Below the pieces are notes generated by a model, which was given only the letters and a program-made list of their open reading frames with translations, was not told where the DNA came from and searched no databases. From Brachycybe producta (lineage: Eukaryota > Arthropoda > Diplopoda > Playtdesmida > Andrognathidae), in assembly GCA_036925085.1 (NCBI GenBank), contig JAUPFP010000010.1, forward strand, positions 3,564,568 through 3,628,567: a DNA stretch of 64,000 nucleotides, in the 5' to 3' direction. Of the stretch, positions 1 through 64,000 are shown piece after piece. The translations under genes were made by a program, and so were the position numbers. The number at the start of each line of letters is the position of its first letter. The stretch's first letter is position 1.

Positions 1-2238
1 AGAAAACGAAAGGTTCCAAATGGTGTAGTAAATGCAGTCTTGTCACGATCATCTGGGTGAACAGGGATTTGATGATATCCAGTGCGGAGATCCATAGTGG
101 ACATACAGTCGGTTCGTCGCGCTGCATGTAGGAGTTCATCAATACGAGGTAGAGGATACCGATCTGCAGTTGTTACGGCATTCAGCTGACGATAATCAAC
201 ACATAGTCATATACCTCCATCTTTCTTGGTGACAATTACTAAAGGTGCTGCCCAGGGGCTTTCACAGGCTTCAATGATGCCATCTTTCAGCATGTTGTCA
301 AGGAGTTGTTCAACGGGTTCCTTAAGTTTTGTTGGAATCTTGTAAGGTGATAAGGCGACCGGAAGAGCATCTCCAATGTTAATTCGGTGTTCTGCCATTG
401 TCGTTGGAGGTCCCTGTTCTGCAAAGACTTCCACATGTTGAGTGAGTAAATCATTCATACCTTTGCGTTGCTGGTCATCTAAGGAGATTCCTTCTTCACT
501 TCGAAGTGATAGCTCAACTGTAGAAAAGGAACTATCAGTCATTAGTTCAGTCTTATCAGCAAATGGGTAGAAAATCTTGGGTCGGTCCCGGAAGTTCCAT
601 AATCTGGTTCTTGGGTTGCAGTCAATGTTTGCAGTAGCAATAAAGTCAATGCCAAGGAGTGTCTCCTGATATGGTTTATCGGGAACATAGAGAATCTCAG
701 CAGGAATGACTCGATCCTGTAGCTTGATGTGGATGGTCCCATGAAGTACTGTGGTCTCCATCGGTACACCATCAGCTAATGTCATTGTGGCTATCCTTGA
801 AACAAAAGGACAATTGTGTTCCTGAAGAACTTTGTAAAGAGACTCACTTGCTACACATCTGTTTGCTCCATTGTCGACCATGGCAGTCCCAGTGATGCCA
901 AATACAGTGATGTGGACGTACAAACGTTCAGTAGCGGGAGGAGTAAGGACAGTAACTTCTTCAACCGAAGATAACTGTATGGTTGCAGTTGCAAAACTTG
1001 CAGTGGAGTGTGCAGCAGTAGATGCAGCAGCCTGTGGTGCTCCATGTCCAATAGAGCATGTAGGACAATTTGATTTGACATAACCTGGAGCTCCACATCC
1101 CCAGCAGGTGAGTGGTTTTCGTCCAGGTGTAGTGGTGGAAAGATGGTCGACTGGCACCTTAGGTTCAGGTAAGACTGTGGTATCCTGTGAAGTCCCCTGG
1201 TTCTGCTGTGCAGCTCGACGCTTCCGACATTCTGCGATGACATGCCCAGTACGTTTGCAGTAAGCACAACGTTTTGTCTTTGTATCATCTGGTGAAGAAT
1301 TTGACTTGTTGGAATCATCTCGAGTCCCTGATGATGTCTTTGTAGAAGTGGTGGTTGCCTCAAGGAGATTGGCCTCGATGGTCCGAGCACGGCGGATAAG
1401 TTCATCGTATGTGTGGAAGTCATCCCTTGAAAGCCTTTCCCTAATCCTTCTGTTTAGCCCACCATATAGCATATCTAGTTGATCCGGTTCAGCTGGTTGT
1501 ATTGGGAGCCGGGAAAATAATAGCCGGATCCGTGAAATGAAAATCTCTGTTAATGTTGCTCCATCTTGTATAGTGGCAAATAACTCCCTGTAGACTTTGT
1601 GTGGTGGCATGTTAGGTCCAAATGCAGCTTTGAGAAGTTTCTCTGCCTCTTCCCAGGTGTGAACAGTGCTTTTCTGTCCTTGCCACCAGTTGGCTGCCTC
1701 TCCAGTAAGAAGCATGGTGAGACCAGTAACAGCATTACGGTCAGAGACACCGGTGCAATTGCGGAAAGTATTAACACTATCCAGGAAGGCTTCCACAGAG
1801 CTTCCTTGTGCCCCATCAAAGCGTGATGTGCACTTCGTGAAGTTCCCTTCTCTGTGCTGCATGGGTTGCTGATGCAGACCCATCTGTGCCACTACTCTAG
1901 CAGTAGTCTCATTTGCAATTCTAATTTGCTCTAATAGTGTGTTTAGATGTGTGGTAGAAAGAGTTACAGTACTTGCCCCTTCAGGTTGGCTTTCATCTGG
2001 ATTCATTGTTGCACGTAGGTTGTCACGTCTTGCAGCCCGCTGATCACGAAAAAGTTTTTGAATTTCAGTTGAGTTTTCTTGTGGCTGGTCCGTTGTAACA
2101 CCTCAGTTGACACCAATGAAGATTTTTTTTTTTAGTTCAGCAAGTTCACTCACAAGCACAGTATAAAGATGTTCATAAATGTCCACAAATTAATTATTTA
2201 AGTCAAGTTGCATGGGCCCCACGTTGGGCGCCAAAAGT
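1..2238 (-). mobile_element. Ty3/gypsy-type LTR retrotransposon, partial second copy (internal region)
   Basis: This stretch repeats 5014-7251 at a constant offset of 5013 bp and looks identical by eye. It holds the start of reverse transcriptase (about 1-386), the gag and protease region (about 387-2006), the leader and the primer-binding site (2216-2233). The copy runs off the left edge of the window, so its 3' part is not seen. It shares the LTR at 2239-2684 with the complete copy to its right, which makes a head-to-tail tandem. It carries about one break, the same as its neighbour, and is very young. Confidence 0.9.
387..2006 (-). CDS. Retrotransposon gag and protease region, second copy
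   Basis: This is the duplicate of the gag-protease region of the complete copy, offset by 5013 bp, with the same zinc knuckles and protease-like domain. Its translation appears identical to that of the right-hand copy. Confidence 0.85.
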
Positions 2239-2684
2239 TGTAGCAGTTTTTGTTTAAATTAGAACTTAAACTGTTGCAGAAGTGTAGGTCCCTTCTTGAT
2301 AAAATAAATAATTTTGGACTCTTCAAGTTTGGAGAAGTTTTTGTATAAAATAAAGAAATACACAGACACACACTTAGTTTTCCAACTCAAGAGCAGAGCA
2401 TCAACTCTTTTTATTTTCAGAAAGTTACAAATATATAGTGAAAAGGGTAATAAGGAAAAGGGCAATAAGGAAACCAAATGTGACTACTGAAACAGTAGCT
2501 GCTTGGGGCCTGAAAAGAGAAAAGTCGCATTTTGGGGACAAATATAGAAGGGTCACTGAACTTAACAGAAAAGGGTGACATGTGGTTTTTTAAGAAGGCC
2601 CTAAGTGGGAGGGTTGGGTGAACAGGAAGTAACTTGTGAATATAATCAAAGTAACAAATATATTTATTAATTAGAATTGTTACA
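2239..2684 (-). repeat. LTR shared by the two tandem retrotransposon copies
   Basis: This 446-bp LTR begins TG and ends CA in the element's sense and matches 7252-7697 by eye. It is at once the 3' LTR of the right copy and the 5' LTR of the left copy. A primer-binding site follows it on one side and a polypurine tract precedes it on the other, so both neighbours are internal regions. Confidence 0.92.
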
Positions 2685-2732
2685 ACTTCTCCCCCTCTGG
2701 AGTCCGCAAACGTCTCGTGTGGGCTCCAGGAA

Positions 2733-5400
2733 TTATTTCGTTGCCTTTCGGGGTCGTCCTCGCTTTCGGAGTGGGGCCACGGGTGTGGCTTTACTGTCAG
2801 AGTCAGCAGGGCATCTTGTCAGGTCCATAGCGTGATATTTTCCAAGTACCTCTTCCGGGTTTTTGGGGTTGGCAATCTCGTAGGTGGTTGGCGATATAAC
2901 TCTGATTATTACGTAGGGTCCGTCTCGGCGTGGTGTCAGCTTGTTGGTGACTCCCCCTGCAACAGAGCTAATAATATGAGTACGGACGAAGACTTTGTCT
3001 CCCTCTTTTAATGTTGGAAGGTCCTGTCGGTGTTGATCACTGTATGCTTTTCGTCTGTCTTGTTCCTGAATGGTGGTTTCCTTGGAAGCTTCCAAGGTGT
3101 CTGCCATTTGTTTCAAGTAGGGTGTGATTTGCGGTACAAATGTGGAGTTGTCGAGGATCTGTCGCAGGTCACGAGTGACATCTCCTGGGGCTCGAGGTTC
3201 AGAACCGAAAACCAAGTATGCTGGAGAAAATCCAGTTGCTTGGGTGGTTGCCGTATTCATGGAAAAACGGATGGTAGCAATTTGATTGTCCCAAGTAGTA
3301 TGGTCCGTTCCCACTAGGATTGCAAGCTGAGTTTTGAGATCACGATTCTTTCTCTCCACTGGATTGGCCTCCGGATGATAGGCAGGAGTGAGGGATTGTT
3401 TGAAACCTAGACACTGTGCTGTACACTGCATCACTGCACTTACGAACTGGACTCCATTGTCGCTGATTACCCGACGTGGTGTCCCATAACGGAGGCAAAT
3501 CTCATCAACTAGCAATCGGGCACATGCTTCTGCTGTAGCATGTGGCAAGGAAAAGAGTTCTACCCATCTTGTAGCAACATCTTCAATAATGAAGATCCAC
3601 CTATTACCATTTGGTGTTGTTGGCAGTGGTCCAAACAGGTCTATGGCAATGGTCTCGAATCTTCGTGTTGGCACTGGTGTCATCAGTAATCCACTAGGTT
3701 TCTGATTGGAGGGTTTATACCTTTGACAATCAAGGCAGTTACGAACATACTCGGTGATGTACTTTCGCATTCCTGGCCAATAGAATCGTCGGGCGATACG
3801 TAGGTATGTCCTCTCAGCTCCATAGTGACCTGCAGTTGGAGCATCATGAAACTCTGCAAGGACTTCCTTTTTCATGTCAGCAGAGACTACTAGCTGTGCT
3901 TCCTCTCCATCGGAGTCTGGATGATATCGGTAGAGAACACCATTCATCATGACGTATCCCCGATCAGTCCATCGACTGAGTAGAACCTTGTCATCCTGTT
4001 CAAAAGCATCAATTATTTTTCGTACCTCTGGGTCATGGAGTTGAGAATGGCGAATTTCTGCTGGTGAGTGTGTGAGGAACTCAATTGCTACTTTGGCAAT
4101 GTCTCCTTGATCATTGTGCTGTAGAGGTGGTCGTGATAAGGTGTCTGCAACCACATTGCTGGATCCTGGTGTATATTCAATGGTTAAATTGTAGGCCTGT
4201 ATTTTTAATGCCCAACGGGCAAGTCGTCCCGAAGGTGTTCGTAGTGACATCAACCACTTCAGAGCTTGATGGTCCGTTCCAATACGAACCTCATTGCATT
4301 CGATGTATCCACGAAATTTATCGACAGCCCATACGACAGCTAAGGCTTCTCGCTCTGTTGCTGAATAATTCCGTTCACTTGGGGTGAGTAGCCGGCTGGC
4401 ATACTCAACTGGTCTCTCATCTATTCGATCACCTTGCAGCAGGGCAGCACCAAGGGCATAGGCACTGGCATCAGTTCGTAGCTTATAGGGTAGCTTGTCA
4501 TCTGCCTGACGTAGCACTGGAGCAGTTGTCAGGTGTGTCTTGAGCATTTGAAAAGAACTCTGGTGGTCTGCTCCCCAGGTCCATGGTGTGTGAAGTTTAG
4601 TGAGAGAGCATAGAGGTTTTGCGATACTTGCAAAATTTTCAATAAAACGGCGGTACCAAGAACAAGTTTGCAGGAAAATTTGAACTTCCTTGGGGTTACG
4701 AGGGGCAATCATATCAGTGATGGCTTTTACCTTTTCCGGGTCCACACTGATTCCTTCTTTAGTCAGACGATGTCCAAGGTACTTGACTTCTGGACAAGCA
4801 AAGTGGCACTTCTCTCGGTTCGCTCGTAACTTGAAAAGAGATAGTCGTCTGAAAACGCTATCTAGGTCCTTTAGGTGTTCTTCAAAACTTGGTGAGACGA
4901 TGATGAGGTCATCCAAATAGGCAAAGATAACTATGTTTGGGAGTCCTCGTCGAAATTGGTCCATTAATCTTTGAAAAGTGGCAGGTGCATTTCGAAGTCC
5001 AAATGGCATACGGAGAAAACGAAAGGTTCCAAATGGTGTAGTAAATGCAGTCTTGTCACGATCATCTGGGTGAACAGGGATTTGATGATATCCAGTGCGG
5101 AGATCCATAGTGGACATACAGTCGGTTCGTCGCGCTGCATGTAGGAGTTCATCAATACGAGGTAGAGGATACCGATCTGCAGTTGTTACGGCATTCAGCT
5201 GACGATAATCAACACATAGTCATATACCTCCATCTTTCTTGGTGACAATTACTAAAGGTGCTGCCCAGGGGCTTTCACAGGCTTCAATGATGCCATCTTT
5301 CAGCATGTTGTCAAGGAGTTGTTCAACGGGTTCCTTAAGTTTTGTTGGAATCTTGTAAGGTGATAAGGCGACCGGAAGAGCATCTCCAATGTTAATTCGG
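2733..5400 (-). CDS. Retrotransposon reverse transcriptase, RNase H and integrase region
   Basis: The domains run in Ty3/gypsy order. Reverse transcriptase carries the catalytic FAYLDDL box. RNase H carries the RTDAS signature. Integrase has an HHCC zinc domain (HDAPTAGHYG...CLDCQ) and a DDE core (IDLFGPLP, SDNGVQF). The extreme C-terminus is basic and includes RGRPRK, the pattern of an AT-hook. A C-terminal targeting module is common in integrases of this group, but an AT-hook is not the usual chromodomain, so its role here is an inference. Confidence 0.9.
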
Positions 5401-7019
5401 TGTTCTGCCATTGTCGTTGGAGGTCCCTGTTCTGCAAAGACTTCCACATGTTGAGTGAGTAAATCATTCATACCTTTGCGTTGCTGGTCATCTAAGGAGA
5501 TTCCTTCTTCACTTCGAAGTGATAGCTCAACTGTAGAAAAGGAACTATCAGTCATTAGTTCAGTCTTATCAGCAAATGGGTAGAAAATCTTGGGTCGGTC
5601 CCGGAAGTTCCATAATCTGGTTCTTGGGTTGCAGTCAATGTTTGCAGTAGCAATAAAGTCAATGCCAAGGAGTGTCTCCTGATATGGTTTATCGGGAACA
5701 TAGAGAATCTCAGCAGGAATGACTCGATCCTGTAGCTTGATGTGGATGGTCCCATGAAGTACTGTGGTCTCCATCGGTACACCATCAGCTAATGTCATTG
5801 TGGCTATCCTTGAAACAAAAGGACAATTGTGTTCCTGAAGAACTTTGTAAAGAGACTCACTTGCTACACATCTGTTTGCTCCATTGTCGACCATGGCAGT
5901 CCCAGTGATGCCAAATACAGTGATGTGGACGTACAAACGTTCAGTAGCGGGAGGAGTAAGGACAGTAACTTCTTCAACCGAAGATAACTGTATGGTTGCA
6001 GTTGCAAAACTTGCAGTGGAGTGTGCAGCAGTAGATGCAGCAGCCTGTGGTGCTCCATGTCCAATAGAGCATGTAGGACAATTTGATTTGACATAACCTG
6101 GAGCTCCACATCCCCAGCAGGTGAGTGGTTTTCGTCCAGGTGTAGTGGTGGAAAGATGGTCGACTGGCACCTTAGGTTCAGGTAAGACTGTGGTATCCTG
6201 TGAAGTCCCCTGGTTCTGCTGTGCAGCTCGACGCTTCCGACATTCTGCGATGACATGCCCAGTACGTTTGCAGTAAGCACAACGTTTTGTCTTTGTATCA
6301 TCTGGTGAAGAATTTGACTTGTTGGAATCATCTCGAGTCCCTGATGATGTCTTTGTAGAAGTGGTGGTTGCCTCAAGGAGATTGGCCTCGATGGTCCGAG
6401 CACGGCGGATAAGTTCATCGTATGTGTGGAAGTCATCCCTTGAAAGCCTTTCCCTAATCCTTCTGTTTAGCCCACCATATAGCATATCTAGTTGATCCGG
6501 TTCAGCTGGTTGTATTGGGAGCCGGGAAAATAATAGCCGGATCCGTGAAATGAAAATCTCTGTTAATGTTGCTCCATCTTGTATAGTGGCAAATAACTCC
6601 CTGTAGACTTTGTGTGGTGGCATGTTAGGTCCAAATGCAGCTTTGAGAAGTTTCTCTGCCTCTTCCCAGGTGTGAACAGTGCTTTTCTGTCCTTGCCACC
6701 AGTTGGCTGCCTCTCCAGTAAGAAGCATGGTGAGACCAGTAACAGCATTACGGTCAGAGACACCGGTGCAATTGCGGAAAGTATTAACACTATCCAGGAA
6801 GGCTTCCACAGAGCTTCCTTGTGCCCCATCAAAGCGTGATGTGCACTTCGTGAAGTTCCCTTCTCTGTGCTGCATGGGTTGCTGATGCAGACCCATCTGT
6901 GCCACTACTCTAGCAGTAGTCTCATTTGCAATTCTAATTTGCTCTAATAGTGTGTTTAGATGTGTGGTAGAAAGAGTTACAGTACTTGCCCCTTCAGGTT
7001 GGCTTTCATCTGGATTCAT
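5400..7019 (-). CDS. Retrotransposon gag and protease region
   Basis: This is the first protein region of the complete element. It begins with a Gag segment containing a WWQGQK-type retrotransposon gag motif. Two CCHC-like zinc knuckles follow (CAYCKRTGHVIAEC and CWGCGAPGYVKSNC), and then an aspartic-protease-like domain. The same region is repeated in the left copy. Gag proteins of this class coat element RNA in cytoplasmic particles, and the protease processes the polyprotein. Confidence 0.85.
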
Positions 7020-7228
7020 TGTTGCACGTAGGTTGTCACGTCTTGCAGCCCGCTGATCACGAAAAAGTTTTTGAATTTCAGTTGAGTTTTCTTGTGGCTG
7101 GTCCGTTGTAACACCTCAGTTGACACCAATGAAGATTTTTTTTTTTAGTTCAGCAAGTTCACTCACAAGCACAGTATAAAGATGTTCATAAATGTCCACA
7201 AATTAATTATTTAAGTCAAGTTGCATGG

Positions 7229-7246
7229 GCCCCACGTTGGGCGCCA
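7229..7246 (-). other. Primer-binding site, lysine tRNA type
   Basis: The sense strand reads TGGCGCCCAACGTGGGGC next to the 5' LTR. This complements the 3' end, including CCA, of the animal tRNA-Lys(CUU) class. From memory, Mason-Pfizer monkey virus and visna use the same site. The second copy has it at 2216-2233. Confidence 0.75.
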
Positions 7247-7251
7247 AAAGT

Positions 7252-7697
7252 TGTAGCAGTTTTTGTTTAAATTAGAACTTAAACTGTTGCAGAAGTGTAG
7301 GTCCCTTCTTGATAAAATAAATAATTTTGGACTCTTCAAGTTTGGAGAAGTTTTTGTATAAAATAAAGAAATACACAGACACACACTTAGTTTTCCAACT
7401 CAAGAGCAGAGCATCAACTCTTTTTATTTTCAGAAAGTTACAAATATATAGTGAAAAGGGTAATAAGGAAAAGGGCAATAAGGAAACCAAATGTGACTAC
7501 TGAAACAGTAGCTGCTTGGGGCCTGAAAAGAGAAAAGTCGCATTTTGGGGACAAATATAGAAGGGTCACTGAACTTAACAGAAAAGGGTGACATGTGGTT
7601 TTTTAAGAAGGCCCTAAGTGGGAGGGTTGGGTGAACAGGAAGTAACTTGTGAATATAATCAAAGTAACAAATATATTTATTAATTAGAATTGTTACA
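7252..7697 (-). repeat. 5' LTR of the complete retrotransposon
   Basis: This is the outer LTR of the complete element. In the element's sense it begins TGTAACAATT and ends CTGCTACA. It abuts non-element sequence at 7698. Confidence 0.9.
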
Positions 7698-9780
7698 AAG
7701 TGTATTTTCATCCTCCATAGACAAATATAAGATAATTTAAAGGCCCACCCACCCACACAGTTAAGTGGTTACCAAATTAAAATGAGTAATTGAGTAAAAA
7801 ATAAATAAACACAAACATAAACAAGTAAAACACCGCTGACAAAACGCTGAGTTGTGTGGTTGTCGGTCACTTAAACCACTTCAGAGGCCACATACATAGA
7901 AAATAAACATGAATTTTTATTCGTAAACACCATTAAGATGGTTTTATGATAATTTCCAAATTCTGATTAATTTGTTATTTCAGAACAGCTAAATTAAGAA
8001 AAACTTGAAAATCTGTTGGAAACTGGAAGGGTAACTCAACCACCTTAAGGATATTTTCATGTTGATATCTTTCAAAATAAGCTTTTTATGTTAGTTTGAG
8101 AAAAAATAACCCAACTTTTAAGCAGATGATTTTGTCTATAAATTAAGCTTATTTTGAAAGATACCAACAATACCAAACAAACAATATATCGTCGAATTCA
8201 ATTTATTCAGTTAATAATCTGAAAATATTGACTTAATACTTAAATATAATATATAATTAAATAGTATTTCAATTAAAAATATTAATAATAAAGTCAATTT
8301 TTATTTGGGTTCATGTGTCCTTAACTGGATTCCGTATAATTCACCTAAACACATTTAATTTGATTATTCATCAAATTAATACCTTGTACACTGTACAAGG
8401 TATTAAACACTTCCAAAATTTCTCTTCATTTTGCTTCTTTGTCGTTTAAACTTTAAAATTCATCTTTAAAAAAATGTTGTCTTCAACTTCCTTTCCCTGT
8501 ATTTTGTGTTATAGTGTATCCGACTTTGTTTCCGCATTATCCAATTTTTCGGATTAACCAATTTTAAATGTACTTTAAAGAAAATTCATTGCAACTAATC
8601 TAGTATCTAACAAGCTCTTCTAGTCTAGTATTTAACATAAGCTTAGAATTAATTTCGTGTAAGTTGCTATTTTTAAAAAAGAAGTTGTTTACAACTATCC
8701 ACTTATTCTACCTATGTATTGTTTGTTTGTTTGTTTGTTACCTAAACTGACTGATGAGAATAAAAATCCACCTTTTAATTCAATAAAACTACATTCAGGA
8801 ACAAACATTTAAAACTTGACCTTTACTGATACTTAACCTTTCAAAACACCTTGAATTTGTTTGAAATGAAGGAAATTATGACGAGAAACATTTTTTCCAA
8901 AGCAAATAATTATGTTTTACGAATAGATGATGTTTTTGAACTCTGGTTAATTCTTGTCTTTCTGAAAAGTAACACTATAAGGAGAAATTGAAAATGTGTT
9001 AGAAACTAAAACGGGTAGCTTCTGAATCAATTAATAGTATTTTTTTCACGTTCATATCTTTCAAAATAAACTTTTTATAGGCAAAAATTGACAAAGTTTC
9101 GCTGCCTTTTTAAAGTTGGTTCATTTTCAAACTCTGACATAAAAAGTTTATTTTAAAAGATATCAAACACGAAATTAAGTGATTAAGCTATTCTAATTTC
9201 TAAATCACTTTCAAGCTTCTCTTAATTTTGCTTCTAAAAATTGAATAACCAGAATTAAAATGAAAAGCGTTTAAATAATGGTGAATTTTAAAATTGATTT
9301 CAAACTAGAAGGGTAAAGAAAATTACATAAATTCCTCAAAATAAGCTTTTTAAGTTAGTTTTGAAACTGTTTTTGTTAGTTTAAACTAATCGTTTTGTCA
9401 AATTCCTTGTGAAATTACAAGAAAAAAAGCTTATTTTGAAAAATATCATTAAAATGATCTAGATGTCAATTGGCATTGCCAATTACAGTGAAAACCGTTT
9501 CAAACGAATAACACGAAAAATCGAATAACACGATTTATATTTTTCTGTCCGGTTTGTTGGAATAGCAAACATATTCTTTTAACACAAAATTCGGTTAATA
9601 AAATATATTCAGGTTCCTTCCACCCTGTATTTTAAAATAAAAGATAAGAAATTCCTTCTTCTGACCTACAAACAAATATAACAAAAGGGAAAAGCATTGG
9701 TGTGGGTGGGATGCATGCCATACAAAAGATGCACCTCATTTAACTATTATTATAACCCCGGGATGTAAACAGAAATGTGA
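7698..9780. other. Intergenic AT-rich region with degenerate inverted repeats
   Basis: No gene is seen. Three short inverted pairs of one repeat family (arms reading like ATATCTTTCAAAATAAGC) lie at about 8060-8165, 9050-9165 and 9335-9450. A GTTT microsatellite lies near 8720. A repeat at 8187-8375 is shared with 31617-31805. Confidence 0.5.
8187..8375 (+). repeat. Dispersed repeat, copy 1 (pair with 31617-31805)
   Basis: About 190 bp match 31617-31805 in the same orientation, from GAATTCAATTTATTCAG to ATTCACCTAAACACAT. The family is unknown. Confidence 0.7.
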
Positions 9781-9782
9781 TT

Positions 9783-10085
9783 CGACTTTATTCAGGTTCT
9801 GTACATTTCAGTTTCTTCGTTGTTCATTTTCGATGTTGTTCAGTTTCTATTTTAATCAGTTTCGATACTGTTCAGTTTCTTTGCTATTCAGTTTCGAGGC
9901 TGTTCAGTTTCTGTGTTATTCAAGTGTAACAAAAAATTTCGGTGTAATTCAGTTTCTTTGCTGTTCAGTTTCGATTTTATTCAGATTCGACTATATTCAT
10001 TTTCTTGGTTGTTCTTGTTCGGTTTACTTCTTTTCGCCCTTATTCTGGTTCGAGGTAGTTCAGTTTCGTTGTTATTCAGGCAACC
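9783..10085. repeat. Degenerate minisatellite of GTTCAGTTTC units
   Basis: A TTCAGTTTC core recurs roughly every 15-20 bp with variable linkers. The array is imperfect, which suggests age. The open frames across it are by-products of the repeat. Confidence 0.65.
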
Positions 10086-10582
10086 CCTAACTAGGTAGGC
10101 TGGTGCATTTAAGTTGGCCATAAGCCGCCATTTTCAGACCTTCAGAAGTGGTTGAGCAATTAAATTTACACTGATAGCTCAGACAAAATTTACATTTTTC
10201 AGGGCCAACATAAAGAAAAAAAGTCAAAGTGTGTTAAAAATTAAAACAAAAGGTGATAATTTAAGAAGAAAAATTCATGACGAAGTCCCAAACCCCCAAA
10301 AACGCCGCCAACCAAATACCATCTAAAGAATATTTGAATTTGAAACATCCACGCGCGTCACGAGTAGAACGACTTAAGCGCCCTCTAGTATTCGCATCAC
10401 TCTGTCGTTACAAAATCAAATTAAAAGAGCGGCAAATTTGTATTCAAGATATTCGATCGTTTTTCATAACTTTCTACAGTATTAGAATTTTTGTTCAACA
10501 AATAAAACTACTGAAGTATTTTAATAAAATCCACATTTGGAAAGACAATAGAGAATGGTTTTCATTGTTTTTAGGTTCAAAA

Positions 10583-10840
10583 ATGAGCGAAAACGATATC
10601 AGCTGCAACAGTTCGTCGAGAGTGACGACGCTGACGAATCCGACCAACAAACAATATCACAAAATGACAAGAGGAAGAGACTTGACTCCCGACGAACAAA
10701 AACTCATAAATGAACTGGTGAAAGAAAATGAAAAGCGAAAGGGCGCTAAGTTAATGTCAGAACGAATAGAACCTGCAGTAATAGACAGGATCCTCAAGGA
10801 GGCGGAGGCCCACAGGATCCGGAAGGCTAACGAAAACTAA
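10583..10840 (+). CDS. Small charged hypothetical protein, 85 aa
   Basis: I do not recognise this protein. The frame starts at an ATG just after an acceptor-like tract (TTTTTAG) and ends in TAA. AATAAA signals follow at about 11078 and 11092, at the end of a plausible 3' UTR. Residues 30-85 are strongly charged and predicted helical (RGRDLTPDEQKLINELVKEN and on to the end), while the N-terminus is Ser/Thr/Asn-rich. The base composition is more balanced than its AT-rich surroundings, which supports real coding. The frame stays open upstream to 10277, but that part looks non-coding, so I prefer the internal Met. It could be the last exon of a larger gene or a single-exon small protein. Confidence 0.5.
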   Translation: MSENDISCNSSSRVTTLTNPTNKQYHKMTRGRDLTPDEQKLINELVKENEKRKGAKLMSERIEPAVIDRILKEAEAHRIRKANEN

Positions 10841-11440
10841 AAAAGAACGATAAAGACAACGAGTCCTGCCGATGTAGACATATTGCCGACAGGACCGAAC
10901 CGGAGCTCAAACGAGGGAGGCGCATGAAGACAATTTTAGGGCCTATGACGGAATCCCCCTTCCCTCCCCCCCCAACTTCGTCGATTTAAATCCGTTTCCT
11001 TCTCTTCCACATGAATTTTAATTTTATTATCACTTTGTTCGTTTGTTGTGAATATATTTAAAAACTGTTTTAGGTTGAATAAAATAAGGTTGAATAAAAT
11101 AAGATTCAATTGTTCATTTACTGAGTGATTGGATAAGGCTAATTATTCAATAACTATTGTTATTTTGACGAGACTTAAACGGGTTTAACCGTAAAGCAAG
11201 AGAAACGGGAAAGGGGGGGGGGGGGGCTGAGATCATTTACGGCTCGATGGCCGCCGTTTCTCCGCACTTATGCGACCTTCTGCTCATATTACGTTCACGC
11301 TGCTATTGCACCGCAACACAGCATTAAAGAAAAAAAAATGACTTCACAGCCGGCGCCTTGTACCACAATGCAATGTGGTATGTCATGGTGGTGAACCAGT
11401 TCGTCAAGATCAAAGAACTAATCTGAATCGGTTCCCAATA
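10841..11440. other. 3' flank of the small gene, then unassigned sequence
   Basis: A likely 3' UTR with AATAAA signals ends near 11110. A long G tract lies near 11212-11226. No further gene is seen. Confidence 0.4.
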
Positions 11441-11588
11441 CAGGCAGATCGGCCCAGCACTAAAAATTTCGTTTGCCCTGCCCTTTTATGAGCGTCATCA
11501 ATTTCTAAATTGGTTTGTTACTTGGTCTGATGTCATAAAAGGGTGGCCCGGGCAAACAAAATTTGAGTGGTGGGCAGAACTGTCTGTG
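11441..11588. mobile_element. M2 fold-back MITE, short copy
   Basis: The ends read CAGGCAGATCGGCCCAGCAC and, inverted, a related GGGCAGAACTGTCTG. The interior holds TTTGCCCTGCCC and its inverted counterpart. It matches the M2 copies at 18740-19150 and 38202-38391 but lacks part of their centre. Confidence 0.7.
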
Positions 11589-12257
11589 TACCCAATATGC
11601 ATTAGCAGGTGGCAAACGGTAGAACTAAACCGAATCTACACGGTTCCGAACGACTTATTAGTTCGACCTATACTGGCGAACCGGTTCTATCAGTTCCAGT
11701 AATTGGCAAACCAGTTCTACCAGTTCCGAACCGTTGACATGTCTACTGAAATGCTGTATGTGGTGGATTAGCTGCATGACCGTAACGAGAGTATAAAGCC
11801 TAAAATATTTTGCTCATACATAATTATTCGGCCCTTCTCAGAAAAAAAGTTTGCCGACCCTTTTTCTAGAACATAAAAATAATTAAAAACATTTCAGCAA
11901 TTTATTAGCAAAAATAAACAATCACAATTTCAGGAAGAAAAAAACATTAGTTTATATTTACGAATAGCAATCAATAATTAATGTGCTCGTGTACGAGCTG
12001 TAAAACCAAATTCTTCACACAAAAAATAAGTCTTTTCATTCGTAATACGCGCCTCGTAATATACAGGGTGTTCCATTCAAACCTCCCACGATTTCAATCA
12101 ATCATTGCGAACAAATTCTGAGCAATGACGGATTGTAGTTAGCATCAGAAGAAAGAAAAAAATCTCAAAAGAATTTTATCCGACGAATTTGAATTTGACC
12201 TCTTGCTTACCTATACAGCGCCACGGTCGCATGAAGCAAATGCGATAGACCAATTTC

Positions 12258-12443
12258 GTGGCCACCACACGTTCATCGGATCTGACTCCCCTGGATTTCT
12301 TCCTCTCGGGTTATGTGAAGGACCGGGTGTTCGACGTGACTACAGTGAAAGACCTCCCAGATTTACGAGCCCGCATACAGTGTATTGTTCGAGCTACCAA
12401 TGGGGCACAGGTAGAGGTTTACAAGTGTGCGTCAAATAAATAG
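12258..12443 (+). pseudogene. Transposase C-terminal remnant (Tc1/mariner superfamily)
   Basis: The peptide SSDLTPLDFFLSGYVKDRVF resembles the RSPDLTPLDFFLWGYLKDRVY block near the end of DDE transposases common in arthropods. Only this C-terminal block is recognisable and no complete catalytic domain is present, so it is a fossil of the enclosing transposon. Confidence 0.75.
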
Positions 12444-13450
12444 CTAGAGTTGTTTGTACATTTCCTGTTGTTTCATTTTCATATCCTTCATACTTTCTGA
12501 GCCCCGTTTCTCAAAAATACAATTGTGCAAGTTCACAAGTGTAACACCCGGTATTTTGCTTTCCCTTTGTTACCATAGCCTTGGGGTCCCTCGTACCCCA
12601 AGTACCGCATTTCCGCCCCAAGAACCCAAAGTATCAAGTCATACCCTGGTTCCAGTATATCGGCGGATAGATACCCGTCGAGGCACTGTCCCTTGGGCAT
12701 AGGTGCACCTGTGTAGGTGCACTTTCGTAGGTGCACTGTTCTGTGACTCGATAAGTTCTGGGTCCATTCTTTGATATCAAAACTATGAAATAACCCATTC
12801 AATGGTCTGGTGGCTAAAGAACGCCACACTTTTAACTCTTCTCTATTTGATGTACTTTTACGATTGTGTGCATTAAACAAGTAACCCGACAATCTGCATT
12901 CGTCTCGCCTGTATTCATTTATTCTCTTCTCTACAATTGCGTCCACAGGAAATACCAAAGGGAACGACTCCGGCATCATTAGGAATCAAGTCTAGCTCAT
13001 CCACACACTTGACATAACGCGGTATCCGCCCCAAACTAAGAGGATGATTCCCATAACAGGTGATCTACAAGTACATTTTTCCAAAAGACTTTGTGTTTCT
13101 CAAAAAAATTCACAAGTTTTTTTTTTTTTACAAGTCATCGTCATCGCATCGTACTAATACTGACATTCCAATATACACATAAGTAACCTAATATGGCCCC
13201 CTAAGAAGTTAGCAGACGAAACTTTGACATAGAACTCTATAGAAAATTAGCTGCACTGCTGTTTTCTGATAATTACTTGCACTATTTTCGTAAATTTTTT
13301 TCAAAAAATAAAGATAAAATTAGGTAGTTTCATAGTCAGGCATTGGTTTTTTAATATCTCTCGTTGTTGTTTTTTGATGTTTTGTTTTGCACATTGCTGT
13401 AAAACCAAAACTTTAACACAAAAGCCAATGGAGATCAATGGATTTCACTT

Positions 13451-13795
13451 TAAGAGGCTACATCACAAAATTACTTCGAAAAATCTCTGCAAAGAGCACT
13501 AGCATCGTTTTTCTATTGAACCCATAGACCCAATGTTAAAGAAAAAATGTTAATTTTTAAAATACACACAGTCGCCGGAATATGTTTATTTTTCATATTT
13601 AAAGTCGTCCAATATTCAGTTTTCAAAGTGTAAGGTGCACCTTAAATATATGCTGATCTAGTGATGGAATGACGAAAAATTGGTAAGTGCGGTTTCTATT
13701 TAAAAACTATTTCAAAATCGCGAATTTCTAACTCTTATGTTAAACTCCATTGAGTACGTGCTCGTAAGCAAAAAAAAAACATCCACTAATTATCC
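13451..13795 (+). mobile_element. M3 fold-back element, left half
   Basis: It begins TAAGAGGCTACATCACAAAA and follows the same block order as the full M3 copy at 62381-63165, stopping near its centre. It lies inside the mariner-like transposon, so it either inserted there or was captured. Confidence 0.7.
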
Positions 13796-14412
13796 GGGCA
13801 ACCAGGAGGTTATAATGCAACACCCTGTATATTATTAATATTATTATAAAGAGCACGAAGCATTCCATTTCAATATATTATTTCACATTCGTTGTTTTTT
13901 TCTCTTTAAAATAAGACTAATTATGCCAATCATCAGAGCATTTGCTGTAATATAATACATAATAATTCCACGCGGGAATGCAGTAATGCAACGAAACGTA
14001 AATTTTAAACAAAAGCGTAACAAAAAAAAAAAATCAACTTCACAAATTAATAAAAAAATGAAAAAAAAAAAGTGACAGAATTGGTATTTCGTTTAGTCAT
14101 TTTAGCTGTGACCAAATACAGTATAAAACAAACAATTATTGGCATGAAACGTTTCATAATTCCTCCTATCTCTCCCCCCCCCCCCCGCCAAAAAAAACTC
14201 ACCAGCACATCACCCCCGAGAACACGTCAAAGCATCGTTTCCGGATAACGTTCTCGGTGTTCGGTTCTAGGTGGCGTTTGTACAGACCTTCGACTGGAGT
14301 AGTCGCCATTCGTGGTGGACGATCGGACTGTTATTTCATTACCTTGTTCGCTGTTTCCACCATTGCTACTTTTGACAGAACCTCCGTTAACGCCACCGTT
14401 CTCCTCTTCTAG

Positions 14413-17400
14413 TCACAAACGCTCGTTGATAATTACGACGGTCGTTTTCTTGTACCGATCGGTCCTTACGATATACGTGATAAGGATGGCGAGTGCGACG
14501 AGGGTTAGGCCGAGAGCGTTTATCACTTTTCCTTCCGTGGTACCAGCTGCATAGTGAGGCCTGAAGTATATAGCACAACAAATAATATTTTATAAGATGC
14601 AATTTTAAAATATGCAAATACTAGTAAGAAAAAAAAATGGTAATCTAACTCTGGATGTTTCACAAGAAACTAAAGTGGCTGAATAGGTATCTATTTTGTT
14701 TTCGCCACTCCAGATGGCGCATCTGCTTGGTTCTTATGTTCTATGGAAAGGGACAGTTCCTTCCAGTCGCGTTCTATAGGAGGTCTCTTCGATATCCCTC
14801 CCGCGGTTTTGAAAAAAATTGTATTTTTCAAGCGAACTTTTTTTAGGAGAAACATTCTAAAAAAATTCAAAGTGTTTTAGAAACTGGAATACTTGGTGAT
14901 AATGCTAAAAGTTTTTTTCATTATGAAATCTTTTAAAATAAACTTTTTACAAGTTTGAAAAAGGCGAAAATAGTTTTTCATCAAATGTCAATGGGGGAAA
15001 AAAACTCTAAAAACGGTTCATTTTCAAACTGAACCATAAAATGTTTAGTTTTTAAGATACCGCGCAGTGAGAAAACTTTTAGCATAAATATTTTACCATT
15101 CTAGTTTTTAAAATAATCTGACTTTTTTTTTCATAATATTTTTTTTAAAAAGAAAAAAACGTTCACTTGACGTTATTACGTCCAATTTTTTTTTTACAAA
15201 AACGTTTATGGAGAATAGCATAAGCCACAGCAGTTGGCACCAACCGGGCTGACAAAAAACAAAATGAATATCTATAAAGCGGGATATAGACACTTGCCCT
15301 AAAGGATCATTTGCCCTCTCTTTTTTCGTACGATTTACTGTCTTTCAGTAGAGTATGTTAAACGGGTTCTGTGCACCTAGGCGCGCAAAAAACCTCAAAT
15401 GACTTATATTTAGTCTATTGATTAGGGCAAACGTCCCTCTAGGACAAACGGTTTTTGGGCAAATGTCCCTCTAGGGAAAACGATTTTAGGGCCAATGTCC
15501 CCTTTAGGGAAAATGGTTTTAAGGCAAATGTCCCCTTTAGGGCAAACGGTTTCAGGGCAAATGTTCCTCTAGGGCAAACGGTTTCAGGGCAAATGTTCCT
15601 TCTAGGGCAAACGATTTCAGGGCAAATGTTCCTTTAGGGCAAACGATTTCAGGGCAAATGTTCCTTTAGGGCAAACGATTTCAGGGCAAATGTTCCTTTA
15701 GGGCAAACGATTTCAGGGCAAATGTTCCTTTAGGGCAAACGATTTCAGGGCAAATGTTCCTTTAGGGCAAACGATTTCAGGGCAAATGTTCCTTTAGGGC
15801 AAACGATTTCAGGGCAAATGTTCCTTTAGGGCAAATGGTTCTAGGGCAAGTGTCTTTAGGGAAAATGTCATACACACCTATAAAGCCACCCTTAAACTAA
15901 ATAAAATCTATAGAAAACTTCATACGTGAGTGATGGAACCAAAAATATATTGTAATATTTCGTGTTATCCGTTTTAAAAATCCGGTTTTTCTCTTCCAAA
16001 CCTTGACTTACAGTAAATTCTAAAACATTTTAGTTATTTCCCACAATTGCTTTCATAACGCACAGCAACCCCATAGTTTTTATTAACGTTTAGACATGTT
16101 AACAGCCCACAAAGAAACGCCTTTTTTATATTCCCTTATCGCTTACCCCAGTTGGAAAATAGCTTTCTCGGTAAGACCGGTAAGGCAAGTGGCAATCCCC
16201 AGAAGGAAGGTTGCTAGTCCAAAGTGAACGTGAATCGGAAGGAGAGAAGCACGAAAACGAGCTGTCGACTGCTCACAACAAAGAAGAACGAGAAAACTGA
16301 AGAAACCGAAAACAAACTAAAACAAAAGGAAAAACAAAACAAAACATAAAAATTTACAAAATACTTTAAGACATTATATTATTGTTTCTTACCTGAAGCG
16401 AAAAAAGACCAAGTGTCGCAAGTCCCATCCAACTGTGGAGACTATAGAGATCCGGAATGGGAACCGGGTTCAATCTGTGGAAATCGAAGACTGCAACGAC
16501 GGCGATCGCTGCTGCGGGCATCACCAGCAGGTGAAGGATCGTGTGCACCAACTTGTTATAGATCTTACGACAACAACGAAACCCTCTGTAAACCAAAATA
16601 GCTAAGGAACAAAACAACAAGAGTTATATAATGTAACGGAAAGAAGGAACCCTCCATTTCTAATAGTGTGATGTCGAGACCTTGTCCGAGAAGAAAGACG
16701 AATCCTATGACCATGAGCAAAGGGTGAAGGTTGAACTCCTTTGCGATGTCTTCTTGCCAGGCAACACCCTGTCTGTAGTAAAACACCCAAACGATGACAA
16801 GACCCAGTGCACCAAATAGCAACACCTGAGCGAGTAGCATCAGGAATCCGAAGCCAAACTGCGATCCCGTGCTCCAGGAATCGCCTTCTAACGACGAAGA
16901 CCTGCAAAATCGAAGGGAACGGACTATTTTATCGTCTTATCCAAATTTCATGTTAAGAGGCTACACATCACAAAATTATTTCAAACAATCTCCGCAAAGA
17001 GCGCTAGCATCGTTTTTCTATTGAGCACATAGACCCAATGTTAAAGGAAAAATGTTAATTTTTAATATACACAGTCGCGACGGCAATATGTTTATTTTTT
17101 TATATTTAAAGTTGTCCAATTTTGATGGCGCAAAGAGCAATGTGTACCTTAAAAATATACTGATCGAGTGATAGAATGACAAAAAATTGGTAAGTGCGGT
17201 TATATGTTTAAAAACTATTTCAAAATCGCGAATTTCTAACTCTTATTGTTAAACTCCATTGAGTACGCGCTCGTAAAAAATACCTAAAAATAATTTTAAC
17301 AAGCCACAATTAAACCACATTGGCGCACGTGTCACTGGCTTTTTAAAAATTTTACGTATTTTCATGAGCATTAATTAATGGATGTTTTTTTTTTTCATAT

Positions 17401-20400
17401 TTGGGCGTACTCAATGGATTTTAACATAAGAGTTAGAAATTCTCGACTTTGAAATAGTTTTTAAAAATATAACCGCACTAATTACCAATTTTTTGTCATT
17501 CTATCACTCGATCAACATATATTTAAGGTGCACATTGCACTTTGAAAACTTAAATTTGAAAATTTACGGGGAAAAAATACTAAATACGAAAAACCGCGGT
17601 TTCATAGTTTCATAGTTTACTGGAGTTTAGAGATAGTTTTTGGACAGTGCGCGCACACGATGATAGGCATACACGCACAAGCACAACCACCAACAAACTC
17701 ACGGTCGTGTGCTCTTGCCCTATCTCGACCTCAAGACAACTGACAGACTGTCGGTCCTGTGCGCTGATCCTACTAGAATTCAATCTCAACCGTAATTCTG
17801 TCATCTGCGCTCGCTCTTTGACTGGTCATTTGGCATATGATTACACAGGCAATTAGAAAACGGGACGAACAGAAGTTGGCTCCGCCCTTTTTATGACGAA
17901 CGGCAACTTCTAATTGGTTTGTTGTGTGGTTCGACGTTGAAAACGGCGGAGCATGTGACGTCAGACTACGTAACCAACCAATTAGAAGTTGCGGTTCGTC
18001 ATAAAAAAGGGCGGAGCCAACTTCTGTTCGTCCCGTTTTCTAAATGCCTGTTATGATTATAATTATTCATGGAGCAACAAAGGTCTAAAAATGTAAAGTA
18101 CTCCCAATTCGTCGCCATATCCGAGCCAATCATTTTCAATGTCAGCTTTTGTACCTTGTAACAAAGCAATTTTAATACAAAAACGGCAAAATGAGCCAAA
18201 ATAATTAAGAAAAAAAAAAGATATAAGCATGCTGGGGTCAAAAATAATTACTGCTCATCCATCATTCATCACCATTAAAAAAAAACTACATCCAAAGTTA
18301 GCATTTATGCATATAGTTAATTATTGCCACACACTATTCAAAACAGTTTATCCGCGTTTTCAACTTTATAACCATTCATTTCATATGCCAGAGCTGCAGC
18401 TGTTATTATAATTAGGGACAAGGTTCAAGGAATGTGGATGACCGTGAAACACACAAACAGAAATTTTTATAAACAATTATAAGACAAAACAAGCTATACT
18501 TGTCTACAGGAACCATGGAGAAACCAAATCAGAAAGAATGGTGTTTAGAGAAGAGAAAAGAGAGGAAAACAATGGGGGCAAACGCACAACACAACACAAG
18601 TGACACATATTTTAAAGAAATTTTTATGTTGGTCATAATATCATAAATGAACAGGAAATGTGTGATATCTCAGTTTGAGTTTGTGCATGGGTGTGACGTA
18701 ACCATGTACTTTACTCAAGTCTCTACGAGATGTTTCATAAACAGGCAATTGTGCCCACAAGCAATTAAAAATCGGGACATACAGAAGTTGGCTCCGCCCT
18801 TTTTATGACGACTGGCAACTTCTAATTGGTTTGTTATGAGGTTCGACGTTGAAAAGGGCGGAGCATGTGACGTCAGAATGCATAACCAACAAATTAGAAG
18901 TTGCTGGTCGTCATAAAAAGGGCGGAGCCAACTTCTGTATGTCCCAATTTATAATTGCCTGCATTGTGCCCAGCATTAAAATTTCTTTTGCTACGCCCTT
19001 TTATGATCGTCACCAACTTCTAATTGGTTTGTAATTACTTGGTCTGATGTCACATGCTCCGCCCTTTTCAATTTATAATTGGTTTGTTACTTGGTCTGAC
19101 GTCACAAAAGGGCGGGGCAAAAAAATATAATGCTGAGCACAACTGCCTGTGTTTCGTAGTACCCTTAAGGAGGTTGAATAGATATTTATTTTGTTTTCGC
19201 CCCCCCTAGATGGCGCGCATATTATTTTCTATTCTCTTTCCCAATCAGCGGTTTTGAGAAAAAAATATATTTTTCGCCAAAAGCGAACGTTTTTCAGGCG
19301 AAACATTACGAACGAAAAAATTCAATATGTTTTAAAAACTAGAATAGTTAGTGATAAATTGATAATGTTAAGTTTTTTTATCATGATATCTTTAAAAATA
19401 AAACTTTTTATGACTAGTTTGAAGAAAGAAAAAAAAAACGAATAGTTTTTCAAAAAATGTCAATAAAAAAAGACCCAAAAACGGGTCATTTTCAAACTGC
19501 TATAAAATATAACGAACATATTGCCGCGACTGCATTGTATTTTAAAAATTATCATTTTTTCTTTAACATTGGGTCTATGGGCTCAATAGAAAAACGATGT
19601 TAGCGCTCTTTGCGGGGATTATTTCGAAGTAATTTTGTGATGTGGGCCTCTTAAGTGTGTGTTGGTTAGGTGTTAACTCCAATCAGGAAGGAAACAATTC
19701 GAATTCAAAAGTTTCCACTTCAATTGGCACACACAAGTCACTGAACTTACACCATCAACAAATCACACACACAGAACTACTCTCTATGAAAGCATAGAGG
19801 GGGGTTTTGTCTGTCTGGGCAAACAACCCCCCCCCCCCACCCTCCCTTCTAGCAAAGTAAAACCATGTATTTAAAAATCAACATGGCCATTTTTCTTCCC
19901 TTCATCATTATGTTAATGTAACACAATGACCCACTGAACTGTATACAATATTTTGCAAGGATTATTAGTGTTCGTAATATGCATTTTCCATGCATGATTT
20001 CAAATGATGATCAATGAATGGGGGTTTGTGTATGATGCATTTCGTTGGTAAACATCATGAGCTCAGGGTGTATTAAGAAAAAAATGTGGGTGGATCGGAG
20101 GGGGAGGGGGTGGCGGAGAAAAAGTGAAATGAGGCAACACACGAAAATACATTTTAGTAAGAAATCTCATCATCACACAAAAATACCAGACACTGGCAGG
20201 TACAAATTATTACAATGAATGATGCGCGATGTACTTATGGAAAACGGAAATGAAAGTTATAAACTAAATACAGAAGATGTTACAAAATTAATAATAGGCC
20301 TACTAAATTGTATAGGTGCGGGGGGAGAGGGGGGGGGGGGGTGTGGCCCGCGAGCTAAGTAAAGTCATCCTCAACTATTAGTAACTAGTAGTGTAAAAAA

Positions 20401-23400
20401 AATCATTTCTACAGACATCTGTAGACAGCTTCAGAAATTTCTTTGGCTCCGCCTTTTTATGAACGTCAGACCAAATATCAACCAATTAGAAATAAAAAAG
20501 GGTGGCACATGTGACGTCAGACCAAATAACAAACCAATTATAGAAGTTGCCGTTCCTCATAAAAGGGCGGGGCAAACGACTGCATCTTGTTGAGCACACT
20601 TGCCTGTTTTTTTTATGATCAAAATTTTTTCCATCGCTTGATAACGACACGGGTTACTATATTGACAGGCAATTAGAAAACGGAATGAACAGAAGTTGAC
20701 TCCGCCCTTTTTATGACGAACGCAACTTCTAATTGGTTGGTTGTGTAGTCTGACGTCACATGCTCCGCCCTTTTCAACGCCGAACCACACAACAAGCCAA
20801 TTAGATGTTGCCGGTCGTCTTAAAAAGGGCGGAGCCAACTTCTGTTCATCCCGTTTTCTAATTGCCTGTTTACTATTGAGCCCTACAGACGACTTTTGCA
20901 AAAAAAATTTTTTAATCTCGACGAGTCGACTTTTAATCTCGACATGTCGACTTTTAATCTCGACATGTCGACTTTTAATCTGTGTTACTCGGCCATGCTA
21001 TTTATGCCATGTTGCATGCACCATAGATCCTACTCTAATAATAAAATTATTGCAAGCGCCCTCTTGTAGCAGCAGTATTTTAATTATTAGAGTATGATGC
21101 GCACAACATGGCATAATTAACATATGGTCGTCGACGTGTCGAGATTCTTGAAAAAAATCTCACTAGTCCTTTACAGGGCTCCGTAGGTTACTTATTTTTA
21201 AAGAATCCCATTTGTTTCAAATAATTAAAAAAAAAAAACATGCCAACAACACCCAGTATTGCTAGATGGTCACCCATCCAAGTAACGACTGGGCCCAATG
21301 TTGCGTAATGTTACAAACAAGGAAACTATGTAATTTAATATATAAGTAATAATAGCGCTGATCTAGCACTAACTCGAAGAAGCGTCAAATGGAACCAACT
21401 GCAAAGTGAATAACCACTATAATCGCCGGCAGCACGGTTGCTCTGGTGCTCAAGCACTCATTCAAACTATCTAAAGCCGCGCACAGACCAAAATTAACTG
21501 TTCGCGAACCACTCGGAGACTGTTCGAGAGCTGCTCGCGAGCATAATGTCTATACCAAAAAAAATTAGCATGTTCGCGTTTGCATGGCGACCAGCTCTCA
21601 AGATTTTGTTTGTTAGTTCGTCAAGAGTTCGCTTTGTTAAATTTGCTTGTATAATTATTAACTGTGGAGACGAGCTCACTCACGTCCAGACTATGCAGGT
21701 TCTCAGTTTGGCAGATGTTCGAGAACGAACCCTTTGATGTACCGCGTGAAGTGCAAAGTTTGTACCGGTTTGCGAACAGTTGTAAAACGTCTAAACCGTG
21801 TTCTGTATCTGTTCCATGAACTAGTCCTGAACTGTTCGCGAACTGTTCTAGAACGGTTCGCGAGCTTGGTTTATGCGCGGCTTTAGAGGTGTTCACAGCA
21901 CCAATTGAAATTTTTCAATTTTAACATTTTCTCTATTTTTTACACCAGCATGCGGTGCGGTTATACGGTTCGCTCAGTTTTACCTATTAACTAAATGACT
22001 TTACACAATATGTAGCCTCTAACAAGCTACGCCTCATTGATGGAAGCTCCACAAAACATTAAACATGAGCTGCTGACAGTGCTGAGCACCCTTTTTAGGT
22101 TTTTTTGTAAAAAACCTATGATAACCACCAACCTAACCCCCCCCCCCCCAAATAAGCGATCATTTGACGCCACGCCAAAGACGCCTAATGAGGCGAAAAG
22201 CTCCTCAATTTACAAAACTGATTTAGCGTCAAACTGATTAAATGCCAATTAGAATAAGTGCAAAATGGGGAGAAAAAAAAATCAAAACTGAATTAACCGC
22301 CAGTAATTCGGCATTTATTCATTTTGGTGTTTAGCCTGGAACACACGCGCGGAATTTCGCCAAAGAAAAAGAAAATAGGAAAAGGAAAAAAAAAGCCATT
22401 TTCTTTTTCTGTATCTCTTGTTGTTCACACATAGAAACAGAAAAGTAGTGAGGAAAATTGTGCACCTTCTATTGAGCAAGAAATGAAACATTTATTGCCA
22501 AAATGGATTCCAATTTGCTTTTTTGTGATGTCACATACTTCTTTCTGATTGGTGGGAATTTGAACGGAATATTTGGAGAACGGAAAAAGTTGAGCTTTGT
22601 TCAACTCATTTTTAATGAATTTTCCATTCACTTTTTATGACAAATTTTCTCTTTTAAATATTCTATTGTGATTTTTTGAGCGGAATTCCGCGTGTGTGTT
22701 TCAGGCGTTTGTCCAATCATGATTAGTTTGGCATTTTAATCAGTAGCCTCCAACTATGTATTAATTTTCCAGTTGCTTATTAATTACTAACATATTTGAA
22801 ATATTTAAAAGGAAAATAATCACTTGTCCTGCATGTTTTATAACCGAGATTTCATTGAATGAGTCAGGATTTCATTATTAATTTCATTATTTTATTTAAA
22901 CATGCTTATTTCATAAAGTTCTATGTTACGAAATATGCAAATGAAAATGAACAAAAGAAAACTGTATAAATTTTATAATTATTACGTGTTTCAGAAGCAA
23001 AAAGACATTTAAAGGCGCTTTCGAAACTAGAAGAGCAAGGGAATCATATAAGGGTGGGTCCAGACTAGAACACAACATGGAACAAACCATATTCGCGACC
23101 ATTTCCAAAGAACATGTTCGTTGTTCTTGGTCGCTGATGGCCGGAATTGTCCAAACTTGAACAGAACATGTTCGCAACGTGTTCACAGTACTTCAAGTTA
23201 GAAATCGCGGAGAACTTCAGTTGGCTCCGCCCTTGTTATAACGAACGCAACTTCTAATTGGTTGGTTATGTAGTCTGACGTCACATGCTCCGCCCTTTTC
23301 AACTTCGAACCACACAACAAACCAATTAGAAGATGCCGGTCGTCATAACAAGGGCGGAGCCAACTGAAGTTCTCCCCGATTTCTAACTGCCTGTGTTCTC

Positions 23401-26400
23401 AGTTGGTATAACCTCATAAATGGATGTTCGGAGGAAATGTTTGCCGAGACGTCCAAACTACTCACGGCCCAAACACAAACATCCTATGATGTGACGGACA
23501 AAAACTGACAACCAGTGGATCCGAGCCGAACAGAACAACGAACAACATTTGTTACAAGGAACCGTCCGAAAAACCCGTCGACATTGTTCGCGAACATGTT
23601 CGCAAACAAGTGTTCTGTTCAGAGGCGTGTTGGTTATATGGCAGCTCGAGCAAATGCCAGAAGGGCCGGTTGTTCTTTTTTTCAAAAAAATATTGCCAAT
23701 CCAGTATAAAATCAAAAAACAGTGGGTCGTTATTTTTCTTGTCTCTGTACAAATAACTGTGTGTAGCTGGATTTACCAATAGGCAGAGTAGGCAGCTGCC
23801 TAGGACGGCAAATTTTTTGGGGCGGCAAATTGCAAAATTTTTTTTTTTGGAAATTCGTTTTGGATACAAAAAAAAGTATTGTAAAACAATAAACTGCCTA
23901 ATATAACTTGGTTGGCAAGAGTAATTGATGTAACAAGAGTACGGTGGCCGAGAAGTGCAATCCCTACCACTTCCGACAAAACAGTTGACATTACCATTGT
24001 TAAAAGCATACAAAAGTAAACTTTATTACTTTAAGAAAGTATAGGCCATGTGTTTTCAGTTGCTGCCTAGGGGCGGCAAAATGGTAAATCCGCCACTGGC
24101 CGGGTGTTTGTTGCATACGGGTTTTCAAATAGGTGCTGCGCTTTCAATAAATTGTATACTAATAGTTTCCCCGCACTGCCGCACATATATACTAATGTAG
24201 GGATGGCCAGCTAGAAGATTTTATTATTTTGTTTACAAGTAATATCAAAAGTGACACCAGTTCAAAGTGGACATCATTGAAGTGTCTATGCTTGACATTG
24301 CTTGCGCATGGATTTGTAACTTCGAAAATTAATTGCAAATGAACCAATGGACGTAGAGTGAAGCTGTTAGATGCATTGCATTCCTTGGACATTCAGGAAT
24401 GCAGGGATGCATGGGGGTCGGTGTATATCTTCAAAATGCCAGAGCCAAATTATGTTTGCAGCACGCCTCTGGTTCTGTTGGTTGCTGCATTTCTGCGTAT
24501 CATATCCCCGATGCATATGAATGGATACAGCTAGCCTAGCATCGTTCCATATCAAAATATGATACAAAGAAACGCAACGAACGAGATCGGTAATTTGTCG
24601 ATTTTTTCCCGTCACATCAAAGAAATTATACGATACGCGGTGGAGTAAGTTGGAGCGGGGGCAACGCGCTTGGTCACTACGTTGCACAATATTTTTGTTC
24701 ATTCGCATGTGAGAACTCGACGTGCCAGACGTGCAAGTTCTTCTCGCCGGAAAAAAAAATTAGATGAAACGGGGACGTCTGCAACCTCGTATCGTGCATT
24801 TTGAAACGCAACGCATTGATGATACGAGAAACATCGAGTAGCGTGTACACTGTATCTGTATCAGTGAATGATATGAGTATGATACGCAACGGTGATACGA
24901 TACGCTAAACCGCAACAAGTGGATACAAAGCTTAACGCTATACCAGATCCAAAGTTAAATTGGACGTGACATGAGAGGGCATATAAACATCACAGAGTGG
25001 AAGGTCCAAACATCTCAAATTTGATCCTTTTCAACCGCGACCACAAACAGTATTTTTTTAAAGACGGATGATGAATAAGAAATTACAGTTTAACATTGAT
25101 GCAGTTTATTCACATATAATGACATTTACAATGGTAACAGATGCAAATAATATGTACAATATTAGATGCACGTATTAAGGAATCTCACATTGCATAATGA
25201 ACTTTTGACTTCATGCAATCTTATCCAAGGGGCGTGACACTGATTGACATCTGGTGAAAATCAAGGCTACATTACAACAGACTTGATGACTACAATAGGA
25301 TAATTTCATAGAGGGGGGAGGGCGATTCCCAACGCCACTGCATTGGTATATGGCAAGAAAAGAAAAAGGGGGACTTCGGGGACCAGTTGCGCACTCTTGA
25401 GGAATTTTTTTTAAAAAGACTTTTAGAGTCTTGGGCTTTTGACCCATTTTTTCGAATTTTAAAAATTCTCGAATCCTTGTGATTTTTCAAACTTTTTGGG
25501 ACTTCTGGGGCCAGTTGAGGGCTCCTGAGTAATTTTTTAGAGCTTTTAGAGCATTTAAATATTTTTCGACTTTTGGCCGTTTTTTGAGAAAAATTCCAAA
25601 CATAAAGTCTTGGTTTTTGACCCATTTTTTCGAATTTTAAAAATTCTCGAATCTCTGTACTTTTCCAAGCTTTTTGGGTCTTCTATGGCCAGTTGAGTGC
25701 TCCTGAGGCATTTTTAGAGCTTTTAAATATTTTTTCGACTTTTGACCGTTTTTTGAAAAAAAAAAACAAATACAAAGTGTCTTGGCTTTTCACCTATTTT
25801 TTTCGAATTTTAAAAATTCTCGAATCCCTATACTTTTCCAAGCTTTTTGGAACAACATTAAAAATGGCTTTGGAAAGGGGGAGGGGCGACCTTGCCCCTA
25901 TGTGCGAGCGCCCATGCATGCAGGCTACATATGATGATAACTGTTTTCAAACACTTTAAGGTTTCAACTTTAGGTTTCAAAAACCTAAAAAGGCCCGTTT
26001 CCACACGAGGAACATTTTGGGCAACATTTTCTTTCAATTTTCCAAGCCTCTAGAAATTTAAACTGCAAGATTCATCATCTTTTTATCCTGACCCCGTTGT
26101 TGATTCACTAAATTCACAAGCACAGAAGCAAAAACAAACAACGGTTTTCCTTATAAAATGAGATGAATAAAGACTCCAATTTTGTGTATTCCATACAGAG
26201 GACGCCATGTTAAAATGAGTGTTTGAGAAATGGGTTGGTCACATAACAACAGGGTGTGTTAATTGTTCTTGGTTGTTGAAACTGATCCGATGAGTGACGA
26301 GTCGATGACGATGTTTTGATTACCAGTGCAAGTATTATTATCAATTTATCATACACTCATTCCTGGGAGAAACGCCAAGAGTACAGCGAGTCAACTAAAC

Positions 26401-29400
26401 TGGGCTCGTCCCCGTCTAATGACTTGCAAAGTCTTGACGCGAGCACCTCTTTGATATGTCGACACCAGGCAGAGCCACAGGCATTTAGAAATCGGGACGA
26501 ACACAAGTTGGCTCCGCCCTTTTTAGGACGACCGGCAACTTCTAATTGGTTTGTTATGTGGTTCGACGTTGAAAAGGGGCGGAGCATGTGACGTCAGACT
26601 ACATAACCAGCCAATTAGAAGTTGCGTTCGTCATAAAAAGGGCGGAGTCAACTTGTGTTCGTCCCGATTTCTAAATGCCTGTGGCAGAGCCGGACAAGCC
26701 CCTGGCATGTGTTACTCGTTCTACTTTTACCACTGCTGTGGCTGCTCGCCGAGTTTGTCCACATTACTCGGGCTTGACGACGAGCCACTTCACCGAGCAC
26801 GAGCAGTCTGGCCGCACCTTTAGGTCTCCTTCACACGAGTATACGTGTATGACGACGATACGTGTATGATAGATAACTGAATTTACATGTACACAAATAG
26901 AAGCTATCATACGGCGATACTCGTGGGATTATGGGGATACAGTATCGCGATACTGATTTTGAGTATCCTATGAACCTCGCCCGCTGGCGGCGACTTTTTG
27001 TAAAGCTCAACTGACAAACAAAAGATCGAAACCCACATTTGGATACTGGTATCATATAAGTATCATCTTCTATGTTTAATTCCTGGATATGTGTATCGCA
27101 TACATGCATCGCGATACACGTATCCTCGTGTGAAAGTAGCTTACACAAGTGAGAGTGTATAGTTCCTCAGACCCGTATTACAGCACGTGTCAACTGTGCC
27201 ATGCACAGAAACCCCCGAGGTTTAGGGGCCCCGGCCCGCCCCGAAAATAAATCGCTTTTAAATATATCATGTGATAATATTATATTTCAATATTTTTAGG
27301 GTTTTTTTTCTTCTAGGGATGGGCCATTCTAATCCTCGAAATCTTGAAAAAATATTCGACATTCGAAAACTTGAATCTTCGCGCTTTTTTCGCTTTTCGA
27401 ATCCTAGCCTTAAAAAATACTGTTGAAAACTGGTAAAATTAGTTTTTAACTCCAAAACCGGCAACCCAAATCACCAATATCATCATTCATCACCTTGTGG
27501 CGACCCTGAGTGCCACACTTTTTATTATTATTAGCAGAGGGCGGAATAAAATGTTTTTATTATTGGAAAATATGTACATATATATGTACTCAAAATGGGC
27601 AAAATATGTATTAAAATATTTTTAAATTCCTAAATAGTCTTTAATAAGCAAATAGTCTGTTTAATACTTTTAATTCATTTATTTTAATTTTTTTAGAAAG
27701 TAAAAATGTTTTATCATCAGAATTATCATAAAATGTAGATGTTAGATAATTGATAGTGAGAGACCACTTTACTACAATAGGGACTTAGCGAAATTTCGTA
27801 CGAAATTAAGTTTCACGAAATTTATATATTTAAATTAAGTGATTTCGTTTTCGTTTCAATTTCGTTATTGTAGTTAGCGAAGCAACCCAAAAACGTAAAC
27901 GAAATCATTCACCTTTTACGGCGATTTGTGTGGTAATTTTTGCCTAATTAATCGCCACTAAACGTAGATTTTTTAATTTTTACTGTTCTTTAAACTTAAT
28001 ATTCTTGCTTTAATCGAAAATCTTTCATGCAGGGTTGGTTATTATTTTTAAAACGACGTCGTTTTCCATCGACAAAATCCAACTACAAAATAATTTTATA
28101 ATTTCGTAAAGAAATGCCTCATTTCGTACGAAATCTTTGTGTTGTAACGAAATCAGCCGGAAATGACGTCAAAATAATGGATTTCGTAAATAAATTTATT
28201 TTGTACGAAACTAATACTTCACAAGTTAATGTAAAAGACAAATTTTCTTTCAAATAGTAAATGGTTTTGTTAAATTTCATTAACAACTGGAAAACAGACA
28301 TAAAATAACTTAACTTTCTTTGTCTTCTTTGTTTCTAACATGTGGTCTCTACTAACCTTATATAAAGTAACTAATGATTCACGAAATCACATTTAGATAC
28401 TTGAAAAATTATAATTTTGTTAGTTTCTTTCCAATTCAGTGATTAATAATGATTGTGATTGGTATAAATATTTGAAATTTGAAAAAAAATATTTATATGT
28501 TTAAATTTCAATAAATATTTACAAAAATATGTGTATTTAAATATTTTCCAAAATATGTAAAATATGTATTTATAAATGTAGTTTATTCAATTCCTAACAT
28601 TCTGAAATGGATGGATATTAAATTTGGGCATGATACCTGAATGTATTTGGAATATGTTTTTTTATAGAATTCCGCCCTCTGATTATTAGTAATTATAATT
28701 TAATATTTAGTATTTCATTTATTTGTATCGTCTTGTATTTGTATCTTGAATAATATCGGATTCTTATATGAGAGATTCGTGAGATTCGAGAACCGATTAG
28801 GATTCGGATTCATCCCACCTCTAGTTTTTTTCGTAAAATTTATCCCAAACTAAACCAGAAATTCCATATTCGAATCCCTGTGTCTGTTCATTTACTGTAA
28901 CCGATATACACAGGCAATTAGAAATCGGGACAAACAAAAGTTGGCTCCGCCCTTTTTATGACGAACGCAACTTCTAATTGGTTGGTTATGTAGTCTAACG
29001 TCACATGCTCCGCCCCTTTTCAACGTCGAACCACACAACAAACCAATTAGAAGTTGCCATTCGTCATAAAAGGGCGGAGCCAACTCTTGTTTGTCCCGAT
29101 TTCTAATTGTCTGTCCGATATGCACTGCTACTTTTAAGGGCCAGCAGAGGCCAGGTTCTACTAGGCACAGCCCCCCCCTCTCGGCTAATCATTCCGGCTC
29201 CAAAAGTGCAAATTGTAATTATAACGAGCCGATATATAAACAACAACAAAATGAAGATTTATGATTGATGTGACATCAATGATGTCAATATGGGCCTTAG
29301 TAAAAAAAAAAAAACCCCCGCGGCCCATTATTATTATAATTATAACATTTTGCACGAAAAAAACATTTGGCAACAAACAACAAACGTACAGGACTCGTTA

Positions 29401-32400
29401 GTCGTTACAAAATATAAAACACTAATTAAACGAATACAAAAAATTAAATGACGTCACAAAATACGGTTACGCGATTGTATCATTAAAATTAAATTAATAT
29501 TTGGTAAGATTTGAAATGACAGGAGAAGGATCTTAGAAAACAAAAGACTAAAATAGTAAAAAAAAAAAAAAAAAGGGCCGAAATATTTCAACAAGTGTGT
29601 TTGCGTGTTAGAAAACCAACAATTCCCTTGTTATTTATTATAATAAGTTAGCGGTGGGACGAATCCTAAATTGTTTTCGAATCCGAATCCTAAAAGGTTC
29701 TCGAATCCCTCGAATCTTCTGAATCTCGAATATTTCATATAAGAAACCTATATTATTTTTTACGAACATACAAATAACATGAAATAATATTAAATATTAA
29801 ATTATTAATAATAAAAAAACAAGCGTAGCTTCACTCAGGATCGCCACAAGGTGATGATATTGGTGATCCGGATACAACACCGAAATTGCAACAATCGCTG
29901 GGTTTTTTTCTTATTATTGAACGCTTCTATTGGACGTCAATGGAGTTAAAACTAATTTTACCAAAGTTTTTAACAGTTTTTAACGGTTAGGATTCGAAAG
30001 ATTCGAAAGACGAAAAAAAAAAAAACGCGGGAAGTATCGAGTTTTCGAATCTCGAATATTTTTCAAGATTCGCGGGATTCGAATGTGTCCCATCTCTAAT
30101 AATAAGAAACATTTTTCGCACAAGAACGATTTTCGAAAGAAAAAAAAGTTGGTTATTCTTTCGATTAGCAGCCGCTTTAGCCTCTATGCAGGAAGATGGT
30201 GTTGCTTTTCGCCTTATTTCGCGCGCCTTTGACGGAAGCCAATCTTAACAGCCACCTAAACCTTAGCACAGAGGCTACTAATCGAAAGCATTACTCGAAA
30301 AGTTTAAACACCCATTTTTTTTTAAAGGAATCTAAATATTTAATTAACCTTAAAATTAATTTTAAAAAAGAATTTAAATGTACTTACTTCCCCATCGTCA
30401 ATCACAAAGTACAAATCAGAAAAAAAATCCTCGAGAAAACAAGTAAAATAAGAAGAAAACTTTTTATCAAAACAAGTTCAAAATGAAAGAAACACTCGAG
30501 ATATTCCTCGCTTCTCTCCCGCTTCACACAAACAAAAAACGTCAGAAGACTTCAGCTCCAGAATGAGACTCATGAGAGAGTAGAAGAGGAGGCGAAGAAA
30601 GCCAAGAAAGGAGGAGGGTGCTTCGGGAGGAAAGGAGTCGACAAGAAACTTGCAAAACTCGGCAAAACGCGGTCGTTCACGATAGCTTTGGGCAATTTCA
30701 CTTTGGCCAATAGGAACACAGGATTTTCCCCTCACCATAAAAGTAGCTGTGAACATTAGTAAAAAAAAAGCTGTGAATACTAGGGTTAATAAAAATCATA
30801 AAATAATAGTAATAGATAATATATCGGTGTTTAGTTGGTGTTACGTTAAATTCAGCTTGTTGCAAGATGTCTGGGAGATGCATACACCCAGAATGTAAAA
30901 TAATAATGAAATATTATGTTGAAATGTACATCTGCTAACACGGCAATGATTCAAAAATAAAATACTGCTTTCCTATTGGGCAAAATGAAATTGACCAAAG
31001 CTATCTCCAACGATCTGTACAACAAAGCAAGCATGCATGACCAAATACACCAGCGCTACGAACGCTCCAATTGCATCAGCCTGAAAACGAGGCCAACAAC
31101 ATAAAAAGCCAGCCAAATAGCCCGCAGCTTCTTTATTTTTTAACCCACTAGCCTCTACTGCAGGGCTTAAAAGTTGTATAATGTCAGAATAATCAAATTA
31201 CACAACATTCCAATATGTAATTAATTAACAAACGTCTTGTATGGTAAAAAATAAATAAAACAAATTACATGCAACATAGAGGTGACTCAACTAAGAGCTC
31301 TGCCTCGGGGAAACCTTCCATGCCATAGATGAATTGGTGCCAATAGATGGCACCACTGCTACTTAGAGCTAAATCCACTCAAGACAATCACAAATAAACG
31401 ATTTACATAATAATACACAAACTGTGCATAACCTTGTAAAAACATAAATAATCAAGGTTCTTTTAAGGTCGTTTTAAAATGTAAATGCAGAAATTCTGGA
31501 ACTTTTGATTATTCGATCTTTCATGTACAAAATGAAGAAAAACTTAAATGTGTTTTAGATACTAATATCTATAGTACACGCCTGATAATTAGAACCCTCT
31601 GTGAAGGGCATAAAACAATATGTTGAATTCAATTTATTCAGTTAATAATCCCAAAATATTGAGTTAATACTTAAATATAATATATAAACTATTGACAGAA
31701 TATTGATTTAGCATTTCAATTTAAAATATTAATGATGTCAATTTTTATTTGGTTCATGTCCTTAACTGGATTCCGTATAATTCACCTAAACACATGTTGA
31801 ATTCATTTAATTCATGTGTGTAGAAGGTATATTATACCACAGTGAAGCCAAAACATTGGCGCACGTGCTGATTTTTTTCTTCTTCTGGGTTTTTAAAATT
31901 ATTTTTAGGTATTTTTACGTACATTTTAATTGGATTTTTTTTATTATTAAGTTTTCAAAGCAACTCAATGGAATTTAACACAAGAGTTAGAAACTCGCTC
32001 GATTTTTAAATACTTTTTTTAAAAAAATAGAAAAACACCGATTTTTTGTCATTCTATCACTAGATCAGCATATATTTAAGGTGCACATTGCACAGGCATT
32101 TAGAAATCGGGACGAACACAAGTTGGCTCCGCCCTTTTTTATGACGACTGGCAACTTCTAATTGGTTGGTTATGTAATTTGCCGTCACATGCTCTGCCCT
32201 TTTCAACGTCAAACCACACAACAAACCAATTAGAAGTTGCTGGTCGTCATAAAAAGGGCGGAGCCAACTTGTGTTCGTCCCGATTTCTAAATGCCTGTGC
32301 AGTGTGTGCACATTGCATTTTGAACCATGAAAATTGGGCAACTTGGGTCTATGGGCTCAATGAAAAAACGATGCTAGCGCTCTTTGCGAAGATTTTTCGA

Positions 32401-35400
32401 AGTAATTATGCGATGTAGCCTCTTAATAATGCACTTTGCTGTAGATTTGGCGTGTTTTTCCTAATGTTATTCAACATAAGTCTCAACATTGGCGTATAAT
32501 TTTCCCATAATGTGAACTCAGCTTCACCAAATCATGATATAGGAATAATCCTAACATTTTCAACATGTGGTCTAACCATTACCAATATATAATTTACATG
32601 GTTCAACCAAGTAGAAATAAATAATAGGTCACAAAAAATGGCCAATTCTCACCTTCTGATTACGTACATTAAATACTTTTTTTTCTTTCTTCTGTAATGT
32701 TTCGTAAATAATTTACGATCGAAATATGGCAATTAAAGACGTTTAAGTATAGCCATTGCAATGTGCATAACCAACATGCAAATTAAAGACCTTAGAACAA
32801 ACAAATCAAAACTATCGATTCATTCTACATTTCAGAAACAAATGTTATTTGGCTTTGCTAATTGAAATTACTAATGAAATAGATTTTATTTAATTAGCAA
32901 TTTCAATTTATTGAAATCCGTCGAGTCAAAGTCAAAAATGAAACCAGAAATAAAATAGCTTCGAACAATGAAATCAAAACTCGACTCATTCCACATTTCA
33001 GAAACAATGTTAAGAAAAATCCATTTATTTAGCAATTTCAATTTATTGAAATCAGTTGAGTCAAAGTTAAAAAAAGTGAAACCAGAAATAAAACAAGAAA
33101 TTGAAGAAACTTTAAGGCGCATTCACACTAGGCTGGTTTCCTAGCTGCTGGCTGGTTGTAGCCTGCTAGCAGCATAGTCTGAACTACTGCGAGCAGCTGC
33201 TTTCTAGTGATTTTAACAGCGGCTGGTGAAGTTGAACATGTCCAACTTTAGCAGCTACCAGCTGGTCAAGTGACTCCCTTCCTGCTGCTACAAGTGTGCT
33301 ACCAGCCAGTGTCGCTGGTAGTGGCATTAGTGGGATGTTGAAACTCCACTGCTTGGGTTGATTGTTGTTAGAGTTTGTGTTTTTGCACGACAGTGATTGG
33401 ATGACTTGCACTGCTAATACCAGCAGTGACTGGACAAGTGTGAACCCAAAGCAGCCGCTTGTGAACCAGCCTAGTGTGAATGCGCCTTAGCTAATAGCAC
33501 AATGATAGCAGCAAGAAGGGAGTCACGTGACCAGATGGTAGCTGCTAAAGTTGGACATGTTCAACTTCACCAGCCACTATTAAAATCACTAGTGTGCTGG
33601 TGAAAGCTGCTGCTGGTAGCAGTTCACACTATGCTGCTAGAGCAGCTGGAAAACCAGCCTAGTGTGAATGCGCCTTTATGGACCTTTGTTTCATTTTTTA
33701 CATTAGTGCTGTTTTGACTGGTTATATTGCATATTATTTTATATGTACATGACTAAACGCAACATTTACTTTTTTAACATTTGGCATAAAATACATATTA
33801 ATGTAGAGACCTACATAAGGCTCATGGGCTGGGCTGGGCTTGAACAACGACCAGAAACGGGTGGCATCCACCTTTTTGAAGAACTTCATCCTCTTCACTG
33901 AGTCTTCAGGAGCAACATTTTCAATCCATCGCCATCCACTACTTTCTTGACCTCTCGTGCACATTGAATGGTAGCCATTCAACAGAGAACAAAAGTAGCA
34001 GCAGATCATCCCACTCACAGTATGCATCATCAGTTCTACCCAAGTAGCACAAATTAGTTGGGCCAACGTTGCTCATTTGTTGGTGTACTGTTGGTCCAAC
34101 GTTGTTTGAGAAAGTTGGTCCAACGTTGTTTGAGAAAGTTGGTCCAACGTTGGGCATGTCCACGGTAGCCAATGTTGGCATGCAGTTGGATAAGTGTCAT
34201 TTTTGTCTGTTGGCCCAACGTTGGCATAACATTGGTTAAAAGTTGTTTCCAATGTCATTAGTCATTATTTTTAAGAGTATTAATTAAAAACTAAAAAATA
34301 AAAAATAACAATCTTAATTGTCCAAGCTGCCCTTATACATACCAAGCCAGTGACACACTTTTCAACACTTTAAACGCTAATACTAATTAGTTTATACTTA
34401 CCATACCCAGCGGGGATTCGTCCTTTTGTCCTCCATACCCACCAATGTACAGATCCAGTCACTTACCCGCTAGGCCGCAACGACATCTTATTTGGAGATT
34501 GCTAAATTAGGCTTTATAAAAACTTACGAACTGTCCCTTTCTTTGTTAGAAATAGAAATTCCGTTCCATTTTAGAAAATTATCAATTATTTATTGATATA
34601 TTAGTATTAATATAATATTAGCATATCAATAACTAATTAAAAATAAAATTAACGAATTAAAAATAAAATAAAAGGTCAACTATATGTTGCACCGTTCCCA
34701 TCCAAGAACCCCATGATATTAAATTGGAAAGGTTGGAAAGTGTAGAGGGGGAGATTAATTCATTTTTATTTCTAATAAAATCATTTCTATTTTTAATTAA
34801 TTCATTTTTATTTATAATGAGGTTGGCCAACAGTATGCTTTCCAACACCGTGCCAACGTTGGGAATACATCATTAGCTCAACGTTGGAAAAACAGCATTG
34901 GCCCAATGTTGAAACAACTGTGGTTGGCCAATGGTATGCTTTCCAACGTCGGGCCAAAGTTGGCAATCACACACCGTTGGCCACCCACAGTTGGTTCGAC
35001 ATTGGGCCAACGTTGATTGCCGATGCCGACCAATTGCCAATGCAACCATACTTTGGGCCAATGTTGGGTATACGAAATGTGCTACTTGGGTAGCTCTTAT
35101 TTCTTTGGAGGGATGGCCATATCTACTTATACGGGGGGGGGGATATCTAGCAAGAATTACATCTAACAATGTTCTGTTCTCTGGCGCTAAGCAAGCGTTC
35201 AAGCAGGGCACAGCTTAGCTGTGCTTAGCTTTACGGTTTGCAGCAAAACGATTCATCGATTTCATGAGATCAGACTCGTCAGTCAAAACCTGCCGATCGG
35301 CTAAATTAAGGAATATGGACTGACTATAGTCCAGATGCGTCCGTAAATGGGGGAAAAAAGATCGGATCTGTCAGATCTCTGCTGCTGCCAATCCGATCCG

Positions 35401-35830
35401 TCAGGCTTGTTCGTGACTGGCTAAAAAAACAAACAAAGGAATACGGATCGAGACGGACCCCTACCTTAGGATATTTTGGTTGTCATTCTTCAATCTTCCA
35501 CTTTTCGAAGAGCGCTGTTGGGTCCCTAACCCTCTAGGAGGAAGCGGAGGCTTCAGAACGGTCACAGAATCCATCTCAATGTCGTTCTTTTCATCAGTTG
35601 GAGGCGGGGGCGGCGTGTAAGATGGAGGAACCAGATTCTCTTCTTCATCTTTAGCTCTTCTTCTTCTTCATTATTATTATTATTAATGATATATAAAATA
35701 CACAAAAGAGATGGTAAAACTTTCAGCTTGAATATGAATGGAAATAATAATAAAATATGATGTGGATCTACTTTTTCTTAGAAGAAACTTCCACAGAATC
35801 CTCCTCTCCTTCAGCATCATCGTAACCCAT
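14413..35830 (-). CDS. Cyb561: Cytochrome b561, transmembrane ascorbate-dependent reductase
   Basis: The six-exon model has coding exons 35772-35830, 35465-35656, 16681-16901, 16393-16601, 16147-16316 and 14413-14560, all with GT/AG borders. They total 999 nt, or 332 aa. The family moves electrons from ascorbate across vesicle or plasma membranes. About six membrane segments start near residue 100. The likely haem histidines are H143 (NLHPLLM), H177 (KLVHTILH), H213 (SLHSW) and H256 (PIHVHFG). AILVYRGFR after segment 2 is a family hallmark. Residues 1-95 form an acidic and proline-rich extension (PPSYTPPPPP) that is probably cytosolic and disordered. The loop after segment 4 reads LVLLCCEQ where vertebrate proteins have LFPG. 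The membrane part is secure; the two 5' exons are joined across about 18.6 kb by matching phase. Confidence 0.88.
14671..15285. mobile_element. M4 fold-back element, about 615 bp
   Basis: The ends are inverted: TGGCTGAATAGGTATCTATTTTG at the left against CAAAATGAATATCTATAAAGC at the right. Inner arms with TTTTTCATTATGAAATC and its complement also pair. It lies in the last intron of cytochrome b561. Related or partial copies lie at about 19167-19515, 53830-54165, 55538-55962, 58617-58950 and 63770-63935. Confidence 0.65.
15425..15862. repeat. 32-bp minisatellite, about 13 units
   Basis: The unit alternates AGGGCAAACGATTTC and AGGGCAAATGTTCCTTT. The left third is variable, and the units from about 15600 to 15830 are nearly identical, a sign of recent homogenisation. 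It lies in the last intron of cytochrome b561. There are no spacers. Confidence 0.85.
16954..17571. mobile_element. M3 fold-back element, right end truncated
   Basis: It starts TAAGAGGCTACACATCACAA, reads to a centre near 17330, then returns inverted through the GTCATTCTATCACTCGATC block. The outermost part of the right arm is missing. Confidence 0.7.
17844..18051. mobile_element. M1 hAT-type fold-back MITE, copy 1
   Basis: It runs from CACAGGCAATTAGAAAACGG to the inverted TTTCTAAATGCCTGT, 208 bp, and is almost wholly palindromic. The 8-bp target duplication TATGATTA is exact on both sides, as for hAT elements. The core holds GGGCGGAGC, CTAATTGG and TGACGTCA (17956-17963). Confidence 0.85.
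18740..19150. mobile_element. M2 fold-back MITE with an M1 element nested inside
   Basis: The outer element runs from AACAGGCAATTGTGCC to GAGCACAACTGCCTGT, flanked by GTTTCATA and GTTTCGTA (one mismatch). An M1 copy sits inside its left arm. A CRE-like TGACGTCA lies at 19097-19104. Confidence 0.75.
18756..18962. mobile_element. M1 hAT-type fold-back MITE, copy 2, nested in M2
   Basis: This 207-bp copy has an exact 8-bp duplication, ATTGTGCC, on both sides, made from the M2 left arm. TGACGTCA is at 18868-18875. The nesting shows that M1 moved after this M2 copy had settled. Confidence 0.85.
19167..19655. mobile_element. Chimera of M4 left part and M3 right arm
   Basis: The left part resembles M4 (TTGAATAGATATTTATTTTG). 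From about 19515 the sequence is the outer right arm of M3, ending with AAGTAATTTTGTGATG. Both are truncated where they join. Confidence 0.5.
19656..20420. other. Intronic stretch without recognised feature
   Basis: Poly-C (about 19827-19838) and poly-G (about 20318-20341) tracts are present. I see no gene or repeat family here. Confidence 0.35.
20424..20608. mobile_element. M2 fold-back MITE copy
   Basis: It carries the GGCTCCGCC and GGGCGGGGC arms, two ACCAATTA-type sites and TGACGTCA at 20512-20519. Its right end reads GAGCACACTTGCCTG. The left end is degenerate. Confidence 0.6.
20664..20869. mobile_element. M1 hAT-type fold-back MITE, copy 3
   Basis: The ends read ACAGGCAATTAG and CTAATTGCCTGT. 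The flanks contain similar TTACTATATTG and TTACTATTG, so the target duplication is imperfect. TGACGTCA is at 20751-20758. Confidence 0.8.
21239..21308 (-). pseudogene. 5S rRNA gene fragment, 3' half
   Basis: On the minus strand about 70 bases match the 3' half of animal 5S rRNA, including the TTGGATGGGTGACC block and the GTTGGCAT end. They run straight into a T-run (complement of 21227-21238), which resembles a Pol III terminator. The 5' half, including the start of the internal promoter, is absent. It is a truncated 5S pseudogene or the head of a 5S-derived SINE. Confidence 0.75.
21474..21888. mobile_element. M6 fold-back element, copy 1
   Basis: The ends are inverted: AAAGCCGCGCACAGACCAAA and TTTATGCGCGGCTTTAG. 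The interior is rich in GTTCGCGAAC-type motifs. Copies lie at about 40062-40421 and 49231-49621. Confidence 0.7.
22332..22706. mobile_element. Fold-back element with ACACACGCG ends
   Basis: GCCTGGAACACACGCGCGG at the left mirrors CCGCGTGTGTGTTTCAGGC at the right, and GGAATT blocks adjoin both. It is a single copy in this window. Confidence 0.65.
23043..23665. mobile_element. M8 fold-back element carrying an M1 insertion
   Basis: It is collinear with the uninterrupted copy at 51856-52214: the AACATGTTCG repeats, the CCAAACTTGAACAGAACATG block and then the GGATGTTCGG block. The M1 copy at 23189-23394 splits it. Confidence 0.7.
23189..23394. mobile_element. M1 hAT-type fold-back MITE, copy 4, nested in M8
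   Basis: The flanks GTTCACAG and GTTCTCAG form an 8-bp duplication with one mismatch. The empty site can be seen in the M8 copy near 51975. The left end is degenerate. TGACGTCA is at 23276-23283. Confidence 0.8.
23772..24098. mobile_element. Fold-back element with GGATTTACC ends
   Basis: TGGATTTACCAATAGGCAG at the left mirrors TGGTAAATCCGCCACTG at the right, and CTGCCTAGG blocks sit inside both ends. Confidence 0.65.
24100..25300. other. Intronic stretch without recognised gene
   Basis: It contains several GATACG-rich segments (about 24540-24910) resembling the fold-back element at 26823-27145, but no clear ends. I see no coding exon. Confidence 0.35.
25310..25915. repeat. Dispersed repeat with an internal ~190-bp tandem
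   Basis: A block reading TTTTGACCCATTTTTTCG and then CTCGAATCC recurs about every 190 bp (near 25437, 25617 and 25790). The whole matches 59800-60218 on the opposite strand, including the GCCACTGCAT end and the CATTTTAAATGGCTTTGGAAAG end. Confidence 0.65.
26476..26682. mobile_element. M1 hAT-type fold-back MITE, copy 5
   Basis: The 207-bp copy has an exact 8-bp duplication, GGCAGAGC. TGACGTCA is at 26589-26596. Confidence 0.87.
26823..27145. mobile_element. Fold-back element rich in CGATAC motifs
   Basis: TCTCCTTCACACGAGTATACG at the left mirrors CGTATCCTCGTGTGAAAGT at the right. Confidence 0.6.
27316..28828. mobile_element. M5 fold-back element split by a hAT element
   Basis: The left end reads AGGGATGGGCCATTCTAATCC, and the right end, inverted, reads ATTCGGATTCATCCCACC. 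The middle is interrupted at 27535-28681. Other M5 copies lie at about 29652-30100, 40906-41306 and 42580-42832. Confidence 0.7.
27535..28681. mobile_element. hAT-type non-autonomous element, 1147 bp, nested in M5
   Basis: The terminal repeats read CAGAGGGCGGAAT at both ends, inverted, with an exact 8-bp duplication ATTATTAG (27527-27534 and 28682-28689). No transposase frame is present. Inside, many CGAAATTTCGTA-type repeats form an inner palindrome. Confidence 0.85.
28919..29114. mobile_element. M1 hAT-type fold-back MITE, copy 6
   Basis: The 8-bp flanks CCGATATA and CCGATATG differ by one base. The CRE-like core has decayed to TAACGTCA. Confidence 0.83.
29652..30100. mobile_element. M5 fold-back element, intact copy
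   Basis: It starts GGTGGGACGAATCCTAAATTG and ends with an inverted GGGATTCGAATGTGTCCC. The block CGCCACAAGGTGATGATATTGG is shared with the other M5 copies. Confidence 0.7.
30486..31020. repeat. Inverted repeat with weak coding-like sequence
   Basis: ATAGCTTTGGGCAATTTCAC with GGCCAATAGGA near 30690 is mirrored near 30980. Between 30560 and 30690 both strands have open frames; the plus strand reads EEEAKKAKKGGGCFGRKG. I cannot decide whether this is an exon or transposon sequence. Confidence 0.35.
31617..31805 (+). repeat. Dispersed repeat, copy 2 (pair with 8187-8375)
   Basis: This is the same orientation and order of blocks as 8187-8375, with scattered small differences. It lies in the large cytochrome b561 intron. 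Confidence 0.7.
31852..32427 (-). mobile_element. M3 fold-back element, one arm, split by M1
   Basis: It reads inverted relative to 62381: GGCGCACGTGCTGATTTT, the GTCATTCTATCAC block, then the GAAGTAATTATGCGATGTAG end. An M1 copy interrupts it at 32091-32298. Confidence 0.7.
32091..32298. mobile_element. M1 hAT-type fold-back MITE, copy 7, nested in M3
   Basis: Its TIRs CACAGGCATTTAG and CTAAATGCCTGT are intact. The left flank is GCACATTG and the right flank GCAGTGTG, only partly matching. The CRE-like site is degraded. Confidence 0.8.
32430..33115. other. Intronic AT-rich stretch
   Basis: A direct repeat of about 110 bp (CAATTTATTGAAATC and flanks) lies at about 32897 and 33045. No gene is seen. 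Confidence 0.45.
33116..33677. mobile_element. Fold-back element with GCGCATTCACACTAGG ends, 562 bp
   Basis: AGGCGCATTCACACTAGGCT at the left mirrors AGCCTAGTGTGAATGCGCCT at the right, and also at about 33470-33490 inside. It is rich in CAGC/GCTG motifs, and both arms carry a GTTGAACATGTCC block. Confidence 0.75.
33734..34030 (-). other. Unassigned open frame, possible exon or element remnant
   Basis: The minus strand has an open frame with a balanced composition (GWRWIENVAPEDSVKRMKFF and on to FKPSPAHEPYVG). I recognise no family and no firm splice sites, and fold-back elements lie on both sides. It may be a decayed transposon protein. Confidence 0.2.
34036..35093. mobile_element. Fold-back element with CTACCCAAGTAGCACA ends, 1058 bp
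   Basis: The ends CTACCCAAGTAGCAC and GTGCTACTTGGGTAG are perfect inverted copies. Both arms hold many variants of TTGGGCCAACGTTGG, itself palindromic. The centre (about 34290-34810) is AT-rich with no coding frame. Confidence 0.8.
35465..35830 (-). CDS. Cyb561: Cytochrome b561, two 5' exons (cytosolic N-terminus)
   Basis: Exon 1 (35772-35830) starts MGYDDAEGEEDSVEVSSKK. Exon 2 (35465-35656) continues AKDEEENLVPPSYTPPPPPT and ends QNILR with donor CCTAAG|GTAGGG. The phase-2 end is completed exactly by the first base of the membrane-domain exon at 16901, giving LR|SSSLEGDSW. The acceptor of exon 2 lies in a GAAGAAGAAG run, so one to three extra Arg residues may be included or skipped. The polypyrimidine tract there is weak. 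Composition and frame support coding, but the exon junctions are inferred. Confidence 0.65.
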
Positions 35831-36172
35831 TTTTTGTTAAGAAAAAAAAAACTTTTTTTTAAAAACAGAAAAAAACTTTGGAAGTTTTGATGGAAGAGTA
35901 GTAAAAAAATAAGATGCAGATTAAAAGTTCCATTTACAAACAAAATGCGACACAAAACAAAAAGTTTAGTTATGTTATAAATATCACTTGACCTTCGAAT
36001 AAATTAATTAATTACACACTCCTTTTTTTTTTCTATCTCGATTTCACTGCTCATTCGTTCGTTCGTGAGAATCATCCTTTTTTTAAACCAGGGTGTGACT
36101 GGGGGTGGGGGGGGGGTCATCTTTATTCATCATTTTTGGGATTCTAGCCTCTATTTGGGATGGAGTCTTGAA

Positions 36173-36380
36173 CACAGGCAATTAGAAAACGGGATGAACA
36201 GAAGTTGGCTCTGCCCTTTTCATGAAGAACGGCAACTTCTAATTGGTTTCTTGTGTGGTTCGACGTTGAAAAGGGCGGAGCATGTAACGTCAGACTACAT
36301 AACCAACCAATTAGAAGTTACCGGTCGTCATAAAAAAGGGCGGAGCCAACTTCTGTTGATCTCGTTTTCTAATTGTCTGT
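36173..36380. mobile_element. M1 hAT-type fold-back MITE, copy 8
   Basis: The flanks GTCTTGAA and GTCTGAAC suggest a decayed duplication. It lies about 340 bp upstream of the first cytochrome b561 exon. The CRE-like site has decayed to TAACGTCA. Confidence 0.8.
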
Positions 36381-36753
36381 GTCTGAACAAACAGATTTGG
36401 ACGGAGGGAGCGAGGGGCAAAAAAGTGACAGAGGATTTTGTGCAGATGCCCCATACGCTGCACAGATGAAGCATCAACACATTCGTTTTTGTTTATTTTG
36501 ATCAATACTACTGATATGTCTCTGTCTTGATTCTCATTTACAAAGAGATGCCCCCCCCCCCGCCCTCAACTCTCAACCATCTTTTTTTTTTTCTCTTCTC
36601 AATTGCTAAAAATAACCAACTATAACCTCCAATGTAGAAAAGAAGATACAAAACTTTTTATTTTGAGATAGAAAAAAATCCATGTTTAGGGATTTCCGTT
36701 TTGCGGATTATTATTTTTTTTTTTGACGGGCATGTTTGGCGCCTAGGGCGAAG

Positions 36754-37217
36754 TAGGGATGGCCAAATTTATACATATGAATCGAATCGCATACGATGTT
36801 TCGATTCCGATACCGATTAATATAATCGAAAAATTAACCAATTCGATTTTTTTAATAACATAAGGGCGGCATCTCTCGGCAGTGCAATGGGAACTTTGGA
36901 AGATGACCGATTGCAGTGTTGGGGGTCCCGGGTTCGAATCCTGGCAAGGGCATGGATGTTTGTGTTGTCCTGGTTTGACTTGTATATTACCTATTGACTT
37001 TGGCTTTGAAATTTGACTTGGATTTGTAAAAACTGATTTGTGGTTGGAGCATGGCATTTGTATTGATTTCTACTGTATTGCGTTTGTATTGATGAGTTGA
37101 CTCGTGTATGAAAAATGGTCTTTGAAATTAAACTGTCTTACAATGTCCCTGATATGTTCAAATAAAAAAAAACCGAAAAATCGATTCTCCGATTAATCGA
37201 ATCGGAATCAGGCATCC
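36754..37217. mobile_element. Fold-back element split by a SINE
   Basis: AGGGATGGCC at the left mirrors GGCATCCCT at the right. Inside both ends lie ATCGAATCG-type palindromic blocks. The tRNA-derived SINE at 36864-37171 interrupts the centre. Confidence 0.65.
36864..37171 (+). mobile_element. tRNA-derived SINE
   Basis: The head has a Pol III B box, GGTTCGAATCC (about 36931-36941), and an A-box-like CGGCAGTGCAATGGG about 45 bases upstream. An unrelated body follows, then an A-rich AATAAAAAAAAA tail. The head cannot fold into a full cloverleaf with a CCA-ready acceptor by eye, so it is not a functional tRNA gene. Confidence 0.65.
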
Positions 37218-37820
37218 CTATATTTGTAGGACCTCTGAAGTTAGAGCCAAATAGCAGAATAGCACACCTAGTGGCAAGTTTGATGAACTACATGCATTGC
37301 AGGAAAGCGAAACATATTCATTGCAGATAAGCACCGTAGCGTATGCTAGTCAAAAATTCTCGCTCAATACAATCGTCACAATCAATATAACCAATGTTGT
37401 CATCAGTATTAATTAGTAAATATCAATAAATATTAACGTAAAACAATAAACAGCATTTTTTTTCTTTTTACAAAGACGCGTGCCCATTGAACACTATAAT
37501 ACCGATAAAACTTTATCATAAAAAATTAACGAAGTGCGCAAACGCAATTATGAAACTATACGTTTCTTCAGAATTACAAAACCTTTATGCTGAAACTTGG
37601 TTAATTTTTTATGATTTTTTAAATGTAGTGCGGATCTCCATATAATGAACTCTTTTATAGAGGTTTGTGACATTGCCACAGAATTTATTTCTTACCATTG
37701 CTCTCCAGAGTCCATGGATTGGAATATGCAATGTATGCATCCTGTTTAAAATTCCCTCTCTGTTGGCCACTCTTTGTTTCGACTACTCACCACCAGGGGT
37801 GCTATTCGGCTCTAACTTCT

Positions 37821-38180
37821 AGACCTGTGCGCCGTAGCATATTGATCGGCGGCGGCGGGCGAGGGAAATACGAGCAGCGGCGGCGGCGACTACCGGCGTT
37901 TGGAATTGAACATATCGAACAAATATATCGATTTATCGATATATTGAATGAGGTAATTATTGATATATATTGAAATCGATAAATATCGAATATGGTATCA
38001 TTTCATTCCTATGGCAGTTTTTGAAAAAAACCAACCAAAACAAATTTGAATTCGGCGGCCGCCAGTCATACACCGGCGGCGAGTGGCGGCGGGTTTTTAA
38101 ATAAAAGTGCGAGCGGCGGCGTTTTTAGCTTCAAAAATACCGGCGGCGGCGGTTTCGCCCGGCGGCGCACAGGTCTACTA
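37821..38180. mobile_element. GGC-rich fold-back element
   Basis: TAGACCTGTGCGCCG at the left mirrors CGGCGCACAGGTCTA at the right. The arms carry CGGCGGCGG tracts and the centre carries ATATCGATTTATCGATAT. Confidence 0.7.
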
Positions 38181-38201
38181 ACTTCCACCGTCTATATTTT
38201 A

Positions 38202-38391
38202 CAGGCGGTTCGGCCCAGCAATAAAAATTTCGTTTGCCACGCCCTTTTATGAGCGTCAACAATTTTTAATTGGTTTGTTACTAGGTCTGACGTCACATTT
38301 CCCCCTTTTCAATTTTTAATTGGTTGATATTTAGTGTGACGCTCATAAAAGGGCGGGGCAAACAAAAGCTTTAGTGCTGGGCAGAACTGCT
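38202..38391. mobile_element. M2 fold-back MITE upstream of NFX1
   Basis: It runs from CAGGCGGTTCGGCCCAGCA to TGCTGGGCAGAACTGCTC. TGACGTCA is at 38288-38295. It ends about 115 bp upstream of the NFX1 TATA palindrome, so it lies in the probable promoter region. Confidence 0.75.
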
Positions 38392-38504
38392 CATTATATT
38401 TTTACCCTCCTTTTCGGAGTCTACGTTTGCACAATCGAAGGTAACAACCGGTTTGGCTGAAGATTATCTTCACCGGTAGAGCCTCAAATCTTAATTGCGC
38501 CATT

Positions 38505-38532
38505 CATAGCCTCCTTATATAAGGAGGCTATG
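38505..38532 (+). promoter_or_regulatory. TATA box inside a 28-bp perfect palindrome, likely NFX1 core promoter
   Basis: CATAGCCTCCTTAT is followed at once by its exact reverse complement. The centre holds TATATAA (38516-38522). With a start site about 30 nt downstream, the NFX1 5' UTR would be about 65 nt before the ATG at 38612. Promoter function is inferred from position. Confidence 0.5.
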
Positions 38533-38611
38533 CACCATTGGCATTAGTTGGTCCATTACACCCCATACTGAAGAAGGTTAAGATAAGTTGTCCACGAAGA
38601 CTGAAATACAA

Positions 38612-41600
38612 ATGAGCCTAAATAATATACCACTTTGCAGAAATCCAATGGAGACAGACAATGGAGGAGCGTCAAATTCTGGCCAGAATCCCATTCCTGA
38701 CCGCGGACGACGTGGTTTTGGTCGATCTCATCATCATTACGGTCGAGGGAATCGCAGAGGGTCTTTTTCCTCTGACGTAAATCCTAGAAGGGACGTTGCT
38801 AGTCATCGTCCCACGTTCTTCAGAAACGATTTCAGGTCGTCAGGCTTTGTTCATGGAGAGCCCGCATTCAGTCAGTCTTCTTGGATGTATTTGGAAGGTG
38901 GGGCGGGCCCACAACGATCCTTTGGCACCAACGATACCCACAATCACTACGCTACGGCACGTGGGAGCAGGTACTCACATCAGAACAACGTGCCGAAACA
39001 CTTTCAACCGAGGCAAGAGAACAGTTTCCGCAATGGAACTGGAAGCTACTGGAGGAGCTCAGTACCGGCATCCAATTCCAATACGTACGCAAGTGGAAGT
39101 CGTGATGTAAGATACGGCGGACACAATGATGAACCCTATTCAACTGAAGAACAACCTCCCGTAGCAACGCAGCCGCGAATGCAGCATATGAGTGGCCGTA
39201 ATAACAGAAAGCCGCGTAATACGGACTGGTCTTTTTACAATCCTAGAGGTGGTAGCAGAAGGGGTAATGTTGGTTACGATGGCCCTAGAAGGAGGGGGCA
39301 AACGGATAGGAACTTCCCTCGTTCTCAGAGTAGAAAAGTCGAAGGCCGCAGTGACCTTGTAGACGGTTATGCGCGGAGTGCGTTAACCGACGACAATGGA
39401 GAAAATAAGGCGGCAAAGGGATCGGATACACGAGAGTCCGAAACAACCTCTTTCCATACGAAGCGAAAGCAATTACAGAAATCGAAGAACACCACGAACG
39501 AAGACGACACGACCCAGAGGGGTACGAAAGAGTATCGTGTTTGTTTAACGTTGGAAGTTAACCTCAATTGGAATTATTAAATTTCAGAAAGATTGACCGA
39601 GGACCTGTTTGACGGCTCTTACGAGTGCATGGTTTGCTGCGAGAGGGTTCGTCCCGATCACGCTATTTGGAACTGTCAAAACTGCTACAATATTTTTCAT
39701 CTCGGTTGCATTAAGAAGTGGGCAAGATCTTCAATGCTCACGGATGGTTCGTTACAATGCTTACAGATGGAAATAAGAATATATAGCGAAAACCGGATAA
39801 CACGATAAATTGGAGAACACGATATGTACTTTCGTTTCCGTCTCTCAGTATAGGGTCTTCCATTTGTTTTAATTCGTTTTAAGACTAAACGAATAAGACG
39901 AAAATATTAAATATCGCAGACATTTTTTGGTCCTGTGAATAAAAATCTATTTAAAATCCTTTTTTTTTTTTAAACACGAAAAATAAACACAAATCAGTGT
40001 TCAGCTTATTTTAGTTAATTTTTTTCTTTCTGCACCCTGCTTAAAATCATGCACAGAGCAAAAGCTCGTGAGCCGTTCTAGAACAGTTTACGAACAGTTC
40101 TAGACCTGTTCGCGAACCGGTACAAAGTTCGCTCTTGAGGCGGTACGGCGGTACGTGGATTAGTTCTCGAACATTTGCAGAACACTGAAAGAGAACTCGG
40201 TCTAGACGTGAGTGAGCTCGTCTCGCCAGTGACGTGTGCCAAATTATCACAAATTTAACGCCATGAACTCTTGACGAACTAACAAACAAAATCACGAGAG
40301 CTGTTCGCGATGGGAACGCAAACACGCTAATTTTTTTGGTAGACGTTATGCTCGCCAGCAGCTCAAGAACAGGTTCCAAACGGTTCGTGAACGTCTAATT
40401 TTGGTCTGTACACGGCTTAAAGTGGTTTACGAACAACTGACTCATGAATTTTTAATTATTGGGTTTTTCAGGAGCAAAATTAAAGAGAAACTAGAAAGAG
40501 TTTTAAGTATTTCAAGTTGGTTTATTTTTCAAACTCGCATAAAAAGCTAAGCCTGGTATGCACATGGATAACAAAATGTGGCGACTCTAGTATCAGGCCT
40601 TGTCTAAAGACTATCGAGATACTGTCGCTAGACGGTCTCTAGAGACAATGTTCCGATGTCTCTGGACTGTTGCGAGACAAAATTCCCGTGTTTTTTTGTA
40701 TCCCACCCAAAATGGAAAACATGATGCAATGTTGCACAACATTTCGTGGTTAGGTCCGGATGTGTTGCGAGAAAACCAACTCGCCACACCAGCACTCAAA
40801 ACACACCTTGTTTAGCGATCAAATGAAAAGTTATAATATTTAAATATGAAGTATGACGTAATTTGGAAGTTTGATTCATGAGCTCCTCACTTGTATTTTT
40901 TTTATAGGGATGAGACATTCGAATCCTCGAATCTTGAAAAATATTCGAGATTCGAAAACTGGAATCTTCGCGCTTTTTCGTCTTTCGAATCCTAACTTTA
41001 AAAAAAAAACTGTTACAAACTTTGGTAAAATTAGTTTGAACTCCATTAACGTCCAATAGAACCGTTCACTAACAAAATTAAAACCGGCGATTGTTGCAAC
41101 CCGGATCACCAATATCATCACCTTGTGGCGATCTTGAGTTGAAGCCACACTTGTTTTTTATTATTAATAATTTAATATTTAATATTATTTCATTTATTTG
41201 TATCTTCTTAATGAATAATATTGGATTCTTATATGAAGAATTCAAGTGATTCGAGAACCTGTTAGGTTTCGGATTCGAAAAAATTTAGGATTCGTCCCGC
41301 CTCTACTTTTTTTTATATTAGGTGCGTACGCGTGATACAAAGTATCACAACTGTATCTTCGACAGTCAATAGACAGTCCCATGCATTATCTCGCAACTTT
41401 GTATCCAAGTGTGTACTAGGCTACTAGGCTCTTCTTGTTTCGAAAACACGCCCAAGTTTCTTTTCATTTTGCAGCTGAAAGACAGAATCATTAAGAGTCC
41501 GAGAGACTTTCAAGTTTTAAAAAAAAGTAGGTGGTGCCAAGATGCAAGTTAAAATAATAAATAATACATCATATTGTAATACTGTTAACACGAAATTCGG

Positions 41601-44600
41601 TTAACAAGAAAAAATATTCCGGTCCCTTCAATTCCGTGTTAAACTGTTTCCACTTTACTTTTGTCTGATCGATCGTTTTTCGTTTTCATTTCAAAGAAAC
41701 TGGCTGGCGTTGTCCTGGTTGTCAGAACGTGACGAGCAAAGTGCCTCACAGTTACTACTGCTTCTGCGGGAAGTTACGTGATCCGGAGTGGAATCGATAC
41801 GACACTCCACATGGCTGTGGCGAACAATGCGTCAAAAGCAGAGCTCCAAACACCAAGTGTATTCACCCTTGCAACCTTTTGTGTCACCCGGGGCCGTGTC
41901 CACCCTGTGGAACGTACGTGCCTCGCACCTGTTTCTGTCAAAAGACTTCGCAGGTAATTATCGGTACAATTAGAGTTCTTTTTACGAAAAAATGTCAGCG
42001 TTGGGAAGTAATTTGCCAAAAGAGGGATATTGAGGACATAAGAGGGATATAGAGGAACATTGCGTCTGTGGAGTGGTGCAGCAAGTGCACGCTCTGGAGT
42101 GTCTGGGCCAGTGGTCTCCAAAGTGGGTGCGGGAAGATGGGCCACAGGGGTGCGCGAGATCCGTAATTAATTGATATTAATCCAATTTTACTGCTAATTG
42201 TGCGAGTCATTTACGAGAAAAACAGCAAAGAAAAAAAAACTTGCGAGTGCAGTGGATTTTCCGTGGACATCTATGTTAAAATCTCGTCTGTCTCAGAGAG
42301 TGCGCTTAAAAAGAAAATGGCGGTTGTCATTTATTTTGCGGTGTGTGGTACGTTTTTTTTAGTACGAGTAAGTAGGGGTGTGCGACCAAAAAAGTTTTTG
42401 CTAACTGCACTATTTTTCGCCTGGAGAAATCGTGCTACGCCTAGCAATACTCACGGCCAGGGACGCTCGGACTAAATATCGCTTTTTTTCCAATAATTTA
42501 TCCTCGTGAAAATACGCTCGCACGTTAATATTCAACGGAAGTATAGTAGCATAGGGTTTTTTTTATGGAGGTGGAGGTGTTTTCTCGAATGCAAATCCTA
42601 AAAGATTCTCGAATCCGTTGAATCTCTCGAATCCTTCATGTAACAATCCTATATTATTCACTAAGAAGATACAACTAAAATGAAATAATATTAAATATTA
42701 AATTATTAATAATTTTTAATAATAATTTTTTAACAGTTTTTTTAAGGTTAGGATTCGAAAGATTCGACTTTTCGAATCTCGAATATTTTTCAAAATTCGA
42801 GGATTCGAAATTTCGAATGTCCCATTCCTAATTTTTTTGAAGCTCGTAATACGTAAAAGGTTTTCCTTTTATTCAACTGCAGCGAGCAAAAACTTTTTTT
42901 TATAAATTTGATAAGTCCTCTGTTACAAAGCGAGATAAAAATATCAGTTTTTTTAATAATATAATATTAAAAATATATATCAAAATACCAAGTTTGGCTT
43001 TTGAAAGGTAGGTAAATGCCCGCGTTGCCAGTGTCTGCGGGCGCTTACGCTCACAGCAGACTAGTATGACAGAGCCCACCCTTTGAGAGTTTCGAAATCA
43101 CTGATTTAGTGCGTACATGTAATAATTTATTACATGTATGTACTAATAAGGAGGTTTGGTTTAGTTTGCTTTTTGAAACAACTCACGGCACACCCTTCGC
43201 GAATCGCTGATCTACACTGGAAAATATTCTAAATTGGTTTCCCCAAAAAGATGATTTTCTTTTTCTCGTTTATGTAACCTAAAAGCAAGTTCGCTGTGGT
43301 CAAGCAAATTCCAATTCTTGTGGCGAGACGTGTAACAAAATGCTTAATTGCGGGAAACACAAGTGCAGTGATGTTTGCCACTTAGGAGAATGTCAGCCTT
43401 GTGATAAAAGAATCAGTCAGAGTGAGTTTTATTTGCACGCAAGGAGGAGCTCGACTGTTGACTTAAATTAAAACGGATTTCTCTTACAGAATGCCACTGC
43501 GGCCTCGAGGTGCGAGAGGTTGCCTGTGACTACGACGTCGACGAAGACAGTGGTTTCTCTTGCGGTGGGGTTTGCAATCGATCGCTCGAATGTGGAAACC
43601 ACGTTTGCGGATTACCGTGTCACTCGGGAAAGTGTAAAACGTGTGAACGTAGTGCAGAAGCGATGACTCATTGCCCTTGCGGAAAGACACCGTTATCGGA
43701 GTTACTGACTGGCGGTCAAGTGCGTAAGGAATGCACAGACCCTATACCAACGTGCAGCAACGTCTGCGGTAAACTGCTATCGTGCGGTCCAGAAGGTATA
43801 AACCCATTTTACGAGTGTTTTTACACGAGTTACAAAAGGATTTCAAGAAATATTTACGACTGGAAGAGTTCAGAATATTTTCACGATTATATCAGCCGTA
43901 TCAATAAAGAAATAATTACTTTTGTAAATTTTCACAACTTTTGAGGGTCAAAAACGAGTTAATTTTTTTAAGAAATTTACCATGAAAATTATTCTATACA
44001 TTTTCTAGTTTTAAATAAACTTTTGATTTTCTTTTAAAATGTTTTATGAATAGGTGATTTTTTAACTTTAATTATTTTAATTTTCAATAAGGAGAAATTG
44101 AAAGTGTTTAAGGTTGGTTATTCATGAAAAGAGCTAGCAAGAGCAAACATTTGCAAGTTTGCTCGTGTTCCCTTGAAATGCTCTCCTTGCGGCCATAACG
44201 GAGCGAATATGTTCTTGTTCGCAGCACTTGATTCGCACTGCACTACAGGCATTTCAACAATACAATACTGTGCGTCCACACTAAACGAGCACGAACAAGT
44301 ATTTTCTTTGATGTACCGCCATTCACCCGATCTTTTTTCTGAAGACGAGCGAGCGAATGTTTGCGCGCTCGCGAACCGGTACTCAACGGACGATCATTGA
44401 GTGATTATTTTAAAGATATCAACATGAAATAAGTGATTTGAGCTACCATTCTCCAGATTCTCGTTTGCACGTAAAAGACGGAATAGGCAGCATTCGAGGC
44501 GTTTGCGCTTTAAAACCACCTTAAACGTAGCTTAAAAATTATGTTCTTGTCATTTCTGCACCATAGACGTGATTTACCTGAATTATTAATGGTTAAATCT

Positions 44601-47600
44601 TTGTTTTCGCTTTTGATACTTCCTCAGCTAATCGCCACCAGTGTCCTTCTACTTGCCATTTGGGACCATGCGTGCCTTGTGCCTTGACTTCCAGTGTCGT
44701 GTGTCGTTGTAAGTATCTCAATAAGAAGGTGCGATGCGTCGAACTGACAGAGAGTAGGCTGCTACTCTGCGATAAGAAATGCAACGTTAAGAAAACTTGC
44801 GGCCGTCATAAGTGTTTGCAGACGTGTTGTGTCGACTCTGTTCACGTCTGCAACATGGTCTGTGGCCGCAGACTCAAGTGTGGTCTTCACACGTGCGACG
44901 AACCTTGCCACCAGGGAAACTGTCCTACATGCTGGCGCGCCGGTCAGTTTACTGGTTCCTCTTATTTAAACGTACAGTTTAAAGTTTTAATTTTAATCGA
45001 GGGTCTTTTATCGAGTTTAGGTTTCGATGAATTGACTTGCCACTGTGGAGCCGCAATCACGTATCCACCGATTCCGTGTGGGATGAAACCGCCAGAATGC
45101 AATAAGACGTGTACTAGGCGTCATCCGTGCGAACATCCCGTCCGTCACAACTGCCACAGTGGAACTCAGTGTCCACCTTGCACTTTCCTAATGGAGAAGT
45201 GGTGCTATGGAAAACATGAGGTTTTTTTTTTAAATAATAATTATTATTAACAACTTTTATGCAAATAAAAATTAAAAAATGTACAAATTGTTTTTTGCAA
45301 ATTAAAATTACATATTATATGTAGGACAATTAGCTAAATGTCTGAAGCAATTCACAAGTCACAATCTTTAGAAGCAATAAGAAGAAGAAAAAAATGCAAA
45401 ATCGAAACGATTATGACCAACAAAATATTTTAAGATGGTTTATAAACAGCCGATTGTCGAACTCTGATTTACAATTCTTCGATTCAAGAAATTTAAAGTG
45501 TGTTTTGCCTGGGATCCACATCAAGCTGACAAAAGTGCAACAGGAGTTTGAGACAAAAACACAAAAAAAAAAAATGCCAGAAAAAAAGCAGATTTTGAAA
45601 ACAAAAACAAAATTGAAACAACTGTCAGCAGTGCTCAAAACAAAAACACAACAAATTTGTGACACAACACAAACAAATTGGGTTTTGTTTTTGTTTTTAT
45701 AGCTGTCCTATATAAACTATGCAACTGTGTTCTGTTGTTGTTTTAATAATAACTGTCCGCACTGCACAGACAGTTGAAAGAATGTTGCGTTGTACCACGA
45801 GACAAAACAAAAACCTTTTAATGTTTGCCGGCTGGACCGAGACACATTGGAATAGTTTATGAAATTGCAGATAAAACAACAAAAACAAAATCCAAATGTT
45901 GCAGAAATCTTTTAGACTTGTTGCCAGTTTGTCGGGAAACACTCGAGTTTCTGTTTTGTCAGCTTGATGTGTATTGGCCTTAACTTCCATTAAGATACTA
46001 GAATTGTAGCCGCATTCACTTAATAGAATATTTTCATGTTGATAAAAGTTTTTAATTAAATAAATATTGTATGTTTAAAGTCTACCTATCCATCACCGTG
46101 CCGCCTACCAACAGGCTTTACCCATCTGCTTATCCATTCTAAGCATTTGGCATAACACAAAGTAAAAATAATAGGGAGCAACTGAAGGGGGGGGGGGTTC
46201 TTAACCGGAGGTATCCATACCTCTTAGGGGGTTTAAAAAAAGGTGTTAAGTTTAGAATATACTGTAAACTATCACCGATATCAATAGAGATTGAGACGGC
46301 AAGGCCGATGAAATGATGTCTTTGACACCTTTTGAAGTCATACTGATGGATACTTATTTGGCATTCTATTTGGGGGGGGGGGTGGTCTGTAATCGTAAAA
46401 ATGTTAAGAAACCCTTGTTTTAATTTATGTTTCTGTTTTAAATCAAACACTAAAAAATTAACATTTTGTTAAAATGCGCATCTATGACTTTTTTTGACGG
46501 GAGGCTGCCCTGGATTCGGCTACTTGTCTAGTTTCTAAAACACATTAAAAGTTTCTCTTCATTTTGCACCTGAAAGACAGAATAATAACCAAGAGTTGAC
46601 AAGGCGTTTACACGGTAAAATCATCTTAAAGAAATAAGTGAAATTATCCGACTTTATGTAAATTTGAAAAGATTATGAAAAATTTGTGCATTTTTTTTAT
46701 AAATTTTGGATTAAACTTGATTATCGTGATGCTGATGCCTTTTCAGTTAGTATTGATATCGAGCGCTATCATTAAACCTTCACCTTTGCTACTTTTTTTT
46801 TTTCAATCCAGATAAGGACTTGCATCCCGTGTTTTCAAAACGAGGTTTGCTGTGGCTTACCGTGTAATAAGTTGCTTCCTTGTGGTCTGCACAAGTGCAA
46901 ACTTATTTGTCATCTTGGAACGTGTACGAAAGAAGGTTTCATCTGCACTCAGCCATGCTCTAAGCTCAGGCCACAGTGTGGTCACGTGTGTGGTAGCCAT
47001 TGCCACGAAGGAAAATGTCCGATGACGACTTGCAAAACTCCGGTTCGTGTGTTATATGGATCCTTCTCTGAATCCTAGTGACGCCGTCTTTTTCTTCTTT
47101 TTTTCATGTTCTGCAGGTAAACGTGAAGTGTAAATGTGGACATCGCAAGGCGACAATCACCTGTGCAGAGAACACGAAAATCTATAATCGTCTCGTCGTA
47201 CCTATTTTGGCGGCAAAATTACACTTGGCAGTTGGAGAGTCGGTTAACTTGGGAGAGGCCTCGTCGGAGGCTATCACCGATGCAATGTTGGACCAAATTT
47301 TAATGTTATTTTCGATCTTCTTACCGATTGTCCGTTTGATAATTTTAATTTGTTCACAGTTTGGAGTGTAATAACGGCTGCCTGGCTATAGAAAGAAACC
47401 GAAAGCTGGCGTTGGCCCTGCAGTTACGTAACCCGGATCTGTCGAACAACGTGCAGTGTCCGGTCTACTCCGATTTTCTCAAGGAGCAGGCCAAATCCAA
47501 TCCGGTGTTTGTTGCATCTATTTACGACAAACTGTCGGAACTCGTTATGAGTGCCAAAAAAGTAAACTCGTGCACTATAACATTAGCAACTTTTCGTAAT

Positions 47601-48918
47601 AAAATCCATCACGTTAGCAACTTTTGATGCAATAAAACATGCAATTTAATTTGCAATTAGAACTTTTTAATAAACTTCCATATAGCACACAAGAAACTAG
47701 TTTTACAACTAGTTTCACAAGTTGTTTACTAAAAACAACCAATCAGATAAAAGAAAAAAAAGCTGGGAATTCAAACACTTGATATGCAACTTCCAATTGC
47801 ATGTCACAATAGAAACAATTGATACAACTTTGCTTCATACCCTCTGACGTCAGTCCCAGCTCATTCCTGCTTGGCTGTTTACTAGCGAGTTTCACCAAAA
47901 GTTGAACGCGTTCAACTCGGTGCATCCGAGTCACACCAGTTTAAAAGAAAGTTTCATCAAGATACATGTCAAATCACACTACAAACTCTTGAGTTGCAAG
48001 TCTTATTGCACGAAAGTTTAATGCAAATGTCGTACTAGCAACTTTTCATCAAACTACCAGGCAGTTCATTGTAATGTGACATGCAACTCAAGAGTTTGGT
48101 GTGCGATATTACATGCAACTTTTTATGAAACTTTCATGAAGTTGCACACTCATTTGAAGGTGCATGTTAATTTTTTTGAATTCCATTTTATTTCCTGTAA
48201 TCTTATTGGTAATTTTCAGTAAACAACTTAACTAGTTTCTTGTACGATATTGGAAGTTTATTACAAAAGTTTGATGCGCATGTTTTATTGCATCGAAAGT
48301 TGCTAGTGCGATAAGGAGCAGAGGCAATTTTGTTTATATACCTGAAGCTAACAATCAGCGCCCTCTCAATTACTCAGTCTAAACTGAAAAGTCGCAGTCA
48401 TGCTTTTCCTCCGATGAAGAGCGACCACCGACGCGTCATTCACGAACTTGCCGAACATTTCGGGTGTGAAACACTCAGTTACGACGACGAACCCAAAAAG
48501 AACGTGGCTGCTACAGCTTTCAGGTTTTGTTTCGTCTTCGCAAAAACACTTGCGACAAACTCGAAGAAGCGTTGCCTATAATTGTGTATTTCTTTTTCAG
48601 AGATAAAAGTTGGTTGCCTTCGATGAGTATTATGGCTGTGCTACAGAAGGAAAATGGGGCCAGTCGTAAAGCAGGAAAGGCCCCTCCACCCATTCCACAT
48701 TACCACACGAGAAGGTGGTTACATATTTTGTTTTCGTTCGTACGTGTATCAAATGTAGAAAAAATTATTTAACGGATTTCTTTCGTAGTGCTCAAGCTCT
48801 GGATAATGCATCGACTAGTAATTCCTCCGTTACTGTCGAATCGGAGCCTTCCGGACAGTCTTCTGTGGCCACCGCGAAGGCGCCGCCAGAGATCGATTAT
48901 TTTGATTACACGAATTAA
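38612..48918 (+). CDS. NFX1: NFX1 / shuttle craft transcriptional regulator
   Basis: The thirteen-exon model has coding exons 38612-39536, 39588-39746, 41697-41953, 43286-43421, 43490-43795, 44628-44942, 45021-45220, 46812-47042, 47117-47286, 47360-47561, 48378-48523, 48601-48714 and 48789-48918. They total about 1096 aa, against about 1120 in human. The order is: an Arg/Gly/Asn-rich N-terminus (1-310); an atypical RING (about 322-370, YECMVCC to GWRCPGC); about nine NF-X1 Cys/His fingers (for example [20 protein letters not shown]); an R3H nucleic-acid-binding domain (about 975-1040, [14 protein letters not shown]); and the family end IDYFDY. The RING is an E3-ligase-type domain and the fingers bind DNA or RNA in the nucleus. 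The exon 9 donor may instead be 47304. The start is the first in-frame ATG after a stop at 38579. Confidence 0.93.
40062..40421. mobile_element. M6 fold-back element in NFX1 intron 2
   Basis: It matches 21474-21888 inverted, with GTTCTAGAACAG and GTTCGCGAACCGG motifs and an end reading TTTTGGTCTGTACACGGC. Confidence 0.65.
40549..41430. mobile_element. Fold-back element split by M5, in NFX1 intron 2
   Basis: AAGCCTGGTATGCACATGG at the left corresponds inverted to CCAAGTGTGTACTAGGCT at the right. An M5 copy (40906-41306) sits inside. Segments with GACAATG-type motifs recur at 61300-61370. Confidence 0.55.
40906..41306. mobile_element. M5 fold-back element in NFX1 intron 2
   Basis: AGGGATGAGACATTCGAATCC at the left mirrors AGGATTCGTCCCGCCTC at the right. 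It shares the CACCAATATCATCACCTTGTGG block with the other M5 copies. Confidence 0.7.
45510..45978. mobile_element. M7 fold-back element in NFX1 intron 7
   Basis: GGATCCACATCAAGCTGACA at the left mirrors TGTCAGCTTGATGTG at the right. It matches 61836-62286. Open frames inside are repeat by-products. Confidence 0.7.
47605..48315. mobile_element. Fold-back element filling most of NFX1 intron 10
   Basis: GTTAGCAACTTTTGATGCAA with AAACATGC at the left mirrors GCATGTTTTATTGCATCG with AAAGTTGCTAG at the right. Inner arms with AAGAAACTAGTT also pair. Confidence 0.65.
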
Positions 48919-49230
48919 CTAGTTTCATGTTAATTTATAAAGTTTTTTGTGTTGTATTCAATTTCTCAGTTAAAGATTCTTGTTACCTGAATCGTTATTG
49001 TAAGGGTTTGGGGGTAACTGTCAACTTAATAGCGCAACAAATCTCTAAGGGATAAAGAAAGCAGGAAGAGAATGATTTCCTTAAGTGAGCTTACAAATTT
49101 TGCAATTTAGCAACAAATGATATTGAACTTTCTTTATCCTCATGTTGTAAATGTATTCGTTACTGGCCTAATTAAATATGTAGTTGCCTTTGTTTGGAAC
49201 ATCTGAAGCCAATTTATATATAGAACGACG
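48919..49230. other. 3' flank of NFX1
   Basis: This should hold the NFX1 3' UTR. No canonical AATAAA is obvious close to the stop codon. No other feature is seen. Confidence 0.4.
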
Positions 49231-49621
49231 AGTGGAAGGCGCGTTTAAACTAAAATTAGATGTTCGCGAATGGCTCCGGAACTGTTCGAGAGCTGCGTGC
49301 AAAGCTAACGTCTACACTAAAAAAGAAGTGCGTTCACGCAGCGAACAGCCCTGGAGAGTTTGTTAGTTCGTCATAAGTTCGCGTTTTATTAAAGATGTTA
49401 TCAATCAATGAAGACGTGATTGTAATAATTATCAACTGGCGAGACAAGCTCACCTCAACGTCTAGACCGGGTTCTCTGTTCGAGAACTAACCCTTTAAAT
49501 AATGTGCCGCCTCAAGAGCAAGTTTTGAACCGGTTCAGGAAGAGCTCTAGACAAGAGTTCTGTTTCTGTTCGCAGACTTGTTTTAGATCGGATCGCAAAG
49601 CTTGGTGTACACGCGCCTTTA
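49231..49621. mobile_element. M6 fold-back element, copy 3
   Basis: GGAAGGCGCGTTTAAACTA at the left mirrors CTTGGTGTACACGCGCCTTTAG at the right. The interior matches 21474-21888. Confidence 0.65.
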
Positions 49622-49699
49622 GTTGGTCAAAATCACGTCGGTTTTAGCGACAACCCGAGTTCAATTTGCAGTCGAAAAGTGGTCCGTGTTCCAAAGGTC

Positions 49700-49982
49700 T
49701 AAGCACGCCTTTACACGAGACACTTTGTGACGCCACAAAAAGCGTACGTTTTTAGAAGACTACTGATTACTATGGGGACGAGTGTTCCTAGGCGGTGAGT
49801 GTTCGAATACAGCCACCAGTAGCGAACACCCCCGCTTGTCAATTGTGATTTCGTTCATGCCAGTGGAATGCACCGACATCATTCTATCGTTTTCAACGGT
49901 GGTCCGTGTGAAAGCACGCCGCGTCTACAACCGCGTGGTGACACAAAGTGGCGACACAGTGTCTCGTGTGAAGCCAGCCTAA
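49700..49982. mobile_element. Fold-back element with TTACACGAGACAC ends
   Basis: GCCTTTACACGAGACACTTTG at the left mirrors CAGTGTCTCGTGTGAAGCC at the right, with a GTGGTCCGTGTG block near both arms. Confidence 0.6.
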
Positions 49983-50423
49983 CACACTTCTATTTCTCCA
50001 ACTATTCTTTTTAAATAAATGACTTGCAAAAACTGTTTCACAGTAACATAAAGAAAAGTTTTATCAAAGAAGAAGGATATTTGGCAAGTGTGGGATTTTA
50101 CGGCTCAAAGCGTAACGTCTCGTTTTAGAACGCAAAGTGGAGTCCGAGTCTATACGATACACCATTAAGAATGCTTGCACACGAGTGACACTTTGTTATG
50201 TGACAGTTTTGTCGTAAGGTACAGCTACTCTCGATTGCCGCACATCTTGACACTAGCGACTTTTTTCATGCAACGATACAAAATGGATTTTGTGAAAGAA
50301 GCACGACTTGCGCTACTTCTTATACGAATACTTCTTGAAATCTATAAGAGGCACGAGCGACAACTTGTCGTCCGTCTACATAGACCCGTTCAAACGTATA
50401 CATTTCATAGGTCACGAGTGTCA

Positions 50424-50484
50424 CAACACAAAAAGGGAACAAATTGCATGAATAAGATGCAATTTGTTCCTTTTTTCTGTGTTG
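50424..50484. other. Strong hairpin, about 27-bp stem and 7-base loop
   Basis: The left arm starts CAACACAAAAAGGGAACAAA and the right arm is its near-perfect complement, around the loop GAATAAG. It is probably the centre of an old fold-back element. It is too perfect for a typical microRNA precursor, though one cannot be excluded. Confidence 0.5.
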
Positions 50485-50734
50485 CAACTACTTAGATGCA
50501 ACTACAAAACTGGTGCATGTCGGTCTCATACCCAGGATAAACGTAAGAACGTAACTCAACTAAGCTATTTCATGACGAAACTGAGTGTGGCCAATAGATC
50601 GTGCAAACTAGACTTAGTGCTTCACTTACAACGAGTTTCAAATAAATGGATGATGACATTCTTGGCGTTTATTTTTCTTTCTAACATGGAGTTGATTTAC
50701 CTTTATAAATTTATCTTGCTCGTACCATTTAAAA

Positions 50735-51321
50735 CAGGGATTCTTAACCTTTTTATGATTACAGACCCCGATGGATTGCACAGTATGTCCCCATACCGGC
50801 TTCGCCAGACTGTCGAAATCAAAAAATGTCATTTTAGAGCCCTCGCCGCCACCTCAATCCGTATTCAATTCAATTCAACTCAGTACACCTGCAATCAGCT
50901 CGAGAGCCACACGGCAGGATGTGATAATTCCCGATTACAAATGATTACAAATGATTTAGACATCATCGTCAAATTGAAATCGTCCTAACACAAGAGAACT
51001 ATTTGCAGGAAAAGAGTTCCCATAGTCTAAATACATTTGGGGAAAAAAAGGACCAAAAATATGGCATTAGTTCTTGTGCTTGCAATTCTTTAATTGTCTT
51101 TGAATGGCCACGTCTACTTATACGTGGGGATTTTTAGTGAGGACACCATCTAACAATGCAATGTTTTCTTCAGTTAGCAGCAGACGTTCAAGTATGGCAA
51201 GGCTTTGCTCTGCTCTACGGTAATAGTTTATTCTACTCTTAACAACTTTTTTAAAAAAATGGCTCGGAAATCGAGTCCCATACTCCCAAGAGGAATACAC
51301 ACCCCTGGTTAAGAATCCCTG
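50735..51321. mobile_element. hAT-type element, 587 bp
   Basis: CAGGGATTCTTAACC at the left mirrors GGTTAAGAATCCCTG at the right, with an exact 8-bp duplication ATTTAAAA (50727-50734 and 51322-51329). Its segment near 51105-51230 resembles 35100-35230, with GGCCAYRTCTACTTATACG and ATCTAACAATG blocks. Confidence 0.87.
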
Positions 51322-51329
51322 ATTTAAAA

Positions 51330-51855
51330 GAATGGGTGGTATGATTAAAGCTGAGCATTACTCACGAGTAGTAACTCAAGAATTTTCGCATGAAAAAAGT
51401 TGCCATAAGTAAACGGAGTATTTACTCTGGCAATGTGAGTACATTCTCACTAAGGTTTCTCTATCTACACAAGGCTGTGGCGCATGTGCCATCCCCATCT
51501 TTAGACTTTTAGCTGTTTTTCTTCGTAAAAATTAAAATAACGGAAGAACGGGTTGAAATACAACACGACGTCATCAGATAAAAAAAATATTCCACACATT
51601 TTAAATGATGAACAATACGTTGTTCCTGTGTTTCGAGTCAAAGGATGTGTTCATTATCCGTTTTCTTTTTTAGTTTCGAAACCACATCTACGTTCAAAAC
51701 TAACATCTTCACGAAAAATGATGAGATATCCACTTCACCTTTTTTGTTCATTAAACATGTGTAAAACCCGTATCCTCTCAACTTACGAAAAACTTACTCA
51801 TTTTTCATCATACGAAAATGAGGCAACGGCTTACAGGTTTGAGCAAATCCTCTTA
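51330..51855. other. Intergenic stretch without recognised feature
   Basis: No convincing gene or repeat is seen; the open frames lack family matches. Confidence 0.35.
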
Positions 51856-52214
51856 AGGGTGGGGCCCAGTCTAGAACAGCTAAACATGTTTGCGAAAAAT
51901 ACCCAAAGAACATGTTTGTTGTTCTGTTCGCTGTAGCCGGTGTGTCCAAACTTGAACAGAACATGTTCACAACATATTCCCAGTTGGTACCCTTCTAATG
52001 GATGTTCGGGGGGAAATATTCTTCAAAACGTCCAAACTACTGCTAACTGGGACATCCTTTGATGTGACGGGCAACTGGTGGATGAGGTCCGAACAGAATA
52101 AACAAACAAAATTTTTTATCGAAAATTGTTCGGGAAAACTATCCACACTGTTCGCAAACACGTCTCCGAACAGGGTTCAGTTCGTTGTTCTGCTCTAAGT
52201 CTGGATCCACCCTA
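51856..52214. mobile_element. M8 fold-back element, uninterrupted copy
   Basis: GGGTGGGGCCCAGTCTAGAAC at the left mirrors GTTCTGCTCTAAGTCTGGATC with CACCC at the right. It provides the empty site for the M1 insertion at 23189. Confidence 0.7.
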
Positions 52215-52885
52215 ACACAGAGTAAGCTTTGAGTAATTACTCGATTATTTTATTCGTACCAAGTCGAACACTTTCTCTAATAACACTTTAGAAAAGAGAA
52301 AATATATTTATAAAAATATTCATACCACGCTATGTGTATTATTTTTTTTGCGTCCGTTTGTAGTTGCGATAAAAAAGTCGCTCGTGTGTAGAGTTCTAAA
52401 TAAGGCTGTTAACGCACTCAACGATTAGGCCGCTCCCCGATAAAACGGCAGTGGTGGAGGGTCAATCAATTTATGTAAAATGTGTGTAAAAAATTAAAAA
52501 TATAAATTTTGTGCTTTCCCGTTTTGCACAAATCTAACTTGGTCGGAACAGCTTTGGAGAGAGGGGTGGGGCAATTGCCCTCCCCCAGCTTGTATGCCTG
52601 TGTGTACAGCCTACACTTTCTGTACCTGAAATCGGCTGTGAATCAATTAACTCCAGCAGCAAAAATCGGTAGTGAAAATCGACATTGTTCCTTTCGCAAT
52701 TAAGTTTGTTATAGACAAGACAAGAAAACGTGTTAGAAACTAGAACGACAGGTTAAACAGATTTTTAGTATAAGTAAAGAAGTCCATTAATCATTTGACA
52801 TAAATTGGTTAATAATTACACATTTCTAGAAACGACATACCCATTGCGTACGAAATAATACATCAAACAGGAGATTTTTGTTTTA
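52215..52885. other. 3' flank of bursicon alpha, otherwise unassigned
   Basis: It contains the presumed bursicon alpha 3' UTR near 52800-52885. I see no clear polyadenylation signal and no other gene. Confidence 0.35.
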
Positions 52886-53419
52886 TCAAAACCTAGTGCC
52901 AACTTCTTCGTAAGAAACCTCTTTAATGACGCTAGACATACTCGATTGGTCCTCGGTGTTCGCCAAGTGATCATCGATGGCCGTACACGGACGACAGAGG
53001 CAATCGACAGGTGCACGAGTAATGACTTTACGAAACTTAGGGTCACCAGCCTTTGCCTTTGGACAGAAGAGGTTTACGCTCGCTTCACGAACTCCCATCT
53101 CTTGACAGCACATACAAGATCGTTCCGTTTGCCATAGTTTGTAACCAGAAACCTTGCAACAACAACAACAAATATGAACTACAAACACTTGTTTTCGTTA
53201 TAAAATTGTGGGAAGAAAAAAAAACAAACAATGAATTTGTACCTGAACATATGATGTACATCTTCCCTGACATGCAAACGACGGAATAGGTTTCGGAACA
53301 CAACCCGGATACTGCAAAACGTGGATAACCGGTGTGATGTGACATTCGTCTCCCTTGGTTCTCTCGGCTCCGAGAGAAATGGTCAACACCAAAACCAAAC
53401 ACACAACACAATAGACCAT
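52886..53419 (-). CDS. burs: Bursicon alpha subunit (neurohormone)
   Basis: The two coding exons, 53243-53419 and 52886-53152, are separated by a 90-bp intron with GT/AG borders, and give 147 aa. A signal peptide (MVYCVVCLVLVLTISLG) is followed by a cystine-knot domain with 11 cysteines. TPVIHVLQYPGCVPKPIPSF, then SCMCCQE and CLCRPC, match bursicon alpha closely. The intron falls after SYVQ. The subunit dimerises with bursicon beta and is secreted by neurons to activate the receptor rickets (LGR2), which drives cuticle tanning and wing or appendage expansion after moulting. An acceptor-like CAG lies 5 bases before the ATG, so a non-coding first exon upstream is likely. Bursicon beta lies about 3.9 kb upstream on the same strand. 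Confidence 0.96.
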
Positions 53420-53474
53420 TTTACCTGTTTTTTTTTTTTTAAAAAATAATGAAATCAACGTGTAAGAAACCATT

Positions 53475-54165
53475 TTTACGTTAAGAAAAATAAAACGTAC
53501 GTAAGAAACTTCCTGCCATCTTGCTCATTATTATTATTATTGTTATTATTATTATTTGAGATAGTTGCAAATTTTAGAAACAACAAAAAATACGAGTAAC
53601 CAAAATGCAATCTGATGTCAAATGTGTTCTTCAACTAAGACAGATATAAACTCGATAACCAGAGTGACACACACGGAATCTTGTTCACCGTGTTTTTCCT
53701 TCTGAAATAGTGGTAACGATTAACACAACGAGAGTCCAGTACGAACCTCAGCATAATTTCATTAACCGCAGGAAACTAATGAATTTAGTCTCGAGTGTGT
53801 CCTTGTAACTTTCGTTACTTTTAAGAAGGGCTTTATCGCTTTATTTGGACGCAAAAACGTCAAGAAAACTTTTGTTTTAGGAAGCAACTTTACAATAAAA
53901 TTCAAATTTTTTTGCTTTTAAAAAACTAGAATGGGTAGAAGATTATGCTAAAAGTTTATTTTGAAAGATATTTATCATGAAAAAACTTTTAGCAGTATCA
54001 TCAACTATTCTAGTTTCTAAAACACTTGGAATTTTTTGTTATGTTTCTCCTGAAAACATTTTGCTTAAAAACCCTAATTTTCAGAAAACCGCGGGGCCGA
54101 ACTCAACTGTTTCATCACCTGTCCCACCTAAGGTCGCTGCTGCAGTGGTTCATGGTTATGCTCCA
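53475..54165. other. Region between bursicon genes with an M4 fragment
   Basis: A TTA microsatellite lies near 53527-53557. From about 53830 the sequence resembles M4 (ACGCAAAAACGTCAAG and then GAAAGATATTTATCATGAAA). No exon is seen. Confidence 0.4.
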
Positions 54166-54299
54166 TGACTTTTTTTTCTAAAATTGGGTCGCAAAAACGT
54201 CAAGCAAATGTTTTCTCTCTCGAAACATTCCAAAAAAAAAAAATTCAAATTGTTTTCAAAACCAAAACGACACAAGATTATGTTAAAAAAATAAACATT

Positions 54300-54500
54300 T
54301 TGCCTTTCACTAATTTTTTGGAAAAAAATGAGTTTTCTCAGACTTTTTGCAAAAAAAAAAAAAAAAAGACAATTTTCTGAGACTTTTTGAAAAAAAAAAG
54401 ACAATTTTCTGAGACTTTTTGAAAAAAAAAAGACAATTTTCCCAGACTTTTTGAAAAAAAGAATTTTCTGAGACTTTTTGATAAAAAAGAGAATTTTCCC
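54300..54500. repeat. Tandem repeat of about 31 bp
   Basis: About six units combine TTTTCTGAGACTTTTTG with an A-run of variable length. The A-run variation suggests slippage. Confidence 0.75.
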
Positions 54501-54529
54501 AGAATTTTTAACACATCGCAGTTGGAAGA

Positions 54530-54750
54530 GTGGCACGCCTCAAAAAACTACTTTTTTTGGGGGGGGGGGGAAATGAGTTTAAAGTTGCATTTTCTCATTT
54601 TCTATTGTAGGACAGACAAATAAACCGATATTGTGAATCGTAAAAACGGCCTTTGCACTTGAAAAGCTCGGCAAAGTAAGCCACGACGAATCTTTTCTTA
54701 ACTTTAAACTCATTTTCCCCCAAAAGTGTTTTTTTTAGACGTGCCACCCT
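54530..54750. mobile_element. Fold-back element carrying a gene-like fragment
   Basis: GGAAATGAGTTTAAAGTT mirrors AACTTTAAACTCATTTTCC, with GTGGCACGCC-type ends. The loop (54606-54697, minus strand) matches 56650-56740 on the plus strand at roughly four bases in five. Confidence 0.6.
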
Positions 54751-55537
54751 TTCAGACGCGGTGCGACATTTGCAGCGAATCTTGCTTTAAAGATTGCAGA
54801 AGTGATCGCCGCTTTAAACAAAATTTCCCTTAAAACAAATAACGTCAAGAAATTATACCAAAAAAACATTGTTTGTATACAAATATCAGGATATTTCCTG
54901 TTAAACATAAATCAAATTTGCTAGAATTAAAGAGATGATGTAAACAAATGAATTGTTGTTTACCTTGTTAGCAGTACCTAAGTCCAGGGGTCTAATGGAA
55001 ACGAAGAGTTCCAACAAAGTTATAATGAAATCATTTATTCTGACAGCCGAGGATGTTCTGGGCGGAACCGTTCTTTAAGTCGATTACATTTTCCTCGTAT
55101 TTCATTGGTCCACTCAATCAATTCCAATTTTTTTTAAAAAAAAATACAATTACTTTACTACAATTATAGACAAAGACATAACGATTTGAGCAGGCGTATC
55201 ATAAATACCCTCTCTCGCTCTCTGAAACTCTGTCTGAGTATGGATTGCGTCCCGTGGTGAAATCAGTCTTGCGTTGCAATGTCCACGTGTGAAAGCAACA
55301 CCCTCCGTGGTCAAGTGTTATAGTGAATTAACACAATTTCCATGTCGGACGTGTCATTTTAATGGAACTTCTCCACGGGGACTCGTTTTTTGTTGAAGAT
55401 TTTAATTGCCTGCCAATCAATTAAGAAGGTTTTAAAGTATTAACGCCACTCAGAACTTTGATTATAGTGTCCATCGAGAGTAACGTTAAGAGGTAACTTG
55501 AACGTGTTTTAGAAACTAGAAAGGTAACTCAATCAGG

Positions 55538-55962
55538 TAAGGTGGCTGAATTGATATTTATTTTGTTTTTGTCTCCATGGATGGTGCCACTGCAGTGGCC
55601 ATTATGTTCCACAGGAGGTCTCAAGAAAATTTATATTTTTCGAGCCAAAGTTTTTCGGAAGAAACATTACGAAAAAAAAAATCAGAAGTGTTTTAGAAAC
55701 TACAATAGTTGGTGACAATGCTAAACGTTTTTTCACAATGATATGTTTAAAAATAAACTTTTTATGAAAAAAAAAACACACCAAAAAAACGAGTCATTTG
55801 AAAATAATTTTGAATTTTTTCGTAATGTTGCGTCCAAAGTAACGTTTACTTGACTTTTTTGCATTCAAATTTTACAAAATGTCTATGAAGCATCCCATTA
55901 GCCACTGAAGTGGCTCCGTTTGGATTAACAAACGCAGAAGAAATATCTATTCCAACATCTTA
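55538..55962. mobile_element. M4 fold-back element between the bursicon genes
   Basis: TAAGGTGGCTGAATTGATATT at the left mirrors AAATATCTATTCCAACATCTTA at the right. Confidence 0.6.
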
Positions 55963-56529
55963 AGGATGGTTGTCATGGAGATATCTTTCAAAATAACCTT
56001 GTTATGCAAGTATTGAAAAGTTCAGCAAACTATATTTGCTATTAATTTGTGTGAAAAAGGTTTATTTCGAACGATACCAACACGAAAATAATATTAAGTC
56101 GTTCGGCTATCATTCCAGTTTCTAACATCACTTTCGATTTCATTTTTAGTGTTGCTTCCGCAGAATAATCAAGCGTTCAAAAATCAACTGTTCATAACAC
56201 ATCATAACTGACAAGTGAATTTCTTTGATTCTGCATTCTAAGTTCATTTGTGAAGAGCATGCACACAATGTTAGACAATCTTGTTAGTTTGAAATCGTTT
56301 ATTAGTTCGAATATGACAGAACAATAATTCATTAAAAATGTTAAGAAAGACAATAGGAATTAAGGCAATAAAGAAACAAAATCAGTATTAATATCAGTGT
56401 TGGGAAAGTAATTTGCCAAAAGTAATAAATTACATTTTCATGTAATTAAGGTTCTTGAAAATATTAAGTGATGCAAAATTGGAATTCAACAATCACACAG
56501 AGAGCCTCTTTTTTTTCCGACTATGTCGT

Positions 56530-56740
56530 TCAGTCATGCATTTGAAGCCTGAATCTGACGAGCCTGAATCTGACGAATCTGAATCTGACGAAAAAGGAAA
56601 AGCGTTGTACAGAAGCAAATCTGTGATACGCAAACCTAAACGCGAGGAGATTCGTCGTAGCTTACTTTGCCGAGTTTTTCAAGCGCAAAAACCATTTTGA
56701 CTATTCACATTATCGGTTTATTTGGCTCCCCTACAATATA
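56530..56740 (+). pseudogene. Coding-like fragment inside the GTGTTGGGA element
   Basis: The reading is PESDEPESDESESDEKGKAL, and a neighbouring frame continues RRFVVAYFAEFFKRKNHF. The second part matches 54606-54697 in another element. I do not recognise the family. It may be a captured fragment of a host or transposon gene. Confidence 0.4.
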
Positions 56741-56780
56741 TTCAGATAGCAAGACCGTTAGTAATAGATCACATTACTTT

Positions 56781-57120
56781 TAAAAGGTTACATCACAAAA
56801 TTACTTCGAAAAATCTCCGCAAAGAGCGCTAGCATCGTTTTTCTATGGAGCCCATAGACCCAATGTTAAAGAAAAAATGTTAATTTTTAAAATACAGAGT
56901 CGCGGCTGCAATATGTTTATTTTTCATATTTAAAGGTGTCCAATATTAAGTTTTCAAAGTGCAATGTGCACCTTAAATATATGCTGATCGAGTAATAGAA
57001 TGACAAAAAATTCGTAAGTGCGGGTCTATTTTTAAAAACTATTTCAAAATCGCGAATTTCTAACTATTACGTTAAACTCCATTGAGTTTAACGCGAGCCC
57101 AAATAAGGAAAAAAAACATC
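56781..57120 (+). mobile_element. M3 fold-back element, left half
   Basis: It follows TACATCACAAAATTACTTCG through the M3 block order to the centre. It is nested in the GTGTTGGGA element. Confidence 0.7.
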
Positions 57121-57337
57121 CACACTAATTTGTAATAGGACTGTAATTAAATTGTTTTCTTGAAGGAGGGGAATGAGTAACTGTAATTTCTTTTTAAACT
57201 TAGTAATTGTAATTACTTTTTTCACCTGTGTAATTAATAATTATAATATTAATTACTTTTTTCACCTATGTAATTAGTAATTGTAATGAATTACTTTGAA
57301 AAGTAACTTCTCCCAACACTTGGTCGATACAAAAGAC

Positions 57338-58351
57338 TCAATTTTCACTACTACCACATTGAAAACATTTGCACATTGCCGGCTCCTTGAGCTTTATGGC
57401 GAGGTTGCTGAGATCTCCCATCAACGACTGACCCTCTGGATTGTAACACTGTTGCAAGATCACTTCACGCTCGCGAAGATGAGTTTCACGACAACACTGA
57501 CATTCCTGGCGAAGGAAGAATAAAAATCAAGTAATAACAATAACTGTTTAAAACATCAAAGGGGGATATGGGATGCACCTTGAGAAATCCAGAAGACTTG
57601 ACTACGCTAGGTTGTAATTGAGATTGGCATGTTCCTTCACACTTGTTCACGGCAATGTCGCCTTCGCAAGTGCGTACCAACTGTCCGTGCTCGTCGTTAA
57701 CCTCTAAAAAAACCAAAATTTCAATAAAACGTTATTTAATAAATATTTAAGATTGTTGTTCTCGAACTCGATTATTCTGTCTTTCAAAAGAGCCAAATTA
57801 AGAGTAACTAGAAAGTGTTTTGGAAACTAGAAGGGTAACTCAATCACTTAATTAGCGTTTTTGGGGGTTGATATCTTTCAAAATTAACATTTTACAGACA
57901 GAAATCGCCTAATTAAAGTTGGTTCATTTTCAACCTCATAAAAAAGCTTACTTTGAAAGATATCAACACGAAGATAACCTTGAATGATTGAGCTACCCTT
58001 CCAGTTTCTAAAACACGGCAAAGTTTCTCTTTACTTCGTATCTGAAACACAAAATAAGAGTTCTAGAAACCACCTTAAATAATTCACTGATTCTTAATGA
58101 AGAGAAAGACGATACCTTTAGTGATATGAATTGTAGATGGCAAAGTTTCGCACGAACTCTGCCCCGAAACGACCGAACGGGTCGAGATGGAGCAAAAGCA
58201 ACCAGTTAAGCCAAAACTTAACATGATTAATTGCAACCATTTCGCTTTAAATACACAACTTTTTACTGACTAAACAAAAACAACAACAAAAAAATTGTAC
58301 AAATAAACAAATCACCACAAAATGGCACGGCACAATTCAAAAGCTTACCAT
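57338..58351 (-). CDS. pburs: Bursicon beta subunit (partner of bursicon)
   Basis: The four coding exons are 58349-58351, 58116-58269, 57579-57703 and 57338-57505, for 149 aa. The first coding exon contributes only the ATG, which is followed at once by the donor GTAAGC. The next exon continues in frame with a signal peptide (residues about 1-30, SVKSCVFKAKWLQLIMLSFG). The mature cystine-knot part has 11 cysteines: CETLPSTIHITKE, then TCEGDIAVNKCEGTC, QPSV and SGFLKECQCCRE, ending MCKCFQC. These blocks match bursicon beta of insects and crustaceans. The protein pairs with bursicon alpha, and as a homodimer the family is also linked to immune-gene induction. All internal borders are GT/AG with matching phase. 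Repeats occupy its second intron and its 3' flank. Confidence 0.94.
57765..58068. mobile_element. Fold-back element in a bursicon beta intron
   Basis: CTCGATTATTCTGTCTTTCA at the left mirrors CTGAAACACAAAATAAGAG at the right. Inner arms TTGATATCTTTCAAAAT and TTTGAAAGATATCAAC pair. It fills most of the intron 57704-58115. Related pieces lie at 8060-9450, 41460 and 46550. Confidence 0.7.
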
Positions 58352-58951
58352 GATCTCAAGTTTTAAAACCTGCAAATTGTTCGAAGACGATCGGTGATTA
58401 TGACTTCTTCTCGGCTAAAACAAAACACGGTGGTGGCCAGCTTCTCTCTCTCACTCGAGTATTATGATAACAATGAAAGAGCAACTATTATTCTCTATCC
58501 AATCACAAAAAACGCACAGCAGGAAGCTTAAACGATGACCACTTGCTCACTCCTACTACTTAACATACGAAGAGGAAGATCCAATTTTCTAACGAACATT
58601 CATACATTCACAAATTTAAAGTGGCTTCGATGAATATTTTTGGACGTAAAAACGTCAAGCGAACGTTTACTTAAAAACAACATCATGAAAAAATTCAAAT
58701 TGTTTACAAAACTAGAATGGTAGAAGATTATGCTAAAAGTATTTTCATGAAAATATCTTAAAATATAAAATTCTTATAGTAATGTCATTTGAAAATGACC
58801 CGTTTCCACATAAAATTATTTTCGCCTGCTTCGAACTTGTCATAAAAAGTTTATTTTGAAATATAACACCAACTGTTCTAGTTTCTAAAACACTTTCAAT
58901 TCTTTTGTAATGTTTCTTCGGGGAAAAAAAAGTTTGCTTGAAAAAAAGATT

Positions 58952-59430
58952 TAGGCCCTTGACACATACAGGCGACTTTTGAAAGACTTTTTAGAAACAA
59001 AAAAAGAAGTCGAAGGTCGCTGGGGTGTCGTCGCAATATATTCTTTTACAGTAATTCACCAACCTTGGCACACAGGCCACTTTTAAAACACTTTTCGATT
59101 ATAAATGAAGTTGAAAGTCGCGGGGCTGTCGTCGCAATGCATTTTCTATAGACTTGTCCCCGGAAGGTGTTCGATCTTTGCGACCGGCGACATCGTGTTT
59201 GCTTTGCAAGCAGACGACTATAAATATACTGTGCCGTTTTGAAAGTGTTCGGTTTGGGAAACAACCAGACTTCATTTTGTCGCCGAAAAGTAGTTTTAAA
59301 AGTCGCCTGTGTCGTGAAATTTGTCGTCTTTCCATAGAAAATACATTACGTTGACAGCCCAGCGACCTTCGACTTCCTTTTGCCGGCAAAAAGTCTTTCA
59401 AAAGTCGCCTGTCTGCCAAGGGCCTTAGGA
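58952..59430. mobile_element. Fold-back element with GGCCCTTG ends
   Basis: TTAGGCCCTTGACACATACAG at the left mirrors CTGTCTGCCAAGGGCCTTAG at the right, and CGACTTTTGAAAG blocks pair in both arms. Confidence 0.7.
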
Positions 59431-59799
59431 TGACAGACTTTAGTCTTAATATTTTTAAGCGAAGAACAGAAGGTTCTTGCACTAAACCAACTTCAAGTAC
59501 GGCTCGTAAACTGTGCAGGGCATTATATTTGGGTAAGGGGTGACAACTATTAAAATTAAGAGATTTTTGTTCGGGGCGATTCCTGTTAGGAGCTATTTGT
59601 TCCTAGGGTGGTAAAACAATGGAACCCTGTTGGCAGAGGATTTTATTCATGAAAATAAACTTGTATTTTGAGGCCCTTAATCTCCGGACAATGCATTATT
59701 TCGGCTGCACCAAGAACACGCTGCAATTGCTATTCGGTTTATATCTTCGAGTTTCGACAAGGCATTTCGCATGCTGCAATTCGACTCTTGTCCCTCTGC

Positions 59800-60218
59800 A
59801 CACGGGCGCCCGCACATAATGGCAAGGCGGGGCAGTCACCCCTCTTTCCAAAGCCATTTTAAATGTACAAATGAAAAGGCGTTAAGTTAAAAAAAAATTC
59901 CTACAAAAAACGGCCGAAACTTGAAAAATATTTAAATACTCTAAAAGTGGTTCCGCGCTGAGCACTCGCTCAGCTGGCTCCGGAAGCCCCCAAAAGCTTG
60001 GAAAAGCACAAGGATTCAAGAGAATTTATAAAATCCGAAACAAATGGGTCAGAAGCCAAAAGTCTTCGGCTTTTTTTAAAAAACCGGCCAAAAAATGCCT
60101 CCGGAGCGCTCAACCGACCCCAGAAGTCCCCCTTTTACTTGTCGAGGACGCCTTTATGAGAGTTTGCACAAGGACACCTTATACTCATGCAGTGGCGCTG
60201 AGAATCGCCTCACCAATA
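59800..60218 (-). repeat. Second copy of the 25310-25915 repeat, inverted
   Basis: Read on the minus strand it follows the same order of blocks with only one internal unit. The family is not recognised. Confidence 0.65.
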
Positions 60219-61835
60219 AAAGTATCCTGCAGGTGCCACTGCCTCTGCCACAAGCCTTTTCGACTGCTTGCAGAAAAATTTTTCAAATTCAAAATTCAAA
60301 AACCATCGATTTTCTCAAAACCGCCATGGGGGAGGAAATTCAACTATGAAGCCACTTTAACTACTTTAATTTAAAGTACACACAGCTAGATACTCAATAA
60401 AATCACCATTAACGGACTTTCATTAATGAGTGCTGCTCCTAATTGATATAAAACAGTTTTATTAAAAAAAGTAAAGTGCCTGCAGAGTAGCACAAAGCAA
60501 CGCAAATGATTCAAATTTTGATTCATTATGTCGACATTATTACAGGTCAACGTCCATTCTTTCATATGAAAATAATAGCTAACAATTTTTTTTTGGCAAC
60601 AATTTAAGTAGAATCAGTGTTTCATTAAAAAAAGGGCTAAGTAGAACAAGAAGAGTAAACACTTTCAATTGCAACGAGAAAGTTTGCCGATCACAGGTGA
60701 GCGAAATTAATCGCAAGCTCTAGAAGAAAAAAAGAGAAAAACAATGGATAAACCAAGAGTCAATGTCGTCAATGGCAGGGTTCGACCGATTCCTATCATT
60801 TTGCTAATATACCTATTGATTGTATTGGAGTACGCGCGTATTGAAGCGCATTCCAAACAAGGGTTGGGGAGGGATTCACCCAAATGAAACAATCAATTTT
60901 TTTTAATCAATTGTCTTATTTCCATGATAAAGCTGCATTTTTTCTATCTCGATCTATTGCAGGGAAGCCATGAATCTTCTCTTCACTTCAAACTTTGTTA
61001 TTCGTCCATCCGAGGTGCGATACGGCACTTACATGGTATCATAAGGTATCGAAAATGGGTCAGAACTTATGTATTTTTGCGCCACTTTTATGCAATCTTT
61101 TGGCCTTAAACCGCCAAAAGGCTTAAACCGATTGTGCACTTGGCTCAGAAAAGCTTGTGTGCCCACCAATGTTTCTACTTAATTCGCCCCGCTTGATGAA
61201 TCACCGTGCAGGCACATACTGCAAGGGCCGCTTCCGCAGGTGATAACGACATGGTGAAAGCCGCAAGGATGGAGAGAAACTTGAGTATAGGTTTGGACAC
61301 GGAACAATGTTGCAGGTCTAAATCGCGTCAGTTGCGATTCTGCCCTGCAACATTGTAACGGAGCAGCCCCGAACATTGTATCGCAACAACAAAATCTTAT
61401 TGTGTACTAGCCTTAAATATTAATTAAAAGTTACAACTGAAATATCGTCATAACTTAAGAGATTAAAATTGGCTAAAACACGTGAGTAGGGGTGCTGACA
61501 TCATTAAAAACTATTATCGTGTTAGAAAAACCGCTTTTCTTAAAAACAGTTTTTAAAGTATAAAAACATATCTCATGATTACGAAAACAAAATTAACCTG
61601 CCTCGATAATTTATACGCCATTTTTAACGAAGAGGAGAAAAAGTGAGGGGCGCACACACAAATGGCGAACAAATTCCTTCGTTTTTCCGTTGGGTCGTTA
61701 TTTTGTTTGTTGCGATGCCAACGCAACGAATAAATAAAAGCCACTAGAGTTGTACAATCGTGACATTTTCTCCTCTTCTAGTGTTCAAAATGGAACACAA
61801 CAAATTATGTAAGTTAATTTTGTCTTCTTAAGGTC
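60219..61835. other. Intergenic region without recognised gene
   Basis: A short hairpin (ATGTTGCAGG against CCTGCAACAT) lies at about 61305-61362. No coding exon or known repeat is recognised. Confidence 0.35.
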
Positions 61836-62286
61836 GGGTCCACATCAAGCGGACAAAACCAAAAGAAAGCAGAAACTCTTGTGTTTCAAGACTTTGGCAA
61901 CAATTCTAAAACATGTCTGCGACTTTTGTGCTGTTGTTTCGTCTGCAATTTCACAAACTATTCCATGTCTCGGCTCAAGTCTATAAACATCAAAAAGGTT
62001 TGTTTGCATAATTTTACGCAACATTTTGTCAACTCTGGTCTGCACAGCGTGGACAGTTAGTAATAAAACTACAACGGAACAGTTGCGTGGTTTATGTAGA
62101 CAGCTATAGAAACCAGTACAAAACCTAAAAACCCAACTTGTTTGTGTTGTGTCACAAATGTATTCTGGTTTGGTTCGAGTACTGTAGACAGTTGTTTCAG
62201 GTTTGTTTTGTTTTCAAAATCTGCTTTTTTCTGGCATTTTTGTCTAGAACTAATGGTGCACTTTTGTCAGCTTGATGTGGACCAGC
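61836..62286. mobile_element. M7 fold-back element, copy 2
   Basis: GGTCCACATCAAGCGGACA at the left mirrors GTCAGCTTGATGTGGACC at the right. It matches 45510-45978. Confidence 0.72.
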
Positions 62287-62380
62287 ATTACATAATAATA
62301 GCCTTAAATGACGCAAGCGCCACTTATCACAGCAAAATAATAAGCATAATTTGTCCACCATCACAAATTAGTAGATTTTT

Positions 62381-63165
62381 TAAGAGGCTACATTACAAAA
62401 TAACTTCGAAAAATCTCCACAAAGAGCGCTAGCATCGTTTTTCTACTCAGCCCATAGACTCAATGTTAAAGAAGAAACGCTAGCTTTTAAGATACACAGT
62501 TGCGGCAATATGTTCATTTTTCATATTTAAAGTTGACAAAAATTAAGTTTTCAAAGTGCAATGTGCATCTTAAATATATGCTGATCGAGTGATAGAATGA
62601 CAAATAATTGGTAAGTGTGGTTCTATTTTTAAAAACTATTTCAAAATCGCGAATTTCTAATTTCCCATTGAGTACACCCAAATAAGAAAAAAACATCCGT
62701 TAAAATGCTAATAAAAATACCTAAAAATAATTTTAAAAAACTACAAGTGAACCACAGTGAAGCCAACATATTGGCGCACGTGCTAATTTTTTCCCGTTAT
62801 TTTTTAAAAATTATTTTAAAGTATTTTTACGAGCATTTTAATGGATGTTTTTATGCTTACAAGCGCGTACTCAAAGGAGTTCAACATAAGAGTTAGAAAT
62901 TCACGATTTTGAAATAGTTTTTAAAATATAACCGCACTTGCCAATTTTTTGTCATTCTATCACTCGACCAGCATTATATTTAAGGTGCACATTGCACTTT
63001 GAAAACTTAATATTGGACAACTTTAAATATGAAAAATAAACATATTGCCACGACTGTGTATCTTAAAAGCTAGCGTTTCTTCTTTAAACATTGGGTCTAT
63101 GGACTCAATAGAAAAAACGATGCTAGTGCTCTTTGTGGAGATTCTTCGAAGTAATTTTGTGGTTG
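62381..63165. mobile_element. M3 fold-back element, full length, about 785 bp
   Basis: The left arm starts TAAGAGGCTACATTACAAAA and the right arm mirrors it, ending GAAGTAATTTTGTGGTTGCA. The block GCGCTAGCATCGTTTTTC appears in both arms. It is the most complete of six M3 copies. It stops about 55 bp from the stop codon of the CDCA7-like gene. Confidence 0.75.
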
Positions 63166-63219
63166 CATTTCGTTGGCTAAATATTAAAAAATCTTAATTT
63201 TCGGTGTTGACAAAATCGG

Positions 63220-63565
63220 TTAGCAAAGGTATCGATCGAACCCTAATCGGTAAGTTTCAAAAACGTAATTCAACCTTTCCAAATAATCCTTGACACTATC
63301 GTAACCTTTCTCCTTCGCCTGGTGAATAAGAATACCAGTGCAGGAACGACCGTGCCTTTTACGACAGAAGCTACAGTTGCAAACATCGCGACAAGGAGGA
63401 CAAATCCAGTTCTGAAACAAATGAAACGAACATGACACTTAACGAGAGAATACTCTTTCACAGGCAGAAGAAATATTAAAATCTATGAAACCCATCACTT
63501 ACCGGATCTTTAAGGGCAGCTCTGGCGTCTTCCCCATAACGATTTCGAAGACATGGACCACAAAA
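63220..63565 (-). CDS. CDCA7-type zinc-finger protein, last two exons
   Basis: The exons are 63503-63565 (FCGPCLRNRYGEDARAALKDP) and 63220-63411 (NWICPPCRDVCNCSFCRKRH to the stop), joined in phase 0 with GT/AG borders. Together they make the C-terminal 84 aa of a cysteine-rich zf-4CXXC_R1 domain, ending GYDSVKDYLERL and a short tail. Vertebrate CDCA7 binds the remodeller HELLS on chromatin and supports DNA methylation. The residue after CR in CRDVCNC is Asp, where vertebrate proteins have Gly. Earlier exons lie beyond the right edge. CDCA7L or a related arthropod paralogue cannot be separated from this part alone. Confidence 0.9.
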
Positions 63566-64000
63566 CTAAAAAAAAAAAAAAGATTTTTGTACACTCACCA
63601 ACACTGTCCATAAACGCTTTTCTGAGCAGCTTATGGAATAATTTCAAGCTTTAGTAAAAACTTGGAGAGTATTCTAATCAAAGCTGATTGTATCTGTTTG
63701 AGATGATTTTTCTCATCTGAATCAAACTCAACGTTATTCAAGGCATGATTTACACAAAAAAAAATTGGCACCACCATAAAAATCATGAAAAAACTTAACA
63801 TAATCATTTATCATTCTAGTTTTGAAAACAATTTGAATTTTTTCAATAATGTTAGTTTGCGTTCAACTTTTAGCATTAGCCACTACATTGCGTCGAAAAA
63901 ATGCAAAATGAATATCTATAAAGCCACCTTCATGATAAATTAAGTGAATGGGCTGCCCTTCTAGTTAATTAAAAAAACTTTAATTTCTCATAATTTCGCT
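63566..64000. other. Intron of the CDCA7-like gene with an M4 fragment
   Basis: From about 63770 the sequence resembles the right arm of M4, ending CAAAATGAATATCTATAAAGC near 63927. No further CDCA7 exon is seen. Confidence 0.45.

Follow-up and report, generated by a model that had tools for sequence, protein, structure and literature searches.

Neighbouring bursicon alpha and beta genes in an arthropod genome: a likely trace of an ancient tandem duplication

Introduction

In Drosophila, the genes of the two bursicon subunits, burs (bursicon alpha) and pburs (bursicon beta), lie on different chromosome arms. In the DNA analyzed here they lie one behind the other on the same strand, 3.9 kb apart, which raises the question of what their closeness stands for: a neighborhood kept since the subunits arose, a later rearrangement, an error of the assembly, or a unit through which the two subunits are regulated together. 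Bursicon subunits are described as pairing and activating the rickets/DLGR2 receptor, which leads to tanning of the cuticle (PMC3314635). All positions given below are those of the window, i.e., the whole 64-kb stretch that was analyzed, which corresponds to bases 3,564,568-3,628,567 of a contig of 5,935,241 bp (C10) and is free of any N.

Source genome

The assembly includes a contig of 15,359 bp (C442) that represents an arthropod-type mitogenome, with the tRNAs A-R-N-S-E after nad3 and K-D after cox2. Its cox1 was identified by Pfam and its other protein genes by eye from their translations, while ARAGORN gave 25 tRNAs, including some doubtful doubles. Rearrangement is evident in this mitogenome, in which nad4L, nad4, and nad5 share the strand of cox1. 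A trnL(UUR) between cox1 and cox2 is a mark of the Pancrustacea; on contig C442, the cox2 frame follows cox1 with no tRNA between them, and a trnL with the anticodon TAA is found elsewhere. This may point to a chelicerate or a myriapod, though only weakly, given the rearranged state of the mitogenome. The gene order also differs from that of Strigamia maritima as presented in PMC4368715.

Two complete genes and the identity of their products

The bursicon beta gene (pburs) is complete and runs on the minus strand from 58351, the first base of its ATG, to 57338, with four coding exons and a product of 149 aa. Coding exon 1 (58349..58351, minus strand) consists of the ATG only and is followed at once by the donor GTAAGC. 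Coding exon 2 (58116..58269, minus strand) holds the leader and the start of the mature protein and ends in phase 1; the AG before 58269 was taken as its acceptor, as no other AG read by eye preserves the frame. Translation could instead begin at an in-frame ATG within this exon, in which case a hydrophobic leader, as judged by eye, would be retained. The first half of the cystine knot is encoded by coding exon 3 (57579..57703, minus strand), which ends in phase 0, and the second half, with the stop, by coding exon 4 (57338..57505, minus strand). The bursicon alpha gene (burs), also complete and on the minus strand, extends from 53419 to 52886, the last base of its stop, and encodes 147 aa in two coding exons, of which the first (53243..53419, minus strand) carries the leader and the first half of the knot and ends in phase 0, and the second (52886..53152, minus strand) the second half of the knot, the C-terminal tail, and the stop. 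In both models the frames are open and the introns (4/4) are bounded by GT/AG, and each protein starts at its own ATG with an N-terminal hydrophobic leader, again as seen by eye. The description of the two models in the initial annotation as complete and intact is thus confirmed.

The mature alpha protein contains 11 cysteines with the spacing 13,9,3,17,1,0,13,20,1,2 and the mature beta protein 11 cysteines with the spacing 23,8,3,17,1,0,14,24,1,2, each equal to that of the corresponding subunit of the lobster Homarus americanus as printed in PMC4696782, where one printed hyphen per sequence was read as a line break and not as a residue (that of beta falls between cysteines 8 and 9). Alpha is identical to the printed lobster alpha at 78 of 117 positions (67%, BLASTP; 70% in a MAFFT alignment), and beta to the printed lobster beta at 69 of 107 (64%, BLASTP; 61% in a MAFFT alignment). 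Both are far nearer to their own counterpart, with E values for alpha of 2e-58 to lobster alpha versus 2e-6 to lobster beta, and for beta of 2e-52 to lobster beta versus 1e-5 to lobster alpha. The local alignment scores against the lobster subunits are 437 for alpha and 386 for beta, with shuffle maxima of 57 and 55, respectively (500 shuffles each). Compared with the Drosophila sequences, alpha and beta each show an identity of approximately 52%.

Alpha also scores 29.6 bits against the Pfam family DAN (PF03045; cut-off 22) and matches two PDB gremlin-2 sequences with E about 2.6e-4. An early 140-aa version of beta matched no Pfam family and no PDB chain, both at 1e-3, and the corrected beta matched no model of NCBIfam, the families of which are bacterial and archaeal. 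The name of beta is therefore based on the comparison with the lobster and Drosophila sequences.

Copy number was assessed by a six-frame search of the whole 295.3-Mb assembly (442 contigs). With alpha as the query, the locus yielded two exon matches, and a single further match, a weak one, fell on contig C2 (E 0.024, 30% identity). The early 140-aa version of beta gave three exon matches at the locus, and its one match outside it was likewise weak (E 0.25). The Pfam DAN model also finds the frame on contig C2 that gives the weak match of alpha, and this match is therefore probably a related BMP-antagonist-like gene and not a second bursicon. Judged by their sequences, the two genes are ordinary orthologues of burs and pburs, each single-copy at the search sensitivity used.

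As such, burs and pburs would each give rise to a transcript of its own from the minus strand, and both subunits are predicted to be secreted. The secreted alpha and beta would then pair as a cystine-knot heterodimer, which may activate a type-B LGR receptor (of the rickets/DLGR2 type) and so bring about the tanning and hardening of the new cuticle. The understanding of the bursicon hormone itself is left unchanged by the present locus.

The spacer between the two genes

On the minus strand, beta comes first and alpha second, i.e., the genes are arranged head to tail, with 3,918 bp from the beta stop to the alpha ATG. The initial annotation, which had placed the two genes head to tail on one strand and 3.9 kb apart, was exact in both coordinates and distance. 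It had further claimed that nothing but repeats lies between them, which is shown for part of the spacer. This intergenic stretch (53420..57337) is AT-rich and contains at least three dispersed repeats, at approximately 54523-54772, at 55538-55770, and at 56780-57122, each present in nearly all of the best 39 other candidates scored (the first-look lists for the whole queries held 4196, 4177, and 2176 entries, respectively). A weaker dispersed-repeat signal was obtained for 55797-56000, tandem repeats occupy 54358-54509 and 57208-57287, and inverted repeats occur as well. The remainder of the spacer gave few or no matches among the best 40 candidates scored per search. None of the five ORFs of at least 70 aa that lie wholly inside the spacer matches any Pfam family at E 0.01, and nothing points to a third gene lying between beta and alpha in an analysis that Pfam-less genes or very short exons would escape.

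These repeats could in principle mislead an assembler, and the closeness of the two genes might then be an artefact in which they were wrongly joined. We consider this highly improbable, since the 64-kb window is free of N, the contig is 5.9 Mb long, and the repeats are short enough that a long read would be expected to cross them.

Origin of the linkage

Alpha and beta share 29% identity over 76 columns (pairwise E 1.2e-6), and their local alignment score of 84 compares with a shuffle maximum of 52. When the exons are read against the pairwise alignment, no intron position is common to the two genes: the alpha intron falls after Q59, the counterpart of which in beta lies approximately 11 residues before the beta intron located after K94. 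Considering that the identity is only 29% and that no intron position is common, any duplication that gave rise to the two genes must be ancient, and a recent tandem duplication is ruled out on the same grounds. As the intron positions differ between the genes, gene structure lends no support to a tandem origin.

The lack of a common intron position, together with the abundance of mobile repeats in the region, would also be compatible with a secondary linkage, in which rearrangement in this lineage brought (back) together two genes that had been separate in the ancestor. Such an encounter by chance is, however, improbable, as a gene named beforehand would fall within 5.5 kb of another with a probability of approximately 3.7e-5 in 295.3 Mb, a value to be read with the reservation that the present pair was chosen after it had been sighted. 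The closeness of the subunit genes reported for certain insects (PMC4079206, PMC3510462) also argues against a rearrangement specific to this lineage, and we regard a secondary linkage as unlikely.

The position of beta in front of alpha most likely survives from an ancient tandem duplication by which the two subunits arose. To this explanation as a whole, i.e., ordinary single-copy orthologues of burs and pburs whose linkage is likely the trace of such a duplication, we assign a probability of roughly 0.75. Reading the linkage as an ancestral trace is plausible and accords with the account given in PMC4079206, according to which a separate duplication in early bilaterians gave rise to the Burs pair, and the location of the subunit genes side by side fits their published origin by duplication. 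Close linkage of the two genes is on record for some insects, and the locus described here is another example of this known arrangement. It adds one arthropod genome, possibly from outside the insects and crustaceans, in which the bursicon subunits are neighbors, and is as such a modest data point. The species is perhaps not a pancrustacean; if so, the range of the linkage would be wider. Overall, these results suggest that the separate locations of burs and pburs in Drosophila are derived.

Transcription signals and a possible common regulation

The position of the two genes on the same strand, 3.9 kb apart and with no Pfam-detectable gene between them, could also point to a co-regulated or bicistronic unit, in which the two subunits would be balanced by an enhancer common to both genes or by read-through of beta transcripts into alpha. 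The honey bee, which reportedly has one gene for both (PMC3510462), could be taken in favor of such a unit. Weak hints in the same direction are that neither AATAAA nor ATTAAA occurs downstream of the alpha stop (52886) as far as 52300 and that TATA[AT]A is missing upstream of alpha; the latter motif is likewise absent from upstream of beta, within 600 bp of the ATG in both cases. The spacer after beta, on the other hand, contains AATAAA eight times and ATTAAA twice, with the first AATAAA at 56921, which speaks against such a unit, although such motifs are expected by chance in AT-rich DNA. Since the DNA is AT-rich, the counts of poly(A) and promoter signals decide nothing.

Expression data from other species also speak against such a unit. 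Some Drosophila neurons are reported to contain BURS without PBURS (PMC2942807), and cells labeled for pburs only are described in Manduca (PMC2990333), showing that the subunits are expressed apart in at least some cells. In the present locus, moreover, each gene has a separate ATG and a hydrophobic leader of its own, the latter seen by eye. As burs and pburs are apart in Drosophila and the subunits are not always expressed together, close linkage is not necessary for the formation of the heterodimer. We therefore consider a co-regulated or bicistronic unit distinctly unlikely, and a shared regulation of alpha and beta in this species is a guess. It is just as doubtful that beta and alpha have formed a conserved co-regulated unit since the ancestral bilaterian, perhaps with occasional read-through, that balances the heterodimer against the homodimers; if this were true, the single gene of the honey bee would be the extreme of the same arrangement.

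Comparison with known systems

With a distance of 3.9 kb between the two genes, the arrangement observed here differs from that of Drosophila, in which they are on different arms. The subunits themselves resemble those of the lobster, with the same 11-cysteine spacing in each subunit and the identities of 67% and 64% to the printed sequences.

Among systems with neighboring genes, GPA2/GPB5 (thyrostimulin) is comparable in that its products are also heterodimeric cystine-knot subunits encoded by neighboring genes in most species (PMC4079206, PMC8522476, PMC4200219); the GPHalpha2/GPHbeta5 genes are described as almost always close together (PMC4079206). It differs in its origin, which is attributed to a separate duplication in the same source. 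In this genome, the Pfam model Cys_knot gave no match, and the single hit of Hormone_6 was weak (E 0.38, below the cut-off) and interrupted by stops. Exon-wise searching can miss such genes, as is seen from the alpha gene, which the DAN model did not pick up in this genome although the spliced protein passes that model, and these searches therefore say nothing on the absence of GPA2/GPB5.

In the beetle Oryctes, two bursicon-type genes are likewise found approximately 4 kb apart on one contig (PMC6585902). These are reported there as a tandem duplicate of bursicon A, i.e., two copies of alpha, whereas the present pair consists of alpha and beta. For the honey bee, a single gene encoding bursicon with two knot domains is reported (PMC3510462, citing Mendive et al. 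2005), so that both knots are encoded at one place, as they are here, but by one gene in the bee and by two genes with a 3.9-kb spacer in this genome. A likeness in kind is also seen to certain insects in which the bursicon subunit genes are apparently close (PMC4079206, citing Mendive et al. 2005 and Van Loy et al. 2008), a comparison drawn on proximity, with alpha and beta genes lying near each other both there and in the genome studied here.

Repeats and a possible neighboring gene in the window

The start of the window (207-7115, minus strand) is occupied by open frames with domain matches of a Ty3-type retrotransposon. Two copies of a 631-aa gag frame, which has protease-like matches below the cut-off, lie 5,013 bp apart and flank a single 828-aa RT/RNaseH/integrase frame, the latter following immediately and in frame after the gag copy at 5220-7115, with one stop between them. 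The sequence suggests that these Ty3-type copies are joined in tandem. A separate tandem array (15424-15865) consists of 13.8 copies of a 32-bp unit with 92% matches. Closer to bursicon alpha, at a distance of about 8 kb, plus-strand open reading frames at 43462-45250 match NF-X1 type zinc fingers, above the cut-off at 44597-45250 and below it at 43462-43944, and are perhaps exons of an NFX1/ZNFX1-like gene.

Related and mitochondrial sequences in the assembly

On contig C2, a 333-aa open frame containing a DAN-domain match of 133.9 bits (5293564-5293893, minus strand) probably encodes a gremlin/NBL1-like BMP antagonist, distantly related to bursicon.

The cox1-like copies on nuclear contigs C1 (12697416-12698753) and C17 (4027703-4029047) are nuclear mitochondrial insertions or assembly joins; the C1 copy matches nearly as well as the mitochondrial gene and includes an internal TAA.

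Contig C442 is an arthropod mitogenome in which nad4L, nad4 and nad5 share the cox1 strand, nad1 lies on the opposite strand, and cob is followed by nad2, an arrangement that departs from the arthropod ground plan. It also differs from the Strigamia maritima gene order described in PMC4368715.
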